From contig JAGQUX010000014.1 of the NCBI GenBank assembly GCA_020438215.1, positions 1 through 63,552 on the forward strand: a DNA stretch of 63,552 nt. The letters run 5' to 3'. The notes under the pieces were generated by a model. It had not been told where the DNA came from. It saw only the letters and a list, made by a program, of their open reading frames with translations, and did no database searches. This stretch comes from Armatimonadota bacterium. GTDB taxonomy: Bacteria; Armatimonadota; Fimbriimonadia; Fimbriimonadales; Fimbriimonadaceae. The translations under genes were made by a program, and so were the position numbers. Within the stretch, counting starts at the first letter, position 1; every line of letters starts with the position of its first letter. Shown here piece after piece: positions 1 to 63,552 of this stretch.

Positions 1-1
1 G

Positions 2-436
2 AATATGGATGCGATGCGAGACTGGGGGCACGCTCGCGATTACGTAGAGGCAATGTGGGGAATGCTACAGCAAGAGATGCCGCAAGATTTGGTGATTGCA
101 ACCGGCGAGCAACACTCCGTTCGTGAGTTCACCGAACTGGCTTTCCGTGAAGTCGGAATTGACATTGAATGGCGTGGCGAGGGCCTTGACGAAATCGGTG
201 TTTGCCGGACTACAGGTCGGACTCTGGTCGCAGTAGATCCTGTGTATTTCCGCCCCAGCGAAGTGGAAACTCTGCTCGGTGATGCGACCAAGGCTCGGCG
301 AATTCTTGGTTGGACGCCACGCACAAGCTTTGAAGAATTAGTGCAGGAAATGGTCGCGAAGGATTGGGAAGAGGCGAAAAATCAGACTATCCTTACTCGC
401 GAGAACGAGCAAAATGCCCTGCGACTTGCTAGCTAA
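2..436 (+). CDS. gmd: GDP-mannose 4,6-dehydratase, C-terminal part (cut by window edge)
   Basis: The frame is already open at base 2, so this is the 3' portion of a longer gene. GDP-mannose 4,6-dehydratase makes GDP-4-keto-6-deoxymannose from GDP-mannose, the first step to GDP-L-fucose. The visible part carries the family's substrate-binding C-terminus: '[14 protein letters not shown]', '[13 protein letters not shown]' and '[13 protein letters not shown]'. The catalytic Rossmann half lies upstream of the window. It overlaps the next gene, GDP-fucose synthase, by 23 bases, which supports both the call and co-transcription. The Met at base 5 is internal, not a start. Confidence 0.9.
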
Positions 437-1349
437 GATTTATGTTGCCGGCCACCGAGGATTGGTGGGATCGGGCATTGTTCGGGCGTTGAATCGGGCG
501 GGATATCAGAACATTGTCACCCGTACTTCGGCAGAACTTGATCTGACCGATCAAGCGAAGACTCACGCATTTCTCGAAGCGGAGAAGCCAGATTTTGTTA
601 TTCTTGCTGCCGCGCTCGTTGGCGGAATCCAAGCGAATCGTACTCGACCAGCTGATTTCATTGGTGTCAACCTCGCCATCCAGCAGAACGTGATCTGGGG
701 AGCGCACCAAGCAGAGATTCAGAACTTGATGTTCTTGGGGAGCAGTTGTATCTATCCCCGAGATGCCGCTCAGCCCATGCCGGAAGAAACGCTCCTGACT
801 GGCCCGCTGGAACCAACCAATACTCCCTACGCTATCGCCAAGATCGCGGGATTGACTTTGTGCGAATCGCTCTACCGACAGTATGGCCGGAACTACTTCA
901 CCGTCATGCCTCCGAACATCTACGGCCCGGGTGACAACTTTGATCCGCAGGGTTCGCATGTTATGGCGGCAATGATTCGACGGTTTCATGAGGCTTTACC
1001 GAATACTCCAGTGACTTGCTGGGGCACTGGCACCCCACGCCGCGAGTTTTTGCATGTGGACGATATGGGCGAGGCGGTTGTCTTCCTCCTGAACCAAGAT
1101 CAGCTGCCGGAAGACCGCATGGTGAACGTTGGCACCGGCACTTCCATCACGATCAAGACAGTTGCGGAGACGGTGCAGAAAGTGATCGGTCACGAGGGCG
1201 AAATCAGTTGGGATGATTCCATGCCAGACGGCTATCCAGAAAAAACCAACGATGTCTCACGGATTTTTGCGATGGGGTGGCGACCAAAAATTGCGCTAGA
1301 AGATGGGATCGCCGAAGCTTATGAATTCTTCAAGCAGAACTATTGCTAA
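414..1349 (+). CDS. fcl: GDP-L-fucose synthase
   Basis: This bifunctional 3,5-epimerase/4-reductase converts GDP-4-keto-6-deoxymannose to GDP-L-fucose for cell-surface glycans. The 311-residue SDR fold has an N-terminal nucleotide-binding loop 'GHRGLVGSG' near residue 13, the Ser-containing 'LGSSCIYP' (about 108-115) and the Tyr-x3-Lys pair Y139/K143 in 'TPYAIAK'. Length matches the family. The ATG at 414 lies inside gmd; a TTG at 426 would also give a normal N-terminus, so the start is uncertain by four codons. Its TAA stop overlaps the stop of the opposing pilin-like gene by four bases. Together with gmd it implies fucosylated exopolysaccharide or glycolipid. Confidence 0.93.
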
Positions 1350-2011
1350 TTTGTCCGCCGATCCGCCAAGAACTTGACGTGCCCATCCAGAAACAGGCGA
1401 TTTCGACCGCCAGGGTGAACAGCTTTCCCACGAATCCCTGCTGGTATCGAAGGCACAGTATTCGGGAAATACGGATCAACCATTAGTTCCACATCGGAGA
1501 CTCCGTAAGGGATGCCGATGAACGGGTTGTTCGCCGTAATGAGGTCAGAGACGGCAGATTCGGGTGTCTTGCCCCAGAAGTTATCGAGTGGGATCGGATC
1601 GGTGATCTGGTCAAATCGCCATAGCCAATAGGTGGAGTCGTCTTGCATGACGCGAATTTCTTCTTTGAATAGGCCGAGTGCACTCGGGCACTGCAAGATC
1701 GGTTTGACTTGGTACGGCTCTAAAATTGGTTGCACCCAACCTGCTCGGGGGTCGCTTGGGGGCCAGGTTGTCCAAGGTCGAAAGCCGCCTTCAGCGGTGA
1801 GCTTGAGATCACGGCGATCGGGCATACGGTCATCCCAATCGTTGAGATAGAGCATCCACGCTGTACCGAACTGGCGCATATTGCTGGTGCAGGTCGTTTT
1901 TTTCGCTGCCTCCTTAGCGCGGGCAAACACGGGGAACAAGATCGCCGCCAAGATGGCAATGATGGCGATCACAACAAGAAGTTCAATGAGGGTGAATGCA
2001 CGGCGAGTCAT
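1346..2011 (-). CDS. type IV pilin-like protein with prepilin leader and H-x9-DG tail
   Basis: Residues 1-32 form a class III (prepilin) signal: a short basic head 'MTRRA', the F-T-L-I-E-L motif with Glu at +5, then a hydrophobic helix. A prepilin peptidase would cleave before the Phe. The rest is a globular domain with '[17 protein letters not shown]', and it ends in [12 protein letters not shown], the H-x9-DG signature of DUF1559-type pseudopilins abundant in Planctomycetes and Armatimonadota. 221 residues is typical. No Shine-Dalgarno is visible because a hairpin (2021-2054) sits just before the ATG. Upstream on the same strand are a secretin-like STN protein and a zinc-finger membrane protein. 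Role in pilus or secretion assembly is inferred. Confidence 0.88.
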
Positions 2012-2020
2012 AAAAGAAAG

Positions 2021-2054
2021 CGGGTCAATCCAGCTTACTTAATGGATTGACCCG
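2021..2054 (-). terminator. perfect 12-bp hairpin with T-rich tail before the pilin-like gene
   Basis: CGGGTCAATCCA at 2021-2032 and TGGATTGACCCG at 2043-2054 are perfect inverted repeats around a 10-base loop. Read on the minus strand the hairpin is followed by CTTTCTTTT and then directly by the ATG of the pilin-like gene. It fits an intrinsic terminator for the STN/zinc-finger operon upstream. It could also act as an attenuator or start-masking hairpin for the pilin-like gene. Confidence 0.75.
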
Positions 2055-2075
2055 GTGAACCGTTTCACAAAATGT

Positions 2076-2804
2076 TTACTTGACTGAGATGCGGAGGGTT
2101 TGATGCTCAGTGAAGGTGTACTTCAGTTTCGTCGCATCGGTAACCACATCCAGCGCATATTTGAGTGATGTGTTGATGAGGAACGCATCAATCTTGTAAT
2201 CAGGAACATCTTTATCGACTTCGATTTTCACGCCGGTCTGATCTGCGAACGCTTTGAAGACTTCGCGGATATCGGTGACGGAAAGTCGCGTGGTCAATCG
2301 CTTTTGCAGAACCTTGCTGTCCAGTTTGCCAACCGGAGCTGGGTTCGGTGGTGGAAGCGTCGGTGCTTTGACGACGGGCTTGTGCTCTTCAGCCTTCGGT
2401 TTGGGCTCGGAGGTTGTCGGCTTGACTTCTGGATTTGCTTCGGCTTTGGAGCCATCCATCTTGGTCAAAAACGCCTTGGATCGGTTGGTGCCGACATAGT
2501 AGATGTCGTTTTTGACTTCATAGCCGAGATTGCCATGCTTGAGGATAATATGCAGCGCCTCATCAAATGAGAGGCCATCCAAATTCAGATACAGCACAAA
2601 CCGCACGCCGGAGTCGATAACAAAGTTGTGCTCAGTTTTCTTGAACAGATCGTAAAGAACATCTCGGATATCAAGCCCTTTTGAAGAGATCGAAATCTTC
2701 TGCTCATCGACTTTGATCGCGCTGGTGATGATCTCAGTGCCGTCCGCTTGCGCGAACGAGATCGAACTCATCAAGAGGATCAAGATTGCCAGTGATTTTT
2801 TCAT
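2076..2804 (-). CDS. secreted protein with two secretin/TonB short N-terminal (STN)-like domains
   Basis: Residues 1-20 are a Sec signal peptide ending 'SISFAQA'. Residues about 38-105 resemble the STN domain of secretins and TonB receptors ('GLDIRDVLYDLFKKTEHNFV', 'LDGLSFDEALHIILK', 'NDIYYVG'). A Lys/Pro-rich linker follows, then a second, more diverged copy near 165-242 ('VTDIREVFKAFADQTGVKIE'). No secretin pore domain follows, so at 242 residues it is an STN-only periplasmic protein, perhaps a scaffold or PilQ-accessory piece. It starts 18 bases after the zinc-finger gene, so the two are probably one operon, closed by the hairpin at 2021-2054. Confidence 0.75.
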   Translation of the reverse strand: MKKSLAILILLMSSISFAQADGTEIITSAIKVDEQKISISSKGLDIRDVLYDLFKKTEHNFVIDSGVRFVLYLNLDGLSFDEALHIILKHGNLGYEVKNDIYYVGTNRSKAFLTKMDGSKAEANPEVKPTTSEPKPKAEEHKPVVKAPTLPPPNPAPVGKLDSKVLQKRLTTRLSVTDIREVFKAFADQTGVKIEVDKDVPDYKIDAFLINTSLKYALDVVTDATKLKYTFTEHQTLRISVK

Positions 2805-2822
2805 GTTTCGGTTCCTTTCCTT

Positions 2823-3800
2823 TTATTTAATGGGGTTACCATTCTTGTCGTAAACTTTGATGCCGCCAGAGCTTTTCTTCGCCGGTGCAGAGGTGGATTT
2901 CTTGGACGTTGACGTCTTGCGAGTAGGAGTTCGCTTTGTCGAAGTTGTCGTTTTCCTCTCCGGAGCTTGTGCTTTGGGCTCTTCTTTGTGCTCGGTTGTC
3001 GTGGAAGACTTGCTACCACCCGCAATCATGATGTCGGAAGTATCGACAGTCTTCTTGCCCGGCACATTCGGGTCGTTATGAGCTTTGATTTGCTCTTCCT
3101 TGGTGGGGGCATGTGTGTCCGTAGCTGGAGGAGTATGACTGTCCTCTACAGGATCATGATCGCCTTCCGCAGCGTGAGATTCATCGGCCGCATGAGTATC
3201 TTCCGTGGCATGAGCATCATCTGTCGCATGTTCGTCGGTCGCTGCGTGCTCATCCGTGGTTGAGTGCTCGTCGGAAGCGGCATGTTCGTCCTCAGATTTG
3301 TGATCTTCTGAGGTTGCCTCGTCCTTCGATTCGTCCTTTTTCTCCGCAGTTGCGGTCAAGCCGTTGGTGGCTTTCGGCCCGAGCATCTTTGTTGGGTCGC
3401 GGAGGATTGTGCTCATAAGAATGAGAACAACCGCCAGTGCCCCTGAGAGCATCAGCACTTTAGGATTCTTGAAAGCGGCCATCCCGGGCGGGGTGCTTGA
3501 TACTTTGACCTGGCTCGCTTGCAAGAGTGCGCCCGATGCTCCAGCTCCAGCATAAGCGGGAGTCTGAACCGGTGCGGGAGAGAATTTTTGAAGTACGGCG
3601 GCAAAGCCTTTCTTCGGCTTCGGCCCATCCAGCACTTCTTCTAGACTGACTTTTTCGTTGTTAACAATATCGCGGCAACTGGGGCACACCTTGATGTGGC
3701 GTTCCAGGTCGTTGAGAATATCTTGCGGCAGATTTTCTCCGTCCAAGAATCGCTTCATCAGGACGGTTGCCAGGTGACACTCAATGTTTTGAATTGCCAT
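2823..3800 (-). CDS. anti-sigma-like zinc-finger membrane protein with His-rich periplasmic repeat
   Basis: Residues 8-42 form a zf-HC2 type site (C8, then H35-x3-C39-x2-C42) as in anti-sigma factors. A single membrane helix follows at about 114-133. The outer part is Asp/Glu/His-rich: nine His (167 to 215) fall exactly every six residues in an acidic-x-His-Ala-x-x repeat. The C-terminus is a Lys/Ser/Thr-rich tail. The ATG at 3800 was chosen over one at 3839 because the zinc-finger domain begins there. No sigma-factor gene is adjacent, so its partner is unknown. Metal binding by the His repeat is inferred from composition. Confidence 0.75.
   Translation of the reverse strand: MAIQNIECHLATVLMKRFLDGENLPQDILNDLERHIKVCPSCRDIVNNEKVSLEEVLDGPKPKKGFAAVLQKFSPAPVQTPAYAGAGASGALLQASQVKVSSTPPGMAAFKNPKVLMLSGALAVVLILMSTILRDPTKMLGPKATNGLTATAEKKDESKDEATSEDHKSEDEHAASDEHSTTDEHAATDEHATDDAHATEDTHAADESHAAEGDHDPVEDSHTPPATDTHAPTKEEQIKAHNDPNVPGKKTVDTSDIMIAGGSKSSTTTEHKEEPKAQAPERKTTTSTKRTPTRKTSTSKKSTSAPAKKSSGGIKVYDKNGNPIK
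3156..3308 (-). repeat. imperfect 18-base (hexapeptide) tandem repeat coding a His-rich segment
   Basis: About nine imperfect 18-base units encode (D/E)-x-H-A-x-x within the zinc-finger membrane protein. His residues 167, 173, 179, 185, 191, 197, 203, 209 and 215 keep an exact six-residue period, while other positions vary. Confidence 0.8.
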
Positions 3801-3970
3801 TGTTAACACTCTTTGTGAGGTTTTTCTCACGAGGCCCATGCGGGGCTAGTAGGATTGTCGGTGCGTTTTCTGGCGATCTTGAGGGGGAATATGATTTTTT
3901 TGAATCTGTGGGTCACATTGCGGGCAAGGATTCAATCCCCGTTAATCTGCGGGGCTGGTATACAAGCAGG

Positions 3971-5521
3971 ATGCGTCGCCTTTTCACTCGTCTTGGATTT
4001 GCCGCACTTGCCCTGACCGCGTTCACATCGGCATGGGCGGATTTCACGCTGACCATCCTTCATACCAATGACCTGCACGCTCACGTTGAGCCGGTGCGGG
4101 TGAAGGGAAAGTCGGTGGGGGGCTATGCTCGGCAGGCCACTGCTCTCCTGCAACTCAAAGAAGAATCTGAGAATCCGATTCTGCTGAATGCGGGCGACAC
4201 ATTCCAAGGCACGCTGTACTTCAATGCCTATGAAGGGTTGGTTGATCTCACCTTTATGAACTTGGTGGGTTACCAAGCGATGGCGGTAGGGAACCACGAG
4301 TTCGACCGTGGCGTGGATGCCTTCGCCAACTTCGCGCGGCTAGCTAACTTCCCGCTTCTCAGTGCCAATCTGGATGTCAGTAAGGAAGCAAAACTGGAAA
4401 AGCTCGTTCAACCGAGCACAGTTTTGGAAGTTGGGGGTGAGAGAGTCGGCGTTGTGGGGGCAATCACGCCATCACTGCCGGAAATCAGTAGCCCCGGTCC
4501 GACGGTTGGCCTGAAAGATTATGTGAAGTCGGTTCAGGCCGCGGTGAATGACCTGACAAAGCGCGGGATCAACAAGATCATCTTGCTGAACCACTCGGGC
4601 TGGGAACTCGACCAATCAGCGGCAAAGCAGCTTTACGATATCGACATTGTGGTGGGTGGACACAGCCACACTCTCCTGGGCCACGTTGATATCCCTGAGT
4701 TTGATGGTTCGCAAGGTGAATACCCGCTGAAAGCCACCGATGCCAAAGGCAAGGAAGTATTGATCGTTCAGGCGTGGGAATGGGGCAAGGTCATCGGAAA
4801 GATGAAGCTCGTTTTTGATGATAAAGGCATTGTCAAATCCTACGAAGGCGCACCGGTTCTCATTGACGATTCGTATATTGAGAACCCATTTGTTACGGGA
4901 ATGCTGACAGCTTTCAAGAAACCGATTGAAGACTTGCAAAAGCAACCTGTCGCCGAGCTTGCCAACGACCTGAATCGCATGTGGTCACCGGAGGGCGGTG
5001 ATTCGCTGATGGGAAGCGTGATCTCGGATGCAGCGCTGGAGGCAACCAAGAATGCCGGTGCGGTTGCGGCCTTCTGGAATTCGGGCGGGGTGCGTTCTGA
5101 ACTGACGGCAGGAAAGATCACCTATGGTCAGCTCATCGAAGTTTGCCCGTTTGGAAACCAGCTCACGGTTCTGGAACTCACCGGGAAAGAACTGAAGGGC
5201 GCAATTGAGCACGGCCTCAGCGGGGGTGGATTCTTGCTTCCCAGTAAAGGGTTTGAATACACCTTCAATATCAATGCGGCGACGGGCAAACAACTCGTTT
5301 CCGCTAAGTTGAATGGGGTTGAGATCAAAGACGATCAGAAGTATCGGGTGACGGTCAATAACTTCACAGCCAGTGGCGGTGATGGACACGTGATTCTGCG
5401 TGATGCCAAGGGAACTCGAATTGAGACGGGTTTGCTGGATCTGGATGCGTTGATCGACTATTTCAAAGCGAATGCTCCGGTCAAGATGACCAACGAAGGC
5501 CGCGTCAAGGCGATCAAGTGA
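3971..5521 (+). CDS. secreted 5'-nucleotidase / UshA-like bifunctional phosphatase
   Basis: A 516-residue exported metallophosphatase, likely releasing phosphate and nucleosides from extracellular nucleotides. The start at 3971 gives a clean signal peptide ('RRLFTRLGFAALALTAF...AWA'); an open frame reaching back to 3767 is not used. Metal-ligand motifs are in order: 'HTNDLHAH' (about 31-38), 'GDTFQG' (75-80), 'GNHEFDRG' (107-114) and 'GGHSHT'. The C-terminal 5_nucleotid_C domain has 'NSGGVRSEL', 'PFGNQLTVLELTG' and 'NNFTASGGDGH'. Length matches the family. Its TGA overlaps the GTG start of the next gene by four bases. Confidence 0.9.
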   Translation: MRRLFTRLGFAALALTAFTSAWADFTLTILHTNDLHAHVEPVRVKGKSVGGYARQATALLQLKEESENPILLNAGDTFQGTLYFNAYEGLVDLTFMNLVGYQAMAVGNHEFDRGVDAFANFARLANFPLLSANLDVSKEAKLEKLVQPSTVLEVGGERVGVVGAITPSLPEISSPGPTVGLKDYVKSVQAAVNDLTKRGINKIILLNHSGWELDQSAAKQLYDIDIVVGGHSHTLLGHVDIPEFDGSQGEYPLKATDAKGKEVLIVQAWEWGKVIGKMKLVFDDKGIVKSYEGAPVLIDDSYIENPFVTGMLTAFKKPIEDLQKQPVAELANDLNRMWSPEGGDSLMGSVISDAALEATKNAGAVAAFWNSGGVRSELTAGKITYGQLIEVCPFGNQLTVLELTGKELKGAIEHGLSGGGFLLPSKGFEYTFNINAATGKQLVSAKLNGVEIKDDQKYRVTVNNFTASGGDGHVILRDAKGTRIETGLLDLDALIDYFKANAPVKMTNEGRVKAIK

Positions 5522-6585
5522 GCCAGCTCTTTAGCCCGCTGACGATCCGAGGTTCGACGCTTCGGAATCGCATCGCTTTGTCGCCGATGTGTACTTATTC
5601 CAGTGAGGATGGCTTTGCCAGCGACTGGCATCTCGTTCACCTGGGGACGCGGGCGAGCGGTGGTTGCGGCATTGTCATGTGCGAGGCGACAGCTGTTCAT
5701 CCTGATGGCCGGATCAGTCCACAAGACTTGGGTATTTGGAAGGATGAGCACATTCCCGGCTTGCGAAGGGTCACAGATTTCATTCGGAGCCAGGGGGCGG
5801 CGAGCGCGATTCAGCTGGCTCACGCGGGTCGCAAAGCCGGAACCTACCGCCCTTGGTCAGAAGTCAGAGGATTCATCCCGATTGAGGACGGCGGCTGGGA
5901 GCGAATCGGGCCGAGCCCAATTCCGTTTCGTGATGGTGCGCCCACTCCTGTCGAGATGACTCAGCAAGATCTTTCTGATTTCATCGAAGACTTTGTGGCG
6001 GCAATCCGCCGTTCAGATGAAGCGGGGTTTGATGTAGTGGAGATTCACTCGGCACACGGCTATCTGCTTCACCAGTTCTTGAGTCCAATCAGCAACCACC
6101 GGAGCGATGCATACGGCGGAGACTTCAAGGGGTGCACAAGGTTGCACCACGAGTTGGTTGAAGCTGTGCGACACGCCTGGCCGGAAACCAAGCCTCTCTT
6201 TATCAGGATTTCCGCAACGGACTGGGTGGATGGCGGCTGGACGATAGAAGAGTCTATTGAGCTTGCCAAATCACTCAAATCACTTGGTGTCGATCTGATG
6301 GATTGCTCCAGTGGAGGCTCGACCCCGGATGCACAAATCCCTGTTGGCCCGGGTTATCAGGTGCCGTTTGCGGAGCGCATAAGCCGTGAGGCAGGAATCC
6401 TCTCTGGTGCGGTGGGAATGATCACGGAGCCAAAGCAAGCGGAAGAGATTGTATCGAGCGGTCAAGCTGACTTGGTATTTCTTGGACGTGAGCTTTTGCG
6501 GAATCCCTATTGGGCTCATATCGCAGCCCAGGAACTCGGTGCTAGGCCGAATTGGCCAAACCAATACGCCTGGTCAGTGGGGTAG
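5518..6585 (+). CDS. namA: Old Yellow Enzyme family NADPH dehydrogenase (YqjM/NamA-like)
   Basis: An FMN-dependent ene-reductase of 355 residues that reduces activated C=C bonds of electrophiles. The YqjM-type signature 'SPMCTYSS' carries the redox-tuning Cys25, and 'EIHSAHGYLLHQFLSP' carries the active-site His and the typical 'NHRSDAYGG' follow-on. FMN-phosphate loops 'GAVGMI' and 'LGRELLRNPYW' are at the C-terminus. The GTG start overlaps the nucleotidase stop (GTGA), so the two are translationally coupled. The functional link is unclear; detoxification of reactive carbonyls or quinones is a general role of this subclass. Confidence 0.9.
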   Translation: MSQLFSPLTIRGSTLRNRIALSPMCTYSSEDGFASDWHLVHLGTRASGGCGIVMCEATAVHPDGRISPQDLGIWKDEHIPGLRRVTDFIRSQGAASAIQLAHAGRKAGTYRPWSEVRGFIPIEDGGWERIGPSPIPFRDGAPTPVEMTQQDLSDFIEDFVAAIRRSDEAGFDVVEIHSAHGYLLHQFLSPISNHRSDAYGGDFKGCTRLHHELVEAVRHAWPETKPLFIRISATDWVDGGWTIEESIELAKSLKSLGVDLMDCSSGGSTPDAQIPVGPGYQVPFAERISREAGILSGAVGMITEPKQAEEIVSSGQADLVFLGRELLRNPYWAHIAAQELGARPNWPNQYAWSVG

Positions 6586-6735
6586 TGATCCTCGTAAATC
6601 TAGGGTCAAAAATGGCAATTTCCGAATCTTTATTCACCGATTAACGCGATATTTACGTTCTTGATTTTCTGTTAACCGATTGCCCAATAAACTTCTGATG
6701 TCGGCGGAGGTGTTTCTGCCGCAAAGGAGATTATT

Positions 6736-7626
6736 TTGAAATTGAATCAAATGTTGGCCGTAGGTGTTCTTACGGGGAGCGTTGCGGCAATCAGTTCTGC
6801 ACAGAGCTTGCAAGTTGGCGCGTTTCAAGGTGTAAGCAATACGGAGTTCAACCAATACTCTGTCTATCAGCTTGATGGTGGCTTTGCTAATGGCGGAACG
6901 ATTTCGTCGAGTTGGTCAGGCACTTTCGATGGCTTTGACGGTGACTTCAACACTGACACGATGACCTACTCGGGTGGCTCACAAGCAACTGCTCAATATG
7001 GTTATCTGCGAAGCAGCGCATGGTCCACTTTGGATAACTCGTTCTACAATTCTGAGAATCCTTGGTACTACAATCCAACGACCGGTGATGTTAATCCAGA
7101 TGGCACGCCAGACTGGTTCTTTAGCGTTGGACAAAGCCGCTATGAGGATGTTTTCACATATACAAACATCCCCGCGCAGGTGCAAGTGGACTTTTGGTTC
7201 CATGTGAGCGGGACTTTCAATGGCGATGGATACCACTCAATCTATGTCACTGCAGATGGCGACTCTGATAATCTGTTCTTGACCGGATTTGATGGTAGCG
7301 TGATCAACCAAACCTGGGTCACTAAGAAGTTTGTCGTTGGTGCAGATCAAATGCTGAACCACTCGACAACCATTCTCAGTCAAGTCGATTACCAAACTCA
7401 GTTTAATCCTGAGCATGCAAACCTCAGCGGAAATGTTGACTTCGATTCCACCGTGTACATGAGCGCTATGCACGTCTACGACATGGACGGTAACTTGCTC
7501 ACGGACTGGACAATGACTTCCGCGAGCGGCACCACCTATCCGGTGCCTGAGCCAGCAACACTCATCGGTTTGGCCACTCTATCCGGCCTTGCGCTGCGCA
7601 GAAAAGCCAAAAACAAAAAATCCTAA
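6736..7626 (+). CDS. PEP-CTERM sorting domain protein
   Basis: An exported 296-residue protein with an N-terminal signal (to about 'ISSAQS') and the C-terminal sorting signal: 'VPEPATLIGLATLSGLALRR' then basic residues. PEP-CTERM proteins are processed by an exosortase and tend to occur in bacteria that make exopolysaccharide. The start is a TTG at 6736 preceded by a strong AAGGAGA at 6724-6730; no in-frame ATG fits. The body is Gly/Asn/Asp/Tyr-rich with no recognised domain, perhaps a beta-sandwich matrix protein. The 150 bases upstream hold its leader and no other gene. Confidence 0.9.
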   Translation: MKLNQMLAVGVLTGSVAAISSAQSLQVGAFQGVSNTEFNQYSVYQLDGGFANGGTISSSWSGTFDGFDGDFNTDTMTYSGGSQATAQYGYLRSSAWSTLDNSFYNSENPWYYNPTTGDVNPDGTPDWFFSVGQSRYEDVFTYTNIPAQVQVDFWFHVSGTFNGDGYHSIYVTADGDSDNLFLTGFDGSVINQTWVTKKFVVGADQMLNHSTTILSQVDYQTQFNPEHANLSGNVDFDSTVYMSAMHVYDMDGNLLTDWTMTSASGTTYPVPEPATLIGLATLSGLALRRKAKNKKS

Positions 7627-7650
7627 CGGCTATCAACATTAGGAGAGGGA

Positions 7651-7685
7651 AAGAGGTCGACCGCCTTTGGGCAGTCGGCCTTCTT
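7651..7685. terminator. imperfect long hairpin between convergent genes
   Basis: AAGAGGTCGACCGCC (7651-7665) pairs with GGCAGTCGGCCTTCTT (7670-7685) with one mismatch, a G-T pair and a bulge. It lies between the ends of the PEP-CTERM gene and the opposing hydrolase, so it probably ends transcription in both directions. Confidence 0.6.
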
Positions 7686-8298
7686 ATTGATTCAGGAACT
7701 CTTGGGCGGCGAGGATGTCGTCCTGCGTGAAGTTATGCCCTGCTTGGATCGGCTTCAAAGTCGTACTAGCTCCAGCCGCTTGGAACTGTTCAGCGAGTTG
7801 CTCGCCTTGTTCGTAGGGGCAGAGCTGGTCATCAACCCCTGCTTGAAGTTGGAGCTTGATACCGGAAAGTTCAAGGCCAGGAATTGGTTCGTCGGTCAGC
7901 ATCGGGCGCACCATGATCGCTCCATCCATCACGCGGTGTCCTTGCAGAAAAAGGTTGGCAATGATGTTCGCGCCATTGGAATAGCCGAACCCAATCCAAA
8001 GACGGTTGGGCTCACCAAGCTCCTTTCGCATCAAAGTCAGCCACTCGGCGACCTCCTCCGTGCGGATGGCCAGATCTTCCATATCAAAGACGCCCTCTGC
8101 CAAACGTCGGAACCAGCGCGGCGCACCCAGCTCAGAGATCTGACCGCGTGCCGAAAGATATCCTGCTTCCGGTGCAATCGCATCCGCCGTCCAAAGCAGA
8201 TCGCGCTCTGACCCTCCCGTGCCATGAAAAAGAATCAGACGTGGTTCGCTGGGGTCGCCGGTGCGAGCGAGGTGGATGAAATGGTCAGGCTTCATCAT
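7684..8298 (-). CDS. alpha/beta hydrolase, carboxylesterase family (MhqD-like)
   Basis: A 204-residue serine hydrolase with the oxyanion region 'LFHGTGGSERD', nucleophile S107 in 'GYSNG', the acid in 'GVDDQLCP' and the catalytic His in 'AGHNF'. Length and motif spacing fit the phospholipase/carboxylesterase group that includes B. subtilis MhqD. Its ATG overlaps the stop of the upstream ring-cleaving dioxygenase by one base (TGATG), the same pairing as in quinone-resistance operons, so a role in breaking down quinone or catechol adducts is likely. The exact substrate cannot be read from sequence. Confidence 0.8.
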   Translation of the reverse strand: MMKPDHFIHLARTGDPSEPRLILFHGTGGSERDLLWTADAIAPEAGYLSARGQISELGAPRWFRRLAEGVFDMEDLAIRTEEVAEWLTLMRKELGEPNRLWIGFGYSNGANIIANLFLQGHRVMDGAIMVRPMLTDEPIPGLELSGIKLQLQAGVDDQLCPYEQGEQLAEQFQAAGASTTLKPIQAGHNFTQDDILAAQEFLNQ

Positions 8299-9260
8299 CA
8301 GGGGAATCGCACTCCTGTTGGGCTGGTAAAGGTGGGCAGCACCGATTCAATTTCCTCGCGACGTTCTTCTAGCCACGGAGGAAGCATGAGGCTGGTTCCG
8401 AGTTCTTCCAGAGGTTCATTGTATGTCATGCCCGGAGGATCGGTGGCAAGTTCATACAAAACTCCACCTGGTTCGCGGAAATACACACTGCGGAAGTAGT
8501 TCCGCTCGACAATTGGGGTCACTTGGCGACCGTTTGCGCTGATGACCTGCCGCCAATTCTCACTGACTTGGTCATTCTCTGTGCGGAAGGCAATGTGGTG
8601 AACGGTGCCACCTCCCATCCGCCCAAAATCTCGGCCCGGGCGGTCGATAATATCAATGAAGGTACCGGCTCCCCCTTCACCAACTTCAAATCGGATGGTT
8701 TCGCCATCGTTATAGATTTCCCGAAATCCGAGTGTGTCGGTGAGGAAAATCGCGCTCTCATTGGGGCGAGCGGAAGCGAGCGCAGCCGAATGAAAACCCC
8801 GAATGGCGACATCATCGCCAAGTCCATCCCAGGCCGCAGCAGAGCGACCATCGTATGCCGATTCGATGATCTCAACACTCATTCCATCCGGGTCGGTGAG
8901 GCTGAGCACCGATTCGTTGAGTGCGTTGAGGTTTGCCGAAAAGGGGATGCCCTTGGTGGTCAGACGCTCTTTCCAGAAACCCTGCGCACCCCTCGGCACG
9001 CTATACGCCACCGTCTCGACTTGGCCGAGCCCCGGTGTTCCGCGGTAGCTGGACGGCCACGGGAAGGTTGTGAAAAGAGAGCCGGGTCGCCCTAGCCCAT
9101 CTCCGTAGTACAGGTGATAGGTGCCAGGGTCGTCGTAGTTGATGGTGACCTTGACGAGGCGCAATCCCAGCACTCTGCAGTAGAAATCCACATTGGCTTG
9201 CGGGTCGCCGCACATCGCGGTGATGTGGTGGATACCCAGGAGTTCAGGTTGCGGAGCCAT
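8298..9260 (-). CDS. ring-cleaving dioxygenase, VOC/glyoxalase fold (MhqO/MhqA-like)
   Basis: 320 residues with two paired VOC modules. The first opens with 'LGIHHITAMCGDPQANVDFY'; the second metal His is in 'GGTVHHIAFRT' and the Glu ligand in 'GVLYELATDPPG'. This matches the MhqO/LinE-type non-haem dioxygenases that cleave hydroquinones. It is the first gene of a two-gene unit with the MhqD-like esterase. No MarR-type regulator (MhqR) is seen beside it, so its regulation is not visible here. Confidence 0.85.
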   Translation of the reverse strand: MAPQPELLGIHHITAMCGDPQANVDFYCRVLGLRLVKVTINYDDPGTYHLYYGDGLGRPGSLFTTFPWPSSYRGTPGLGQVETVAYSVPRGAQGFWKERLTTKGIPFSANLNALNESVLSLTDPDGMSVEIIESAYDGRSAAAWDGLGDDVAIRGFHSAALASARPNESAIFLTDTLGFREIYNDGETIRFEVGEGGAGTFIDIIDRPGRDFGRMGGGTVHHIAFRTENDQVSENWRQVISANGRQVTPIVERNYFRSVYFREPGGVLYELATDPPGMTYNEPLEELGTSLMLPPWLEERREEIESVLPTFTSPTGVRFP

Positions 9261-9331
9261 AGTTTTCAGAACGAGAGGATTTCAGAAGGTGTTGCGGGTG
9301 CAACTGCCTTTGACCCTTTCCAAACCGTATT

Positions 9332-10114
9332 CTAATCCGAACGTATTTTTCTTCGCTGATAATTAAGGGCTTCCCTCATCCTTGAAGAGATCTTTTTCGC
9401 ATCATCAGACTTTGCCAGTTGCGTCGCCTTGGCGATACTTTCTTCACACGGCTTTAGCCATTTGCGGTCTTTTGTGACGGCGAGTAAAGCAAGGTTGATC
9501 TCTGATTTGAAGCGATAGTATTGAAAATCGGTAAGTTTGCTTCTGTGTTGATCTAATATCTCGAGTCCATAGATTCGATCTTCAACCTTTGCGTGAGCGT
9601 GATATGAATCGAAGATGTATGCCATTTTGAGGTTCGAGTCATTAGGATAAAGATCAAGTAATTTTCTACCCAAATGGCTGGAGTTGTGCACCCCACCAGT
9701 TATCCATCCGGCAGTATAAAGCGATCGTAGATATTCTCGATCATCCACAAACTGACCCAGCCCAATTGCGTTTGCACAGTTATTGCCGGCTTGTGTGCCT
9801 CGGAGAATGTCGTAAAACGCGACATATATTTCCGAGAGTAGGTAAGCGTTTTCTGGCTTCTCATACTCACGATATGGCATCGTACTGATCTTTAGTATCC
9901 GTGCGCGCCTATTTTCTAAGGTGTCCTTACGCAGAAAGCTGATCCTGTTTTGAACTGTCTCCCGGTAGTTTTGCCACTGAGCAGTCTTAGGGAGCTTGAC
10001 ACTTGTTTTTGAATACCACGGCGCAGGAACTTCGTAGCCTTGCTGAGCGAAGCTAGCAACCGAAATTACTATTGCTACCAGCGTCAAGAAAACCCGCGCC
10101 TCCCGGGAACTCAT
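9332..10114 (-). CDS. secreted protein of unknown function, downstream copy of a tandem pair
   Basis: A signal peptide ends 'SVASFAQQ' and is followed by 'YEVPAPWYSK'. The mature part is helical and rich in Leu, Arg and Tyr, with no recognised domain; the spacing of 'AYLLSEI', 'DREYLRSLY', 'LGRKLLDLYP', 'AYIFDSYHAHA' and 'EDRIYGLEIL' suggests a TPR-like helical repeat. The ATG at 10114 is preferred over a TTG at 10132 because it matches the paralogue's start. It is homologous along its length to the upstream gene (10053-10949), whose end it overlaps by 62 bases. Function not known. Confidence 0.7.
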   Translation of the reverse strand: MSSREARVFLTLVAIVISVASFAQQGYEVPAPWYSKTSVKLPKTAQWQNYRETVQNRISFLRKDTLENRRARILKISTMPYREYEKPENAYLLSEIYVAFYDILRGTQAGNNCANAIGLGQFVDDREYLRSLYTAGWITGGVHNSSHLGRKLLDLYPNDSNLKMAYIFDSYHAHAKVEDRIYGLEILDQHRSKLTDFQYYRFKSEINLALLAVTKDRKWLKPCEESIAKATQLAKSDDAKKISSRMREALNYQRRKIRSD

Positions 10115-10949
10115 GGAAGCAAGGTACCACAAGAATCTGGTAATTTGAGCCTCGGGTCAATTCAAGTGGTAGTTTATCAATCTCAAGCCGTAACCTGTTG
10201 AGCGACTCCTCCATTTGTTGCACAAGCTGTTTTGCTTCAGCACTTTTTGCATATCCTTTTGCTTGGGATGCTCTCTCGGTAGCCTTTTCGAGCCACTTCT
10301 TTTCTTTAGTCCTGGCTGTAAGCGCTAGGCATATTTTTGCACCAAAGTACGAATACTGAAACGACGTGAGTTGACTCTTACAATTTTCTAACACTGTTAG
10401 GCCATAGATTCGGTCTTCATTGACGGCTTGGCCACGATAGGAGTCTGTAATGTAGGCAAGCTGCAAGTTGAAGTCCTTAGGGTATTCCTCGATAAGCTTC
10501 CTTCCAAGCCTCTTTGTAAGGTTTCCACCAAGGTGGAGCCAAGTAGAACTGTAGAGTGATCTCAGATAGTCCTTCTCATTCACAAATTGGCCGGATTGAA
10601 TTGCCGACGCAAATCGATTGGAGATGGGTGTTCCCCGTATTTCATTCGAGAATTTCAACAGGATTTCCGAAAGTAAGTAAGCATCTTCTGGCTCTGTCAG
10701 TTCTGCATATCGCAGGTTGGTAATTTCACCAAATTTTTGCATCCTTGACCCTTTGCTATCGGCAGCTAAAAATGAAATGCGCCGTGCCACTGACTCCTTA
10801 GTTTTTTTCCAAGCTGAAGATTCACGCAACTCCGAGACGGACTTGGAATACCACGGCGCAGGAATATCGTAACTTTGCTGAGCGAAGCTAGCAACCGAAA
10901 GCGCGATTGCTATCAGTGTCAAACAAACCCGCACCTCCCAAGGCCTCAT
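10053..10949 (-). CDS. secreted protein of unknown function, upstream copy of a tandem pair
   Basis: 298 residues with the same signal peptide and mature start ('YDIPAPWYSK') as its neighbour and matching blocks 'AYLLSEILLKF', 'KDYLRSLY', 'LGRKLIEEYP', 'AYITDSYRG' and 'EDRIYGLTVL'. After the shared region the frame runs on about 40 residues, out of frame through the start of the downstream copy. That tail ('CFHEFPGGAGFLDAGSN...') is therefore probably not ancestral and reflects a lost stop or small shift at the duplication junction. Function not known; a TPR-like helical fold is possible. Confidence 0.7.
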   Translation of the reverse strand: MRPWEVRVCLTLIAIALSVASFAQQSYDIPAPWYSKSVSELRESSAWKKTKESVARRISFLAADSKGSRMQKFGEITNLRYAELTEPEDAYLLSEILLKFSNEIRGTPISNRFASAIQSGQFVNEKDYLRSLYSSTWLHLGGNLTKRLGRKLIEEYPKDFNLQLAYITDSYRGQAVNEDRIYGLTVLENCKSQLTSFQYSYFGAKICLALTARTKEKKWLEKATERASQAKGYAKSAEAKQLVQQMEESLNRLRLEIDKLPLELTRGSNYQILVVPCFHEFPGGAGFLDAGSNSNFGC

Positions 10950-11004
10950 TCTTTCAAAGTACCATATGGGCTCGCCGATATGAGATGTCGACGAGCCCAG
11001 AGAA

Positions 11005-12510
11005 TCACTCTAAATCAAACTGCACACCCTGCGCGAGAGCGGGGCGTTCGCTTCCGTAGTAGGTGGTGCTGGTTTGTCGGCGCATGTAGGCTTTCCAGGC
11101 ATCGGAGCCAGATTCGCGGCCTCCGCCGGTTTCCTTTTCACCACCAAACGCGCCGCCGATCTCTGCGCCGCTTGTCCCAATGTTCACGTTCGCAATTCCG
11201 CAGTCGGAATTCTGCTTGAAGTATTCGGCTTCGCGGACGTCGGTGGTCATGATTGCACTGCTGAGGCCTTGCGGAACTTCGTTGTGCATCGCCATTGCCT
11301 CATCCAGATTGTCGTAAGGGATCAGGTAGCAGATCGGGGCAAAAACCTCTTCACATACTTCGTCGAGTTGCTTTTCGAGCCGAACAAGAGCAGGCTTGAC
11401 GTAAAAGCCGCCATTGCCAATGCTGACTTGCTCGCCACCCGTGACCTCGACCGCTTGGGAGCGCACTTCATTGAGTTTGCGCTGCATCCCATCGTATGAC
11501 ATCTGGTCGATCAGCGGCCCGATGAGGGTATTGGCATCCAGCGGATCACCGACCTTGGTATCGCCGAGGTGAGCGTATGCTTTTTTGAGTTGCTCGTGAA
11601 CGTTGTCAATCAGGGAGCGATGAACGATGAGGCGGCGGGTTGTCGTACAACGTTGACCAGCGGTTCCCACAGCACCGAAAAGCATAGAAGGCATGGCCAC
11701 GCCGAGATCTGCGCTGGGGGTGACGATGATGGCATTATTTCCACCGAGTTCGAGAAGTGATCGGCCAAAGCGTGCCGCAACTCGAGGGCCGACTTGCGCG
11801 CCCATTCGCGTCGAGCCGGTTGCAGAAATGAGCGGAATGCGTCGATCATCGACGAGTTGCTCACCGATGGCAACCGCGCCAAGAACGACTTGACTCAGTC
11901 TTTCCGGAGCTTCGGGGAAGTCTTTTGCCACGCGATCCACGATGGCTTGAACGGCCAAAGCGGTGAGAGGAGTTTTCTCGCTCGGCTTCCAGATAGTGCT
12001 GTCGCCACAGACAAAAGCAAGGCAGGCGTTCCAGCTCCACACTGCGACCGGGAAGTTGAATGCGGAGATGATTCCTACCGGCCCGAGCGGGTGCCAATTC
12101 TCCTGCATGGAGTGATTCGGACGTTCAGAAACGATGGTTAGACCGTAGAGTTGTCGGGAGAGGCCAACCGCGAAATCGCAAATGTCGATCATCTCTTGGA
12201 CTTCGCCACGACCTTCGGTGATGATCTTGCCGCACTCAATGGTGACAAGCTGGCTGAGGTCTTCTTTGTGCTCGCGGAGTTCGTTTCCGAGGCGGCGCAC
12301 GAACTCACCGCGAATGGGAGCGGGGACTTTACGCCAAGCTTGGAAGGCAGTGACTGATTGAGTGATCATCTGATCCAGTTCCGCCGCCGTGTTCATGCGG
12401 AGCGATGCAATCTCAGAGCCATCAATTGGGGTGGTGACCACAAGATCGGTTCCGCGGTAAGCATCCAGGTTGGGGATCAATCGGTTGATCAGCTCGGCGT
12501 ATTTGCTCAT
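11005..12510 (-). CDS. aldehyde dehydrogenase, ALDH7 type (alpha-aminoadipic semialdehyde dehydrogenase-like)
   Basis: 501 residues from the ATG at 12510. An NAD-dependent aldehyde dehydrogenase with the Rossmann stretch 'GPVGIISAFNFPVAVW', general-base Glu in 'LELGGNNA' and catalytic Cys in 'GTAGQRCTTTRR'. The C-terminal 'GAEIGGAFGGEKETGGGRES' and 'WKAYMRRQTSTTYYG' are typical of ALDH7 (antiquitin/AmaB), which oxidises aminoadipate semialdehyde in lysine breakdown. No other lysine-catabolism gene is adjacent, so the physiological substrate is inferred from subfamily only. Upstream codons to 12585 are open but do not resemble the family. Confidence 0.88.
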   Translation of the reverse strand: MSKYAELINRLIPNLDAYRGTDLVVTTPIDGSEIASLRMNTAAELDQMITQSVTAFQAWRKVPAPIRGEFVRRLGNELREHKEDLSQLVTIECGKIITEGRGEVQEMIDICDFAVGLSRQLYGLTIVSERPNHSMQENWHPLGPVGIISAFNFPVAVWSWNACLAFVCGDSTIWKPSEKTPLTALAVQAIVDRVAKDFPEAPERLSQVVLGAVAIGEQLVDDRRIPLISATGSTRMGAQVGPRVAARFGRSLLELGGNNAIIVTPSADLGVAMPSMLFGAVGTAGQRCTTTRRLIVHRSLIDNVHEQLKKAYAHLGDTKVGDPLDANTLIGPLIDQMSYDGMQRKLNEVRSQAVEVTGGEQVSIGNGGFYVKPALVRLEKQLDEVCEEVFAPICYLIPYDNLDEAMAMHNEVPQGLSSAIMTTDVREAEYFKQNSDCGIANVNIGTSGAEIGGAFGGEKETGGGRESGSDAWKAYMRRQTSTTYYGSERPALAQGVQFDLE

Positions 12511-12573
12511 GCTGAAAAGGCTACCTTTTGAATCTGGTGACGCCTGATATTCGGCCCGGGTGGACCTAAAGAG

Positions 12574-12606
12574 AAATGCCCTCAACCCAAAGGGTCAAGG
12601 GCATTT
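12574..12606 (-). terminator. hairpin downstream of a PEP-CTERM gene
   Basis: AAATGCCCTCAACCC (12574-12588) and GGGTCAAGGGCATTT (12592-12606) pair with two mismatches. It sits between the end of the PEP-CTERM gene and the ALDH start on the same strand. The tail is T-poor, so it may be a factor-independent terminator of moderate strength or a 3'-end stabiliser. Confidence 0.55.
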
Positions 12607-12626
12607 GGAAAGAATCGATGTGATTC

Positions 12627-13607
12627 TTAGTTTTTCTTGCGTCGGCGAAGAGCGAGTGCGCCCAGGCCAGCGAGAACTGCCATGGTTCCTGGTTCCGGAA
12701 CCGGAGTCAACTCGACTTCAACGTTGTCAACCAAACCGAAGAGCAGCGCTTCTGCGTTTGCATCACTGGAAGAACCAGCGTTGATATCGGATTGCATGAA
12801 GAAGATATTATCTCCTGCGGTCGTTGCTTTAGTCCAGGTGCCGATCAGAGTGCCATCAATCGACCAGGTGTAAACATCGCCAGTCTTGTTGATTTCCCAT
12901 CGTCGCCAAGCGAACGCTTGTGCGCCAACTTGAGGAGCACCGGTTTGACCACCGAACAGGTTGAGCTGAGCGGCCGGAACAGAACCTTGGAAACCAGCAT
13001 AGTACGGATCGCTTGCGTTCAAGCCTGCGTTGCCGTTTGCCCCAGCTGGGTCAGCTGCGTATGCACCGGTTGAACCTTGAATATGTGCACCAGAAGCCTC
13101 GTACATGCGGTAGTCCGTTGACGAGCCACCATCGCCAGTTGCTACGGTAGCAAAGCTATCGAATGTGCCACCGAACCAGTTCAGGTCGTTGACGCCGCCA
13201 ACACCACCACCGGAGAGTTGGGTGGAACCAGAACCACCAGCCGGGAATGGGCCAACGGAGTTCATCCACATATCCCAGCGCATGGTGTAGTCACCGGAAA
13301 CCGCGAAATCCAGCGGATTGACGGTCACAGCGGAGAATGTGCCAGAACCGAGGTTTGCAATCATCTTCAAACCGCGAGTGGTGCCGCTCGAATTCGGTGC
13401 AATCGGGATACCAACAGTGGAGTAGTCGAAGAAGAAATCTGCTTCGCCACCAGAGTGATCAAGGGCAGCATCTGCGCCACCGAGAGAAGAGTTGAACTGC
13501 CACTGTGAAGAGTGGTCTACGTCGAAGTCTTCTGAGAAGACGACTTGTGCTGAGGCGAAAACGCCCAGGGAAGCGGCCATTGCCGACAAGAGAATACGCT
13601 TATTCAT
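12627..13607 (-). CDS. PEP-CTERM sorting domain protein
   Basis: 326 residues. The ATG at 13607 gives a signal peptide 'MNKRILLSAMAASLGVFASA' and follows GGAAAGTA; the frame is open further upstream but without homology. The C-terminus is a textbook PEP-CTERM signal: 'TPVPEPGTMAVLAGLGALAL' then 'RRRKKN'. The body ('FSEDFDVDHSSQWQFN', 'YTMRWDMWMN', 'WRRWEINKTGDVYTWSIDG') looks like a concanavalin-type beta-sandwich, so a carbohydrate-binding surface protein is plausible. It is a single gene with a likely terminator at 12574-12606. Confidence 0.9.
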   Translation of the reverse strand: MNKRILLSAMAASLGVFASAQVVFSEDFDVDHSSQWQFNSSLGGADAALDHSGGEADFFFDYSTVGIPIAPNSSGTTRGLKMIANLGSGTFSAVTVNPLDFAVSGDYTMRWDMWMNSVGPFPAGGSGSTQLSGGGVGGVNDLNWFGGTFDSFATVATGDGGSSTDYRMYEASGAHIQGSTGAYAADPAGANGNAGLNASDPYYAGFQGSVPAAQLNLFGGQTGAPQVGAQAFAWRRWEINKTGDVYTWSIDGTLIGTWTKATTAGDNIFFMQSDINAGSSSDANAEALLFGLVDNVEVELTPVPEPGTMAVLAGLGALALRRRKKN

Positions 13608-13780
13608 TACTTTCCGACTCCTAAAAAAGGAAAACAAAATTGAAACGACACGCGCAGAACGCGGCGAATCGCTTATCAGTATGTCCCGAATCATTCCTGA
13701 ATGTTGAATTGTCATGAAAACCCGGTATTTTTGCGACGGGACCCGCATATTCTCAACATGGTTCGGGATAGAGTATCGAT

Positions 13781-14251
13781 ATGACGGCTCAAGAATTCAT
13801 CTGTCAATGCAATATCGTTTCCATGGAAGGCATCATCAAGCAAGCGAAAAAGATGCCCGAAGACAAGCTCACTTGGGAGCCCATGGGTGAAGGGCGCACC
13901 GCACTCGATCAGGTCGCGGAATGTGCGCTGATCTGCGGTTTCATTCCTGATGTACTTGCCAAGCGAGAAATGCCGAACATCGACGAAGCCGCGATGGCTG
14001 AATTTGAAAAAAGCAAACAGGCATACAAGAATCTCGCCGATGTGGAAGCTGACCTGCGATCAGGCACCGAAAAGCTGAACGAAACGATCATGAACATGAC
14101 AAATGATGAGCTTGATATCAAAATCCCGTTCTTCGGCGGGGAAGAGTGGTCGCTGGCATCCATTGCCAATCTTCATGGCTGGAACATGCAGTATCACACT
14201 GGTCAGATCTGCTACATCCAAACGCTTTACGGCGACAAAGACATGAACTAA
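13781..14251 (+). CDS. DinB/YfiT-family protein
   Basis: 156 residues with the four-helix DinB-like layout. The C-terminal metal motif is present as 'NLHGWNMQYHTGQICYIQTL', but the usual first His in the 'H-x-A' helix is replaced in 'ALDQVAECALICG', so the three-His site is incomplete. Proteins of this superfamily are thiol-dependent transferases or of unknown role. It stands alone and converges on the metzincin gene across a shared terminator. Confidence 0.72.
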   Translation: MTAQEFICQCNIVSMEGIIKQAKKMPEDKLTWEPMGEGRTALDQVAECALICGFIPDVLAKREMPNIDEAAMAEFEKSKQAYKNLADVEADLRSGTEKLNETIMNMTNDELDIKIPFFGGEEWSLASIANLHGWNMQYHTGQICYIQTLYGDKDMN

Positions 14252-14252
14252 G

Positions 14253-14289
14253 AATAGAAATGGCCCTCAATATGAGGGCCATTTCTATT
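14253..14289. terminator. perfect 17-bp bidirectional terminator hairpin
   Basis: AATAGAAATGGCCCTCA (14253-14269) and its exact complement (14273-14289) flank a three-base loop, with A-rich and T-rich flanks on both sides. It serves the convergent DinB-like and metzincin genes. The metzincin stop codon (CTA at 14285-14287 on the plus strand) lies inside the right arm. Confidence 0.9.
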
Positions 14290-16186
14290 TAACTTTGAAC
14301 TCTTTTCGGACTCGTTCAAGACTGTCCTTCAAGCCCTTCGTAAAGATGTGTCCTACTTCATCAAAGTCCTTAATGGCGCTGCTCTCTATGCCAGAAGCAC
14401 GAAGCCAAATCTCGGTTTTGCCATCCTTAGAACCGTAGCCGCGGATTGCGTACACGATTTCATCGTTGAAGAACGTTGCTCCACAAGCCGAGCGGGAATA
14501 GCTCCATTCGTTGATCATCATCTTCACCCGCCAACCTTCGCTGAGGGTGGGGTCTTCAATTTGACGGGCGAGGTAATTCAGCCCTCGTGCATTCGCACCG
14601 ACGTTTTGGTGGAAGAAGATTTGGTAGCTACCGTTCGGGCCGGCGGTTGGGGAGGAATCAAAGATTGCGGTGGGGCGAGCGTTGGTGGCGGCGTTCCCGC
14701 GGCTACCTTCCACCCAGACGGATTCCGCGATTGTGACTTCCTCATCGTTCTGAGCGATGTGATGAAGTTGAAGGCGGTTCTTTTTGCTTCCCTGATTGTT
14801 GACCGTCACGACCCCGATTTGACCTTTCTTAGAGTTCCATACTGCGGCGACGGGTAAGTTGGATTCGATGCTTGAAATAGCTTCGGTTGCGCTTGGGTTG
14901 CTAGCATCACCAATCCGAACAGTGTGATCAATTGCATCCCAAGTGATGACCTTGATTCCGCTCGGTGTTGAAACGAGAGTCGGCACTTGGTTCGACCGCT
15001 GCACAACCTGCCGATTTTTAAACGTGAGGCGATCCTCGCCCCCTTTCTTGATGTCTAATGTAGCAATTACGAAACCGGTAAGTGTGGGATAAGCGACGAG
15101 CAAAGTGTTCCCTTCAATCACAGCAGAGATTTCGCCCGATACGCTGTCGGCAATCAGGATTTGCTTCGCGGCTTCTTTGTTGCCATTGATAAACGTCGCT
15201 CGAATCATGCCTTGGTTTGCGGCATCGAGCCCCGCTTTGCTGTAGCCTTTCGAATCTTCTTTGTCAGCGGTTGCAGGATAGACTGAGAGGAGCTCTTCTC
15301 CATAAGTCAGCATCACCGGCGTCCCCGCGCAACCCGTCACTTCAAAGTGTCCGTCTGCGCTTCGAGAGTAGCCGTCATTGATATCCGCTTTGATGCCAGT
15401 TTCGCCGAAGATGCCGTTGCGATTCCAATCAATCGCGGTGGAGTTCGCGTCAATCTCTTTGAGCTTGTAGTAGTACGGTCGATTGGAAAGAAACTTCACA
15501 TCGGCGATAGGATAGGGAACCACTTCGCTCAGGTCGTTTTCCTTCATCTCCATCTTGCTGAGGTGACCTGAACTGAAGTGGATCAGGTCGGCTTTGCCGT
15601 TAAACTGATACAGGTAGTCGTAATTCATCAGCCCGGTATGGAACGGTGAATCTGTGCTGCCCGGCGGTCGGTGGCCCAATCCCAACTGGTGTCCTACCTC
15701 GTGGATGATCGTGGGAACATTGTTGCCCGTTCCGCACCAATCCGGGCGGTTGGCTTGACCACCACCCCGGGTGGATTTCGACATCATCACACCATGAGCA
15801 AAGCCCCGCCATTCCTTCGGCATCCCTTGGTTGTAGAGGCTCTTGTAATCGGTCGAATCGTATTTCTTGTCGAGTGGCTCTGGGATGATTTCAATGAGGT
15901 TGAGCCCGGTTGAGCCGTCGGGGTTTTTGTAGGGAAGATCGGCGTAGAACTTCCGGATTTTCTCGATGGTTGGGCGGATTTCCTTCTCCGTCATATCTGA
16001 TCGTATCCGGAAGACAATGAAAATATCAGCGCGCCCGGGCTTGCAGTTGTGGATTTTCGGATCAATCGGGCCGTGACCTTCCACTTCCCACTGATCGGGC
16101 AAGCCGTCGTTATCGGCATCTACGAGATCTTGCGGAAGATTACTGAGGTTTGTGGTCAGGGCGGGCGTCGCGAGCATCCAGGGCAT
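14285..16186 (-). CDS. metzincin-type zinc metalloprotease-like protein with N-terminal calcium-binding motif
   Basis: 633 residues. A DxDxDG-like loop 'DADNDGLPDQWE' (about 23-34) resembles thrombospondin type 3 or EF-hand calcium sites. The catalytic zinc motif is 'HEVGHQLGLGH' (H162, E163, H166, H172) with a Met-turn at M187 in 'TGLMNYDY', so the protease core is intact. The later two-thirds has repeating beta-rich segments with Ser/Thr/Asn, possibly a propeller. No convincing signal peptide precedes the domain and an in-frame TAA pair lies just upstream, so localisation is unclear. It shares a terminator with the DinB-like gene. Confidence 0.8.
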   Translation of the reverse strand: MPWMLATPALTTNLSNLPQDLVDADNDGLPDQWEVEGHGPIDPKIHNCKPGRADIFIVFRIRSDMTEKEIRPTIEKIRKFYADLPYKNPDGSTGLNLIEIIPEPLDKKYDSTDYKSLYNQGMPKEWRGFAHGVMMSKSTRGGGQANRPDWCGTGNNVPTIIHEVGHQLGLGHRPPGSTDSPFHTGLMNYDYLYQFNGKADLIHFSSGHLSKMEMKENDLSEVVPYPIADVKFLSNRPYYYKLKEIDANSTAIDWNRNGIFGETGIKADINDGYSRSADGHFEVTGCAGTPVMLTYGEELLSVYPATADKEDSKGYSKAGLDAANQGMIRATFINGNKEAAKQILIADSVSGEISAVIEGNTLLVAYPTLTGFVIATLDIKKGGEDRLTFKNRQVVQRSNQVPTLVSTPSGIKVITWDAIDHTVRIGDASNPSATEAISSIESNLPVAAVWNSKKGQIGVVTVNNQGSKKNRLQLHHIAQNDEEVTIAESVWVEGSRGNAATNARPTAIFDSSPTAGPNGSYQIFFHQNVGANARGLNYLARQIEDPTLSEGWRVKMMINEWSYSRSACGATFFNDEIVYAIRGYGSKDGKTEIWLRASGIESSAIKDFDEVGHIFTKGLKDSLERVRKEFKVK

Positions 16187-16271
16187 ATGCCGTTATTATT
16201 TCATGAATTGTCTTTCGCAATTTCGTAACCCCCTCACTCAGTTTTCATATGAATTCTTGTAGCATGATGCT

Positions 16272-17774
16272 ATGCCAGAAGAAAGTGTTGGATATCGATA
16301 TGCGGAGTTCCCATCAGTAAAACTCTACGAAACAAAGAGCAAGAAGACTCCCTTGAGAGAGTTACTATTTGGGGATTGGATCAATGTGAAAGAGGATGTT
16401 GGTGGCGGGTGGTTTAAGGTTCGTTGCCGGGGTACGGATGGGTTCATGCGGAAGGAGGATTTCCGTGAAGACAAGATTCTGGAAGTTGTCTTTTTGGATG
16501 TTGGTCAGGGGGATGGTTGTTTTCTGGTGACCCCCAAAGATGAGTTCTTGATCATTGATGCAGGGGAAGGCAATCATATGGCTCGCTACCTTCAGTGGCG
16601 TTTCTCCGGATTCAAGAAGATCAAGAGAAAGTTTGATGCCGCCGTCATCTCTCACCCAGACCTGGATCACTATCTCGGATTTGATGACGTTTTTTCGATT
16701 GAAGGGCTTTCGTTCAAGCGGATTTATACAAGCGGCCTGATTGAGCAGAAGGTTGAAAAAGGGCTTGGAGAGATGACGAAGTCCGGAAACCGTACTTATT
16801 GCACCGGGCTCGTGGAAGACATCACGCAGTTGGACGCTCTTCTGGCGCAAACCGCGAAGATTAAAGGCAAAAGATTCCCGGGAATGCTCAAGAAGCACCG
16901 CTCGAAATACGATGAGCATATTGCGGTTGCCGCAGGGCAAGATGGGGGCGGTCTTTCGACCGCAAATCAGTCCGCTTTTGATTGGATCAAAGCTCCTGGC
17001 CTGAAAATTAATGTGGTTGGGCCAGTACGCGAAGACGCCAGCGGCAAGGAAGGACTGAGGTGGCTTGGCAACCTTGGGCAAACCAAAAACGGGCATTCCG
17101 TTGTTCTGCGGTTAGAGTTCGGCAACCTGCGGCTCCTCTTGAGCGGAGACTTGAACGAGAGGAGTGAGGCACTTCTTCTTTCTTCTTACACTGGCCTCCC
17201 TGAAAAGGCGAACACGCATGAGAAGAGAAAGGCACTGGCGGATGCGGCTCGTCCGATGTTTGAGGTGGACGTGGCGAAGTCTTGTCACCACGGATCAAGC
17301 GATGTTTCTGAGGAGTTCTTGATGGCAATCAACACAGTGGCCACGGTCGTTTCGAGTGGCGATAACGAACCTCATGCTCACCCTCGGGCCGACACCCTTG
17401 GCATTGTTGGGCGGCATTCTCGTGGCTCTCGTCCGCTGATTTTCTCAACGGAGCTTGCACGCTCTGGCAAGGAATTTTTGACAAACGATAAGAAGACTAT
17501 TGCCGCACTGAAAAGATATTTCAAAGAGCGCAAGAAGCTTCTGGATGAAGCACAGCAAGAGGAGCTTTCGGATAAGCAGGAGCTAACTGTAGTGGGCGAG
17601 GCCATTCGCGAGATCGGGAGCTTGATCAACAAATACGGGGCGATCAATGTCCGTTCTGATGGGGAGCGCACGGTTGTGGCCTACAAGATGGAAGAAAGCA
17701 AGGCGGGTAAGGAATGGGATATCTACTGCTTAGAGCCAGGTGCTGATGGGAAGCTGGATTATGTTGCGAGGTAA
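16272..17774 (+). CDS. SH3-like plus ComEC/Rec2-type metallo-beta-lactamase hydrolase
   Basis: 500 residues. Residues about 8-65 look like a bacterial SH3 domain ('VKLYETKSKKTPLRELLFG', 'GGGWFKVRCRGTDGFM'). Then comes a metallo-beta-lactamase fold of the ComEC-associated kind: 'VFLDVGQGDGCFLV', 'LIIDAGEG', metal motif 'SHPDLDHYLGF', 'GHSVVLRLEFGNLRLLLSGD' and 'CHHGSSDVSEEF'. A Lys/Glu-rich helical C-terminus follows. There are no membrane helices and no competence domain, so it is a stand-alone hydrolase; ComEC-like members may act on nucleic acids or phosphodiesters. No partner gene is adjacent: a tRNA on the other strand begins three bases past its stop. Confidence 0.8.
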   Translation: MPEESVGYRYAEFPSVKLYETKSKKTPLRELLFGDWINVKEDVGGGWFKVRCRGTDGFMRKEDFREDKILEVVFLDVGQGDGCFLVTPKDEFLIIDAGEGNHMARYLQWRFSGFKKIKRKFDAAVISHPDLDHYLGFDDVFSIEGLSFKRIYTSGLIEQKVEKGLGEMTKSGNRTYCTGLVEDITQLDALLAQTAKIKGKRFPGMLKKHRSKYDEHIAVAAGQDGGGLSTANQSAFDWIKAPGLKINVVGPVREDASGKEGLRWLGNLGQTKNGHSVVLRLEFGNLRLLLSGDLNERSEALLLSSYTGLPEKANTHEKRKALADAARPMFEVDVAKSCHHGSSDVSEEFLMAINTVATVVSSGDNEPHAHPRADTLGIVGRHSRGSRPLIFSTELARSGKEFLTNDKKTIAALKRYFKERKKLLDEAQQEELSDKQELTVVGEAIREIGSLINKYGAINVRSDGERTVVAYKMEESKAGKEWDIYCLEPGADGKLDYVAR

Positions 17775-17777
17775 GTT

Positions 17778-17872
17778 TGGCGGGAACGTGTGGGAATCGA
17801 ACCCACCCAGCGCCCAAAGACGCCACACACGGTTTTGAAGACCGGGGGCCACACCAGCAACCATCCGCTCCC
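17778..17872 (-). tRNA. selC: tRNA-Sec (anticodon UCA), 95 nt with encoded CCA
   Basis: The minus-strand sequence folds as a selenocysteine tRNA: an acceptor of eight positions (the eighth a G-A), a six-pair D stem GGTTGC/GTGGCC with a four-base TGGT loop, a six-position anticodon stem with one C-T mismatch around CTTCAAA (anticodon UCA, 17836-17838), a 21-base variable arm able to form seven pairs, T arm GTGGG-TTCGATT-CCCAC, discriminator G and an encoded CCA. The long D stem, long variable arm and 95-nt length identify tRNA-Sec rather than a suppressor or Ser/Leu tRNA. It ends three bases from the MBL gene stop and starts 22 bases after the GH16 stop. It implies SelA, SelB, SelD and at least one selenoprotein elsewhere. 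Confidence 0.95.
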
Positions 17873-17894
17873 TCGCGAAGAAAGCTAGTGTATC

Positions 17895-18683
17895 TCAATC
17901 GCCGTAGATGCGAACGTAATCCACTTCAAACCGGGTGGGAAATTCCGTCTTGGATGTGTCGCCGCCCGTTGCGCCAATGGCAAGGTTCAGAAGAAGCCAG
18001 TGCGGCTGATGGAATGGTCGCGTACCGTCTGGGTTTTTGATGTCCGTGATCTTGGTTTCGTTCAGTAACTCGCCATCTACCGCAAGACGAATGTGGTCGG
18101 GTGACCAGTCCATTGTCCAGACATGGAATTTCCGGCTCCACTGCGGATCAAGATCGAAGAAGTGTTTGATGGGAGTCTTGACCGCATCCCAGACTTGCCC
18201 CTTGGAATCGCCGTAGGCGGTGTTGGCGTGGAGTTGCTGCCGGTAGAACTCCATGACATCCACTTCGCCGCAACTAGGCCACGTTCCCTCGACACCCTTC
18301 GTCCAGATGGCTGGCCAAAGTCCAACTTCGGGACGAATCTTCGCGCGGACTTCGAGCCGACCAAACTTCCAGCTGAACTTGCCACGAGTAATGACGGATG
18401 CGGATGTGAACCCTGCTGACTTTCGGTTCTTGCGCCAGTCGGTTGAGCCGGCTTCGTAGCCGGCGTTATCTATCTTCTCGCGTCGTCCTTCGATGATGAG
18501 TTTGCCGTCCGCGACCCATGCGTTTTCTGGGCGATAGTATTGCGGCTCTTGGTTGCGAATGAAACCGATTTCGTAATCCCATTTCTCCGGATTGGGGCGA
18601 CCGGGGACATCGAATTCATCTTGAAACACGAGGGCCAAGTTTGGTGAGGTAAGGCAGCTCAGGGCAATAAGCGAGGCAATCAT
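17895..18683 (-). CDS. glycoside hydrolase family 16 (beta-glucanase-like)
   Basis: 262 residues with an N-terminal signal-like segment and the GH16 jelly roll: 'VFQDEFDVPGRPNPEKWDYE', 'SASVITRGKFSWKFGRLEVR' and the catalytic E-x-D-x-x-E as E140, D142, E145 in 'GEVDVMEFY'. 'WLLLNLAIGATGGD' and 'FEVDYVRIYGD' close the domain. It likely cuts beta-1,3 or mixed-linkage glucans outside the cytoplasm. The tRNA-Sec gene follows 22 bases downstream on the same strand and may be co-transcribed. Confidence 0.9.
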   Translation of the reverse strand: MIASLIALSCLTSPNLALVFQDEFDVPGRPNPEKWDYEIGFIRNQEPQYYRPENAWVADGKLIIEGRREKIDNAGYEAGSTDWRKNRKSAGFTSASVITRGKFSWKFGRLEVRAKIRPEVGLWPAIWTKGVEGTWPSCGEVDVMEFYRQQLHANTAYGDSKGQVWDAVKTPIKHFFDLDPQWSRKFHVWTMDWSPDHIRLAVDGELLNETKITDIKNPDGTRPFHQPHWLLLNLAIGATGGDTSKTEFPTRFEVDYVRIYGD

Positions 18684-18770
18684 GCACCCAGTTTGCCCAA
18701 TCTGGATCAGGACTAGGGAATCCTTTTTCCAAATCAGTCATTCTGTTTCTTCGGAGAACTGATTTATCAT

Positions 18771-19187
18771 ATGAATGTCACATGGAAGGGCGACATGGCC
18801 TTTGAAGCAGTCGGCGATAGCGGCGTGAATTTTACGATGGACACCTACCCAGAGCACGGGGGCAACAACACCGGCCCGACCCCGGTCGAGGCATTGATGG
18901 CGTCTCTAGCGGCGTGCAGCGCAATGGATGTGATTAGCATTCTCAAGAAAAAGCGACAGGAAGTCACGGGTTACCGGATTGAAGTGAGCGGGGATCGAAA
19001 CCCTCCCGGAGAATGGCCCCGACCTTTCAAATCGTTCAAGGTGGTTCATATTGTGGAAGGACCGAATCTGGATGAAGCCGCGGTAGCGCGAGCAGTCGAA
19101 CTCAGCGATGAGAAATACTGCACCGTTGTTTCCACGCTACGCGAACAGCCGGAAGTTGTTTCCGAATATCGGATCGAAAAACCCTGA
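18771..19187 (+). CDS. OsmC-family peroxiredoxin-like protein
   Basis: 138 residues with the OsmC/Ohr fold. The two redox Cys are in 'LMASLAACSAMDVISILKKK' and 'SDEKYCTVVSTL', matching the family's buried Cys pair; 'GPTPVEALM' is the YhfA/OsmC-like signature. Such proteins reduce organic hydroperoxides or bind hydrophobic ligands. The start ATG at 18771 has a GGAGAA about a dozen bases upstream. A strong terminator follows. Confidence 0.87.
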   Translation: MNVTWKGDMAFEAVGDSGVNFTMDTYPEHGGNNTGPTPVEALMASLAACSAMDVISILKKKRQEVTGYRIEVSGDRNPPGEWPRPFKSFKVVHIVEGPNLDEAAVARAVELSDEKYCTVVSTLREQPEVVSEYRIEKP

Positions 19188-19198
19188 CCCCAGAAAGC

Positions 19199-19235
19199 AA
19201 AACACCCCAGGAGCAATGCTCTTGGGGTGTTTTTT
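19199..19235. terminator. strong intrinsic terminator, bidirectional
   Basis: AAAACACCCCAGGAGC and GCTCTTGGGGTGTTTTTT form a hairpin with an AAT loop and a T6 run; A's precede it. It lies between the ends of the OsmC gene and the opposing polysaccharide export gene. Confidence 0.92.
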
Positions 19236-19249
19236 GTGAGTTTCGGTTC

Positions 19250-20185
19250 TTAGCCGCGTGTTCGGAACGGGCTGAATCCAAATCGGTCGAAGATGAAGAA
19301 CATGCTTGCTACAGAGTTCACGATATCGTAATCAATGTTGCCGGAATCTGGTACATAGATGAAGTCACCCGGCTGCAAAGTGATGTCTTGATTGGGGTCT
19401 TTCCCGGTGTTGAAAGCAACGAGGTCAGCTTCGATAGCCAGGAAGGTGCTTTCGCGACCCGGGAGTCGGCGGAAAACTTGAATCTTACTGAGCTTCGATC
19501 GGCGGTTGATTTCACCGGCTTGGTTGATGACTTGGCTCAAGCGCATCTTTTCGCGGAAGGTGACCGGGCCGGGGCGTTGGACGCGACCAGCAATCGTGAC
19601 TTGGTTTTCTTCCATATCCGGTACCCAAAGAACGTCGCCGTCTTGAACTTCGAAGTTTTGGGAGCTGTCGTTATCGCTGAGCATGGAGCGCAGGTCGATG
19701 GGAATTCGTTCTTGGCTACCCTTGCGGATGAGGAATGCGCGGCGCAGATCAGCGCGACCATCGGTGCTGGTTCCACCACCAACCGAAAGCAAGTCGAGAA
19801 TGCGATCGCCAGGGCGCATCGTGTAAACGCCGGGTCGACCAACAAATCCGTTCACCGAAGCCTTGATTTCGCGATAGTTGCGGATAGTGACCGAGACAAT
19901 CGGGTCTTTCAATCGCAGGCGCTCAACATAAAGAACGCTGAGATCGTGCTCAAGTTCTTTGGTGGTTTTTCCGGCGGCCTTCACCATCCCTACAAACGGG
20001 GCGGAAATATTGCCATCTGGGCCAACCGGGAGGACAGCGTCCACTTCGGGGATGCGATAAATCTGAATAACGATGATGTCTTCAGGCTGGAGACGATAAG
20101 TCTCCGTTGATGTGGATTGCGCCATCGCATTTGCGATGAGCCCCAACATCAAAACCAGGATTGCCAACAATCGATTTGGTCGCAT
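19250..20185 (-). CDS. polysaccharide biosynthesis/export protein (Wza-type, SLBB domains)
   Basis: About 311 residues. After a signal peptide ending 'IANAMAQS' comes the Poly_export domain ('YRLQPEDIIVIQIYRIPEVD', 'VGPDGNISAPFVGMVKAAG'), then two SLBB modules ('ASVNGFVGRPGVYTMRPGD' and 'VTIAGRVQRPGPVTFREK'). It would form or line the periplasmic and outer-membrane part of a capsule/EPS exporter. A GTG three codons earlier (20194) is an alternative start. No polymerase or Wzc-like kinase is adjacent. The fucose nucleotide genes at the window start and the PEP-CTERM proteins fit an EPS-producing cell. Confidence 0.88.
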   Translation of the reverse strand: MRPNRLLAILVLMLGLIANAMAQSTSTETYRLQPEDIIVIQIYRIPEVDAVLPVGPDGNISAPFVGMVKAAGKTTKELEHDLSVLYVERLRLKDPIVSVTIRNYREIKASVNGFVGRPGVYTMRPGDRILDLLSVGGGTSTDGRADLRRAFLIRKGSQERIPIDLRSMLSDNDSSQNFEVQDGDVLWVPDMEENQVTIAGRVQRPGPVTFREKMRLSQVINQAGEINRRSKLSKIQVFRRLPGRESTFLAIEADLVAFNTGKDPNQDITLQPGDFIYVPDSGNIDYDIVNSVASMFFIFDRFGFSPFRTRG

Positions 20186-20258
20186 AACTGTCACTCAAAA
20201 AAATCGCTCCGACACTCGTGGGAGCAAACTCCCCAGAGTATAGCGGATTTTTCTTATC

Positions 20259-20969
20259 CTATTCTCGGTCGAAATCGGGATTCCCTTTTCTTTTCCGGTG
20301 ACCTTCGATGACAATCGTGAATTCGCCCTTGCTGGGTACCTCTTTTTCGGAAGGGAGATCATCCAAAGTGCCGCGCCAAACTTGCTGGTGGAGCTTTGTC
20401 AATTCTCGACAAATCGCCACCCGGCGCGGGCCGAGAACTTCGGCTGCGGTAGCCAAAACTTTGCTCCATCTGTGTGGGGATTCAAACAAGACCAATGTGA
20501 GGCTACTTTCGGTGAAATCGCTCAAGACTTCCTTGATCGGGCCGGGCTTGCGGGGCAGAAACCCGAGGAAGGCAAATCTTTGGGCGTAAAAACCGCTCAG
20601 TCCAAGTGCGGTGGTGACGGCAGTCGCCCCAGGAATACAGTCGATTTCAATATCTGGGTGTTCATTGCGCAGAAGATCGACAAGTTGTGCGCCGGGGTCG
20701 CTGATTCCAGGTGCACCGGCATCAGTCAGCAGACACAGAGTTTGCCCTTCACTCAGGGCAGAAACAATCTTCTCGATATGATGCGGAGAGGCGTGCTCGT
20801 TGAGCACCAGCATCGGCTTCTTGGATTCAAAGTGGGCGAGAAGCTTGCCCGTCACACGGGAGTCTTCCGCGATGACTGCATCGCAAGCCCGCAGCTCATC
20901 CAAAGCACGGGCGGAAATGTCGCCCAAATTGCCAATAGGGCCGGCCACCAAGACTAAGCGACCGGCCAC
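20259..20969 (-). CDS. rsmI: 16S rRNA 2'-O-ribose C1402 methyltransferase
   Basis: 236 residues with GTG start. RsmI uses SAM to methylate the ribose of C1402 in the ribosomal P site. Motifs of the tetrapyrrole-methylase fold are intact: 'LVLVAGPIGNLGDISARAL', 'AEDSRVTGKLL', 'LLTDAGAPGISDPGAQLV', 'IPGATAVTTALGLSGF' and 'FLGFLPRK'. It is about 40-50 residues shorter than E. coli RsmI, lacking the C-terminal helical domain, as in several other phyla. It follows the foldase gene after nine bases and is probably in its operon. Confidence 0.93.
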   Translation of the reverse strand: MAGRLVLVAGPIGNLGDISARALDELRACDAVIAEDSRVTGKLLAHFESKKPMLVLNEHASPHHIEKIVSALSEGQTLCLLTDAGAPGISDPGAQLVDLLRNEHPDIEIDCIPGATAVTTALGLSGFYAQRFAFLGFLPRKPGPIKEVLSDFTESSLTLVLFESPHRWSKVLATAAEVLGPRRVAICRELTKLHQQVWRGTLDDLPSEKEVPSKGEFTIVIEGHRKRKGNPDFDRE

Positions 20970-20978
20970 ATTGACTCC

Positions 20979-22697
20979 TTAGTTGCCAGAATCGGAGGTC
21001 GATTCTGGCTTTTTGTCGTCGGTAGCTGCGGGTTCGCCGCCACCTTCGTTGAGCTTGTCGAGTTCGGAAGCAACATCGCTACCGGCAGCATCCAGTGCCT
21101 TTTGGTCAGCTTCGTACTGCTTCTTCGCGTCATCCCAAGCCTTCAGCCACGGGCCAACTTGATCTGCCTGATCTTTAGTGAAGAGCTTGTTCTTTTCCAG
21201 TTCGGCAACCAATGTGACGACTTGAGCGCGTTGAGCATCGCCGTTTGCGTCGTAATCGATGATGTTCTCAATCGAAGTTTTGATCTGACCAAGTGCCGCA
21301 TCCGGATCGTTGTTCTCCGCGTTGAGCTTGGCAATTGCCAGACGCAGATTCAGCGATTCGTAGTAGACCAGTGCTTCTTCATACGCTTCCAGCAATTCTG
21401 GTTGGAACTCTTTCTTTGCTTCGCCGGTAAGGTCGAGGTCAAGTTGCTTGGCGAGGCCATACATCAGTACCGCGCTCACTGAAGCACTAGAGCCAACTTT
21501 AGCTTCCTTAGCATCATCGTAGAACGCTTTGTATTGCTCGGCGACTTTCTCCGGTTGACCGATAAAAGTGTCATCGCCAGTAAATTTCACGATGCGGTAC
21601 ATGATCTGAAGCGAGGGATCATCGAATTTCGGATCGAGCTTTTCGATCTTGGCCCGGATTGCCTCGGTGAATTTCTCTTGGCCCTTCTGTTGCTTTTGCT
21701 GTTCAATGAGCATCGCCTTGCTCGCTTCAAACGTTTCGGGGATATCCGACTTGATCGTTTTGAGCTTGAGAATAGAAGGGTGTCCAAAAACGCTTACGAT
21801 CTCAGAAGTCTCGCCTTCTTTCAGTTCAAGGAGCTTTTTGAGGTCAGGATTTGTTTCCATTTGCGCGCGGCTCAGAGCAGTGGCTTTGCGCTTGGAATTC
21901 TTTGCGTATTCATCTTGAATCGCTTTGAAATCTCCGCCATCTTGAATCTTGGCGAGGGCTTCCTCGGCTTTTTTCTGGCGATCTTCGAGGCTCACTTTAT
22001 CGTCATCAAAAGCGATCTCGTCGAAGTCGAATGTGTCAAATCCTTTCTTTACCGATTCTTCAGAAACAGAAGCTTCGGCAATGTACTTTTTGGAAAGAAT
22101 GTCGGGAAGGAAACTGTTCAGGAATTCTGGCTGGTCAGTCGCATTCTTCAACTGGTCATCAAAGCGAGAATTGAACGATTTCAACATTTCCTCTTCGGAC
22201 TGGCCGTAAGCTTTTTCGAATTGCTGAGCGATTTCGTTTGCGGCCGCATCCGGTTTAACCTGACCAGACATCATCAGGTTTTGCTTTGCAAATTCAATTT
22301 GCTGTTTGGCCGTGTCTTGCCAAATGGTTCGTGCATCCGCTTCGGTGACTTGAACGCCCTTTTCTTTTGCCAAGTCCTTAAGAGCGATTTGCGAAACTAC
22401 GCTGTTCACAGCTTGGAGGTGAGCAAGATAAGCAGTGTCCGGATCGGATGAGTTGTAGCCTTGATTCGCCAAGGTGTTGGAGGCGTTTTCCAGAGCTTTA
22501 TCAAAAGCGCTAGCCGGAATCGCTTGTCCACCAACTTTTGCAATGACCGGGTCGTTAGGATCATTTCCTTTTCCGCCGAACGCGCTGAAAAAGCCGGGTG
22601 TGACGATCATCCCGACGATCATCAGAACTCCCACTATGACAAGAGCGACTTGGCACCCTTTGCCTTCAAAACCTTTACGAATATTATTGATTGACAC
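20979..22697 (-). CDS. membrane-anchored SurA/PpiD-like peptidyl-prolyl isomerase
   Basis: 572 residues, GTG start. A single N-terminal membrane helix ('VALVIVGVLMIVGMIV') anchors the periplasmic part. A SurA-N/trigger-type helical region follows ('VIAKVGGQAIPASAFDKAL'), then a parvulin-like block ('AEEALAKIQDGGDFKAIQDE', 'GETSEIVSVFGHPSILKLK'). The C-terminal third is helical with TPR-like spacing and ends in an Asp/Glu/Ser-rich tail. Role: folding of exported proteins. It is divergent from lexA across a shared intergenic region. Confidence 0.82.
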   Translation of the reverse strand: MSINNIRKGFEGKGCQVALVIVGVLMIVGMIVTPGFFSAFGGKGNDPNDPVIAKVGGQAIPASAFDKALENASNTLANQGYNSSDPDTAYLAHLQAVNSVVSQIALKDLAKEKGVQVTEADARTIWQDTAKQQIEFAKQNLMMSGQVKPDAAANEIAQQFEKAYGQSEEEMLKSFNSRFDDQLKNATDQPEFLNSFLPDILSKKYIAEASVSEESVKKGFDTFDFDEIAFDDDKVSLEDRQKKAEEALAKIQDGGDFKAIQDEYAKNSKRKATALSRAQMETNPDLKKLLELKEGETSEIVSVFGHPSILKLKTIKSDIPETFEASKAMLIEQQKQQKGQEKFTEAIRAKIEKLDPKFDDPSLQIMYRIVKFTGDDTFIGQPEKVAEQYKAFYDDAKEAKVGSSASVSAVLMYGLAKQLDLDLTGEAKKEFQPELLEAYEEALVYYESLNLRLAIAKLNAENNDPDAALGQIKTSIENIIDYDANGDAQRAQVVTLVAELEKNKLFTKDQADQVGPWLKAWDDAKKQYEADQKALDAAGSDVASELDKLNEGGGEPAATDDKKPESTSDSGN

Positions 22698-22771
22698 GAA
22701 TCTCGTTCCTTCTTTCCAAAGAGGAAAACGTATTTTGACACCTCAAGAATTCCCTCCGTCAGTCCTCCGAC

Positions 22772-22800
22772 TTGACATGTAGACAAATCATAGGTATATT
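22772..22800 (+). promoter_or_regulatory. near-consensus sigma-70 promoter of lexA
   Basis: TTGACA at 22772-22777 and TATATT at 22795-22800 are separated by exactly 17 bases. The predicted transcript start near 22807 leaves a leader of about 54 bases before the lexA ATG. Overlapping candidate operator halves exist (GTAGACA at 22779-22785 and TGTCTAC at 22820-22826, 34 bases apart), but no clear SOS box could be assigned. Confidence 0.75.
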
Positions 22801-22860
22801 GTTGCTGGCTGTTGGGTTATGTCTACCCTCTCAGCCTGGGAATCACAAAGAGAGACGCAT

Positions 22861-23490
22861 ATGGCCAAGGGACTGACAACGCGCCAGGAGGCAATCCTCC
22901 GCTACATCGGTGAATATCTGGAAGATAACGGATTTCCGCCTTCGATTCGAGAAATTGGGTCGGAATTTGGGATTGGATCACTGCGGGGGGTGACGGTTCA
23001 CCTGGATGCTTTGGAGAAGAAAGGCTATATCGAGCGGGCAAATACTCCCCGCTCGATCAAGATTATCCATCCAGCATTCCAAAGCCAATCCAAGGTGCGA
23101 ATGCTTCCTCTCCTCGGTTCGATTGCGGCAGGTGTGCCGATCCTTGCCCAAGAGCAAGTTGAAGATTTGATTCCGGTTCCGCTTCACATGGTGCGAAACA
23201 TTGCCGATGCCTACCTTCTCCGCGTGAAAGGCGACTCCATGAGTGGTGAGGGGATCAACCCACGAGATTTGGTGGTCATCAAGCCACAACAGAACGCGAA
23301 TCACGGTGATCTCGTAGCCGTGATGGTGGAAGATGAGGCTACGGTCAAGCGAATTCACTTTGGTAGTAATTCCATCACCCTGATGCCGAGCAACCCCGCT
23401 TATGATCCGATGGTGGTTGATCCGCAATACACCCGCGTGCTGGGGAAAGTTGTCGGACTGATTCGTGATTACGAAGGGATGGCTTTCTAA
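22861..23490 (+). CDS. lexA: LexA repressor
   Basis: 209 residues from the ATG at 22861, preceded by AAAGAGAG; an earlier ATG at 22819 would fall about 12 bases from the predicted transcript start. The N-terminal winged helix ('REAILRYIGEYL'-like start, 'NGFPPSIREIGSEFGI') precedes a peptidase S24 domain. The self-cleavage bond is A90-G91 in 'SIAAGVPILA', with the Ser126 ('GDSMSGEGI') and Lys163 ('EATVKRIHF') dyad intact. It represses the SOS regulon until RecA filaments form. It ends with a 4-base stop overlap against the opposing lipoprotein gene. Target repair genes in the window include pcrA, but no shared box was found. Confidence 0.95.
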   Translation: MAKGLTTRQEAILRYIGEYLEDNGFPPSIREIGSEFGIGSLRGVTVHLDALEKKGYIERANTPRSIKIIHPAFQSQSKVRMLPLLGSIAAGVPILAQEQVEDLIPVPLHMVRNIADAYLLRVKGDSMSGEGINPRDLVVIKPQQNANHGDLVAVMVEDEATVKRIHFGSNSITLMPSNPAYDPMVVDPQYTRVLGKVVGLIRDYEGMAF

Positions 23491-24050
23491 GGGCCGCTTA
23501 AGTAAGAAATTCGGTTGACCAAAATCCCATCTCGGCGTTGTTCCTGGCGAACAATGCCGAGATTTTTTACAAACCAAGTCAGGATTTCGTGTTTTTGACC
23601 ATCCACTTCTAAGTTGATGATAGATTCGACTGCATTGCGATCGAATGTGCCGACTTTGGTTTTGACGTCTTTTCGGGAGAGCCGAGCAATCCCCTCGCGA
23701 GTCTTTCCGGCGAGAACAACGTCGCCACGCCAGGTCTTGGTTTCTTCCGGGCCGAGCGGAGAAATCAGCGGGAGTGGTGGATCGTAAACAGTGCCTCCTA
23801 GTTGGCTGGCAAGCAGAGTGTTTCCATCCCAGCCGAGACGCGTGGAGCCGTATCCGCTGGTGAGTTCATAGCCTTGGCAAGGGCCAACGCTGAGCGGTCG
23901 GCTGACTTTGACTTCTATTGCATCTGATTGGAAGCCTGGTTTGATCTCATATGTCCAGGTTTGCCCGACTTTTAACGGCATCAGGCTTTGCTCGCGCGGC
24001 GTGCATCCCGCGAGAATCAAGAAAGGAATCAGCCAGATAATCCGCTTCAA
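23487..24050 (-). CDS. predicted lipoprotein of unknown function
   Basis: 187 residues with a lipoprotein signal peptide and lipobox 'LILAGC' (Cys about residue 16). The mature part is a beta-rich domain ('KVGQTWTYEIKPGFQSDAIE', 'LGWDGNTLLASQLG', 'VGTFDRNAVESIINLEVDGQ') of the kind often found in short secreted Armatimonadota and Planctomycete proteins. The start is a TTG overlapping the pcrA stop (TTGA), so its translation is coupled to pcrA. That link to a helicase is probably only transcriptional. No function assigned. Confidence 0.7.
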   Translation of the reverse strand: MKRIIWLIPFLILAGCTPREQSLMPLKVGQTWTYEIKPGFQSDAIEVKVSRPLSVGPCQGYELTSGYGSTRLGWDGNTLLASQLGGTVYDPPLPLISPLGPEETKTWRGDVVLAGKTREGIARLSRKDVKTKVGTFDRNAVESIINLEVDGQKHEILTWFVKNLGIVRQEQRRDGILVNRISYLSGP

Positions 24051-26272
24051 ACAGCCTCCAATTTCGCGAGACTTTGCACCATTTTTTTGATGCCAGTGTC
24101 TCCCGGGAAAGCAACCGTAACTTCCGCATCGTTTTTGAGCGGATTGCAGGCAACAACGACGCCTTCTCCAAACTTGCGGTGAGTCACTTTTTGCCCAACC
24201 TGGAAAGGTGGTGACCAGCCAGAATCGCGGCTTTCCGTGATCGGGTCATCAATCATGTATGTCCCGGAGCGGGTTGCGACAACCGCATGATCGCTGGATG
24301 CTTTTCGCATGGCAACGCTTTCGGTCACCATATCAAGCAGTTCGGGGGGAATGTCGCCGAGGAATCGGCTCGGCGGGTTGAAATTCGCTTGACCATACTG
24401 CGATCTTCGGCTAGCGAACGTCATGAAGAGGTTCTCTTTCGCGCGGGTCATCCCGACGTAGCAGAGACGTCGTTCTTCTTCCAGTTCTGAATCTGATCCC
24501 AGGCTTCGCGAGTGGGGGAAGACCCCTTCTTCTAAGCCCATCAGGAACACAACTGGGAACTCCAACCCCTTCGAGCTGTGGAGTGTCATGAGGGTGACGG
24601 CGTTCCCTTCGTCGGTCAGCGCGTCGACATCGGCGACTAGAGCTACGCTCTCAAGGAATCCGGACAGAGTTGGCCCTTCTTCTGCGTTTTCCAACTGAGA
24701 CTGGGCGTCGTATTGCGCGGTCACGTTGACAAGCTCTTGGAGGTTCTCCAGGCGGGATTGCGCCTCGTCGGTTCTCTCACGGCGGAGTTCTTCAAGGTAT
24801 CCGCTGGCGGACATCACTTCTTTTAGGACCGGCGTGACATCGCCAAAGTTCGCCATGTGCTTGGCGTTTTCAATAGTCTTGACAAAGTTTTGAACACCGG
24901 CGAGAGTTTTCTTGTTGAGGTCGCGCTGGAAGCCTAAGTCGGCAAAGGCGGCGAAGAGTCCGATCCCTTTTTGTTCAGCGTAGGTTTCTGCTTTGGTGAT
25001 CGCCCCTGGGCCAATGCCGCGAGTCGGTGTATTGATAACTCGGCGAAGGCTGAGCTCATCCATCGGGTTCAAGACCACGCGGAGGTAAGAGATCATATCC
25101 TTGATCTCTTTACGATCGTAGAATCGCTGACCACCCACCAAAACGTGGGGGACGCGCATGGTCAGGAAGGCTTCTTCTACCACGCGGCTTTGTGCGTTGG
25201 TGCGGTAGAGAACCGCGAAATCGCCGAACTCCCTGCGCCCGGTACGAACTTCTCGAGTGATGTAGTCGCACACCATTTTCGCTTCATCGTTCTCGGTTCC
25301 TGCTTCACGAACGACAATGCTAGCGCCGCCCTTGTTGTCTGTCCAGAGCTTTTTGTCGTTGCGGCTCCGGTTGTGTTTGACAACATGGTAAGCCCCATCA
25401 AGAATGGTTTGCGTTGAACGGTAGTTTTGAGCAAGCGTGATGACGTTGGCATCCGGATGGTCACTGCTGAACCGCATCATTAGCGAGACATCTGCGCCAC
25501 GCCATCCATAAATCGACTGGTCGTCGTCGCCGACGACGGTGATATTTCTGTGCTTACCAGCGAGGGTATCAGCTAGCTTGTATTGAGCGAAGTTGACGTC
25601 CTGATACTCATCCACGAGCACATGGAGAAACTGATCTTGAAGCTGGGTGCGGACTTGCTCGGATTCATCCAGCATCCTTACCGCCTTCATCAGAATGTCA
25701 TCAAAGTCGAGGGCATTGGCAGCTTTGAGGGCTTCGTTGTACGCGGGGTAGATGTTGGCAACAATACGCTCAAAGAAGCCAGCGGCTTGCTCTTGGTATT
25801 TGCCGGGAGTGAGCAGTTTTTCTTTTGCGCGGCTGATTTCTGCGAGCACAGCGCGTGGCTGAACAGATTTATCGTCGTAGCCGCGCTTCTTAATGAGGTC
25901 ACGGACGAGCGTCATCTGATCGCTGTCGTCATAAACAACGAACGAGCGATCCAACCCAATCGCATTTCCATACCGCCGGAGAAGACGCGCACAAACCGAG
26001 TGGAAAGTTCCCATCCAGAGATCCTTGGCTTGATCGCCCACCAGATGTTCGATCCGTTCGCGCATTTCCCGTGATGCTTTATTAGTAAATGTCACCGCGA
26101 GGATGCGATAAGCGGGGACACCTTCCTGAAGGAGTCGCGCGATCCGGGTGGTGATGACCCGTGTTTTGCCCGAACCTGCGCCCGCAATAATCATCATCGG
26201 GCCACCATCGTAGGTGACCGCTTCGCTTTGTTGGGGATTGAGGGTGGACAAATCAAGCGGCGCAACGGACAT
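24047..26272 (-). CDS. pcrA: UvrD/PcrA-type DNA helicase
   Basis: 741 residues, superfamily 1 3'-5' helicase for nucleotide-excision repair and replication restart. The Q-motif 'LNPQQSEAVTYDGG', Walker A 'AGAGSGKTRVI' (about 30-40), 'AVTFTNKASREMRER', motif II 'LVDEYQDVN', motif III 'GDDDQSIYGWRGA' and motif V/VI 'LMTLHSSKGLEFPVVFLMG' and 'RRLCYVGMTRAKENLF' are all present. The C-terminus has the PcrA Tudor-like tail ('VGQKVTHRKFGEGVVVAC', 'SLAKLEAV') that binds RNA polymerase. It overlaps the downstream lipoprotein start. Confidence 0.95.
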   Translation of the reverse strand: MSVAPLDLSTLNPQQSEAVTYDGGPMMIIAGAGSGKTRVITTRIARLLQEGVPAYRILAVTFTNKASREMRERIEHLVGDQAKDLWMGTFHSVCARLLRRYGNAIGLDRSFVVYDDSDQMTLVRDLIKKRGYDDKSVQPRAVLAEISRAKEKLLTPGKYQEQAAGFFERIVANIYPAYNEALKAANALDFDDILMKAVRMLDESEQVRTQLQDQFLHVLVDEYQDVNFAQYKLADTLAGKHRNITVVGDDDQSIYGWRGADVSLMMRFSSDHPDANVITLAQNYRSTQTILDGAYHVVKHNRSRNDKKLWTDNKGGASIVVREAGTENDEAKMVCDYITREVRTGRREFGDFAVLYRTNAQSRVVEEAFLTMRVPHVLVGGQRFYDRKEIKDMISYLRVVLNPMDELSLRRVINTPTRGIGPGAITKAETYAEQKGIGLFAAFADLGFQRDLNKKTLAGVQNFVKTIENAKHMANFGDVTPVLKEVMSASGYLEELRRERTDEAQSRLENLQELVNVTAQYDAQSQLENAEEGPTLSGFLESVALVADVDALTDEGNAVTLMTLHSSKGLEFPVVFLMGLEEGVFPHSRSLGSDSELEEERRLCYVGMTRAKENLFMTFASRRSQYGQANFNPPSRFLGDIPPELLDMVTESVAMRKASSDHAVVATRSGTYMIDDPITESRDSGWSPPFQVGQKVTHRKFGEGVVVACNPLKNDAEVTVAFPGDTGIKKMVQSLAKLEAV

Positions 26273-26453
26273 GGGAATGGCTAGATTCTACGCGCTTTTT
26301 GGGGTTCACAAAGGTAGAATGTCGCGGAACAACCGAGTTGCATTAGCAAATCGCGGGGAAAACTGTAACGTCTCACGGTTTTTGTCGCGTCAATTTGTGT
26401 GTAACGAGAAACTTCGGGTGGTGTTTCCGCATTCCCGAAAGTTGGAGAAACGA

Positions 26454-27929
26454 ATGAAAAGGGTATTAGCCGCATTGATCGCAACTGCAATGGTTGCATC
26501 TGTTTTCGCCCAGGCACCGTTCACGATTCGCCGACCGGCTGACGGTTCGCGAGTCCGCGAGGTCGTTACGATCCGCATTCCGAAGAACAGCATTCAGGCC
26601 GGGCAGTACGTTGGATTTATGATTAACGGGAAGTTCCTGGAGGCAGTTGCTCCAACTGTTTCTGGCGACGACTACGTTTACAATTTGGACACCAAAGGTC
26701 GCAAACTTCCTGATGGCAAGATGACCATCGAGGCGGTTCTGTACCAATACAGCAACGACCGACCCATGGTTGTCGACCGATCCTCGGTGGAAGTGAATCT
26801 GGACAACTCCACCAGTATCACTCCTGGTCGCGGTGGCAAGCTCCTTCGCTATAAGTTCAATCCTGGAAAAGAGTGGATTTATACATTGACCGACACGACC
26901 AGCGTGTCAACCATCACCCAAGCACAAGCTCAGCTTGGATCTCGTGCGGCGCAGATCCCAGTTGATACCGAGAAAGTTCGGTTTATGTGGGCGGTTGACA
27001 ACGTTTACAACACAGCAAATGGTCAAGAAGGTTTGATCCGCGTGCAGGCTTTGCCAAACAAGGGCAAGGACTACACCTATTTGACGCTAGTTGGTGATTC
27101 TGAACCGAAGAAGTACATGGATTACGAAATGCATCCTGTGTACACCCGAATCACGAGCACAGGTCGAGAAATCTTCTCTGCATTCCCCACCTATTTCCCA
27201 CTTGAAGGCACAGGCGGCGAGCAGTCCCGATTGGATCTGTTCTTGATCTACTCGATGCCAATTCTTCCTTCCAATGCGGTGAATGTCGCCGAGCCATTCC
27301 AGGCAGCGGTTCCGCAAAGTAACTTCAAGATTGAAGACCGATGGGAAGTGAACGATGTCTTCAACAACCTTCCTGCCCGGGGAACCGTTCAAGGATTCGA
27401 GTGGGAATCGGGAATGCCATGCGCAAAGATCAGCTCAACCCTCGCACTTGGCGCGGATGACCTGAAGAACATGGAGAACCTGAATCAACTGGAAGGGGAA
27501 GCCACCAAGATTGAACTGCAGACAACCTATTGGTTCGCACTCGATAAGGGCGTTGTGATCAAATCGATTACCACTATGACCCAAGAAGCTCTGGTTGAAG
27601 TTGGTGGATCCGGTGGCGGTTTTAGCGGCGGCGGCGGCCCAACTGGTTCCGACCAAGCAGGTGGAACTGGCGGTCGACGACAAGGCGGCGGACGAGCATC
27701 GCTCGGTGCTGGCTGGATGACACCGAATGGATTCTTGAGCCAACTCATTTCTCCGCAATCACAAATGTTCCGAGTTCAAGACGGCATTAGCGGCGGCCCT
27801 GGCGGCCCACCGGCTGGTCAGAACGCAGGCGGCGTTGGTGCTCGCGGCGGTACTGGCGGCAATGGGTCCGTCGGCGTAAAAATGATCATGCGAGTCCAAT
27901 CTCGCCGGGTCGTCGAACTGGAAAAATAA
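26454..27929 (+). CDS. secreted protein of unknown function with Gly-rich C-terminus
   Basis: 491 residues from the ATG at 26454, preceded by GGAGAAACGA. The signal peptide ends 'VASVFAQA'. Two beta-rich regions follow: one near the N-terminus ('FTIRRPADGSRVREVVTIRI') that looks like a Fn3/Ig-type fold, and a central region rich in Thr, Val and Gln. From about residue 380 there are blocks of Gly with Ser/Arg/Gln/Thr. It sits 25 bases before tatC, and the four plus-strand genes to 32059 look like one operon. It has no twin-Arg motif, so it is not obviously a Tat substrate. Function unknown. Confidence 0.72.
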   Translation: MKRVLAALIATAMVASVFAQAPFTIRRPADGSRVREVVTIRIPKNSIQAGQYVGFMINGKFLEAVAPTVSGDDYVYNLDTKGRKLPDGKMTIEAVLYQYSNDRPMVVDRSSVEVNLDNSTSITPGRGGKLLRYKFNPGKEWIYTLTDTTSVSTITQAQAQLGSRAAQIPVDTEKVRFMWAVDNVYNTANGQEGLIRVQALPNKGKDYTYLTLVGDSEPKKYMDYEMHPVYTRITSTGREIFSAFPTYFPLEGTGGEQSRLDLFLIYSMPILPSNAVNVAEPFQAAVPQSNFKIEDRWEVNDVFNNLPARGTVQGFEWESGMPCAKISSTLALGADDLKNMENLNQLEGEATKIELQTTYWFALDKGVVIKSITTMTQEALVEVGGSGGGFSGGGGPTGSDQAGGTGGRRQGGGRASLGAGWMTPNGFLSQLISPQSQMFRVQDGISGGPGGPPAGQNAGGVGARGGTGGNGSVGVKMIMRVQSRRVVELEK

Positions 27930-27954
27930 AAAATAGCCGATAATAGGAGGAGCA

Positions 27955-28764
27955 ATGGCTCTTCGTCGGACTGATCCTGAATCGCGCAACTCTCCTGAAC
28001 CGGGTGAGTTGCGCGCTACTTTAGGTGAACACCTCGAGGAACTGCGTGGGCGGATTATGAAATCCGTGCTGGCGCTCGCGATCGCCTCATTTGCAGGGTG
28101 GTTTGGCGTCAAAGATTTGTACAACTACTTCCAGAAGTACATTTCGTCCGCGCTCCCTAAAGACTTTGAATGGACATTCATGTGGGGCTCGATCACCGAT
28201 GCCTTCATGTTCCAACTCCGGATGTCATTCATGATCGGCGCCGTGGTTTCTATGCCATTCATCGTCTACCAGCTCTGGGGATTCCTGAAGCCCGGCTTAA
28301 AGCCACAAGAACAAAAGCCTTTCCAAGTTGTTGTTCCCATTAGCATTGCGCTCTTTGCCTTAGGTGGATTCCTGGGATGGTGGATTCTCCCGCCAACAAT
28401 CCAGTGGTTCGCAAGCATGACCACCCAATTTGAGGGCGTCGGGGTTCTCCAGAATCCAACCGATATCATTGGATTCTGCGCGAAGATGATCGCCGCATTC
28501 GGAATAGGCTTCCAAATGCCGATTATCGTCTTCTTCTTGGCTCGATTCGGGATTGTGACCCCGCAAACGATCATGCGGTACTGGCGACACGCAGTTGTTG
28601 GCATTGCCGTTGCCGCAGGGACGTTGACTCCTGGTGGCGACCCGTTCAGTATGATGGTGCTGACCATTCCGCTGATCATTCTCTTCTTTGCAAGTGTCTA
28701 TGCAGCAAAAATCACGATGAAATCACGTGATGACAAAGACGAAGTATTGAATAATCTGGATTGA
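27955..28764 (+). CDS. tatC: Sec-independent protein translocase TatC
   Basis: 269 residues, preceded by AGGAGG at a good distance. TatC binds the twin-arginine signal of folded proteins and recruits TatA. The family motif 'LGEHLEELRGRIMKSVLALA' starts the protein, 'FKPGL'-type 'YQLWGFLKPGLKPQEQKPF' ends the second helix, and 'AFGIGFQMPIIVFFLARFGI' marks the later helices; six membrane segments can be drawn. tatA/tatB are not adjacent. The stop overlaps the helicase start by one base (TGATG). Confidence 0.95.
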   Translation: MALRRTDPESRNSPEPGELRATLGEHLEELRGRIMKSVLALAIASFAGWFGVKDLYNYFQKYISSALPKDFEWTFMWGSITDAFMFQLRMSFMIGAVVSMPFIVYQLWGFLKPGLKPQEQKPFQVVVPISIALFALGGFLGWWILPPTIQWFASMTTQFEGVGVLQNPTDIIGFCAKMIAAFGIGFQMPIIVFFLARFGIVTPQTIMRYWRHAVVGIAVAAGTLTPGGDPFSMMVLTIPLIILFFASVYAAKITMKSRDDKDEVLNNLD

Positions 28765-31007
28765 TGGAACCTGGCGAAATCTTCCGCGAGTTATTTGCGA
28801 ATCGCGAGGTTGCCATTGGTCAGATTGCCAGCAAAGACGCTGAATATGCTGAGCCATCCTTTCCCATTCCTAGCTTGATTCAAGAGCAGTTGAGCGCGCA
28901 GGGGATTGAGCGACTTTTCACTCACCAAGCGCAGGCGTACGATGCCTATAAGCGCAAAGAAGACTCCACTGTTGTTACGGGAACAAGCTCTGGCAAGACA
29001 CTTTGCTACACTCTTCCCGCTATGGAAGCCTGCTTGAGCGAGCCAGCGGCGAGAGTTCTCCTTTTGTTTCCAACTAAAGCGTTAGCGCAGGATCAATTGG
29101 GGCGTATTCAGGGTCTTGTCCAGCCGCTCGGATTCCAGGCAGCAACCTACGATGGAGACACTCCCAAAAATCAACGCGGAGTCATCCGTCGGGAGGCGCA
29201 TATCCTACTTTCCAATCCGGACATGCTCCACATTGGGATCTTGCCGGGACATGAGCTGTGGGTCAAGTTCCTGAAGTCTCTCCGGCTGATTATCATAGAT
29301 GAGGCACACACATACCGAGGAGTCTGGGGCGGACACGTTGCCTGGATCCTGCGGCGGCTCTTGCGGCTTTGTGAGTGGCATGGGTCAGTGCCGCGCATTA
29401 TCGCGACAAGTGCAACTATCGCCAATCCTATTGAACATTTCTGGGCTCTGACCGGACGGCAAGGCACTCTCATTAATCAAGATGGCGCACCGCAAGGCAA
29501 CAAAACCATTTTCCTGATCCCGCCTCCAAATCCAGAGGAGGCATATCCGCCAAGCCCCAATGTTGTCAGCGCGAAGTTGCTCGCCGATCTTGCGAAGAAT
29601 AGCGTCAAAACATTAGCATTTTGTCGCTCGCGTGTTGGAACGGAGCTTGTTCTCAAAACCGCACAAGATTTCTTGAAGAAGGGGGATTCCAATCCCAAAA
29701 TGATTGACTCCTACCGAGGGGGATACACTCCGTCCGAGCGACGGAAGATTGAAGAGAAGCTCTTTTCAGGCAAGATATTGGGGCTAACTTGCACTAATGC
29801 GATGGAGCTGGGTGTTGATGTCGGCGGGCTCGACGCGGTCATCCTCAATGGCTATCCCGGCAGGCTGTCCTCGTTTTGGCAACAAGTGGGTCGTGCGGGG
29901 AGATCGGGGCGCGACGGGTTTGGTGTTCTCATTGCACATGCCGACCCGCTTGAGCAAATCCTGACTCACGAGCCAGATCGACTTCTGAAGCGTGGAGTAG
30001 AGCCAGTGATTGCCAGCATCAATAATCCGTTTGTCGCTACTGCTCAGATCAAATGTGCGGCTTACGAGCGCCCCCTTGATCCAGGTGAGGTGCATTCTTG
30101 GGGATTTGCGGCGGTAGATGCGACCGAGGATCTGGTCGATGCCGATGAAATCCGACCGAGTGCGGGCAAGCTCTTTTATCCCAGCCACGACGCGCCGGCT
30201 CCGAAGGTCAATATTCGGGGCTCGCAGGGGCAATCCGTTCGCCTGATAGTCGATGGGGAAGTTCTGGGCGAGATGGAGGAATGGCGCGCTCATCAAAACG
30301 CTCACGAAGGGGCGATCTATCTGCACCGGGGTGAGACATACGAAGTACAGGGCCTTGACTTACAACAAAGAATTGCCTTGCTGACACTATCCGATGCCGA
30401 TTACTTCACACGCCCAGTGGTCAGTACCAATGTTGAACCACAGCTTGTCATCGCCAGCGACGATCGAATGGGGATCACGGTGAGTTCAGTAGCGGTGAAG
30501 GTGGTGACTCAAGTGACCGCATACCGCAAAGTGCAAACTGCTGGACAAGCAGTTTTGGGCGAAGAGCCGCTGGAACTGCCCGAAAGAAGTTTTGAAACCA
30601 CCGCTGTCCGCTTCGATTTCGATAATCGCTGGATTGTGCCGGGCGATCCAGAAGGGGTCGCCGCTCTTCACACGCTTGAACATTTGCTGACCAGTCTGGC
30701 TCCACTCTATGCGGGGTGCGATCGGAACGACATCAGCTCCAGTTGGAATAGCATGATGTCCGATACGCTCCAGCCAGCGATCTTCATCCTCGATGATGCG
30801 CCGGGTGGGCTTGGCTTGACTGAAATGCTGAGAAAGCGCGTGCCCGAGTGGGTGGATGCAGCACACGAACTGATCAGCCAATGCAGTTGCCGAGATGGGT
30901 GTCCAATCTGTATTTTGAGCCCGAACTGCCCGAGTGGGAACGAGCCGCTCTCCAAATCAGCCGCAAAACTGTTAATTTCACGAATGTCTTCGGTTTTGGG
31001 TCGCTGA
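28764..31007 (+). CDS. DEAD/DEAH helicase with C-terminal Cys cluster (MrfA/YprA-like, DUF1998)
   Basis: 747 residues. Superfamily 2 helicase: Walker A 'VTGTSSGKTL' (71-80), motif Ib region 'LFPTKALAQDQLGRIQ', DEAH box 'IIDEAHTYRGVWG', 'RIIATSATIANP', and motif VI 'QQVGRAGRSGRDGFG'. The C-terminal DUF1998-type domain holds four Cys in 'CSCRDGCPICILSPNCPSG', which in MrfA bind zinc. In B. subtilis MrfA repairs mitomycin-type crosslinks, so a repair role is likely. ATG at 28764 overlaps the tatC stop by one base; a TTG at 28761 is a less likely start. Confidence 0.88.
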   Translation: MEPGEIFRELFANREVAIGQIASKDAEYAEPSFPIPSLIQEQLSAQGIERLFTHQAQAYDAYKRKEDSTVVTGTSSGKTLCYTLPAMEACLSEPAARVLLLFPTKALAQDQLGRIQGLVQPLGFQAATYDGDTPKNQRGVIRREAHILLSNPDMLHIGILPGHELWVKFLKSLRLIIIDEAHTYRGVWGGHVAWILRRLLRLCEWHGSVPRIIATSATIANPIEHFWALTGRQGTLINQDGAPQGNKTIFLIPPPNPEEAYPPSPNVVSAKLLADLAKNSVKTLAFCRSRVGTELVLKTAQDFLKKGDSNPKMIDSYRGGYTPSERRKIEEKLFSGKILGLTCTNAMELGVDVGGLDAVILNGYPGRLSSFWQQVGRAGRSGRDGFGVLIAHADPLEQILTHEPDRLLKRGVEPVIASINNPFVATAQIKCAAYERPLDPGEVHSWGFAAVDATEDLVDADEIRPSAGKLFYPSHDAPAPKVNIRGSQGQSVRLIVDGEVLGEMEEWRAHQNAHEGAIYLHRGETYEVQGLDLQQRIALLTLSDADYFTRPVVSTNVEPQLVIASDDRMGITVSSVAVKVVTQVTAYRKVQTAGQAVLGEEPLELPERSFETTAVRFDFDNRWIVPGDPEGVAALHTLEHLLTSLAPLYAGCDRNDISSSWNSMMSDTLQPAIFILDDAPGGLGLTEMLRKRVPEWVDAAHELISQCSCRDGCPICILSPNCPSGNEPLSKSAAKLLISRMSSVLGR

Positions 31008-31030
31008 TAGGGCGGCGGTAGACTCATTTG

Positions 31031-32059
31031 ATGCTGATTCTCATGCGCTTGGGCGCGACCGAAGAGCAGATCCAAGAGGTTTGCGACGCGATCAAGGCGC
31101 GTGGGTTTGATCCCCTTTTGCTTCCCGGTGAAGACCGCCGGGCCGTAGGAGTTCCTGCCGCCCTTTCTAACGATCAAAAAGTGGACTTAGAAGGTGTGAT
31201 TTCGCGCCTTCCGGGCGTCAGTAAAATCACCCAAACCTCTAGCCCGTTCAAGCTGGCAAGTATTGAATACCATCCGAATCCAACCGTCATCCCGGTCAAG
31301 GATGTTGAGATCGGTACTGACGAGTTTGTCGTCTTTGGTGGGCCATGCTCCGTGGAATCTTACGAGCAGTTCTCGACCGCGGCCAAGATGGTGAAAGAGG
31401 CGGGATCAAAGGTTCTGCGTGGAGGCGCGTTCAAGCCTCGCACTAGCCCGTACTCATTCCAAGGTTTGCAGGAAGAAGGCCTCAGAATTATCCAGCAGGT
31501 CGGGAAGGAAACTGGTCTCGCCACGATTAGCGAGGTGATGGCGGCGGATATGGTGGAGACCGTTGCGGAGTACGTTGATATTTTGCAGATCGGCGCACGA
31601 TCAATGCAGAATTTCCCGCTTTTGATTGAAGCAGGAAAGTCGGGCAAACCTGTATTCCTCAAACGTGGCCCAGCGGCAACGATTGATGAGTTTCTCTTGG
31701 CCAGTGAGTACCTGTTGAATCAAGGCAACGAGAATGTGATCCTTTGCGAGCGAGGTGTGCTCCCAATTGACCGTACTTACGTTCGCAATACCCTTGATTT
31801 GAACTCTGTTCCTGTGTTGAAAGAGTTGACCCACCTCCCTGTGATCGTTGATCCGAGCCACGGCGTTGGGGTTGCGCGCTACGTGCCAGCCATGGCGAAG
31901 GCGGCAATGTTTGCCGGTGCCGATGGCGTGATGATTGAGATGCACCCTGATCCCCGCGAAGCCCTCAGTGATGGCTCACAAGCTCTCGATCCGGCAACGT
32001 TTAGCCAGTTGCTCGGCGAATTCAAGCAACTGGCTCCGATTGCTGGCAAACGGTTCTAA
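31031..32059 (+). CDS. aroF: 3-deoxy-7-phosphoheptulonate synthase (DAHP synthase, type I beta)
   Basis: 342 residues. Catalyses PEP plus erythrose-4-phosphate to DAHP, the first shikimate step. An N-terminal ferredoxin-like regulatory domain (residues about 1-70) resembles the Thermotoga-type feedback domain for Tyr/Phe. The barrel shows '[14 protein letters not shown]', '[19 protein letters not shown]', '[14 protein letters not shown]', '[14 protein letters not shown]' and '[16 protein letters not shown]'. ATG at 31031 was preferred to a TTG one codon upstream. It ends 32059 in a 4-base stop overlap with the opposing array. Confidence 0.94.
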
Positions 32060-33431
32060 TTTGTTTGCTCGGGTTTGCGCTTGATCTCTGCGGTGAGTGG
32101 TGGCTTTTCTTTAGGAATCCACTTTGTGCTCGTGTCTGCATACACGACAGCAGTGCCGTACTTGCCGCGGATGACGCCAAGTGCGGTTTGTGAATGGTTG
32201 TCAATGTCGGCTTGGTTTTCACCGTTCATCAAGTACTCAAACCCTTCGTAGTAGTCTGAGTTTTTCATGTAGGGGTGGACGGCATTTTCCCAATTATCAC
32301 TGAGAGGAAAACAATCGTCGTAGTCAGCACAGTAAATCGCCATTCCGACTCCCATCATTTTTGCCTGACCGAGGAGCTTGTCTTTTTCTCGATCCATTCC
32401 TGCTTTGCTGACTAAATCGTAGTCTACAGGCACAATATGGCTGAGATAGAAACCGTCATCCTTGGAAAACCAAACATGATCAGTTCCTGCCATACCGTGC
32501 TTTTTTGCTTCCCTTGTTACAATGGCACCTACTTTTGCAACACTCCGCTGAGTTTCGTCAAGATTGCCCTTCGTAATTTCTTTACCAAGAAGTGAGTTGT
32601 GAAAAAGGCGGAGTGATCTGAATCGACCACCTCCATAAGTAGAAAACTCTTCTTGAAATGGGCGGACTATGTCATTGATGACCACGTTGTTGGCAGAAAC
32701 GATAGCCCCGGTTTGCAGATTGATCTCCCACTGGGAGTCCAACCCAATGGAGTAAACAACGGGTCGCGTCGGGTGGGCAAGTAGCCTCCATTGATGACCG
32801 CCATTCGGGATGGGAACTTCTCTGACCTTGGCCAGACTGGCATTGAAAAAAATATAACTGAGTATTTAACCGGATCACTGTTGCCGTTGCTTATGAGATT
32901 TGCGAACTGGCCCATACTTGGGACAAAAATGAGATTTGAATTCTCAAACGGCTCAACTTTGCTTGGCTTGCCAAGTGCTGGCATCAAGAAGGCATTGATA
33001 AGAACTACGTCTTCGTCAGATTTGGGTTGGGATTTGTATTCGCGGATGTAGACGTATTCGGAATTGTCAATGAACTCGGTTTCAATATGATCTGCTTGCT
33101 GATCAGGATAGGCAAACACTTCATTAACGCGGCCGCTTGCAATCTCTACGACTGCCTCTACAGTGTTTAGTGGTTCGACATTACTTTCGGCAATTTTGAC
33201 TAAGTCTTTTTCGGTGCGTCGGTGATAGCGCACTAAAGCGAATTTGCGGGAATCACTGAGTTGGACGGATTCAATTTCGCCAGAAATGATCAGTTTAGGA
33301 GGCATCACCATCCACGCTTGAGTACCGCTGACGGTGATCATGTCACCAATATCGCGGTAACCGCCATCTTTCACCTGGGCGGTGGCGACAAAACTGAGCG
33401 CGGCAACCGCACCGAACATCAAAGCTCTCAT
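32056..33431 (-). pseudogene. frameshifted propeller-pilin family gene (third of three tandem paralogues)
   Basis: The gene has a signal peptide ('MRALMFGAVAALSFVATAQ') and a 254-codon frame down to 32667, then continues in another frame from about 32770 to 32056. Comparison with the upstream paralogues shows one protein: after 'NGGYLPT' the reading must shift to reach 'RPVVYSIGLDSQWEINLQTG', the block equivalent to 'LAVYVRNDNGKFIGIDLVSG' in the next gene. The C-terminus has the pilin-type end ('AKMMGVGMAIYCADYDDCFP', 'YGTAVVYADTSTKW') but in diverged form. The first ATG overlaps the previous gene's stop. It could be a genuine pseudogene or a sequencing or assembly slip near 32745-32775. Confidence 0.8.
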
Positions 33432-34804
33432 CGTAGCAGTCCAAAAATGTGTTTTTGCTCGGCAAGAAGGGGCGGAGTCTTACGCGGTTCCCACTTCACG
33501 TGTCCATCGACATAGGCGACCGCGCGCCCATCTTTGCAATCAATGTAGCCGAGCACTGTGTTAGCCGGATCATCAATATCGGCGAGGTTCTTATCGCCCA
33601 GCATGTATACAAAGCCATCCATGACTTCCATATTCTTCACGTATGGCGATATCTTTGTCGTCCAATCATCAATAGATGGGAATTGGTCATCGTAGTCGGC
33701 ACCGTAGATCATCATTCCGGTGGCGACTTGCTTGGCCTTGCTCAGGAGAGCTGTTCGCTCGGCGGCATTCTTATGTTCTTCGAGGAGTGCTTTGTCTACT
33801 TCAATGATTTCGCTGAGAAAAAGCCCGCGCTCGTGCAAGTGGTACACGAATCGGTCACCCGCAAGTAAACCGCCTGTCAGCGCCTCTTTTGTGACAACAG
33901 CGAATCCATCTCCCGGTGCAGATTGCGGCAACCCAAGTTTGGAACGCTCCTCTAATGTGGATAGAGGAGACAACGGCGAGTTCCAGTCTTGCGCTCCAAT
34001 GAGCATTGGCGATTTTTCATTATGAGAAATGTAAAATTTCGGCTCTACATAAGTAGGTGAAGTAGGGCGCTGAATTTCTGATAGTCGTCCCGAGACGAGA
34101 TCGATACCAATGAACTTGCCGTTATCATTCCGAACGTAGACGGCCAATTGGTTGGGAATTGGGGCAACAAAGGGAGCTGTTTTTTCGGGCAGATCGAAGG
34201 TTCTCACGGATGCGAAATCCGCGGTGTAAATATGCAGTTTCATATCTTCGTACCCTGATGGGCCGGCAACCCATGAGTTGACTACGAACGAACCTCCTAC
34301 CTTGATAACGTTCCCCATCTTTCGTGGAGCTGGCATCTCTGGCATCTTGATGATGTTTCCGTTTAGCCCGAGGATGTAGCCGCCAGCAGCATCTCCTTCG
34401 CCCAATCGTGCGTAAAGGCCAGATCCGTCAGGTAGCCAGTTTTGGACAGACGGGGAACTCAGATAGGGGAGTTCCGCCAATACCGTTTTCCGCCCGGATT
34501 TGACGTCATAAACAATGTGTTGAACAGTTGGGTTTTCCGGGATGTTTCCGGCAGTCATTGCCTTGAAGAGGGAGTCATCCGATGCAAAGAGAAAAGCATA
34601 AATATATCGTCCGTCGTCGCTTGGGATGATGCTTTGGAGGAATCCATCGATGACTAGTTTCGCCGGAAGCACCATGTAGGCTTTTCCCTCTGCCATAAAG
34701 GTCATTTCATCGCCGTCTCAGGCTCCGAATTGCACACCTTGTCCGAATGCGGATCCTGTGCAAGCGATGAATAAAAGAGTGATGTTACCGAGATATTTTT
34801 TCAT
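33428..34804 (-). pseudogene. propeller-pilin family gene with an in-frame TGA after the signal peptide (second paralogue)
   Basis: From an ATG at 34804 the frame encodes a signal peptide ('MKKYLGNITLLFIACTGSAF' then GQGVQFGA), reaches TGA at 34718-34720 (codon 29), and continues uninterrupted through 'DGDEMTFMAEGKAYMVLPAK' to the stop at 33428. Without readthrough only 34705-33428 (425 codons) would be made, with no export signal. The paralogues have a signal peptide joined directly to the same block, so the TGA splits one gene. Aligned, it falls at the Arg of 'GYRDIG' in the next copy, consistent with CGA to TGA. The C-terminal pilin-type domain is intact ('QVATGMMIYGADYDDQFPSI', 'VAYVDGHVKWEPRK'). 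Selenocysteine readthrough is possible but less likely. Confidence 0.8.
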
Positions 34805-34873
34805 TGTGATGTAGGATTCTTGTCGTCGGCTCCTTTCGTCAGAACAAACGGCAGGAGTAGTCATGTGAGTTGA

Positions 34874-36235
34874 TTAGCGGAGTGAAGAAAGGGGAGGTTC
34901 GTGTTTTTCCCACTTCACATGCCCATCGGCATAGGCGACAGCGCGCCCATCCTTGCCATCAATGTAGCCGAGCACAGTCTTTGCTGGATCCTTGATATCC
35001 TTGAGGTGCTTGTCGCCGAGCATATAGACAAATCCCTCCATTATGGGGCGATTCTTGAGATACGGAATAATTTTCTCTGTCCAGTTTTCGATCGTTGGAA
35101 ACTGTTCCTCGTGATCAGCGGCGTAGATCATTATGGCCGTCGCAACCATCTTCGCGATGTTTGTCAGAATGAGTTTCTCATCCGGCCCTGTCGGGGTCGT
35201 TGAAATGATCACTTTCGACTCCACAACTTCGCTTAAGTAGAGCCCTCGCTCGCGGATGTGCCAAACATACTGATCGCCGGGCACTATTCCGCTTTGGAAC
35301 GAATCTTTGCTCACTACAGCGAAATCGGTATCCGAAATAGGGGCATGATTACGTGGATCGCTATGCTCTTTTGCACCGCTGGATGGCGATGCTGATTGGA
35401 GTGTGTAGAGGTTTTGATCCCATCCGCCAATCAGTAGCAGCTCTTCAGGAGTAATCAGTGACTGGAATCTTGGTCGATCCTCATGAATGCGAACAAATGC
35501 CCCTAATTGCCCTTGGTTTCCAGAGTCGATATCGACAGAAATCCACTTCTGGTCTTTCGTCATCAACTGTACGGCATTCGCATTGGGAAGCGCAGTTACG
35601 TGCGGGCCAATGTTGTTGGGTAGCACATGCGACTTGGTGAGTTCTAAGCTTTGGTTATAAACCTGCAGACTCATGGCTGTCTCTGTGGCAGATAAGAAGT
35701 GTTGTTTGAGCGTTACAAAGTTCTCGCCAATTGGGATCATGTTGGTGATTCTCTCTTTGTCTCCGACGCCTGCAAGCGGTTTCATAGAACCGTCTTTGGA
35801 CATGACATAGATTCCTCGGCCTTCTTCAACTTCAATTGAGATCAGCACGCCTTGACTATTGGGAAGCCATTGCATAGGATCGCGAGCGGAGCGTGATGAG
35901 AAGGTACTCAGAATTTTGCTCTCAGAAGTTTCGATGTTGTAGAGCACGTATTGGCTCTGAAGCTCGGTCTGAGGCCGAGAGGTCAATCTGGACTTGAGCC
36001 AAGTATCGTCTTTGGAATACACCACGGCAAAAAGGAATTTCCCATCTGGGCTTGGTAGCACCTTGCGGACAAAGCCGTCAACCGCGAGTTTTGCAGGAAG
36101 CACCATGTAAGTTTTGCCTTCAGATTTGAAGATCTTTTCTTGGCTAGTTCGCTGGCCAAAAGTGCTTGTTTGCGCTAACGCCGCGCAAGAAAGAAAAAGG
36201 ATCGAGGAAGCTGCGAGTCCAGAAACAATTTTCAT
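34874..36235 (-). CDS. secreted propeller-like protein with pilin-type C-terminal domain (intact first paralogue)
   Basis: 453 residues. A Sec signal peptide ends 'CAALAQ'. Residues about 35-330 are rich in short beta strands ('YMVLPAKLAVDGFVRKVLPS', 'MQWLPNSQGVLISIEVEEGR', 'QKWISVDIDSGNQGQLG') in a TolB/YncE-like, propeller-type pattern. The last ~90 residues ('AKMVATAIMIYAADHEEQFP', 'TVLGYIDGKDGRAVAYADGH', 'VKW') match the globular part of DUF1559-type pilins but without the prepilin leader helix. So a pilin-type domain sits on a normally exported protein. It heads a three-gene minus-strand array; a 42-base gap separates it from the divergent gene at 36278. Function unknown. Confidence 0.75.
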   Translation of the reverse strand: MKIVSGLAASSILFLSCAALAQTSTFGQRTSQEKIFKSEGKTYMVLPAKLAVDGFVRKVLPSPDGKFLFAVVYSKDDTWLKSRLTSRPQTELQSQYVLYNIETSESKILSTFSSRSARDPMQWLPNSQGVLISIEVEEGRGIYVMSKDGSMKPLAGVGDKERITNMIPIGENFVTLKQHFLSATETAMSLQVYNQSLELTKSHVLPNNIGPHVTALPNANAVQLMTKDQKWISVDIDSGNQGQLGAFVRIHEDRPRFQSLITPEELLLIGGWDQNLYTLQSASPSSGAKEHSDPRNHAPISDTDFAVVSKDSFQSGIVPGDQYVWHIRERGLYLSEVVESKVIISTTPTGPDEKLILTNIAKMVATAIMIYAADHEEQFPTIENWTEKIIPYLKNRPIMEGFVYMLGDKHLKDIKDPAKTVLGYIDGKDGRAVAYADGHVKWEKHEPPLSSLR

Positions 36236-36277
36236 TTTGAGTCTCCCAGGCTCATTTGAGCCGTCTATAACTATTAT

Positions 36278-36934
36278 ATGGTATCTGCCGCACTTTTGTC
36301 ATGTATTTTTCTGGGGCAAGAAGCAAAGTACAAGCTACTGATCAGCCCCAAAGTGGACGAGAAAGTCACTTATGAAGTCTCCATGAACGTCACCGGCGAT
36401 GATCCGTTTCAGGTTGCAGGAAAGATCGAATACAACGTAGACAAAGTTGAAAGAGATGGGTCAAAGACACTTACATCCACTCAAAAAGGCATGATTTTGC
36501 GCTTTGGCGGTGGGCAAGAAATTCGGGATGACTCACCGCGAACTACGCAAAGAAAATTCGGTATGAGCGGCGAAATGCAACGGTCATCGGATATGGATGC
36601 GGATTCCGAATTGAGAATGAGCCGTCTTTTCTGGCCAAACCTACCAACTATTGAATTTCCTGTGGGCTCCGCTTGGAAAATGACTGAGCTGGATCGTGGC
36701 AAGGAGGGCAGAGTTATTGCTTACAAGTTCTCCTCGGTGGAAACACAAGGTGAGTTTCAAGTCGCTGTGATTCAATACTCGCTGAAAGAAGGGGCAAAGA
36801 ACGGGATGTCTGCTACGGGTGAATTCCGTATCAACCTCAAAGACGGCTGGCTTGAATCCTCGCACTCAAAAGTCGAGAATTTCGAGGGTGAGCCGGGGCA
36901 GAAAGCCGATGTCAAGTACACGCGGATTCACTAG
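36278..36934 (+). CDS. secreted or lipid-anchored protein of unknown function
   Basis: 218 residues. A short hydrophobic N-terminus ('MVSAALLSCIFLGQEA') could be a signal or, with Cys9 after 'LLS', a weak lipobox. The rest is beta-rich ('KYKLLISPKVDEKVTYEVSM', 'KIEYNVDKVERDGSKTL', 'GEFRINLKDGWLESSHSKVE'), similar to other small secreted beta-proteins in the window. It is divergent from the propeller-pilin array and overlaps coaBC by four bases at the stops (CTAG). Function unknown. Confidence 0.65.
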   Translation: MVSAALLSCIFLGQEAKYKLLISPKVDEKVTYEVSMNVTGDDPFQVAGKIEYNVDKVERDGSKTLTSTQKGMILRFGGGQEIRDDSPRTTQRKFGMSGEMQRSSDMDADSELRMSRLFWPNLPTIEFPVGSAWKMTELDRGKEGRVIAYKFSSVETQGEFQVAVIQYSLKEGAKNGMSATGEFRINLKDGWLESSHSKVENFEGEPGQKADVKYTRIH

Positions 36935-38109
36935 ACGAGTTTCGCAATTTCATCAATTAGCCATACCGCGCATCCGAGCTTGCTTTGATGCCCGCTCTTG
37001 ACATGCGAGCCATTATCAAGGAGTAGGGTGAGTTCGTTAGTGTCGACTTCAAAACCAGCATCTGGGCGGCTGACATCATTGACAGCAATTCCGCGAACAC
37101 CTTTCTTCTTCATTTTGGCGATGGCGGTTTCAAAGCTGTCGTCTGGCTCCGCGGCAAAGGCAATCGCCAGGACTTCCGGTTTTGCCGCAACCACCGCTTT
37201 AATTACATCTGGGTTGGGCGCGAGTTCTAGGTTCAAATTGCCTTCCGTGCGCCGGATTTTGCCATCCACCTTTTGCGCGGGTCGATAGTCCGCAACCGCC
37301 GCCGCCGCAATCACAATGTCGGCATTCTGAACGGCAGAAACAGCGGAGTCGTGCATTTCTTGCGTGGTGCGAACGCGGGTGCCCGCCGCGAATGTCGGAA
37401 GGGGGGTATTCGTTGGCCCGGAGATGAAAACAACCTTGGCTCCCGCCCAATGAGCCGCTTTGGCGAGGGCGGCTCCCATCTTTCCGGAACTCCGATTGGT
37501 GATGTACCGCACATCGTCAATAGGCTCCTGAGTTGGCCCGCTTGTGATGAGCACGGTTTTGCCCGCTAGGGAGCCGCGTCGGGAAAGAATTGCCTGGGCG
37601 GCGGCGAAAATCTCTGAGTTGGAAGCGAGTTTGCCTTGTCCGTTTTCGCCGCAGGCGACATCCCCAGTGGAGGGCTCGATCAGGCTCACGCCCTTTGCAT
37701 CCAAAGCCTTGAGCGATGCCTGGACCGTGTCCTCTTGGTACATCGTCGGGTTCATCGCGGGGGCAGCTAATAGTGGTGCGGTGGATGCCAGGGCAATCGT
37801 GGTGAGCATATCATCACCAATTCCGTTGGCGATTTTGTTGATGGTGTTTGCAGTAGCCGGGACGATCAAAATCAGGTCAGCAGAACGCGCCCAATCAATA
37901 TGCGCCATACGACCGCGCTCTGGCTCTTCAAAGACATCCGAGAGGCATGGATGACCGGTCAAGGCTTCAAACAGTGCGGGCGAAACAAATTCTGCCGCGG
38001 AATCAGTGAGGCAAACCCGAACGGTGTGCCCGGCTCGCATCAGATCACGAGCGAGATCGCAAGCGCGGTAAGCAGCAACGCTTCCACAGACTCCCAGTAC
38101 GATGTTCAT
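36931..38109 (-). CDS. coaBC: bifunctional phosphopantothenoylcysteine decarboxylase / phosphopantothenate-cysteine ligase
   Basis: 392 residues covering both domains of the coenzyme A pathway. The N-terminal CoaC flavoprotein has 'GVCGSVAAYRACDLARDL', the active-site His in 'ALTGHPCLSDVF', and the 'PAMNPTMYQ' motif; the C-terminal CoaB ligase has 'VLITSGPTQEPIDDVRYITN', 'SSGKMGAALAKAAHWAGAKV' and 'AAAVADYRP'. It overlaps gmk by four bases (ATGA) and shares its operon. No rpoZ gene lies between them, unlike in many other bacteria. Confidence 0.95.
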   Translation of the reverse strand: MNIVLGVCGSVAAYRACDLARDLMRAGHTVRVCLTDSAAEFVSPALFEALTGHPCLSDVFEEPERGRMAHIDWARSADLILIVPATANTINKIANGIGDDMLTTIALASTAPLLAAPAMNPTMYQEDTVQASLKALDAKGVSLIEPSTGDVACGENGQGKLASNSEIFAAAQAILSRRGSLAGKTVLITSGPTQEPIDDVRYITNRSSGKMGAALAKAAHWAGAKVVFISGPTNTPLPTFAAGTRVRTTQEMHDSAVSAVQNADIVIAAAAVADYRPAQKVDGKIRRTEGNLNLELAPNPDVIKAVVAAKPEVLAIAFAAEPDDSFETAIAKMKKKGVRGIAVNDVSRPDAGFEVDTNELTLLLDNGSHVKSGHQSKLGCAVWLIDEIAKLV

Positions 38110-38663
38110 TTTCGAGCTTCCTCCGCGATCCGCGCGAGTTCATCCACGGCTTTGTCGATATCGTCGTTCACTACTTGATGCTGATACTTGGGCGCAGTAG
38201 CCAGTTCATCTTTGGCATTTTTCAGCCGCTTAGCGAGAGCTTCCGCGTCTTCGGTTCCGCGTGAAGTGAGCCGCCGCTCCAGTTCCTCCCAGCTAGGGGG
38301 GAGAAGGAAAACGCTCGTAGTTTCAGGTCGCTTCTCCATGACCGTGAGCGCGCCCTGGACATCAATTTTCAGGATAGCAACGATCCCGGCAGCGAGCATT
38401 TCCTCGACCTGCTTGAGCGGCGTGCCGTAGTAGTTTCCGTGAACGTTCTTGTGTTCTAAAAATTGATCGTCCAGCACCATTCCCTCAAAATCAGCGGGGG
38501 AAAGGAAGTGATAGTCCACGCCATTGACCTCTCCTTCACGGGGCTGGCGTGTTGTGCAAGAGACCACGCGTTTGACGTTGGGATCGCGCTCAAACCAGCG
38601 GTTGAGAACGGTGTCTTTGCCGACTCCGCTCGGGCCACTCACGATCATCAAGACGCCTTTCAT
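38106..38663 (-). CDS. gmk: guanylate kinase
   Basis: 185 residues, ATP-dependent GMP to GDP. P-loop 'VSGPSGVGKDTVLNRW', GMP-binding 'VSCTTRQPREGEVNGVDYHF' and the lid region 'LERRLTSRGTEDAEALAKRL' are present, and the length is typical. Overlaps yvcK upstream and coaBC downstream by four bases each, so yvcK-gmk-coaBC is a translationally coupled unit. Confidence 0.96.
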   Translation of the reverse strand: MKGVLMIVSGPSGVGKDTVLNRWFERDPNVKRVVSCTTRQPREGEVNGVDYHFLSPADFEGMVLDDQFLEHKNVHGNYYGTPLKQVEEMLAAGIVAILKIDVQGALTVMEKRPETTSVFLLPPSWEELERRLTSRGTEDAEALAKRLKNAKDELATAPKYQHQVVNDDIDKAVDELARIAEEARK

Positions 38664-39985
38664 CGGTAAAGCAAGTCCACCAGCTTGGCGGCGACGCGCG
38701 CCGGGTCGTGCCGCACGAGGTCGGTTTCACTCATAAAGTTTCCTACGACGGCTTTGTATCCCATCTGACGAATGCGGTCGATATCGGGATGAACAAAGTC
38801 TTGACCTTCGGCGCGGTACCGCTCGAGCAAGGTTGCGGACGGGCTCTCGTTATTGACGAGGATGTAGTCGAACACCTTTTGATCAACATTGGCTTGGATT
38901 GCAACAATGTGCTCAGCGGCGGTGAACCCTTCGCTTTCGCCGGACTGAGTCATGACGTTGCAAACATAGACTTTTGTGGCTTCCGATTCGACGAGCGCCT
39001 TTGCGATGCCCGGAACCAGAAGATTAGGAACTACACTGGTGAAAACACTCCCTGGTCCCATGCAGATCAGGTCGGCGTTCTTAATCGCCTCAATCGCTTC
39101 GGCGTGTGCCTGCACTTCACTCGGGCTGAGGAAAATGCGTCGCACCTTGAGCTCGGAATTGACGATGGCTGATTCACCTTCTAGCTCGGAGCCGTCTTCC
39201 ATCAACGCCTTGAGGGTGACGTGTTGAGTTGTTGAAGGGAGTACTCGCCCACGAATCGCAAGAACCTCGGAAGCGAGAGTCAGGGCCTTATCAACATCGC
39301 CGCCGGCTTGTTCCACAAACCCGGCAATCAGCAAATTGCCGAGCGAGTGCCCGGTGAGCGCACCGCTTCCTTTTGCAAAGCGGTGCTGGAATAGGTCGGT
39401 CATGCGCTTTTCCGCATCGGCGAGGGCGACTAGGCAGTTCCGCATATCGCCGGGAGGGATGATGCCGAGGTCTTGAACAAGACGACCACTACTGCCGCCG
39501 TCATCGGTCACAGTGACAATCGCGGTGATGTTGCTGGAATGCTGTTTCAGTCCGCGCAGGAGAGTGGAAAGGCCCGTTCCACCGCCGAGAGCTACGATCT
39601 TGGGGCCACGGGCAAGCTGTTGCCGCTTAAGAAAGCCAGCGACCATTGTGTTCTTGCCGTTGTTGCTTCGCTCGGAATCTAGGCGAACAAAGAACGCGCG
39701 TACGCCGCGATACACGCCGTAGCTTCCTGCCAGTAGCAATAGTCCACCAAGAAAGTGAGTGACTTGCAGCGGGTCAGCATCCGGAAACACCCGGTTGAGA
39801 TTGGCGTCCCAATCCTGCCCAAGTCGTGAGAAGAATCGCCGGAGTGGCTGCTGGAAACTGAGAAAGGCTCCCGCAAATAGGAGGAGCACACCCATCACGG
39901 CAACAAAAACGTACTTCAGTAGGTCAGCCGTTGGGCCAATGAGATTTTGGAGTTTGCCCCGGCTAATCCTTTTCTTCTTTCTCAT
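38660..39985 (-). CDS. yvcK: YvcK-family (CofD-like) gluconeogenesis factor with N-terminal membrane segments
   Basis: 441 residues. The C-terminal ~320 residues are the YvcK/CofD fold, which binds UDP-sugars and controls carbon flow and envelope synthesis in Firmicutes: 'PKIVALGGGTGLSTLLRGLK', 'VTDDGGSSGRLVQDLGIIPP', 'GDMRNCLVALAD' and 'CMGPGSVFTSVVPNLLVPGI'. The first ~110 residues add two hydrophobic helices ('YVFVAVMGVLLLFAGAFLSF', 'HFLGGLLLLAGSYGVYRG') not found in B. subtilis YvcK, so it is probably membrane-tethered. Overlaps gmk by four bases and the holin-like gene by 23. Confidence 0.9.
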   Translation of the reverse strand: MRKKKRISRGKLQNLIGPTADLLKYVFVAVMGVLLLFAGAFLSFQQPLRRFFSRLGQDWDANLNRVFPDADPLQVTHFLGGLLLLAGSYGVYRGVRAFFVRLDSERSNNGKNTMVAGFLKRQQLARGPKIVALGGGTGLSTLLRGLKQHSSNITAIVTVTDDGGSSGRLVQDLGIIPPGDMRNCLVALADAEKRMTDLFQHRFAKGSGALTGHSLGNLLIAGFVEQAGGDVDKALTLASEVLAIRGRVLPSTTQHVTLKALMEDGSELEGESAIVNSELKVRRIFLSPSEVQAHAEAIEAIKNADLICMGPGSVFTSVVPNLLVPGIAKALVESEATKVYVCNVMTQSGESEGFTAAEHIVAIQANVDQKVFDYILVNNESPSATLLERYRAEGQDFVHPDIDRIRQMGYKAVVGNFMSETDLVRHDPARVAAKLVDLLYR

Positions 39986-40352
39986 CCTTGATGAATGAAC
40001 CCAATACCGCGTTACAAGCCGACATCAAAATCGAGCCGACGAGGGCCGCGGGAAATCCTTCTACTTTGAATCCTAATCCTAAGCTGGCAGCAAGCATCAG
40101 CATCGCCGCGTTGATGACAAGACTGAACAGGCCGAGAGTCATGCAGTTGAGCGGGAGAGTGAGAACTTTCAATAACCCACCTAAGGTGGCATTGAGGACA
40201 GCTAGTACTGCCACACCGATAAAAAGCTTCATCACAGCGGCGAAACTGCTGGAATCAACGCTGAACCCAAGCCCGGGGATCATACTGGTCAGGTAGGCAG
40301 CCACAATCAAACTGACCACCAAAATCGCCCAACGCAGAATGAATTTCTTCAT
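39963..40352 (-). CDS. phage holin family 4 (YvlD/DUF360-like) membrane protein
   Basis: 129 residues from the ATG at 40352. Four hydrophobic helices: 'AILVVSLIVAAYLTSMIPGL', 'VMKLFIGVAVLAVLNATLGG', 'TLPLNCMTLGLFSLVINAAM' and 'ALVGSILMSACNAVLGSFI'. The 'PLNCMTLGLFSLVINAAML' block is the signature of this holin-superfamily group, mostly chromosomal proteins of unknown role rather than phage lysis proteins. A longer open frame upstream to 40655 is not coding; ATG 40367 is an alternative. It is divergent from mutS and first in the yvcK operon. Confidence 0.83.
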   Translation of the reverse strand: MKKFILRWAILVVSLIVAAYLTSMIPGLGFSVDSSSFAAVMKLFIGVAVLAVLNATLGGLLKVLTLPLNCMTLGLFSLVINAAMLMLAASLGLGFKVEGFPAALVGSILMSACNAVLGSFIKDEKEEKD

Positions 40353-40412
40353 GACAACCTGCTCCATTGTATCTGTTTTCCACCTGATCTCCCCAGGCTC
40401 TGTTGGGTGGGA

Positions 40413-43025
40413 ATGAACGGACAAGATAGACTCAAAACTTCTTCCGAGCGCATGAAAGCCAAAACTCCGATGCTTCAGCAGTATTTCCGGGCGAAGGATG
40501 CACATCCTGGCGTCCTGATGGCGATGCGCGTCGGGGACTTCTACGAGTTCTATGGTGAGGATGCGGAGATTGCCGCACGCACCCTGGAGATCACCCTCAC
40601 TGGGCGCGATGACGGAAAAGACAACCGCATTGCGATGGCGGGGGTGCCGTTCCATTCCATTGAGAAATACCTGGGGAGGCTCGTTGCCGCAGGCTTCAAA
40701 GTTGCGCTATGTGATCAAGTTGAAGATCCCAAGCAAGCGAAAGGTCTGGTGCGAAGGGAGGTCACGCGCGTGCTTTCGGCAGGGACGGTGCTGGAAGATT
40801 CCATGCTCCCCAGCGGGAAGAACAACTTTCTTGCCGCAATTGCGATTCAAGAAGGGAAAGCCGCCCTCGCCACCCTTGACCCGAGCACAGGTGAGTTCTT
40901 GGTCACCGAATTTGATCACGGAAATCTGCACGAGAGGCTTGCCTCGGAACTTGCCAGGCTGATGCCGGCGGAGCTTCTTGTTTCCGAGTCCGCCAATGAG
41001 ATTCGCGAGATTGCTGCCAGTGGTTTGGGATTGGTGACGGCAGAGGCATCAATCCCTGCCGCAGTACAGGCCGAGCGGATACTGCAGAGTCAGTTCAAGA
41101 CGTCATCGTTAGGGGGATTTGGGATTGGCGATAAGCCTTCAGCGATTTCTGCCGCTTCAATGATCCTGAATTACGCGGAGAAGAACGGTCTTCAGCTTGA
41201 GCATGTGGACTCCATATCAACCTACTCAGTGGATGAGTTCATGCGTCTTGACCCGAGTACGCGGCGGAGTTTGGAACTCACGCAAAACCTTGCCGATGGC
41301 TCGCGGAAAAACACACTTTTAGAAGTGCTGGATCAGACCGTCACGGCGATGGGGACGCGGATGCTCCGAAGATGGATTGAGCAGCCGCTCCTTGATATTG
41401 ATGCGATTTCTAAGCGACACGAAGCGGTTGGTCGCCTGGCTCACCACACGATTCCGCGCGGGGATTTGCGTGATGCACTCAAGTCGATTGCGGATATTGA
41501 GAGACTGGTTTCTCGGTGTGCGACCGGGCTGGCGACTCCCCGAGATGTGAGTGCCTTAGCCCGCTCGCTCGATAGCTTGCCGCAGGTGGAAGCTCCTCTT
41601 GGAAAGGTGGCCCTCGGACGCCTCCATGTGCTTCGTGAGAACCTGACGCATCACGTTGATCTTTGCCGGTATTTGAAGTCTGCAATTGTGGATGATGCCC
41701 CGCTGACCATCCGCGAAGGGGGGATTATCAAGCCAGGTTTTGACCCGGAACTCGACGCCCTGAGGAGTCTTTCAAAAGACGGGAAAACGTATATCGCCAA
41801 GTTGGAAGCGGAAGAGAAAGAGCGCACGGGCATTGATCGCCTGAAAGTGGGCTATAACTCGGTTTTCGGCTACTACTTAGAGGTTAGCAAAACCCAGATT
41901 GATCGAGTGCCAGAGCATTACATTCGCAAACAAACCACCGCGAATGCTGAGCGCTACATTACCGCTGAGTTGAAAGAGCATGAGTCTGCCGTTTTGGGTG
42001 CGGAAGAGAAGGCGACGGCATTAGAAGGAGAACTCTTCCAAGCGATTCGCCTCAAGATTTCAAGCGAAGGGAGCGAACTTCTGAAAACGGCGCGTATTCT
42101 TGCCGAACTGGATGTCCTTTGTTCACTTGCCGAGGTTGCGCTCGCGCGAGGCTATGTCAAACCAGAAATGGTCGAGGAGAATGTGCTCCAAGTGGAATCG
42201 GGGCGGCACCCGGTTGTCGATGCGAACACGGGGCGATTCGTCCCCAATGACTTGGAGCTCGCTGAATTGGATGCCGCTGAGCCAACCCGCTTGATGATTC
42301 TCACCGGCCCGAACATGAGTGGGAAATCCACTTATCTACGGCAAGCAGCGCATATTGTCTTGCTCGCACAGATCGGTTCGTTCGTACCGGCGAAATCGTG
42401 CCAGCTTGGGCTCTGTGACCGGATTTTCACTCGTATCGGGGCGAAAGATGAGATTGCGCTGGGGCAATCCACCTTTATGGTGGAGATGGTGGAGAGCGCA
42501 AACATTCTCAACAACGCGACGGATCGTAGCCTGGTGATCCTTGATGAAGTTGGGCGGGGAACCAGCACTTACGATGGCCTCGCCATTGCCTGGGCAATGG
42601 TGGAGCATTTAGCTCGGAGCGGCGCGAAGACTCTCTTTGCTACTCACTATCACCAGCTCAACGCTATTGCCGACCAGATCAAAACGGTTGCCAACTATCG
42701 TGTTTCGGTGGAGGAGAAAGGCGATCAGATCATTTGGACACACCGGGTTCTGAAAGGGGGCACCGACCGCAGCTATGGTTTGCAAGTAGCGCGGATGGCT
42801 GGCGTCCCTACCGGAGTTGTGATGCGGGCGCAAGAGGTGCTCTCCAGCCTAGAAGAAGGCCGGGAGCAACCGGCGACAGTTGCTCCCAGCCTTGCCAATG
42901 TGCAGATGACTCTGTTCGAGTCTGCTCCTCATGTTGTGGTGCAGGAGCTAGAAAAGCTGGATGTTGATTCTTTGACTCCAGTGGAGGCTTTGCTCAAGCT
43001 GGACGAGTGGAAGAAGAATCTCTAA
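40413..43025 (+). CDS. mutS: DNA mismatch repair protein MutS
   Basis: 870 residues. The mismatch-binding F-x-E motif is in 'RVGDFYEFYGEDAEIAAR' (F43, E45). Later domains and the ATPase follow: 'LDPSTRRSLELTQNLADGSR', Walker A 'TGPNMSGKSTYLRQAAHIVL', Walker B/signature 'VILDEVGRGTSTYDGLAIAW' and 'ATHYHQLNAI'. ATG at 40413 was preferred to GTG at 40407; an ATG at 40452 is also possible. It converges on the flagellin-like gene with a 4-base stop overlap (CTAA). No mutL gene is in the window. Confidence 0.96.
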   Translation: MNGQDRLKTSSERMKAKTPMLQQYFRAKDAHPGVLMAMRVGDFYEFYGEDAEIAARTLEITLTGRDDGKDNRIAMAGVPFHSIEKYLGRLVAAGFKVALCDQVEDPKQAKGLVRREVTRVLSAGTVLEDSMLPSGKNNFLAAIAIQEGKAALATLDPSTGEFLVTEFDHGNLHERLASELARLMPAELLVSESANEIREIAASGLGLVTAEASIPAAVQAERILQSQFKTSSLGGFGIGDKPSAISAASMILNYAEKNGLQLEHVDSISTYSVDEFMRLDPSTRRSLELTQNLADGSRKNTLLEVLDQTVTAMGTRMLRRWIEQPLLDIDAISKRHEAVGRLAHHTIPRGDLRDALKSIADIERLVSRCATGLATPRDVSALARSLDSLPQVEAPLGKVALGRLHVLRENLTHHVDLCRYLKSAIVDDAPLTIREGGIIKPGFDPELDALRSLSKDGKTYIAKLEAEEKERTGIDRLKVGYNSVFGYYLEVSKTQIDRVPEHYIRKQTTANAERYITAELKEHESAVLGAEEKATALEGELFQAIRLKISSEGSELLKTARILAELDVLCSLAEVALARGYVKPEMVEENVLQVESGRHPVVDANTGRFVPNDLELAELDAAEPTRLMILTGPNMSGKSTYLRQAAHIVLLAQIGSFVPAKSCQLGLCDRIFTRIGAKDEIALGQSTFMVEMVESANILNNATDRSLVILDEVGRGTSTYDGLAIAWAMVEHLARSGAKTLFATHYHQLNAIADQIKTVANYRVSVEEKGDQIIWTHRVLKGGTDRSYGLQVARMAGVPTGVVMRAQEVLSSLEEGREQPATVAPSLANVQMTLFESAPHVVVQELEKLDVDSLTPVEALLKLDEWKKNL

Positions 43026-43726
43026 CCTGCCAGATCGTACGGCATTCCGTTCGCGACAGCAATCGCGCGGTCGCGCTCTACCGCCTCATTCAAGGCATCA
43101 TGTAGGCGATCGATGTCGGCGATGTACCGATCAAATCGAGCAACGGTTTTTGCTGGATCAACATCGCTGTTCGCCCAGTTTCGGAGATCGTGGACAATCC
43201 CGTTGGGTCCGGAAACTCGCGCCTGGATTAGCGCGAGCACTCCACCGAGCGAGTTGTTCTCGGTTCGTCCCGCTCCGCTTTGGAAGGCAACTTCGTTTTG
43301 AGCGTACGCCTTGAGTGCATGAGTCAGTCGCGCTTCGGGGGTGGATGGCAGATCGAGTTGAGAGCCAAGCACCGTGCGCCCTTCGATACGGGTGTGGAAC
43401 ACCATATCCTCAACGGTGGTTGCTGTGGATTCGATCAGACGGCGGTTTGCCATTTCGCCCTGAGCAGTCTGAGAATTGGTTTCGGCCAAGTCACGCATTT
43501 GCACAAACAGGTCACCGAGCTGGTTCAGCACGGTGAGCGCAGTGTCTGCACGTTCGCGGATTTCGTTGGCACGCAGTTCCATAGCTTGTGAATGACTTAG
43601 ACGTGAAGTATTGGTATTTGTTGCGACGTTACTGGCTGGTAGAGTCGCTGGTTTTGCCAATTCCTGGAGTCGCGTTCGGAGATAAAAGTCCGAAATCGCC
43701 ATATGGTTTTGATTGATGCGGTTCAT
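43022..43726 (-). CDS. flagellin-like helical protein
   Basis: 234 residues, ATG preceded by AGAGGA. The N-terminus 'MNRINQNHMAISDFYLRTRL' and the helix-turn block 'ADTALTVLNQLGDLFVQMRD', 'RLIESTATTVEDMVFHTRIE' resemble the D0/D1 coiled-coil region of flagellin ('RINQN...', then '...L..I..LL.QMR.LA'), but the C-terminal helix is weak and the protein is short. No flagellar gene lies nearby. It may be a reduced flagellin, a hook-associated protein or an unrelated coiled coil, so the call is tentative. Confidence 0.45.
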   Translation of the reverse strand: MNRINQNHMAISDFYLRTRLQELAKPATLPASNVATNTNTSRLSHSQAMELRANEIRERADTALTVLNQLGDLFVQMRDLAETNSQTAQGEMANRRLIESTATTVEDMVFHTRIEGRTVLGSQLDLPSTPEARLTHALKAYAQNEVAFQSGAGRTENNSLGGVLALIQARVSGPNGIVHDLRNWANSDVDPAKTVARFDRYIADIDRLHDALNEAVERDRAIAVANGMPYDLAG

Positions 43727-43957
43727 GTGTCCTCTCTTATGGAAATTTCAAGCGAAATCTCCCGTATCAGAATCTTTGGAGCGATTCAGCATGGTCATCC
43801 CGATAGAATTGCCGGTTTCCAATTCGTATCTCCTCGTAATCTGTTACTATTACTGGCTATTTAGACGCACGATGGAGGGGCAAAAACTTCGAGTTTGAGT
43901 CGATTGCAAATTGATAAGCTCGCAAACTTAAAGTCGATTGTTAAGTTGAGTTGTTTT

Positions 43958-43985
43958 GAGTAGGTCTTGAAGGCACAACCTACTC
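43958..43985. terminator. 8-bp hairpin spanning the stop of the GT39 gene
   Basis: GAGTAGGT (43958-43965) and ACCTACTC (43978-43985) pair around a 12-base loop and include the glycosyltransferase stop codon. Neither side has a long T-run, so activity as a terminator is uncertain. The 253-base stretch 43727-43979 otherwise holds only the leader of the flagellin-like gene; nothing else was seen in it. Confidence 0.45.
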
Positions 43986-45494
43986 GATATGGCGATGCTT
44001 TTGCCAGAACTCCATAACCGGAATCTTGAGCCCGCGAGCCATGGCAATCGGGGCATGAGCCTCTTCTGGGACGGCATGAGGATTATCTAGCCGATCGACT
44101 ATCCCAAACGACTCGAAGTCGTCTTTGATTGAATCGGGAATATCACCGACAAGAATCAGGCTACTGCCATCCCACTCACCCGGCCCCCAAAGCCAGAAAT
44201 TGTTGTGGAGACCGATCACTCTCGGGCCACGACAAAACTGCTCGAGAGCCGCTGCCTCGCCATAGTTCATGCCGAGGATTGGGGTGTTGTTTCGCTCATC
44301 AGGGGGAAGCGATTCCCAAACTGACTGAGCAGACTGCGCCATTTCTCGCCAGCCAAACATATCCGCAAAGCCTTGCATCGGACTTTTGAGCCCGCGTTCA
44401 GCGGCAGGTGGTTGAAGGGGCATCATCTCCACCCATTTGATGTAGAGCGGAGGGGGCAGGATTGGCATCCCCAGCGAGAAAGTGAAGGCAATCCATGCTC
44501 CGGCAAAAGCGAAGTAGCCTCTTGTGCGGGTTTTGGATTTCTCAAGCCAATTTGCAAGAACGATCGCTCCGATAGGGGAGACATAAACATAAGCCGGGCT
44601 GAGGTAGTTCTCCCGCGATCTCTCACTGACAAGCAATGTGGCAAGCACAAGGCTAAATCCAAGTGCATAACCGCGCCACTCTGGTCTCTTCCATGCGTAG
44701 AAAATCCCCAGCATCCACATGATGGAAAGTGCCGGATTGGTCACCACAATTTGTACACCAAAGAACTCCCAGGCAGGGAGGGGGATCATCTTTTTGATTG
44801 TGGCGTTGCGGAGAAACTCCAGTGTGATCCAATCGTTTTGAACCTGCCAAGCGATGTGTGGCGCAAAAATCAAGGCGGCAACGACCGCACAAGCATACGG
44901 CTCCCAAGACTTGAAATCCGCGCGGCGACCGGTGAAAAGTGTCGCTCCCAGTAGCCCAAGAACCAGCCAGAGAGCACTCAACTTTGTCAGCAGAGCGAGG
45001 CCAAGAATCACGCCGAGCCAAAGATAGAGCCTCGGTTTCTTATCCTGAGCAATGCGAATCCATAGAAACACCGCCGCCGCCCAAAGAAGAACATCCAGGC
45101 CGTTCATTGAATAGAGGTGGGCAATAACGCGATACACTCCCGCACCAGCAACGGCAAGACAAGCCAGGATCTGGGCAAGTTTGCCACCGCCTAGTCTTCT
45201 CGCAACTTGGGCATAGAGAATCGCTGTCCCCGCACTCGCGAGGATTGTCGGGGTGCGGATAGCGATTAGATTTTCGCCAAAGAAACTGGTAAACAGCTTG
45301 ACGACAAAGACGCAAAGTGGAGGATGATCGACATATCCCCAAGCGAGCCGATCTGAACACGCGAGATAGTAAAGCTCATCTCGAAAGATGCCGTACTGGT
45401 TGATGACGGCGATGTGGAGGATGACAAGTATGCCAACAATCCATAGAATTGGACGCCATGCAAATTCTGGCAAGGGGCGATCTTCCAAGCTCAC
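43980..45494 (-). CDS. glycosyltransferase family 39/ArnT-like membrane protein
   Basis: 504 residues, GTG start. A polytopic membrane enzyme of the PMT/ArnT superfamily that moves a sugar from a lipid-phosphate donor. The first periplasmic loop has 'IFRDELYYLACSDRLAWGYV' followed by DHPP, the acidic catalytic motif. About ten membrane helices can be drawn (for example 'ILWIVGILVILHIAVINQYG' and 'LGVILGLALLTKLSALWLVL'); the C-terminal ~130 residues form a soluble domain. It is the last gene of a four-gene minus-strand unit in which each start overlaps the previous stop by four bases. Confidence 0.82.
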   Translation of the reverse strand: MSLEDRPLPEFAWRPILWIVGILVILHIAVINQYGIFRDELYYLACSDRLAWGYVDHPPLCVFVVKLFTSFFGENLIAIRTPTILASAGTAILYAQVARRLGGGKLAQILACLAVAGAGVYRVIAHLYSMNGLDVLLWAAAVFLWIRIAQDKKPRLYLWLGVILGLALLTKLSALWLVLGLLGATLFTGRRADFKSWEPYACAVVAALIFAPHIAWQVQNDWITLEFLRNATIKKMIPLPAWEFFGVQIVVTNPALSIMWMLGIFYAWKRPEWRGYALGFSLVLATLLVSERSRENYLSPAYVYVSPIGAIVLANWLEKSKTRTRGYFAFAGAWIAFTFSLGMPILPPPLYIKWVEMMPLQPPAAERGLKSPMQGFADMFGWREMAQSAQSVWESLPPDERNNTPILGMNYGEAAALEQFCRGPRVIGLHNNFWLWGPGEWDGSSLILVGDIPDSIKDDFESFGIVDRLDNPHAVPEEAHAPIAMARGLKIPVMEFWQKHRHIE

Positions 45495-46612
45495 TCCTGA
45501 CTCGAAAGGGCGATGATCTGTTGGACGATTTTCTCGGCGGAATGGTGGGGCGCGTGAGCTTTGGCGGCTTCACTCATCTGAGCGCGCAATTCAGGGTTTT
45601 TCAGTTTGATCGCCTGTTGCTCTAGTTCTTTGATTCCGCGTGCGATGACACCGGCTCCACACTGCTCCAAGAAGTCAGCATTGCCTTCTTCTTGTCCGGG
45701 GATGAGGAACGGCCAGTACACCAAGAATGGGAGCCCAACCGTCAGGGCTTCAAAGGTGGTGAGGCCGCCTGGCTTGGCGACCAGGAAATCGGCCGCCGCC
45801 ATATGCTTGACCATCGTCGCTTGGTCGATATGTCCAAGGACATTGACGCGGGGATCATCCTGGAAGCGATTTTTGAGAGCGGAGCGCATTGCCTCGTTTC
45901 GCCCGGAGATGACGGTCACGAGTAGCCCCTGGATTCGGAGGGCCTCCACCGCTTCCAGGAGTGGCCCACCACCAATCCCACCACTACTGACCAAAGCCAA
46001 AACTGCGGTTTCATCAATACCGAGTTGGGCCCGAGCCTCCACTCTTTTGGGGGCAGATTCAAATACAGGGTGAACAGGAATCCCAGTGACGGTGACCTTG
46101 TCTTTCACACTGGGGAGCCGCTGGGCAAGGATGTCGCGTGAATACTCTTGCGGGACAAAGAACCAATCCGGTTTGCCACGGAGCCACATCCGGTGGACGT
46201 ACAGATCGGTGACGACAACACCCATCTTGAATGAGATTTGATCGCGCATCCTTGCGAGAGCGGGTTGGGGAAGGCTGTGAGTGCAGATCACCCAATCCGG
46301 TTTATGGGCGCGGATGATCTTGGCAAGTGGGCGACAAAACTGCTTATCCAGCCCGGTTTGGAAGTAGTAATTGAAGCGTGGGCGATCTGAAGTTCGGTAA
46401 AGGTGACCCCACATCTTGGGGCGACGCCGAACCAGAGTTTCATACCCACCGCGATACCACTTGCGGAAACCTTTGGAGGTGAAGTCAAGAGCATCTTCGT
46501 GGACGGCATGGAGGCCCATCGCTTGCGCTTGCGCGACGATGGCATCTGCGGCAGAAGTATGTCCGTTGCCTGTACTTGCGCTGAGAACCAAGATGCGCGG
46601 CTTTGCACTCAT
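45491..46612 (-). CDS. MGDG synthase/UgtP-like diacylglycerol glycosyltransferase
   Basis: 373 residues from the ATG at 46612. A GT28-type enzyme: the N-terminal motif 'VLSASTGNGHTSAADAIVAQ' matches the 'G-x-GH-x-SA' of MGDG synthases and processive glucosyltransferases. The C-terminal nucleotide-sugar site is 'FLVAKPGGLTTFEALTVGLP', with 'SSGGIGGGPLLEAVEALRIQ' at the domain boundary. It probably adds glucose or galactose to diacylglycerol. Overlaps neighbours by four bases on both sides (ATGA, GTGA), consistent with a coupled envelope-glycolipid operon. Confidence 0.85.
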   Translation of the reverse strand: MSAKPRILVLSASTGNGHTSAADAIVAQAQAMGLHAVHEDALDFTSKGFRKWYRGGYETLVRRRPKMWGHLYRTSDRPRFNYYFQTGLDKQFCRPLAKIIRAHKPDWVICTHSLPQPALARMRDQISFKMGVVVTDLYVHRMWLRGKPDWFFVPQEYSRDILAQRLPSVKDKVTVTGIPVHPVFESAPKRVEARAQLGIDETAVLALVSSGGIGGGPLLEAVEALRIQGLLVTVISGRNEAMRSALKNRFQDDPRVNVLGHIDQATMVKHMAAADFLVAKPGGLTTFEALTVGLPFLVYWPFLIPGQEEGNADFLEQCGAGVIARGIKELEQQAIKLKNPELRAQMSEAAKAHAPHHSAEKIVQQIIALSSQE

Positions 46613-47421
46613 GCGGTGACTTCCTTGCGCTTCTCGTTGCGAGCAATGCGCTCTCTCAGCTTTTGGACGGTCTTCCAGATGCGGAGCCGGTGATATCGCT
46701 GGAGAAGCACCAGATAGAAATCTCCCCAAACGAAGAACGCGCAGTGGAAGATGATGTAGCCGTGGAAGTGTTGTTGCACTGCCACCAACAGCGGCCCAAT
46801 GTTGATGAGCGCGATGATGAAATGGACGATCTCCCCGATGCGGGTTCCGACTTCAAATCTCAGCAAATCATTGGGAGAGGGTTTGGCAACGTACTCAACT
46901 TTCTTGCCTGACTTCTTTTCCTCTCGCGTCAGGCGAGTGTTGCCGATGTACCAGTTCACAAATGCCCGAAAACCCTCGATTCCAACCGCGCGATAAAACT
47001 TCTCGCTCTCCCACTTCTTGGGGGTGAAATACCAATCACCAAATGCGTCCGGTGGTGGTTCGGGGGTGGCGTTTGGGTCAGCGGTGAGAAGATTGGTGAT
47101 GGCGTGCTTATAAACCTCAACCAAGATCATCAGCACTTGTACGACCAAGAGGGCGAGGAAACTGTACAGCACCCACGGGGCATTTCCTTTCCATCCTACA
47201 TAGATCATCGGGATGTTGAATAGGGCGCGCACCACTTGAGCTCTGCCGAAGTATCTTGCCGACTCTATGCGCTCGCGGATGTCGTGTTCTGCCCAGCCTT
47301 CTGCTGAATGTGCTTCCTTAGCCGAGGGAAGCAAACGGTCTTTGACCAAGTTTGTGATAAACACGTAAAACGCACGCATGCCCAGGCGTTCGGCAAGCAA
47401 CGTGCGGTCGAGGCGTTTCAT
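46609..47421 (-). CDS. membrane protein of unknown function in a glycolipid operon
   Basis: 270 residues. Predicted helices: 'VVRALFNIPMIYVGW', 'WVLYSFLALLVVQVLMILVE', 'IGEIVHFIIALINIGPLLVA' and 'IIFHCAFFVWGDFYLVLLQR'. Between the second and third lies a soluble loop with the notable 'FYRAVGIEGFRAFVNWYIGN'. The basic C-terminus is cytoplasmic by charge. Its start overlaps the stop of the LpxH-like gene by four bases and it overlaps the glycosyltransferase, so it likely acts in the same lipid-sugar pathway, but no family was recognised. Confidence 0.65.
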   Translation of the reverse strand: MKRLDRTLLAERLGMRAFYVFITNLVKDRLLPSAKEAHSAEGWAEHDIRERIESARYFGRAQVVRALFNIPMIYVGWKGNAPWVLYSFLALLVVQVLMILVEVYKHAITNLLTADPNATPEPPPDAFGDWYFTPKKWESEKFYRAVGIEGFRAFVNWYIGNTRLTREEKKSGKKVEYVAKPSPNDLLRFEVGTRIGEIVHFIIALINIGPLLVAVQQHFHGYIIFHCAFFVWGDFYLVLLQRYHRLRIWKTVQKLRERIARNEKRKEVTA

Positions 47422-48236
47422 TTCGAACCTGATTTCGGGGCGGTTGTGACAAGCCCTTTGATCGACTCCCAGGTTTCAGAGGACTTTTTTTCGGATTGCG
47501 GCTGGAAGTGGAGAAGTTCTAACTGTCCGTCTATATGCTCCACTACGGCGGTGCAGTGTTCCACCCAGTCGCCGTCATTGATATAGATAAACCCATCGGG
47601 TTGATCGTCAATCATAGGGCGGTGGACATGCCCGCAGACGACGCCATCGAATTTGTTTTCTTTCGCAAATTCGATGACCGACTGCTCAAAGTGGGTGGCC
47701 TTGCCAACAAATTTTTTCACCCCCCGCTTGAGCGCAGAGGCAAAGTCGATGTTACGGCGTCCTTTTTCGTTGCGGTTTTCATTGACCTTGGCATTGAGGC
47801 CCGTCACTGCCTCGTACATCCAAGCACCGATGAAAGCCACCGGTTTGTATTTGGTGCAAGTACGGTCAAACAGATCGCCATGAACAACTAGCAGATCACG
47901 CCCATCAAGGAGTTCATGGCGGAAGCTGTGCTGGATCTCAATATCCCCGAACATGACTCCGTGAATGCGCCGCATAAACGCATCGTGGTTGCCAGGTGTG
48001 TAATAGACTTTTGCACCGCTGTTGGAGTGCTCGAAAACGCTTTTGATAACGGCGGTTACGGCAGGCGACCACTTTCGATCTTTGCGCCCTACCCAGCCAT
48101 CAATGATGTCGCCAACAAGGAAGAGATGATCGCAGGTGAACGACTCCAAGAAGTCGTGAACGGCCTCAACCTTTGCCCCGACGGCTCCGAGGTGAAGGTC
48201 TGAAATAAAAACCGTTCGATAATGCGGCTTGCTCAT
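47418..48236 (-). CDS. lpxH: UDP-2,3-diacylglucosamine diphosphatase-like metallophosphoesterase (LpxH family)
   Basis: 272 residues. All five metallophosphoesterase blocks are present: 'FISDLHLGAVGA', 'FLVGDIIDGW', 'YYTPGNHDAFMRR', 'LLVVHGDLFDRT' and 'VVCGHVHRPMI'. Length and the 'FDRTCTKYKPVAFIG' insert match the LpxH/LpxH2-type family that releases lipid X in lipid A synthesis. Whether this bacterium makes lipid A cannot be told here; a related sugar-lipid diphosphatase role is possible. First gene of the four-gene chain 48236-43980. Confidence 0.8.
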   Translation of the reverse strand: MSKPHYRTVFISDLHLGAVGAKVEAVHDFLESFTCDHLFLVGDIIDGWVGRKDRKWSPAVTAVIKSVFEHSNSGAKVYYTPGNHDAFMRRIHGVMFGDIEIQHSFRHELLDGRDLLVVHGDLFDRTCTKYKPVAFIGAWMYEAVTGLNAKVNENRNEKGRRNIDFASALKRGVKKFVGKATHFEQSVIEFAKENKFDGVVCGHVHRPMIDDQPDGFIYINDGDWVEHCTAVVEHIDGQLELLHFQPQSEKKSSETWESIKGLVTTAPKSGSK

Positions 48237-48312
48237 GCTGGCAGGAAAACGCTGTTCCGCAAGCGTATTTTACGCTAAGGGGATTACGGAGCCTTCGCCG
48301 GGAAGGTTCCAA

Positions 48313-49047
48313 TTACTCAAAGAAGCCCCGGTGCCGGGTTGCGAGCGTGTAGGAGTATTTGTCGAAAAAATCGCCCATGATGCGAACAAACGGGCCGGCA
48401 ACGAAGAGGAATTCCGCTAGCATGATGAAGACTCCAGCGGGAAAAACTCTTGCCACTGCGCCCGCGAGTACCTCAACAAGTTTGGTGAAAAGGCTCCCAA
48501 AAAGGATGTTGAAAAGCCCAAAGCCCACCGCAAATTTCAAAGCGGTGAGGTGGATGGGAATCATGTCTCGCTCCAGGTGCTGGAATTGGTGAGCAGGGTC
48601 TGGCGCGTGCTTTCGATAGATTTGTTTGTTATCCAGCCACCAGCCGACTTGATAGGCAATCGCAGTGACGACAAAGCAGTAAATCGGGGTTGAGAAGAGC
48701 CCAATCCAGTGCGCGTATTTGCTCAGCAGATTTGACAGAGAGTTAACGTAAAGTTGGGTGACATAGCCTAGCCCGATGCCGACCAGGTTCGTCCAGCCCG
48801 TCGCAAAAAAGACTCCAAACAGCTTCCCGCGAAAGATTTCCGGGAGTGGGTGCCCTTGTAACTCACCGTTCTGAATTGCGCGCCGATTCTCCAGCGCTTT
48901 CCGACTGACTTTCAGATCTTCTTTGAGTCGTTTCCAGTGGTAAGCAGGGTTTACGAAGTTCAGCAGGAGCCGCTTCCAATTCGTTGTCCCCTCTTCTGGC
49001 GAGAAGTGGGCAACGTGCGGCGGCTTTTCGGGTTGCTGGTTCGGCAT
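48313..49047 (-). CDS. polytopic membrane protein of unknown function
   Basis: 244 residues. A basic N-terminal part ('NWKRLLLNFVNPAYHWKRLK') precedes five or so hydrophobic segments, such as 'TNLVGIGLGYVTQLYVNSL', 'GLFSTPIYCFVVTAIAYQVG', 'FAVGFGLFNILFGSLFTKLV' and 'VFIMLAEFLFVAGPFVRIMG'. It lies 76 bases upstream of the LpxH-like operon on the same strand and is divergent from mutM. No domain recognised. Confidence 0.65.
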   Translation of the reverse strand: MPNQQPEKPPHVAHFSPEEGTTNWKRLLLNFVNPAYHWKRLKEDLKVSRKALENRRAIQNGELQGHPLPEIFRGKLFGVFFATGWTNLVGIGLGYVTQLYVNSLSNLLSKYAHWIGLFSTPIYCFVVTAIAYQVGWWLDNKQIYRKHAPDPAHQFQHLERDMIPIHLTALKFAVGFGLFNILFGSLFTKLVEVLAGAVARVFPAGVFIMLAEFLFVAGPFVRIMGDFFDKYSYTLATRHRGFFE

Positions 49048-49141
49048 GGAGCAGAGTGCTTTTGGTCAGAATACCAACTCCCCATGACTTGCTACGGCGG
49101 GAGCCTGGGCGGAGATGCACTCTCGGCGTAGACTGAGCCTG

Positions 49142-49984
49142 ATGCCAGAACTCCCCGAAGTGGAACGTGTCCGCAAGATCATGGAAGATGTCCTGCTGGG
49201 TCAGGAGATCAAAGAAGCCGAAGTTGTGGAGGATGAGATTGTCCTGAGCGGGCAGCCTGCGGAGAGCTATGTCGCCGCCCTGCAAGGGCGAACCGTCACT
49301 GGACTCGGGCGAAAAGGGAAGTTTTGGTGGATCGAATTTGAAGAGGCTCCGGTTGTATTTGGTCACTTGGGAATGTCGGGCTGGATACGGGAGCTAGGTA
49401 ACGATGACTTCCGCCTGAAAGAGCATGGCGAAGCCCCGCTTGTGGATGAAAATGGCCGTCCGCGATTCCTGAAGATGATGCTGAAAGCAGCAAACGGGCG
49501 GAAGGTGGCATTAACGGATGGAAGGCGATTGGCTCGGCTCTGGCTTGGCGATTCTCCTGATACTGATCCGCGTGTTAAAAAGCTCGGTCGTGATTGCTAT
49601 CTCGAGCCTCTTTCCACTGAGGAGATCAGCAAGATTTTCGCGAAGAAGAAAGCCCCTCTCAAGGCGGTTTTGCTTGACCAAGCTATCTTCGCGGGAATCG
49701 GGAACTGGCTGGCTGATGAAATTATGTTCCAAGCAGGAGTTGCTCCGAAGCGTCCTGTGAACACGCTCAGCGAGGCAGAAATTGAGGCACTCAGAGTCAA
49801 GATGGGCGACATTTTGGAACTGTCAGTTAGGGCTGGCGCGGATTACGCACAATTCCCCAATGACTGGATGTTCCATGTTCGTTGGGGAGGCTCCAAAGGC
49901 GCGGAAACAATCGGCGGTCACCAAATCATTCGCGAGCAAGTGGGTGGTCGGACGACGGCATGGGTTCCGACTTTGCAGAAGTGA
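49142..49984 (+). CDS. mutM: formamidopyrimidine-DNA glycosylase (MutM/Fpg) lacking zinc-finger cysteines
   Basis: 280 residues starting at the ATG that leaves an N-terminal Pro (MPELPEVE), the catalytic nucleophile after Met removal, with Glu3. The conserved Lys lies in 'GLGRKGKFWWIEFEE', and helix-2-turn-helix block 'LDQAIFAGIGNWLADEIMFQ' is intact. The C-terminal region, normally a four-Cys zinc finger, has no Cys: it reads 'KGAETIGGHQIIREQVGGRT' then TAWVP, so it is a zincless-finger type, as in NEIL1 and plant Fpg. It excises oxidised purines such as 8-oxoguanine. Not preceded by an operon partner. Confidence 0.93.
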   Translation: MPELPEVERVRKIMEDVLLGQEIKEAEVVEDEIVLSGQPAESYVAALQGRTVTGLGRKGKFWWIEFEEAPVVFGHLGMSGWIRELGNDDFRLKEHGEAPLVDENGRPRFLKMMLKAANGRKVALTDGRRLARLWLGDSPDTDPRVKKLGRDCYLEPLSTEEISKIFAKKKAPLKAVLLDQAIFAGIGNWLADEIMFQAGVAPKRPVNTLSEAEIEALRVKMGDILELSVRAGADYAQFPNDWMFHVRWGGSKGAETIGGHQIIREQVGGRTTAWVPTLQK

Positions 49985-50051
49985 CCTAATCCCGCTTTGC
50001 ATCGGGGCCAAAGATAGTAAGAGAGCACCCGCTTCTAGTAGGATTACCAGT

Positions 50052-51497
50052 ATGTCAGATGTCGCAAAGACCCCCATCACCGTAGCTTATGGCGACGGTA
50101 TCGGCCCGGAAATTATGAAAGCCTCTCTTCGAGTGATGGAGGCGGCGGGCGCGGCACTTGACATCCAGTCCATTGAGATTGGTGAGCAGGTTTATCTTCG
50201 CGGACACTCCAGCGGGATTGAAGACGCGGCCTGGGACAGCTTGCGACGCACAAAAGTCTTCTTCAAAGCACCGATCACAACTCCGCAGGGGGGCGGCTAT
50301 AAGAGCCTGAATGTTACGGTTCGGAAGTCGCTGGGGATGTTTGCGAACGTGCGCCCCTGCGTGGCTTACGCACCGTTTGTTCCTACCAACCATCCAGGCA
50401 TGGATTTGATCGTTGTCCGCGAGAATGAAGAGGATCTCTACGCTGGTATTGAGTATCAGCAGACCGACGACGTGATGGAGTCCATGAAGATCATTTCTCG
50501 ACCGGGAAGTGAGCGGATTGTCCGGTACGCGTTTGATCTTGCGCGATCACAGGGCCGAAAGAAAGTCACCTGTATGACGAAGGACAACATCATGAAGATC
50601 TCTGATGGATTGTTCCACCGGTGCTTCAATGATATTGGCCAGATTTACCGTGATATTGAGCAAGATCATTACATCATTGATATCGGAATGGCGCGTGTTG
50701 CGACTCGGCCCGAACGGTTTGATGTCATTGTTCTCCCGAACCTGTACGGCGACATTCTGAGCGACGTCACAGCTGAAACGACGGGCTCCGTTGGTCTCGG
50801 CCCGAGCGCGAATATCGGCCCTCATTGCTCGATGTTTGAAGCCATTCATGGCTCGGCACCGGATATTGCTGGTCGCGGAATTGCTAATCCAAGCGGTTTG
50901 CTTCTTGCCGGTGTGATGATGCTCGTCCATATTGGTCAGAACAAAGTCGCTGAGAAGGTTCATAACGCTTGGTTGAAAACGATTGAAGATGGAGTTCATA
51001 CCGGAGACATCTATCAAGCGGGCCGCTCCACTCAGAAAGTAGGCACTCAAGATTTTGCAGATGCGGTGATTGAGCGTCTTGGTCAAACCCCGAGCAAGCT
51101 GCGCAGCGTAAGCTATCCGGAATCAGAAGGACGCGTTGCGATCGGCACGGTTGAGAACCATCCACCCCAGAAAAAAGAGATTGTCGGCGTGGACATCTAT
51201 CTGCACTCACGCCTGACAACCGATCAGATCGCCGAGAAGATGAAAGCCTCCGAATGTGAAGGGATGGTGTGCAATCTGATTACAAATCGTGGAGTGAAAG
51301 TTTGGCCAGACGGTATGGCAGAGACTTTTACCTCGGATCACTGGCGATGCCGATTCATGTGCGATTCCACTGTCACTCACGCGCAGATCGTGACGCTTTT
51401 AAATAAGATTATTGAGCAAGACCTTGACTTTATCAAAGTTGAGCAGCTATGTAAGTTCAACGGCGAGATCGCTTTCTCGCTGGGTCAAGGTCAGTAG
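50052..51497 (+). CDS. icd: NADP-dependent isocitrate dehydrogenase, long type with C-terminal extension
   Basis: 481 residues from the ATG at 50052, preceded by AGGATTACC. Converts isocitrate to 2-oxoglutarate. Motifs: 'ITVAYGDGIGPEIMKASLRV' at the N-terminus, substrate segment 'LNVTVRKSLGMFANVRP' and 'VRENEEDLYAGIEYQQTDDV', then 'CMTKDNIMKISDGLFHR', the metal site 'DIIVLPNLYGDILSDVTAE'-like block, and 'MFEAIHGSAPDIAGRGIANP'. About 140 C-terminal residues ('KKEIVGVDIYLHSRLTTDQI', 'CEGMVCNLITNRGVKVWPDG') match the Thermus-type IDH extension. It ends one base before the opposing tag stop. Confidence 0.93.
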   Translation: MSDVAKTPITVAYGDGIGPEIMKASLRVMEAAGAALDIQSIEIGEQVYLRGHSSGIEDAAWDSLRRTKVFFKAPITTPQGGGYKSLNVTVRKSLGMFANVRPCVAYAPFVPTNHPGMDLIVVRENEEDLYAGIEYQQTDDVMESMKIISRPGSERIVRYAFDLARSQGRKKVTCMTKDNIMKISDGLFHRCFNDIGQIYRDIEQDHYIIDIGMARVATRPERFDVIVLPNLYGDILSDVTAETTGSVGLGPSANIGPHCSMFEAIHGSAPDIAGRGIANPSGLLLAGVMMLVHIGQNKVAEKVHNAWLKTIEDGVHTGDIYQAGRSTQKVGTQDFADAVIERLGQTPSKLRSVSYPESEGRVAIGTVENHPPQKKEIVGVDIYLHSRLTTDQIAEKMKASECEGMVCNLITNRGVKVWPDGMAETFTSDHWRCRFMCDSTVTHAQIVTLLNKIIEQDLDFIKVEQLCKFNGEIAFSLGQGQ

Positions 51498-51498
51498 A

Positions 51499-52032
51499 TC
51501 AAAGCGAAGGGATTGACTTGCCGACGGCACAGTTTTCGTCGTGGGCACCGGGGAGATAGCCGAGGCTCATCAGGAACTCGCCCACGATTTCGCCGCCGGT
51601 GAATTTGAAGGTCTTCTTGAAGAGCTTGACCCATTCCGGCTTCTCCATCGGGTGATGATGGTCGAGCCAGTTGGCAAAACTTCCGTGTTCTTTAATCAAG
51701 CTGAGGATGACATTCGCGTTATGGATGGCGGCTAGCACCTTCAGGCGATTTCGGATGATGCCAGGATCACCCAAAAGACGAGTGATATCTTCATCGCCGT
51801 AGCCGGCAACCTTGACGATATCAAATCCAGAGTAAGCCATTTGGAAGCCCTCCCGCTTCTTCAAAATCGTTTCCCAGCTCAGGCCCGCTTGGTTGATCTC
51901 TAGGATGAGCCGCTCGAAAAGAACTTGATCATCACGGCTGGGAAAGCCGTACTCGGTATCGTGATACTGCTTGTGGAGAGGGTGTGCCCTCTCCGAATTC
52001 ACGAACTCACAATACGATTGAAACTCAGCCAT
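51499..52032 (-). CDS. tag: DNA-3-methyladenine glycosylase I
   Basis: 177 residues from the ATG at 52032; a TTG at 52041 is less likely. It removes 3-methyladenine. The N-terminal 'QYHDTEYGFPSRDDQVLFER' and 'LEINQAGLSWETILKKREGF' are family hallmarks. The zinc 'snap' is kept: C8 and H24 at the N-terminus with H-x3-C ('HDENC') at the C-terminus. The Cys-rich ArsR gene lies 42 bases upstream on the same strand, with an inverted repeat (52043-52066) in the gap, so co-regulation with it is plausible. Confidence 0.92.
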   Translation of the reverse strand: MAEFQSYCEFVNSERAHPLHKQYHDTEYGFPSRDDQVLFERLILEINQAGLSWETILKKREGFQMAYSGFDIVKVAGYGDEDITRLLGDPGIIRNRLKVLAAIHNANVILSLIKEHGSFANWLDHHHPMEKPEWVKLFKKTFKFTGGEIVGEFLMSLGYLPGAHDENCAVGKSIPSL

Positions 52033-52042
52033 GACGATCAAT

Positions 52043-52066
52043 AATACTCGAAATATGTCTAGTATT
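52043..52066. promoter_or_regulatory. inverted repeat between arsR-like and tag genes
   Basis: AATACT at 52043-52048 and AGTATT at 52061-52066 flank 12 bases just upstream of the tag start. The A/T-rich dyad could be an operator for the ArsR-type protein or a short hairpin; the arms are only six bases. Confidence 0.4.
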
Positions 52067-52074
52067 TCTTGTGA

Positions 52075-52482
52075 TTAGCAACAGCCTTCTTCGCAACAAG
52101 AGCAAGATGTTTTGTGTTCGCCGCCCGCGAGCTTGAGGAGGTAGTTGCCAGCCGCTCTCAGGGACTCGGCGTTGGGTTCAAAGCAGTTGTATTTGCCGCA
52201 CTTCTGTTGAACGATCAATCCGGCTTCGGTGAGTTCCTTGAGGTGGTGAGAAACCGTGGAAGTGATCGTTTCCTTACCCGTGACATGGCAGCAGATGTTG
52301 CTGGCAGTGGAGCCGCTGGGACAACAGTCGCTGGTTCCTGCTTCGCAGGAGCATTCTTCGGCTTTACAACAGTCGTCGGCTTCATCGTAGGCGCAACAGC
52401 ACCCGGAGAGGAACTCAATGACATGGCGACGGGTGGGATCGCAGAGCGCTTTGAAGACGGAAGACATCATTTCGTTTTCCAT
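52075..52482 (-). CDS. ArsR-family transcriptional regulator with very Cys-rich insert
   Basis: 135 residues with 19 Cys. The ArsR frame is clear: 'SSVFKALCDPTRRHVIEFLS' then the recognition helix 'TITSTVSHHLKELTEAGLIV'. Where other ArsR proteins have a short loop and helix 3, residues 28-69 form a Cys/Asp/Glu-rich insert (CCC 28-30, CC 38-39, C44, C46, CC 53-54, CC 64-65); Cys95 and Cys100 flank the wing, and the C-terminus ends CSCCEEGCC. This suggests binding of several soft metals or arsenite, unlike simple ArsR or SmtB. An inverted repeat (52484-52508) abuts its start. No metal-efflux gene is adjacent; tag is the neighbour. Confidence 0.88.
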   Translation of the reverse strand: MENEMMSSVFKALCDPTRRHVIEFLSGCCCAYDEADDCCKAEECSCEAGTSDCCPSGSTASNICCHVTGKETITSTVSHHLKELTEAGLIVQQKCGKYNCFEPNAESLRAAGNYLLKLAGGEHKTSCSCCEEGCC

Positions 52483-52483
52483 G

Positions 52484-52508
52484 GAAATGATTATGCGCTA
52501 TTCATTTC
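52484..52508. promoter_or_regulatory. candidate ArsR operator overlapping the arsR-like start region
   Basis: GAAATGA (52484-52490) and TCATTTC (52502-52508) form a dyad around 11 bases and lie one base upstream of the ATG (52480-52482). Position and symmetry suit autoregulation by the ArsR-type protein. Binding is inferred, not shown. Confidence 0.5.
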
Positions 52509-52538
52509 GATAAAATTAGAAATATTGAGGATTTCGTT

Positions 52539-53459
52539 CTAAATTGAATCTGTGCGGGCGGCTTTTTGAGCCTGGATATAGAGATTGATCTTCTTGCAAT
52601 ACTCATCTCGTCGCGCGTCCGTGGTTGAGAATCCAAGATTGATCGGGCGACCATTGTCATCGGTGAGGATGATGGCTTTCGCGAGATTGGGGCCGCGTTC
52701 ACTATTTTTCAACTGTGTACGCTCGGCCATTCCAATCCTCGCAAATGTATCGAGATCGAGGGTGTGCTTTTTACGATGTGTAAAGCGAAATAGCTTGCGT
52801 TTTATTGTCAGCTGATCTCCTTCAAGTTCAATAGATTCCTCTGCTCCAGCAAGGAAGGCTCCCCAGAACATCGCGAACCCAACACTGAAGAAAATCGCGT
52901 AGAAAAGAAGGAGTGCAAATGCGGCAACACCGAACGCTTTGTACATCCCGCCGATCATCAGAGTTGCATGGAACGTGGTAAAGCCGTTCCAGCCCAAGGC
53001 AAAGATCAGCATTCCCATCGCCGCACCTATGTTGGGTGGGGAAGTAACCAGATCAAGCCTGCTCCCCATTTGCGAAGTTGTCGAAACACCAACTTCGATT
53101 TTTGCTGCAGTTTCAGCGAGCCGTTCTTGCAAAGCGTCTAAATCGGGGCGAGATTCTGGATCTCCGGGGCTGAGCCGACTCAGGTGTTTGCGGAGATCAA
53201 ATTCAATGCTTCCGAGTTGCCCTTTCGCCGCATCAAAAGTGGAGAGGAGCTCGTGATCATTAGTGGGGTCGAGCGTGGCTTTATCCAGTTGGAGAATGTC
53301 GGCTTCCTCTTTCAAGTTCTGAATGAGTTCGAGGCGATGCCGAGTTGTGGGCTCATCGAACGGGCCGGAATCCATCACCAGGGGGGCAAAGCGAGCCACC
53401 CAAGAGTTCAAATCCTCGCGGGTTCGCGTTTGCTGGTGCAGATATTCTTGTTCGGCCAC
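52539..53459 (-). CDS. membrane protein of unknown function
   Basis: 306 residues, GTG start. A long charged N-terminal region with coiled-coil character ('TRHRLELIQNLKEEADILQL', 'DLDALQERLAETAAKIEVGV') precedes two membrane segments ('GAAMGMLIFALGWNGFTTFH', 'FGVAAFALLLFYAIFFSVGF') and a C-terminal beta-rich domain ('ESIELEGDQLTIKRKLFRFT', 'DLDTFARIGMAERTQL'), similar to the PH-like output region of small bacterial membrane proteins. It lies 30 bases downstream of a DUF3592-like gene on the same strand. Confidence 0.6.
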   Translation of the reverse strand: MAEQEYLHQQTRTREDLNSWVARFAPLVMDSGPFDEPTTRHRLELIQNLKEEADILQLDKATLDPTNDHELLSTFDAAKGQLGSIEFDLRKHLSRLSPGDPESRPDLDALQERLAETAAKIEVGVSTTSQMGSRLDLVTSPPNIGAAMGMLIFALGWNGFTTFHATLMIGGMYKAFGVAAFALLLFYAIFFSVGFAMFWGAFLAGAEESIELEGDQLTIKRKLFRFTHRKKHTLDLDTFARIGMAERTQLKNSERGPNLAKAIILTDDNGRPINLGFSTTDARRDEYCKKINLYIQAQKAARTDSI

Positions 53460-53489
53460 GGCTCAGATAGATTTTCGGCGAATTTCGCC

Positions 53490-54239
53490 TCAATCATTCT
53501 GACGATTTACTTTCTTGTTTCGCATGAGAACGATGAAGGCAGGAACAAAAAAGAGCCCACCGCCGAACAGAATTGCCACTACATATTCGCCCATGACTCC
53601 GGGGCGCAAAACTGCCTCTTTGGGATTCGAGGGGTTGTAATACACCTTGATTGCGGGATTATTGTTGTGAACCTCGTTGACGCTTTTTGCTTCTTCGATG
53701 GTTGTGTAGCTGCGTTCGGGGATGGAGATACGGGAGCCTTCGTATGTTTTTCCATCGACGATATAAAAGTAGTAAATGCTCACGTCCCAGGCGCGAGAGC
53801 TTTTGCCTGAGGGTCTTTCAGAATAAGAAGGGCCAGCGATAATTGTTCCCATGACGCTGGGCCACCGGGAGGTTTTCGCTGCGTTGTACGTGACGATTCC
53901 CCCGCCAATCCAGAAAGCGAGACCGATGAGGAGGAAGATCGGGATCCAGAGCTTACGTTTTTGGGGCTTAGGCGACGGAGTTGATTCGACTAGCGCGCCT
54001 TGTTCCGGGATCAGGAAACCCCAGGCGTTGGCGGAGAACTCTCCCGCCGCAAATCGGATGGTTTTCCCATCGGCGGTGATGGAAACGATGTCAAAACTCC
54101 GGTCTTGCCCCCAGATGCGATCTTGGAATTCGACTTTACCGGGCTCGGTCGTCCAGGGATGATCCCAGATGTTGATGCCTTCGATTTCGAAGGGTTCGCT
54201 ATCGTAGCAGTCGCCGAGGTATTTCCAGCCGGGAGTCAT
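53490..54239 (-). CDS. DUF3592-like membrane protein
   Basis: 249 residues. The N-terminal ~90 residues are polar; membrane helices are 'WIPIFLLIGLAFWIGGGIVT' and 'VVAILFGGGLFFVPAFIVLM'. Between them lies a DUF3592-type beta domain: 'RWPSVMGTIIAGPSYSERPS', 'VSIYYFYIVDGKTYEGSRIS', 'IKVYYNPSNPKEAVLRPG'. DUF3592 has no known function. It is four bases downstream of a second such gene. Confidence 0.72.
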   Translation of the reverse strand: MTPGWKYLGDCYDSEPFEIEGINIWDHPWTTEPGKVEFQDRIWGQDRSFDIVSITADGKTIRFAAGEFSANAWGFLIPEQGALVESTPSPKPQKRKLWIPIFLLIGLAFWIGGGIVTYNAAKTSRWPSVMGTIIAGPSYSERPSGKSSRAWDVSIYYFYIVDGKTYEGSRISIPERSYTTIEEAKSVNEVHNNNPAIKVYYNPSNPKEAVLRPGVMGEYVVAILFGGGLFFVPAFIVLMRNKKVNRQND

Positions 54240-54243
54240 TTTG

Positions 54244-54813
54244 CTATGAATGTGGACGAACCTGAAAAGTGTTCATTGTCTTGATAATTTTGATAACGGG
54301 ATTAGATCCAAGAGTAATGGAAAGAAACCCAACTGCGAGATACGCGGAAAAGAACGGTTGAAGCCATGCGATTTCGACGCCGGATTTCTCAAGGTTATCT
54401 TTGTCTATCCGTACAGTTACGGCAGTGTCTTCTTTCAGGCGAGAAGCAACGACTTTGGCGAGCTGGCGATCAGGTTGCTTGCCAAAAACAAAGACATTGG
54501 TACCTCGATGTAGTCTGCCTTGATATTCAAATTCGTATTCGGCGACCACCGTTTCCATTTCAAACCCGAATAGGGGCTTGGCCTCAACCATTTTGGCTGG
54601 GGATGTGATGACCCCATCTGCGGTAGGGAGCTTTGCCGCGCGGAGTGCGTCGAAGATATCCTTTGCGGGATGAAGAAGACAGAAAACCGCGATCACCAAA
54701 CTGAGGAACTGGAACGGAATGGCTACGAGGAGTTTCTTCTCTAATTTCCTATATTGCTTCAAATCTTTAGGGGAGAGACTTTCGATGAACTCCTGATGTT
54801 TCCCCTTTGCCAT
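54244..54813 (-). CDS. DUF3592-like membrane protein, second copy
   Basis: 189 residues. Two hydrophobic helices ('LLVAIPFQFLSLVIAVFCLL', 'PFFSAYLAVGFLSITLGSNP') enclose a beta region ('TADGVITSPAKMVEAKPLFG', 'VAEYEFEYQGRLHRGTNVFV', 'AVTVRIDKDNLEKSGVEIAW') with the DUF3592 pattern of an 'Y-x-Y-x-x-x-G-x-x-Y/H' strand pair. Heads a three-gene minus-strand run to 52539. Confidence 0.68.
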   Translation of the reverse strand: MAKGKHQEFIESLSPKDLKQYRKLEKKLLVAIPFQFLSLVIAVFCLLHPAKDIFDALRAAKLPTADGVITSPAKMVEAKPLFGFEMETVVAEYEFEYQGRLHRGTNVFVFGKQPDRQLAKVVASRLKEDTAVTVRIDKDNLEKSGVEIAWLQPFFSAYLAVGFLSITLGSNPVIKIIKTMNTFQVRPHS

Positions 54814-54855
54814 TTGCAGAATTTACCACCGTCCGGAATCGGATAGACTCACAGG

Positions 54856-55164
54856 ATGCAGTGGGAAGCCACCGACCAATTCGGCAATCTCTTTGTTGCC
54901 ATGTCCGAAGCCACCAGCCTAGAAGAGCTGAAGCCGCAACTCGCTAGCTTGGTGGAGGAGCTTCAGAGCCGGAATCCCGATGGATTCCAGGTGACATTCG
55001 ACTTTGGTTACGGCGAAATCAACGGCCCCGACCCCGAGCAGGTTTCCCATGTTATCCAGATTCCGTGGATTATGGAAGTGGGGCAGGATGCGGGCTTCTG
55101 GCAAGCGGTGACTTCGTACCTGATTGAGATTGGACCGACGAATTTGCGTTTAGAACGCGCTTAG
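54856..55164 (+). CDS. small protein of unknown function
   Basis: 102 residues, no signal peptide or helix. Contains 'MSEATSLEELKPQLASLVEE' and 'DGFQVTFDFGYGEINGPDPE' with acidic bias, so cytoplasmic. It lies divergent from the DUF3592-like run and 45 bases before the small membrane-protein family. Function unknown; ATG and coding composition support it modestly. Confidence 0.55.
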   Translation: MQWEATDQFGNLFVAMSEATSLEELKPQLASLVEELQSRNPDGFQVTFDFGYGEINGPDPEQVSHVIQIPWIMEVGQDAGFWQAVTSYLIEIGPTNLRLERA

Positions 55165-55172
55165 GCTCACCG

Positions 55173-55240
55173 GGGAACCCGGCAGGAAAATCTCACGTTC
55201 GGAAGAGCAGTGAGTGACTATTTGGTTCGGAAGTTCGGGG
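55173..55240 (+). repeat. duplicated leader and start region, copy 1
   Basis: Contains GGGAACC-CGGCAGGAAA, CGTTCGGAAGAG and the first codons through GTTCGGAAGTTCGGGG. It recurs at 55708-55786, showing that the duplication covered the ribosome-binding region as well as the gene. Confidence 0.75.
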
Positions 55241-55671
55241 CATTTATTGAGCCGCGGCGCACTCAGCAGTGTGCTTTGGTAGATAGGGTCTTTGCAGGCG
55301 TCACCATCACCGCCCTTGCCATCGCCTGGGTGATTTCCTTTAGTGCAAGTAGTGGTCTCATAGCAGCTCCGCTCGTGGTGGGGGGAGGATTGTTTGCGAT
55401 AGCGTATTTCAGTGGCAATCTGAACGTGATGTTTGGAAGTGTGTTGGCGAATGGATTCCTCGTTGCTGTCAGCGTAGAGCTTTTGCCAGACACTCAATTG
55501 GTGAGCGTGGCTATGAGCGCTCAGATGTATGCGACTCTGCTGCTATTCTTGCGAATCGTGTTTAGTCCGTATACTTTTGAGCGGAAGGGAGCCAAGAAAA
55601 CTAAGATCATTCGAGGCGTGATGCCACCAGGGGAGAGTAACTATCCTCGCGAATACGAAGAACTGGGCTAG
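55210..55671 (+). CDS. small four-helix membrane protein, MPPGESNYPRE-tail family, copy 1
   Basis: 153 residues, GTG start preceded by GGAAGAG. Begins 'MSDYLVRKFGAFIEPRR', then four hydrophobic helices ('FAGVTITALAIAWVISFSAS', 'LIAAPLVVGGGLFAIAYFSG', 'VMFGSVLANGFLVAVSVELL', 'AQMYATLLLFLRIVFSPYTF'), and a basic C-terminal tail ending 'RGVMPPGESNYPREYEELG'. By charge both ends face the cytoplasm, so the conserved tail is internal. No known domain. It is one of four consecutive relatives. Confidence 0.7.
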   Translation: MSDYLVRKFGAFIEPRRTQQCALVDRVFAGVTITALAIAWVISFSASSGLIAAPLVVGGGLFAIAYFSGNLNVMFGSVLANGFLVAVSVELLPDTQLVSVAMSAQMYATLLLFLRIVFSPYTFERKGAKKTKIIRGVMPPGESNYPREYEELG

Positions 55672-55707
55672 CTATAAGAATCTGCGCCAAGTACGCGAGA
55701 TGACAAA

Positions 55708-55786
55708 GGGAACCGACCAGGAAATCTGTACGTTCGGAAGAGAAAGGCTCGTGATATGAGTGACTTGTTTGTTCGGAAGTTCGGGG
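55708..55786 (+). repeat. duplicated leader and start region, copy 2
   Basis: Counterpart of 55173-55240: GGGAACCGACCAGGAAA, CGTTCGGAAGAG, and GTTCGGAAGTTCGGGG within the coding start. The extra bases between the GGAAGAG and the ATG at 55756 differ from copy 1. Confidence 0.75.
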
Positions 55787-56217
55787 AGTTTTTTGAACCC
55801 AGAAGGTCTCAGAAGTGCGCCGAGCTAGATCACTTTCTGGCGGTCATCTCGGGTGTCATGAGCGTCATCGCGTTTCTGATGGGTGCCACATCTGCAAACT
55901 ACGTGATGGGAGTCGCGTTTTTGATTGGGTATGGATTTGTGCTCCTCGGCTATTACAGTGGCAACCTGAATGTGATGTTCGGGTGCTTCCTGATTCATGG
56001 GGTTCTCTCCGTCTTAGGCGTGAGCCTCGTTGGATTTGATGTAATGGAGGCAATCTCCTTTCTTATCCAGGCACTAGTTGGCCTGATTTTGCTTTTCCGA
56101 ATAATGTTTAGCCCCTACACTTTTGATCGGAAAAGTAAGAAGAAAGTCAAGGTCGTTCGTGGTGTGATGCCACCAGGCGAGAGCAACTATCCGCGTGAGT
56201 ACGACGAATTGGGTTAG
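55756..56217 (+). CDS. small four-helix membrane protein, MPPGESNYPRE-tail family, copy 2
   Basis: 153 residues, ATG. N-terminus 'MSDLFVRKFGEFFEPRRSQK' and tail 'RGVMPPGESNYPREYDELG' closely match copy 1, and helices are equally spaced ('GVMSVIAFLMGATSANYVMG', 'VAFLIGYGFVLLGYYSGNLN', 'FLIHGVLSVLGVSLVGFDVM', 'FLIQALVGLILLFRIMFSPY'). The middle has diverged while the ends hold. Unknown function. Confidence 0.7.
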   Translation: MSDLFVRKFGEFFEPRRSQKCAELDHFLAVISGVMSVIAFLMGATSANYVMGVAFLIGYGFVLLGYYSGNLNVMFGCFLIHGVLSVLGVSLVGFDVMEAISFLIQALVGLILLFRIMFSPYTFDRKSKKKVKVVRGVMPPGESNYPREYDELG

Positions 56218-56235
56218 TCCGGCGTAAAAGGGTGT

Positions 56236-56652
56236 ATGCGTTTGTGGCGGAAGCGTCCGGCTTGGCTACTGGCAATCGATCTGGGCTTGTCAATGACAGC
56301 CCTGGTTGTGCTGGTGGTCGTTATTGCGCACATATCCCAGGAAAACTCGTTTGTCATTCCTATGATATGCGGGCTGTTCTCGGTGATTGCCTTTGCCAGT
56401 GGGCATTGGATTCTCACTGGATTCGGCATATTGAGTACATGGATATTCGCCGTCATCACATATGCAATTTTTGATGGTGGCTCTCCTACGGTTTTGAACC
56501 TCGAGTTTCCGGTTGAGTTGATCAACTTCATTCTGGTTTTTGCCGCGATGATCCGGATGCTTGCTGATTATCTAAAAAAGCCGAAATCAGTCAAGCCGAG
56601 TATGCCGCCCGGTGAATCCAACTACCCGCGGGAGCTTGATGAACTGGATTGA
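56236..56652 (+). CDS. small membrane protein, MPPGESNYPRE-tail family, copy 3
   Basis: 138 residues. Different N-terminus ('MRLWRKRPAWLLAIDLGLSM'), hydrophobic helices 'ALVVLVVVIAHISQENSFVI', 'MICGLFSVIAFASGHWILTG' and 'GILSTWIFAVITYAIFDGG', then the tail 'KPSMPPGESNYPRELDELD'. The ATG at 56236 follows AAAAGGG. It overlaps copy 4 by 14 bases. Confidence 0.68.
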   Translation: MRLWRKRPAWLLAIDLGLSMTALVVLVVVIAHISQENSFVIPMICGLFSVIAFASGHWILTGFGILSTWIFAVITYAIFDGGSPTVLNLEFPVELINFILVFAAMIRMLADYLKKPKSVKPSMPPGESNYPRELDELD

Positions 56653-57025
56653 TCGCACTCGTCCGAGATGGCTAACAAAAGGAGACATTGCTCTCGCCGT
56701 GGCAATGGGCTTGCTTGCTGTGGCGATTGGGGTTGATCTGTATCGTGACCCATTTTCTGCAGTGATCTTGGTTGTTATCGGGATGCTCTGCCCGCTGGCA
56801 CTTCTCTCGGGAAACAACTGGCTCATCGGGTTTTCCGTGATATCGAGTTTGCTTTTTGGCGTAATGGCTTACGCTTATTGCGACGGTGCTTCGCGGAGTG
56901 CGTTTGGGATCGTTCATGGGACGCATTGGTTGACCTTCTTTGCGCCGGGAATTCCTGCCTTGAGAGTGATGCTGTTTGCCGGGCTGGATATCAAAGAGAA
57001 GCTGGATGGCGATGCAGAACTCTGA
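56639..57025 (+). CDS. small membrane protein, family copy 4, tail lost by frameshift
   Basis: 128 residues from the ATG at 56639. 'MNWIDRTRPRWLTKGDIALA' aligns with copy 3's 'RPAWLLAIDLGLS', and helices 'VAMGLLAVAIGVDLYRDPFS', 'AVILVVIGMLCPLALLSGNN' and 'LIGFSVISSLLFGVMAYAYC' follow. The frame stops at 57025 ('KLDGDAEL') before the conserved tail, which is still readable in another frame at 57058-57093, so a shift occurred between about 56960 and 57025 or in sequencing. Likely a decaying or recently broken copy. Confidence 0.6.
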   Translation: MNWIDRTRPRWLTKGDIALAVAMGLLAVAIGVDLYRDPFSAVILVVIGMLCPLALLSGNNWLIGFSVISSLLFGVMAYAYCDGASRSAFGIVHGTHWLTFFAPGIPALRVMLFAGLDIKEKLDGDAEL

Positions 57026-57057
57026 GCTATAACTTTCTGTTCGCGGGCAGGTTCCGC

Positions 57058-57093
57058 ATGCCTCCAGGCGAATCCAACTACCCCCGCGAGTAA
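57058..57093 (+). other. orphan MPPGESNYPRE tail of copy 4, out of frame
   Basis: Eleven codons plus a TAA encode the exact family tail, one frame away from copy 4. Codon choices differ from the other three copies, so the match is at protein level. Confidence 0.75.
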
Positions 57094-57104
57094 CATATCC
57101 ATCC

Positions 57105-57638
57105 ATGCCGCGGCTATTCCACTTCAGCGAAGAACCCAATATCGAGCGATTTGTGCCGCGCTCGCCGCTCGCTCACCCAGATGCGGAGGCACTCGTCTGG
57201 GCGATCGACGAAGCCCATTCCCATTTCTATCTCTTCCCGCGGGAATGTCCCCGCATTGGGATTTGGGATTTAGAAACTGGGCCTCAGGGCATGCATCTCT
57301 ATGCTCAAGAGGATTGGAAAGAACAAATCCAAGCCACTACTTTGTATCGCTATGAATTTGATCCCATGGGCTTTACTGACTGCCAGGATCACGGTGTCTG
57401 GACATGCGATTCGATCATCGAAGCCATTGACAGGGTAGCAATCACGGATCTGGAAGGTGCCCTCAAAGAGGCAGGAGCACGCCTGAGCTATCTCAGCGAC
57501 CTGAAAGCGAAAGCCGAAGAACTCTACAATTTTGAGCGCAAAGAGTGGAAGACCGCCCTCCATGTCTCCATGACGCGGATGCGCAACCTCGCCGATTGGC
57601 CCCATGCCAAGGGCAAGCCGACTACTCCCAAAAGCTAG
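57105..57638 (+). CDS. DUF6886-like protein
   Basis: 177 residues. 'PRLFHFSEEPNIERFVPRSP' and 'ALVWAIDEAHSHFYLFPREC' with 'PRIGIW' match a small uncharacterised family (assigned from memory as DUF6886). Helical C-terminal half. No signal or helix, so cytoplasmic. It follows the orphan tail by 11 bases and overlaps the opposing fucosidase at the stops (CTAG). Confidence 0.65.
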   Translation: MPRLFHFSEEPNIERFVPRSPLAHPDAEALVWAIDEAHSHFYLFPRECPRIGIWDLETGPQGMHLYAQEDWKEQIQATTLYRYEFDPMGFTDCQDHGVWTCDSIIEAIDRVAITDLEGALKEAGARLSYLSDLKAKAEELYNFERKEWKTALHVSMTRMRNLADWPHAKGKPTTPKS

Positions 57639-58900
57639 CTGCCCGTATTGTAAATCGCGATCCGCTTCACAATCGGTTCACCGACTGATTTTGTGACGCG
57701 AAGGCGGATTTGCTCAACTCGTACAGGCTCGAACTTATCGATTTTCTTGTAGCCGATGGCCGACCCGGAGGCAAGCTCGACCCACTTCTCATCGACCATT
57801 CCTTCGATGACATATTCTCGGATGCGCTCACCAGAACGGATGTCCTCCATGGTAATGACTGCGTCAATCTTGACCGGTGCAGAAGGCTGTACCGACACAA
57901 CGTCTCCCCTACCGCTGCTGTCGGTGATCGCGTACTCATAGCGGCGTTCGATTTCGGCACCGAACTCGGCGGCACGTTTGGCATCTGCGGCTGGAATTGC
58001 ACCTGTTGGGTCAGGAGTGTGATTGAGGAGCAAAACAGCACCTCGCCCAACCGATTTCTCGTACATATCCATCAATTTATCGACAGATTTGAGTGTTGGT
58101 GCGTTGGTGGTGTTCCAGAACCAGGTGTTGCGAATGCGGCAATCCACTTCGTTGGGGAGCCAACGATCTCCATCGGGATCACCATCAGACGCGGTGAGAA
58201 CGCCCCAAGTCTTGGGGTCAAACTTTGCCCCATTCCATGCAGGATAGGGAGCGTATCCCTCCTCATTTCCAACCCAACGGATATTGGCTTCCGGTCCTTG
58301 GAAGATGATCGCATTTGGTGCGTGTTTCTCCAGAATGTCACTGACATCAAAGACCAGACTTCCATCGAACCAGACCTCAAAAATGTCGCCATAGTTGGTC
58401 AGAAGCTCGGTGAGTTGTTGGCGGAAAACCTTGACGTATCGCTCTTGATCGGCGGGGTCTTTGGCTTTGCCTCCCACCTGAATTCCATGCTTGATGTCTT
58501 GCGGGGAGAGATAAACCCCCAGCTTGATGCCGTGTTTTTTGCAACTTGCGGCGAGGTCAGCCATGACATCACCCTTTCCATCTTTCCATGGCGTGTGTTT
58601 GACGCTGTATTCCGTGGTGTCGGTTTGCCACCAGCAGAATCCGCCCGCGTGTTTGGCAACAAACATGATGTATTTCGCCTTCATCGCTTTGGCAACCTTC
58701 ACCCATTGCTCGGTGTCCAGGGCAGTCGGGTTGATCTCGCTGAGCGGTGTACTGAGATCGTCGTACTCTCGGTCTTGCCAGGTGTTAGGGGCAAAGTGGA
58801 TGAACATCCCGATCTCGCATTCATGCCAGGCGAGTTGGGCAGGGCTGGGGGTAGGCAGGCTGTTTTGCATAGCAATAGCGGCAACAAACGCAGAAATCAC
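57635..58900 (-). CDS. alpha-L-fucosidase, glycoside hydrolase family 29
   Basis: 421 residues, GTG start, short signal-like N-terminus ('MISAFVAAIAMQNSLP'). GH29 barrel: 'LAWHECEIGMFIHFAPNTWQ', 'YIMFVAKHAGGFCWWQTDTT', 'GIKLGVYLSPQD', and the nucleophile Asp in 'IFEVWFDGSLVFD'. It would release fucose from glycans. The fucose nucleotide pathway at the window's start is biosynthetic, so turnover or foraging of fucosylated material is plausible. Stop overlaps the DUF6886-like gene by four bases. Confidence 0.92.
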   Translation of the reverse strand: MISAFVAAIAMQNSLPTPSPAQLAWHECEIGMFIHFAPNTWQDREYDDLSTPLSEINPTALDTEQWVKVAKAMKAKYIMFVAKHAGGFCWWQTDTTEYSVKHTPWKDGKGDVMADLAASCKKHGIKLGVYLSPQDIKHGIQVGGKAKDPADQERYVKVFRQQLTELLTNYGDIFEVWFDGSLVFDVSDILEKHAPNAIIFQGPEANIRWVGNEEGYAPYPAWNGAKFDPKTWGVLTASDGDPDGDRWLPNEVDCRIRNTWFWNTTNAPTLKSVDKLMDMYEKSVGRGAVLLLNHTPDPTGAIPAADAKRAAEFGAEIERRYEYAITDSSGRGDVVSVQPSAPVKIDAVITMEDIRSGERIREYVIEGMVDEKWVELASGSAIGYKKIDKFEPVRVEQIRLRVTKSVGEPIVKRIAIYNTGS

Positions 58901-58965
58901 GGTCGCTTGATCTTACCGGAGGTCATAGTTCGGGACGCAATACGCTCAAGGTGCCATCATAAGTG

Positions 58966-59970
58966 ATGCCCTCCACTTGTCCGCAGAGTTTCATTGATCT
59001 CCCGAAAGTTGAGCTTCATGTTCACATGGAGGGCTCAATCCGTCCGGAGACTTTGCTCAAGTTGGCCAAGAAGAATGACGTCTCTCTGCCTGCGGATACC
59101 GTCGAAGGCTTGCGTGAGTGGTATGTCTTCCGCGATTTCGAGCATTTTGTTGAGATTTACGTTGCCATTTCCAACTGCATCAAAACTCCCGAAGATATTG
59201 AGCTGATTACCCGGGAATTTCTGGATGGGCAGGCAGCGCAAAACGTCGTCCATAGTGAGGTGACTTACACCGCCTGTACAATCAAAAACCTGCGTGGCAT
59301 CCCGTGGGATGAGCAGTTTGATGCCCTCAAGCGAGGGATGAAGTATGGGCTCGAAACGCATGGCGCCACGATGGGATTGATCTTGGATATCGTGCGCGGG
59401 GATTCGCCTGATATCGCCAATGAGGTTGCCGAATGGGCAGTCAGTGGTCATGGCGAAGGAGTCTTGGCGTTGGGGCTTGCTGGCTCAGAAGCGCGGGACG
59501 CGGCACGTCCGTATATCGAAGCTTTCGCTCACGCTAAAAAGCACGGTTTGCCGATCATCCCTCATGCGGGAGAAACTCAGGGGCCGGAAAGTATTTGGGA
59601 AGCACTCGAGCTTTGCGATCCTCCGCGAATTGGGCACGGAATTCGTTGTATGGATGACCCCGCTCTGGTGGAAGAACTCAAGAAGCGCGGCACGGTGCTG
59701 GAAGTCTGCCCGACTTCGAATGTGTGCTTAACACCGATTGCGAGCATCGCCGATCACCCGATTCAAAGCATGATTGATGCAGGGCTGAACGTGACGATCA
59801 ACTCTGACGATCCACCGATGTTCAACACAACGCTCAGCGATGAGTATCACCGGGTGAGCGAGGCGTTCGGCTGGGATATGGCGATGGCGAAGCAGATGGC
59901 TCGGAATGCCTTGGAGTGGAGCTACCTGCCGGATGATGCGAAGTTACTCGTCTCAAGTCGCCTGAACTGA
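58966..59970 (+). CDS. add: adenosine deaminase
   Basis: 334 residues from the ATG at 58966 (a GTG precedes it). Deaminates adenosine to inosine. Zinc site 'LHVHMEGSIRPETLL' (H18, H20), the 'HAGE' with catalytic Glu in 'IIPHAGETQGPESIWE', 'GHGIRC' and the acidic motif 'TINSDDPPMFNTTLSDEY'. Family-typical length. It is a single gene, divergent from the fucosidase. Confidence 0.94.
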   Translation: MPSTCPQSFIDLPKVELHVHMEGSIRPETLLKLAKKNDVSLPADTVEGLREWYVFRDFEHFVEIYVAISNCIKTPEDIELITREFLDGQAAQNVVHSEVTYTACTIKNLRGIPWDEQFDALKRGMKYGLETHGATMGLILDIVRGDSPDIANEVAEWAVSGHGEGVLALGLAGSEARDAARPYIEAFAHAKKHGLPIIPHAGETQGPESIWEALELCDPPRIGHGIRCMDDPALVEELKKRGTVLEVCPTSNVCLTPIASIADHPIQSMIDAGLNVTINSDDPPMFNTTLSDEYHRVSEAFGWDMAMAKQMARNALEWSYLPDDAKLLVSSRLN

Positions 59971-60028
59971 AAGGACAAAACTGACTAAATCGTAGTCGCT
60001 CGAGCAATATTCATTCGTCTGAAGCTAC

Positions 60029-61006
60029 ATGTTCGTTTCAACGGCGATAGCCGCAAGCCTGATTTTCACTCCGCAAAATACGAATCCATTCTACAAAGAT
60101 CAGACGATAGAGGATCTGGTGATTTCCGCACCGGGTGAACTCAAGAAGACCGTGGAAAGGGACAACTACCGTGGGTACCAATTCGACGTAAAGGACACGG
60201 CTGGCAATGTGACGGAGACATTTTCCGTGGTTGTGACGGACTACAAAAAAGTGAATCCGACGCTCACTGACGACCAGCTGGTGAATATCCATGACAATGC
60301 CGTGCGGCGGCGAGAAGGCACGGCTGCCCAGCTCTTTTTGACGCAGAAAACGAAGCTCAACAATCGCGTGATGGGGCTCATCACCGGCAGCATGATGGTG
60401 CGCGCAAGCAATGGCAAAACCGTGAACGCCTACCATATCTCTGTGGCTTGTTCAACAGAAGAAAAGGCGTATGAAATCACTTACCTCTCACTGAAAGGCG
60501 GCAAGATTTATACGGATGCTTTCCTTGCTTTGCGGAATGTCCGCTTCAAGCTCGGGACGGTCGAGGCGAAACCTTCGAATCTCCTCGGCAATGCAGGCGA
60601 TTACTTCTTGCTTGGTTTTCCTTTCTTTTTCCAGTTGCCGCAAGTGACTACGATAGACACTGGAATCAACCCAAAAGGAGGGGAAGCTGGACGGTATCTG
60701 AGTTCAGTCAATGTTGGAGAAGGGTATGTCACAGTTGAGCTTGTGAGCCTGAAGGAGGATGCAAAGGCTGCTGATCCCAAGGCTCTTGTCACAACGATGG
60801 GCTACGGAGATTGGCTTACCGAAGACACACCTGCGCCAAAACTCACTAACGGCGTGTATTTCTATGACAATTTGAAGGTCGCGGGAACGGAACGAGTTGC
60901 CCGAATCTGGATTGGAGCCAGCGGCAAGAATGTCGCTGCGATGGTGCAGAGCGCGGACTCAACCGAAAAGCTTCCGGATATCACCAAGGTTTACATGAAG
61001 AAGTAG
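60029..61006 (+). CDS. secreted protein of unknown function
   Basis: 325 residues with a short hydrophobic N-terminus ('MFVSTAIAASLIFTPQ') that may act as a signal. The body is beta-rich with Lys/Thr/Asn ('RGYQFDVKDTAGNVTETFSV', 'MMVRASNGKTVNAYHISVAC', 'RVARIWIGASGKNVAAMVQS'). No recognised domain. It shares a stop-embedding terminator with the opposing hydrolase. Confidence 0.65.
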   Translation: MFVSTAIAASLIFTPQNTNPFYKDQTIEDLVISAPGELKKTVERDNYRGYQFDVKDTAGNVTETFSVVVTDYKKVNPTLTDDQLVNIHDNAVRRREGTAAQLFLTQKTKLNNRVMGLITGSMMVRASNGKTVNAYHISVACSTEEKAYEITYLSLKGGKIYTDAFLALRNVRFKLGTVEAKPSNLLGNAGDYFLLGFPFFFQLPQVTTIDTGINPKGGEAGRYLSSVNVGEGYVTVELVSLKEDAKAADPKALVTTMGYGDWLTEDTPAPKLTNGVYFYDNLKVAGTERVARIWIGASGKNVAAMVQSADSTEKLPDITKVYMKK

Positions 61007-61022
61007 GCAGAGCCTACTTCTT
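60998..61022. terminator. perfect 11-bp hairpin holding both stop codons
   Basis: AAGAAGTAGGC (60998-61008) and GCCTACTTCTT (61012-61022) pair around AGA. The TAG of the secreted-protein gene (61004-61006) and the TAG of the opposing hydrolase (complement of 61014-61016) lie in opposite arms, so one hairpin serves both genes. Confidence 0.8.
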
Positions 61023-61970
61023 CTTCCAAGTGTCTTTTTCTTCGAGAACAGAGCGCGGCCCTTTGCCCACTAGCCAATCTTTTGCTAACTTGTCCTCTTT
61101 CAGATAGGTATCCCAGAACGCGGTGGAGATCGCTTTCATCGCAACATGGTGGTTGGGGTTTCGCTCGCCAGTTTCGCCGGGGAGAGTGCGGTTTCCATCT
61201 CCGAATGCGGAGTGAAGCCCTTCCCAGAGCACAAGTTCGTATTTATTGCCCGCTGGAAGTGCAGGGAAGACAGCGAGGCGCTCTTCTACAGTCTGCCCCC
61301 CAACTCGGGCTTCGTCCTTGGTGCCTGTCATCAAAAGCCAGGGGACTTTAACGCCTTCAAATTGCTTCTTCGGGTCACTGCCTTGACTGACGCTAGGGCT
61401 ATACATGGTCGCGGCAGTGATGCGGCTATCGTTCCATCCGTTACCAATGACCGGATACCATTGCCCGCTCACCGCTTGAGTTGTCACCGCACCAAAGGAG
61501 TGTCCGCTCATCCCGATTTTTTTGAGATTCAAGCGTCCGTATAGCGGAGAGCCAGATCGCTTGTTTTCTGCTTCCATTTGGTTGATCACAAACGGAATGT
61601 CTTCCGCGCGGAGTTTGAGATTTTGACCGTTCGCGGCACGCTGCATTGCCGGCATGATCTGCGCTGGACGTTGGCCTTTCCAGACGGATTCATCGCTGCC
61701 AGGGTGTTGGGTGAAAATCACAAAGTATCCGCGCTGAGCAAGATGCTCGCCAAGGAATGAGTTGTTGTCCCGCGAGCCTCCGAGTCCATGACTGAAGATG
61801 ATGACTTCCGCCGGCATCTTGGATTCCGGGAAGTAGAACCGAACGGGAACATCACGATCTCGCTTTTCATCGTGCCAAGTCGCGACGGAAGTCGGAACTT
61901 TGTAGTCGGACGGCGCGAGCGGGTCGTAAGTGATTTGCGCAACGAATGCGAGTGATAAGGCATACAACAT
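61014..61970 (-). CDS. secreted alpha/beta hydrolase, PAF-acetylhydrolase/dienelactone-hydrolase-like
   Basis: 318 residues with a short signal peptide ('MLYALSLAFVAQ'). The oxyanion region is 'VIIFSHGLGGSRDNNSFLGE', nucleophile Ser in 'GMSGHSFGAVTTQ', acid in 'MTGTKDEARVGG', and a terminal His in 'WEGLHSAFGDG'. This looks like the group with chlorophyllase and PAF-acetylhydrolase. Substrate unknown; probably an extracellular esterase or lipase. Confidence 0.82.
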   Translation of the reverse strand: MLYALSLAFVAQITYDPLAPSDYKVPTSVATWHDEKRDRDVPVRFYFPESKMPAEVIIFSHGLGGSRDNNSFLGEHLAQRGYFVIFTQHPGSDESVWKGQRPAQIMPAMQRAANGQNLKLRAEDIPFVINQMEAENKRSGSPLYGRLNLKKIGMSGHSFGAVTTQAVSGQWYPVIGNGWNDSRITAATMYSPSVSQGSDPKKQFEGVKVPWLLMTGTKDEARVGGQTVEERLAVFPALPAGNKYELVLWEGLHSAFGDGNRTLPGETGERNPNHHVAMKAISTAFWDTYLKEDKLAKDWLVGKGPRSVLEEKDTWKKK

Positions 61971-62107
61971 AGGATTTGCTCCTGTTGGTGGCTCAAACGA
62001 CGAGTTTCGCTATTCGTTCGGTGGTCACGGGCCGCTCAGCCTGTGGAAAGCAAAAAGACAGACATTCTTAGCCGAATGAATCAAATAGTAGACGCATAAC
62101 GTCTAGA

Positions 62108-62320
62108 ATGACGACCATGAGTACAACAACAAACGTCGATGCCAAAGTCAAGCTGTCACCACCAGTACTACGAGGTGATTCGTTTGAAACCTATTCCGAA
62201 CTAGCAGGAAAAACGGTTCGTGTGAAGGGTAGCACCCTATTCATCTTAGTTTATGACGTAAATGCAAAAGAATATTTCTGGAAAGAGGTTTACGAATCAG
62301 AAGAAGATGTCCCAAAGTAG
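62108..62320 (+). CDS. small protein of unknown function
   Basis: 70 residues with a polar N-terminus and one beta-rich block ('LAGKTVRVKGSTLFILVYDV', 'AKEYFWKEVYESEEDVPK'). No signal peptide. ATG at 62108 or 62117. A 6-base dyad TAGACG/CGTCTA (62089-62105) lies immediately before it. The next gene starts ten bases after its stop. Function unknown. Confidence 0.5.
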   Translation: MTTMSTTTNVDAKVKLSPPVLRGDSFETYSELAGKTVRVKGSTLFILVYDVNAKEYFWKEVYESEEDVPK

Positions 62321-62330
62321 ACTCTAGGGC

Positions 62331-62825
62331 GTGCTCATCAACTTTTCGGGACTCCCAGCGGTCGGGAAAACGACGATCTCTCGCTTGCTCGCCGAGGAGA
62401 TTGGGGCGGTGTTTCTCCGTGTCGATACGATTGAAAAAGTGCTTCAAAACACGGGTGTCGAGCCTATTGAGGGGAAGGGCTATCAGATCACTTGTGCGGT
62501 CGCAACGGAGAATCTCAAGCTCGGTCGCACGGTAATTGCCGATCAAGTGAATAACTGGGAGCTGACAAGGAGTTGGTTCCACGAGGCGGCAAAAGAAGCA
62601 GGTGCCAAGTATCTCGATCTGGAAGTGATTTGCTCGGATCGGGAGTTGCACCGTGCGCGGTTGGAGGCAAGGGGTTGTCATTTGACTTGGGATGACATCC
62701 TTGCTCGGGAAGCGGATACTCACCCCTGGTCATGTGAGCGACTGGTGATTGATTCAGCCAAGCTCTCACCTGAAGAAGCAGTGAGCGAAATCCGGAGAGA
62801 AATGGACAAAATGTGTCAGCCGTGA
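62331..62825 (+). CDS. P-loop kinase-like protein (AAA-type, zeta-toxin/Cpt-like)
   Basis: 164 residues, GTG start. Walker A 'INFSGLPAVGKTTISRLLAE' near the N-terminus, then 'GAVFLRVDTIEKVLQNTG', 'GRTVIADQVNN' and 'VICSDRELHRARLEARG'. This layout fits small bacterial kinases such as chloramphenicol-phosphotransferase-like or adenylylsulfate-like enzymes; the substrate is unknown. Its TGA overlaps the GTG of the next gene by four bases. Confidence 0.8.
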   Translation: MLINFSGLPAVGKTTISRLLAEEIGAVFLRVDTIEKVLQNTGVEPIEGKGYQITCAVATENLKLGRTVIADQVNNWELTRSWFHEAAKEAGAKYLDLEVICSDRELHRARLEARGCHLTWDDILAREADTHPWSCERLVIDSAKLSPEEAVSEIRREMDKMCQP

Positions 62826-63552
62826 AAATTCGTGAACTCGACGAAAACTGGACAGTCCGTGCCCGGTCAGAGGGGCCAGATTATCCGCGCCCGCAGGTGA
62901 TTTACCCCGGCAAAATGGAAGCGACTGTTCCAGGTCATGTCTATCTAGATCTTGCTAATTGTGGGATTATTCCGCACCCGTTTCAGGAGCGATATGAAGT
63001 CGGTTGCCAATGGGTGGATGAGCAAGATTGGGTTTATGAATGTGAGTTTCCCTGGCGACCAAATGTTGGTTTGCCCAATCGTAATTTGGTCTTCCAGGGG
63101 CTGGACACAATTGCTGATGTTTTTCTGAATGAAGTTCATATTCTTCGCTCGGACAATATGTATGCCCGCCATGAAATTAATGTCAGCGATGTTTTGAAGG
63201 AGGGCCAGAACCAACTTAAAGTGGTCTTTTATTCCGCCGTCAAGGTTGGGATTGAGCGGCGTAAGGCCTTCTTTGAGAAAGAGCGATTGCCCTGGGATAC
63301 CGAACTCTTTGATGAACGCGCTTTTGTGCGGAAACCGGGCTATTCCTACGGGTGGGATTGGGGTCCGCGACTAGTGAGCTGCGGAATCTGGAAGCCGGTG
63401 GAGCTCATCGAATACGAAGGGCGAATTGCAGAGTTTCAAGTGTGGCAAGAGCCGCTTGGAGATGGGAAATTTCGAATCAAAACCGAAGCCACCGTCGAGG
63501 GAGGCGGTGAAGTCAAGCTAACTTGGAATGGCAAGCCAGTTGATCCTATTTT
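62822..63552 (+). CDS. GH2 beta-mannosidase, N-terminal part (runs off window)
   Basis: GTG start overlapping the kinase stop (GTGA). The first ~240 residues show a GH2 jelly-roll sugar-binding domain ('VRARSEGPDYPRPQVIYPGK', 'GLDTIADVFLNEVHILRSDN', 'VKVGIERRKAFFEKERLPWD') and the beta-mannosidase block 'VRKPGYSYGWDWGPRLVSCG' then IWKPVEL, followed by the start of the immunoglobulin-like domain. The catalytic domain lies beyond the window. It likely removes mannose from glycans. Confidence 0.85.
   Translation, partial: MKIRELDENWTVRARSEGPDYPRPQVIYPGKMEATVPGHVYLDLANCGIIPHPFQERYEVGCQWVDEQDWVYECEFPWRPNVGLPNRNLVFQGLDTIADVFLNEVHILRSDNMYARHEINVSDVLKEGQNQLKVVFYSAVKVGIERRKAFFEKERLPWDTELFDERAFVRKPGYSYGWDWGPRLVSCGIWKPVELIEYEGRIAEFQVWQEPLGDGKFRIKTEATVEGGGEVKLTWNGKPVDPI

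Follow-up and report, generated by a model that had tools for sequence, protein, structure and literature searches.

In the open reading frame list, four genes in a row on the plus strand, at 55210-57093 of the window, encode small membrane proteins; by the window we mean the whole 63,552-nt stretch of Armatimonadota DNA that we analyzed. An 11-residue peptide, MPPGESNYPRE, is encoded four times along this array, and the question that the locus raises is what such a tail does on these proteins. The first-pass annotation had proposed that it could dock a partner. The features of the array are as follows.

55173..55207, plus strand: 35-nt leader repeat upstream of copy 1, a direct repeat with 77% identity to 55708-55742
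55210..55671, plus strand: copy 1, a 4-helix membrane protein of 153 aa with a GTG start, four hydrophobic segments and the C-terminal end ...RGVMPPGESNYPREYEELG
55621..55653, plus strand: tail of copy 1, MPPGESNYPRE
55708..55742, plus strand: 35-nt leader repeat upstream of copy 2, a direct repeat
55756..56217, plus strand: copy 2, a 4-helix membrane protein of 153 aa, from the ORF, alignment and AlphaFold2
56167..56199, plus strand: tail of copy 2, MPPGESNYPRE
56236..56652, plus strand: copy 3, a 4-helix membrane protein of 138 aa with the C-terminal end ...MPPGESNYPRELDELD
56602..56634, plus strand: tail of copy 3, MPPGESNYPRE
56639..57025, plus strand: membrane ORF of copy 4, 128 aa, whose stop precedes the tail
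57026..57057, plus strand: gap from the copy 4 stop codon to the fourth tail, with a frameshift at or before this point
57058..57090, plus strand: tail associated with copy 4, MPPGESNYPRE, out of frame with the membrane ORF and followed by TAA

All four copies can be aligned with one another. Copies 1 and 2 are 46% identical and also have in common 74-nt and 123-nt end repeats as well as the 35-nt leader; copies 3 and 4 make up a second pair, in which the last 14 nt of copy 3 also form the start of copy 4. At 56622-56641, the CGG GAG codons that close the copy 3 tail could also serve copy 4 as a ribosome-binding site. A hydropathy scan fits four helices in each of copies 1-4, and the earlier description of short polytopic proteins is borne out by the four predicted helices in each of copies 1-3. 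AlphaFold2 placed the helices of copy 2 at residues 19-45, 49-68, 71-91, and 96-118, with a disordered C-terminus, in a model whose overall confidence was low (mean pLDDT 62.6; four sequences). Since every copy has a Lys/Arg-rich N-terminus and a Lys/Arg-rich segment beyond its last helix, both ends are predicted from this positive charge to be cytoplasmic.

Promoter and terminator scans of the array region gave no clear excess over shuffles. Downstream, the neighbor at 57105-57638 encodes a DUF6886 protein (E 9e-33) and is not evidently linked to the array. Two adjoining DUF3592-like membrane proteins on the minus strand at 53490-54813, the second under the cut-off, form another tandem pair that adjoins the array and is transcribed away from it. 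Elsewhere in the window we noted by eye, both on the minus strand, a pair of secreted tandem paralogues of 266 and 298 aa (9332-10949) and, at 32056-36235, three related secreted proteins in succession; this genome looks to have many local tandem duplications. Secreted proteins at 6736-7626 and 12627-13748 have, by eye, the PEP-CTERM-like end signals PVPEPATLIGLATLSGLALRRK and PVPEPGTMAVLAGLGALALRRRK.

The array had been described as four adjacent genes that all end in the tail. Four tandem homologous membrane ORFs are indeed present, but the membrane ORF of copy 4 stops at a TGA without the tail, and the fourth tail lies 33 nt beyond this TGA in the frame one base back, where it ends in YPRE and a stop. 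The fourth tailed gene of the first-pass annotation joined these two frames; the TTG ORF at 56878-57093, in which the fourth tail is terminal, is not the membrane protein. The intact tail-bearing genes therefore number three, not four. Within copy 4, a frame score preferred the membrane frame to about 56990 and then, weakly, the tail frame. Between the tails of copies 3 and 4 there are five differences; because all five are silent, the break probably either arose recently, comes from an assembly error, or is bypassed. A bypass would mean that copy 4 makes its tailed protein through programmed ribosomal frameshifting, which would give four working tails, one of them regulated. The perfect conservation of an out-of-frame tail and the switch in frame score would both fit such a bypass, but we saw no obvious slippery heptamer by eye at 56980-57025, and one deleted base, or an error in an assembly of 119 contigs, is simpler. 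We regard programmed frameshifting as very unlikely; a recent frameshift, or else an error in the assembly, probably severed the copy 4 tail.

That the tail is identical at the protein level in four copies proved correct: it is encoded four times with silent differences only. Compared in pairs, the four 33-nt copies differ by 5-11 bases, all synonymous, and for Ser two copies use AGY and the other two TCC. The chance that five random changes in the tail would all be silent is P about 2e-4. This codon comparison indicates that the tail peptide has been under selection. It also bears on whether the tails are identical merely because the array recently underwent duplication or gene conversion. 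The genes are in tandem and long repeats are common to copies 1 and 2, as such an origin would have it; differences at up to 11 of 33 bases, every one silent, already refute it, and in addition the bodies have diverged to 22-46% identity in pairwise alignment and the core of the tail recurs outside the array. We consider this origin practically untenable.

In copies 1-3 the tail sits beyond a basic juxtamembrane stretch, as had been described. In copy 2, pLDDT falls under 50 from residue 122, so that the tail region is predicted to be disordered in this low-confidence model. The tail shared by copies 1-3 is C-terminal in position but not quite terminal, as [YL][ED]EL[GD] comes after it. A stand-alone 11-residue peptide translated from the tail ATG was considered and dropped, as no consistent ribosome-binding site was seen by eye.

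No Pfam family passed the curated cut-off for copies 1-4, in agreement with the earlier statement that no known domain was recognized. For copy 2, the best Pfam match had E 0.07, under the cut-off, and a fold search with the low-confidence model gave a best match of E 0.6. We found no convincing relative of the array bodies elsewhere in their own genome, in a protein search of 60 relatives (where the matches were without such a tail), or in a profile search of 291 genomes of the phylum (290 besides their own); matches outside the own genome were weak, with E above 0.003. Exact 8-mer peptide seeds run against 84,980 species gave none that was confirmed. Exact PPGESNYP was absent from 100 other relatives, and PPGx[ST]NYPRE gave three DNA matches in genome contigs, none of which encodes the peptide when read. 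Looser GxxNYPRE matches were rejected, as most belong to another protein that reads NYPSE, a by-product of the degenerate Arg codon; by eye, this protein is a D-Ala-D-Ala dipeptidase. A common partner sought through the gene neighborhood was likewise absent, with no common partner or reader gene adjoining the array. As far as these searches reach, the array is an orphan local expansion by tandem duplication, and the full tail is found only there. The proposed search for homologues in Armatimonadota thus returned the bodies and the exact tail at this locus only, but its core motif proved to be family-wide.

We searched for this core as [ST]NYPR in 18 genomes, namely the array's own genome (G000), one congener, and 16 further genomes from 16 genera. 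Real genes were separated from chance frames and the detached copy 4 tail was left out, which yielded 17 in-gene sites; the L117 site (G033), whose ORF has a longer competing frame, was also left out. Each of the 17 sites falls in a protein for which at least two helices are predicted. They are spread over about seven unrelated families and always lie in an end or a linker outside the helices. The sites are as follows.

Array copies 1-3
DUF975-like proteins in G000, G003, G014, G032, G101, G028, and G017
GYF_2-like + TM2 protein in G000, with SAPSNYPRQ
Double GYF_2 + DUF4190 protein in G003, with GPTNYPRE
Small protein in G003, with the start MDNMESNYPRG
GYF_2-fused homologue of the preceding protein in G002, with VESNYPRP
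Small protein in G000, with the end PDSNYPRD
Likely homologue of the preceding protein in G002, with the end LSNYPRENVQNSPTNET
4-helix protein in G101, with the start MQTPPPGSEPSNYPRQ

As background, at least two helices are predicted for the products of 11 of 62 genes in the window, a count that includes the four array genes. For about seven independent families, (11/62)^7 is about 5e-6, a rough figure and not a formal test, as the enrichment is based on sampled pattern matches and a hydropathy threshold and not on whole-proteome counts. The consensus of the instances that we collected, partly by eye, is PPx[YFPE][STA][NPEQ]YPR, which PPGESNYPR fits. Pro is enriched five and six residues ahead of the Tyr, which is invariant; Gly is not conserved in this wider PPx consensus, and the array tails have PPG.

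The DUF975-like motif genes adjoin gyrA wherever neighbors were read, and homologues of this gyrA-side protein occur across Fimbriimonadaceae. In 26 of 30 such homologues, YPR lies in the flank that precedes the first helix or follows the last one; the five permuted tripeptides total two (0-1 of 30 each), and three of the remaining four homologues have the near-variants YPH, YPS, and YAR. The motif is N-terminal in most homologues and C-terminal in others, including those of G000, G003, and G008. Docking motifs typically behave in this way, moving between the ends of a protein whose domain is retained. Both in these homologues and among the collected instances, the motif is kept while its flanks diverge. 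Outside Fimbriimonadaceae, the 11 DUF975-like homologues that could be read were all without YPR, and where an [ST]NYPR site had a dominant open frame, the protein was in most cases one that lacks multiple helices. Sister family f5 provides the exceptions, two GYF_2 proteins, L250 (G044) and L255 (G046), which have SPYPR in a linker ahead of the helices (QSPYPRS and PSPYPRS), the only YPR linkers seen there. These linkers imply that the YPR form predates Fimbriimonadaceae in a GYF_2-linker context. In genus g22, the DUF975-like proteins L090, L091, and L098 have TPYPR or SPYPR after a GYF_2-like N-terminal domain, and their congener L095 has only a short SNYPR-bearing end. We read the motif, about PPxxSNYPR, as specific to the Fimbriimonadaceae lineage. 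A family-wide motif on unrelated membrane proteins is strongly supported as a conserved feature by these sequence patterns.

Several properties of short linear motifs are seen here: the peptide is conserved in unrelated proteins (17 sites, about seven families), lies in predicted disorder (pLDDT of copy 2; ends or linkers elsewhere), and is conserved relative to its flanks independently of position (YPR in 26/30; tails with silent changes only). Because the core recurs in unrelated membrane proteins, the tail behaves like a docking peptide; the earlier proposal of a partner-docking tail stands to this extent, but docking would not be a property of this gene family. We think it probable that the tail is an instance of a cytoplasmic short linear motif, P-P-x-x-[STA]-[NPEQ]-Y-P-R, and most likely a docking peptide, where we infer the binding, the side of the membrane, the reader, and the clustering. 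Many unrelated multi-pass membrane proteins of Fimbriimonadaceae would display the motif in disordered cytoplasmic ends, a soluble or membrane-anchored adaptor would bind the peptide, and this adaptor would gather the motif-bearing proteins into shared complexes or membrane zones. In the genome studied here, tandem duplication would have given rise to four orphan 4-helix proteins, with the motif displayed on each.

Two other explanations start from the same sites. The peptide could be a functionless relic, in which a gene for GYF_2, linker, and membrane part was repeatedly shuffled and the YPR linker outlived the loss of GYF_2. GYF_2 proteins with DUF4190, TM2, DUF975-like, and other membrane parts do have a YPR linker, and the part fused to GYF_2 in G002 is a separate gene in G003. 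A leftover linker accounts poorly for a motif at the opposite, C-terminal end in several DUF975-like proteins and in the array, for its being kept alone while the flanks diverge, and for tail substitutions that are all silent, so that we judge a relic unlikely. Alternatively, the peptide could act without an adaptor as a signal for topology, membrane insertion, turnover, or modification, for example as a kinase-modified Tyr or a protease tag. Such a signal would suit the invariant Tyr and the position of the peptide, always next to charged residues and close to helices in an end or a linker; its use from either end, its absence from most membrane proteins, and the frequent Pro-rich stretch ahead of it, which fits a peptide-binding groove better, make it decidedly unlikely.

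If the motif is a docking peptide, its reader would likeliest be GYF_2 (PF14237), carried on SPFH/Band-7 scaffolds and on small membrane proteins, several of which bear the motif themselves. GYF domains bind peptides in eukaryotes. We found GYF_2 over the cut-off in 18 of 18 Fimbriimonadaceae genomes tested, the array's own included, and in 8 of 26 genomes outside the family, none of the eight in family f2. Three of the 17 motif genes also encode a GYF_2 or GYF_2-like domain, and a GYF_2-like N-terminal fragment of a DUF975-like homologue was under the cut-off in a query whose first residues were approximate. The own genome encodes an SPFH/Band-7 + GYF_2 protein (C54:5199) on the same 17-kb contig as the SNYPRD-ending protein (C54:14307). 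In families f3 and f8, the proteins read have GYF_2 without the motif, and canonical GYF_2-TM2 proteins are without YPR. By association, GYF_2 is the likeliest reader of the motif, an assignment that we put forward tentatively. More speculative still is a lineage-wide docking system in which GYF_2 on SPFH scaffolds and small membrane proteins would read PPxxSNYPR and gather unrelated membrane proteins into zones, with the array as a species-specific expansion of ligands, in parallel to the recognition of tails by eukaryotic GYF domains. Literature searches on SNYPR, DUF4339, and GYF with SPFH returned no published account of the YPR motif, and we found no published description of bacterial GYF_2 function.

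An NPY-type Tyr-Pro peptide recurs at the ends of RDD, DUF4190, and similar proteins in other bacteria. Like the motif described here, it places Tyr-Pro at the ends of small membrane proteins, but the order of residues differs (NPY versus NYPR). Searches of the literature under NPYQAP and similar spellings found no account of the NPY-type terminal peptide or of the motif. In humans, the CD2 cytoplasmic tail PPPPGHR is bound by the GYF domain of CD2BP2 (PMC7295915). This pair resembles our case in its short Pro-rich peptide on a cytoplasmic tail, given that the array tail has PPG and the genomes have GYF_2; it differs in that it is human, with another peptide, whereas the motif here is mostly PPx with an invariant YPR, not PPG, its binding is one that we infer, and GYF_2 is a Pfam family separate from GYF. 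Fusions of GYF domains to TM-rich regions have been noted in planctomycetes (PMC7159879). Several of our motif carriers are bacterial GYF_2 membrane proteins of this sort, with TM2, DUF4190, or other TM-rich parts, whereas the array proteins are without GYF_2.

The role of short linear motifs in prokaryotic signaling is less well understood, according to a survey (PMC3896991). Tagging of many unrelated membrane proteins by a docking motif is familiar in eukaryotes and little documented in bacteria. The array is of interest because it points to a motif that unrelated membrane proteins carry throughout the family. If confirmed, this motif would provide a compact, testable ligand for a bacterial GYF_2 domain and a handle on small membrane proteins of unknown function, including TM2, DUF4190, DUF975-like, and orphan 4-helix proteins.
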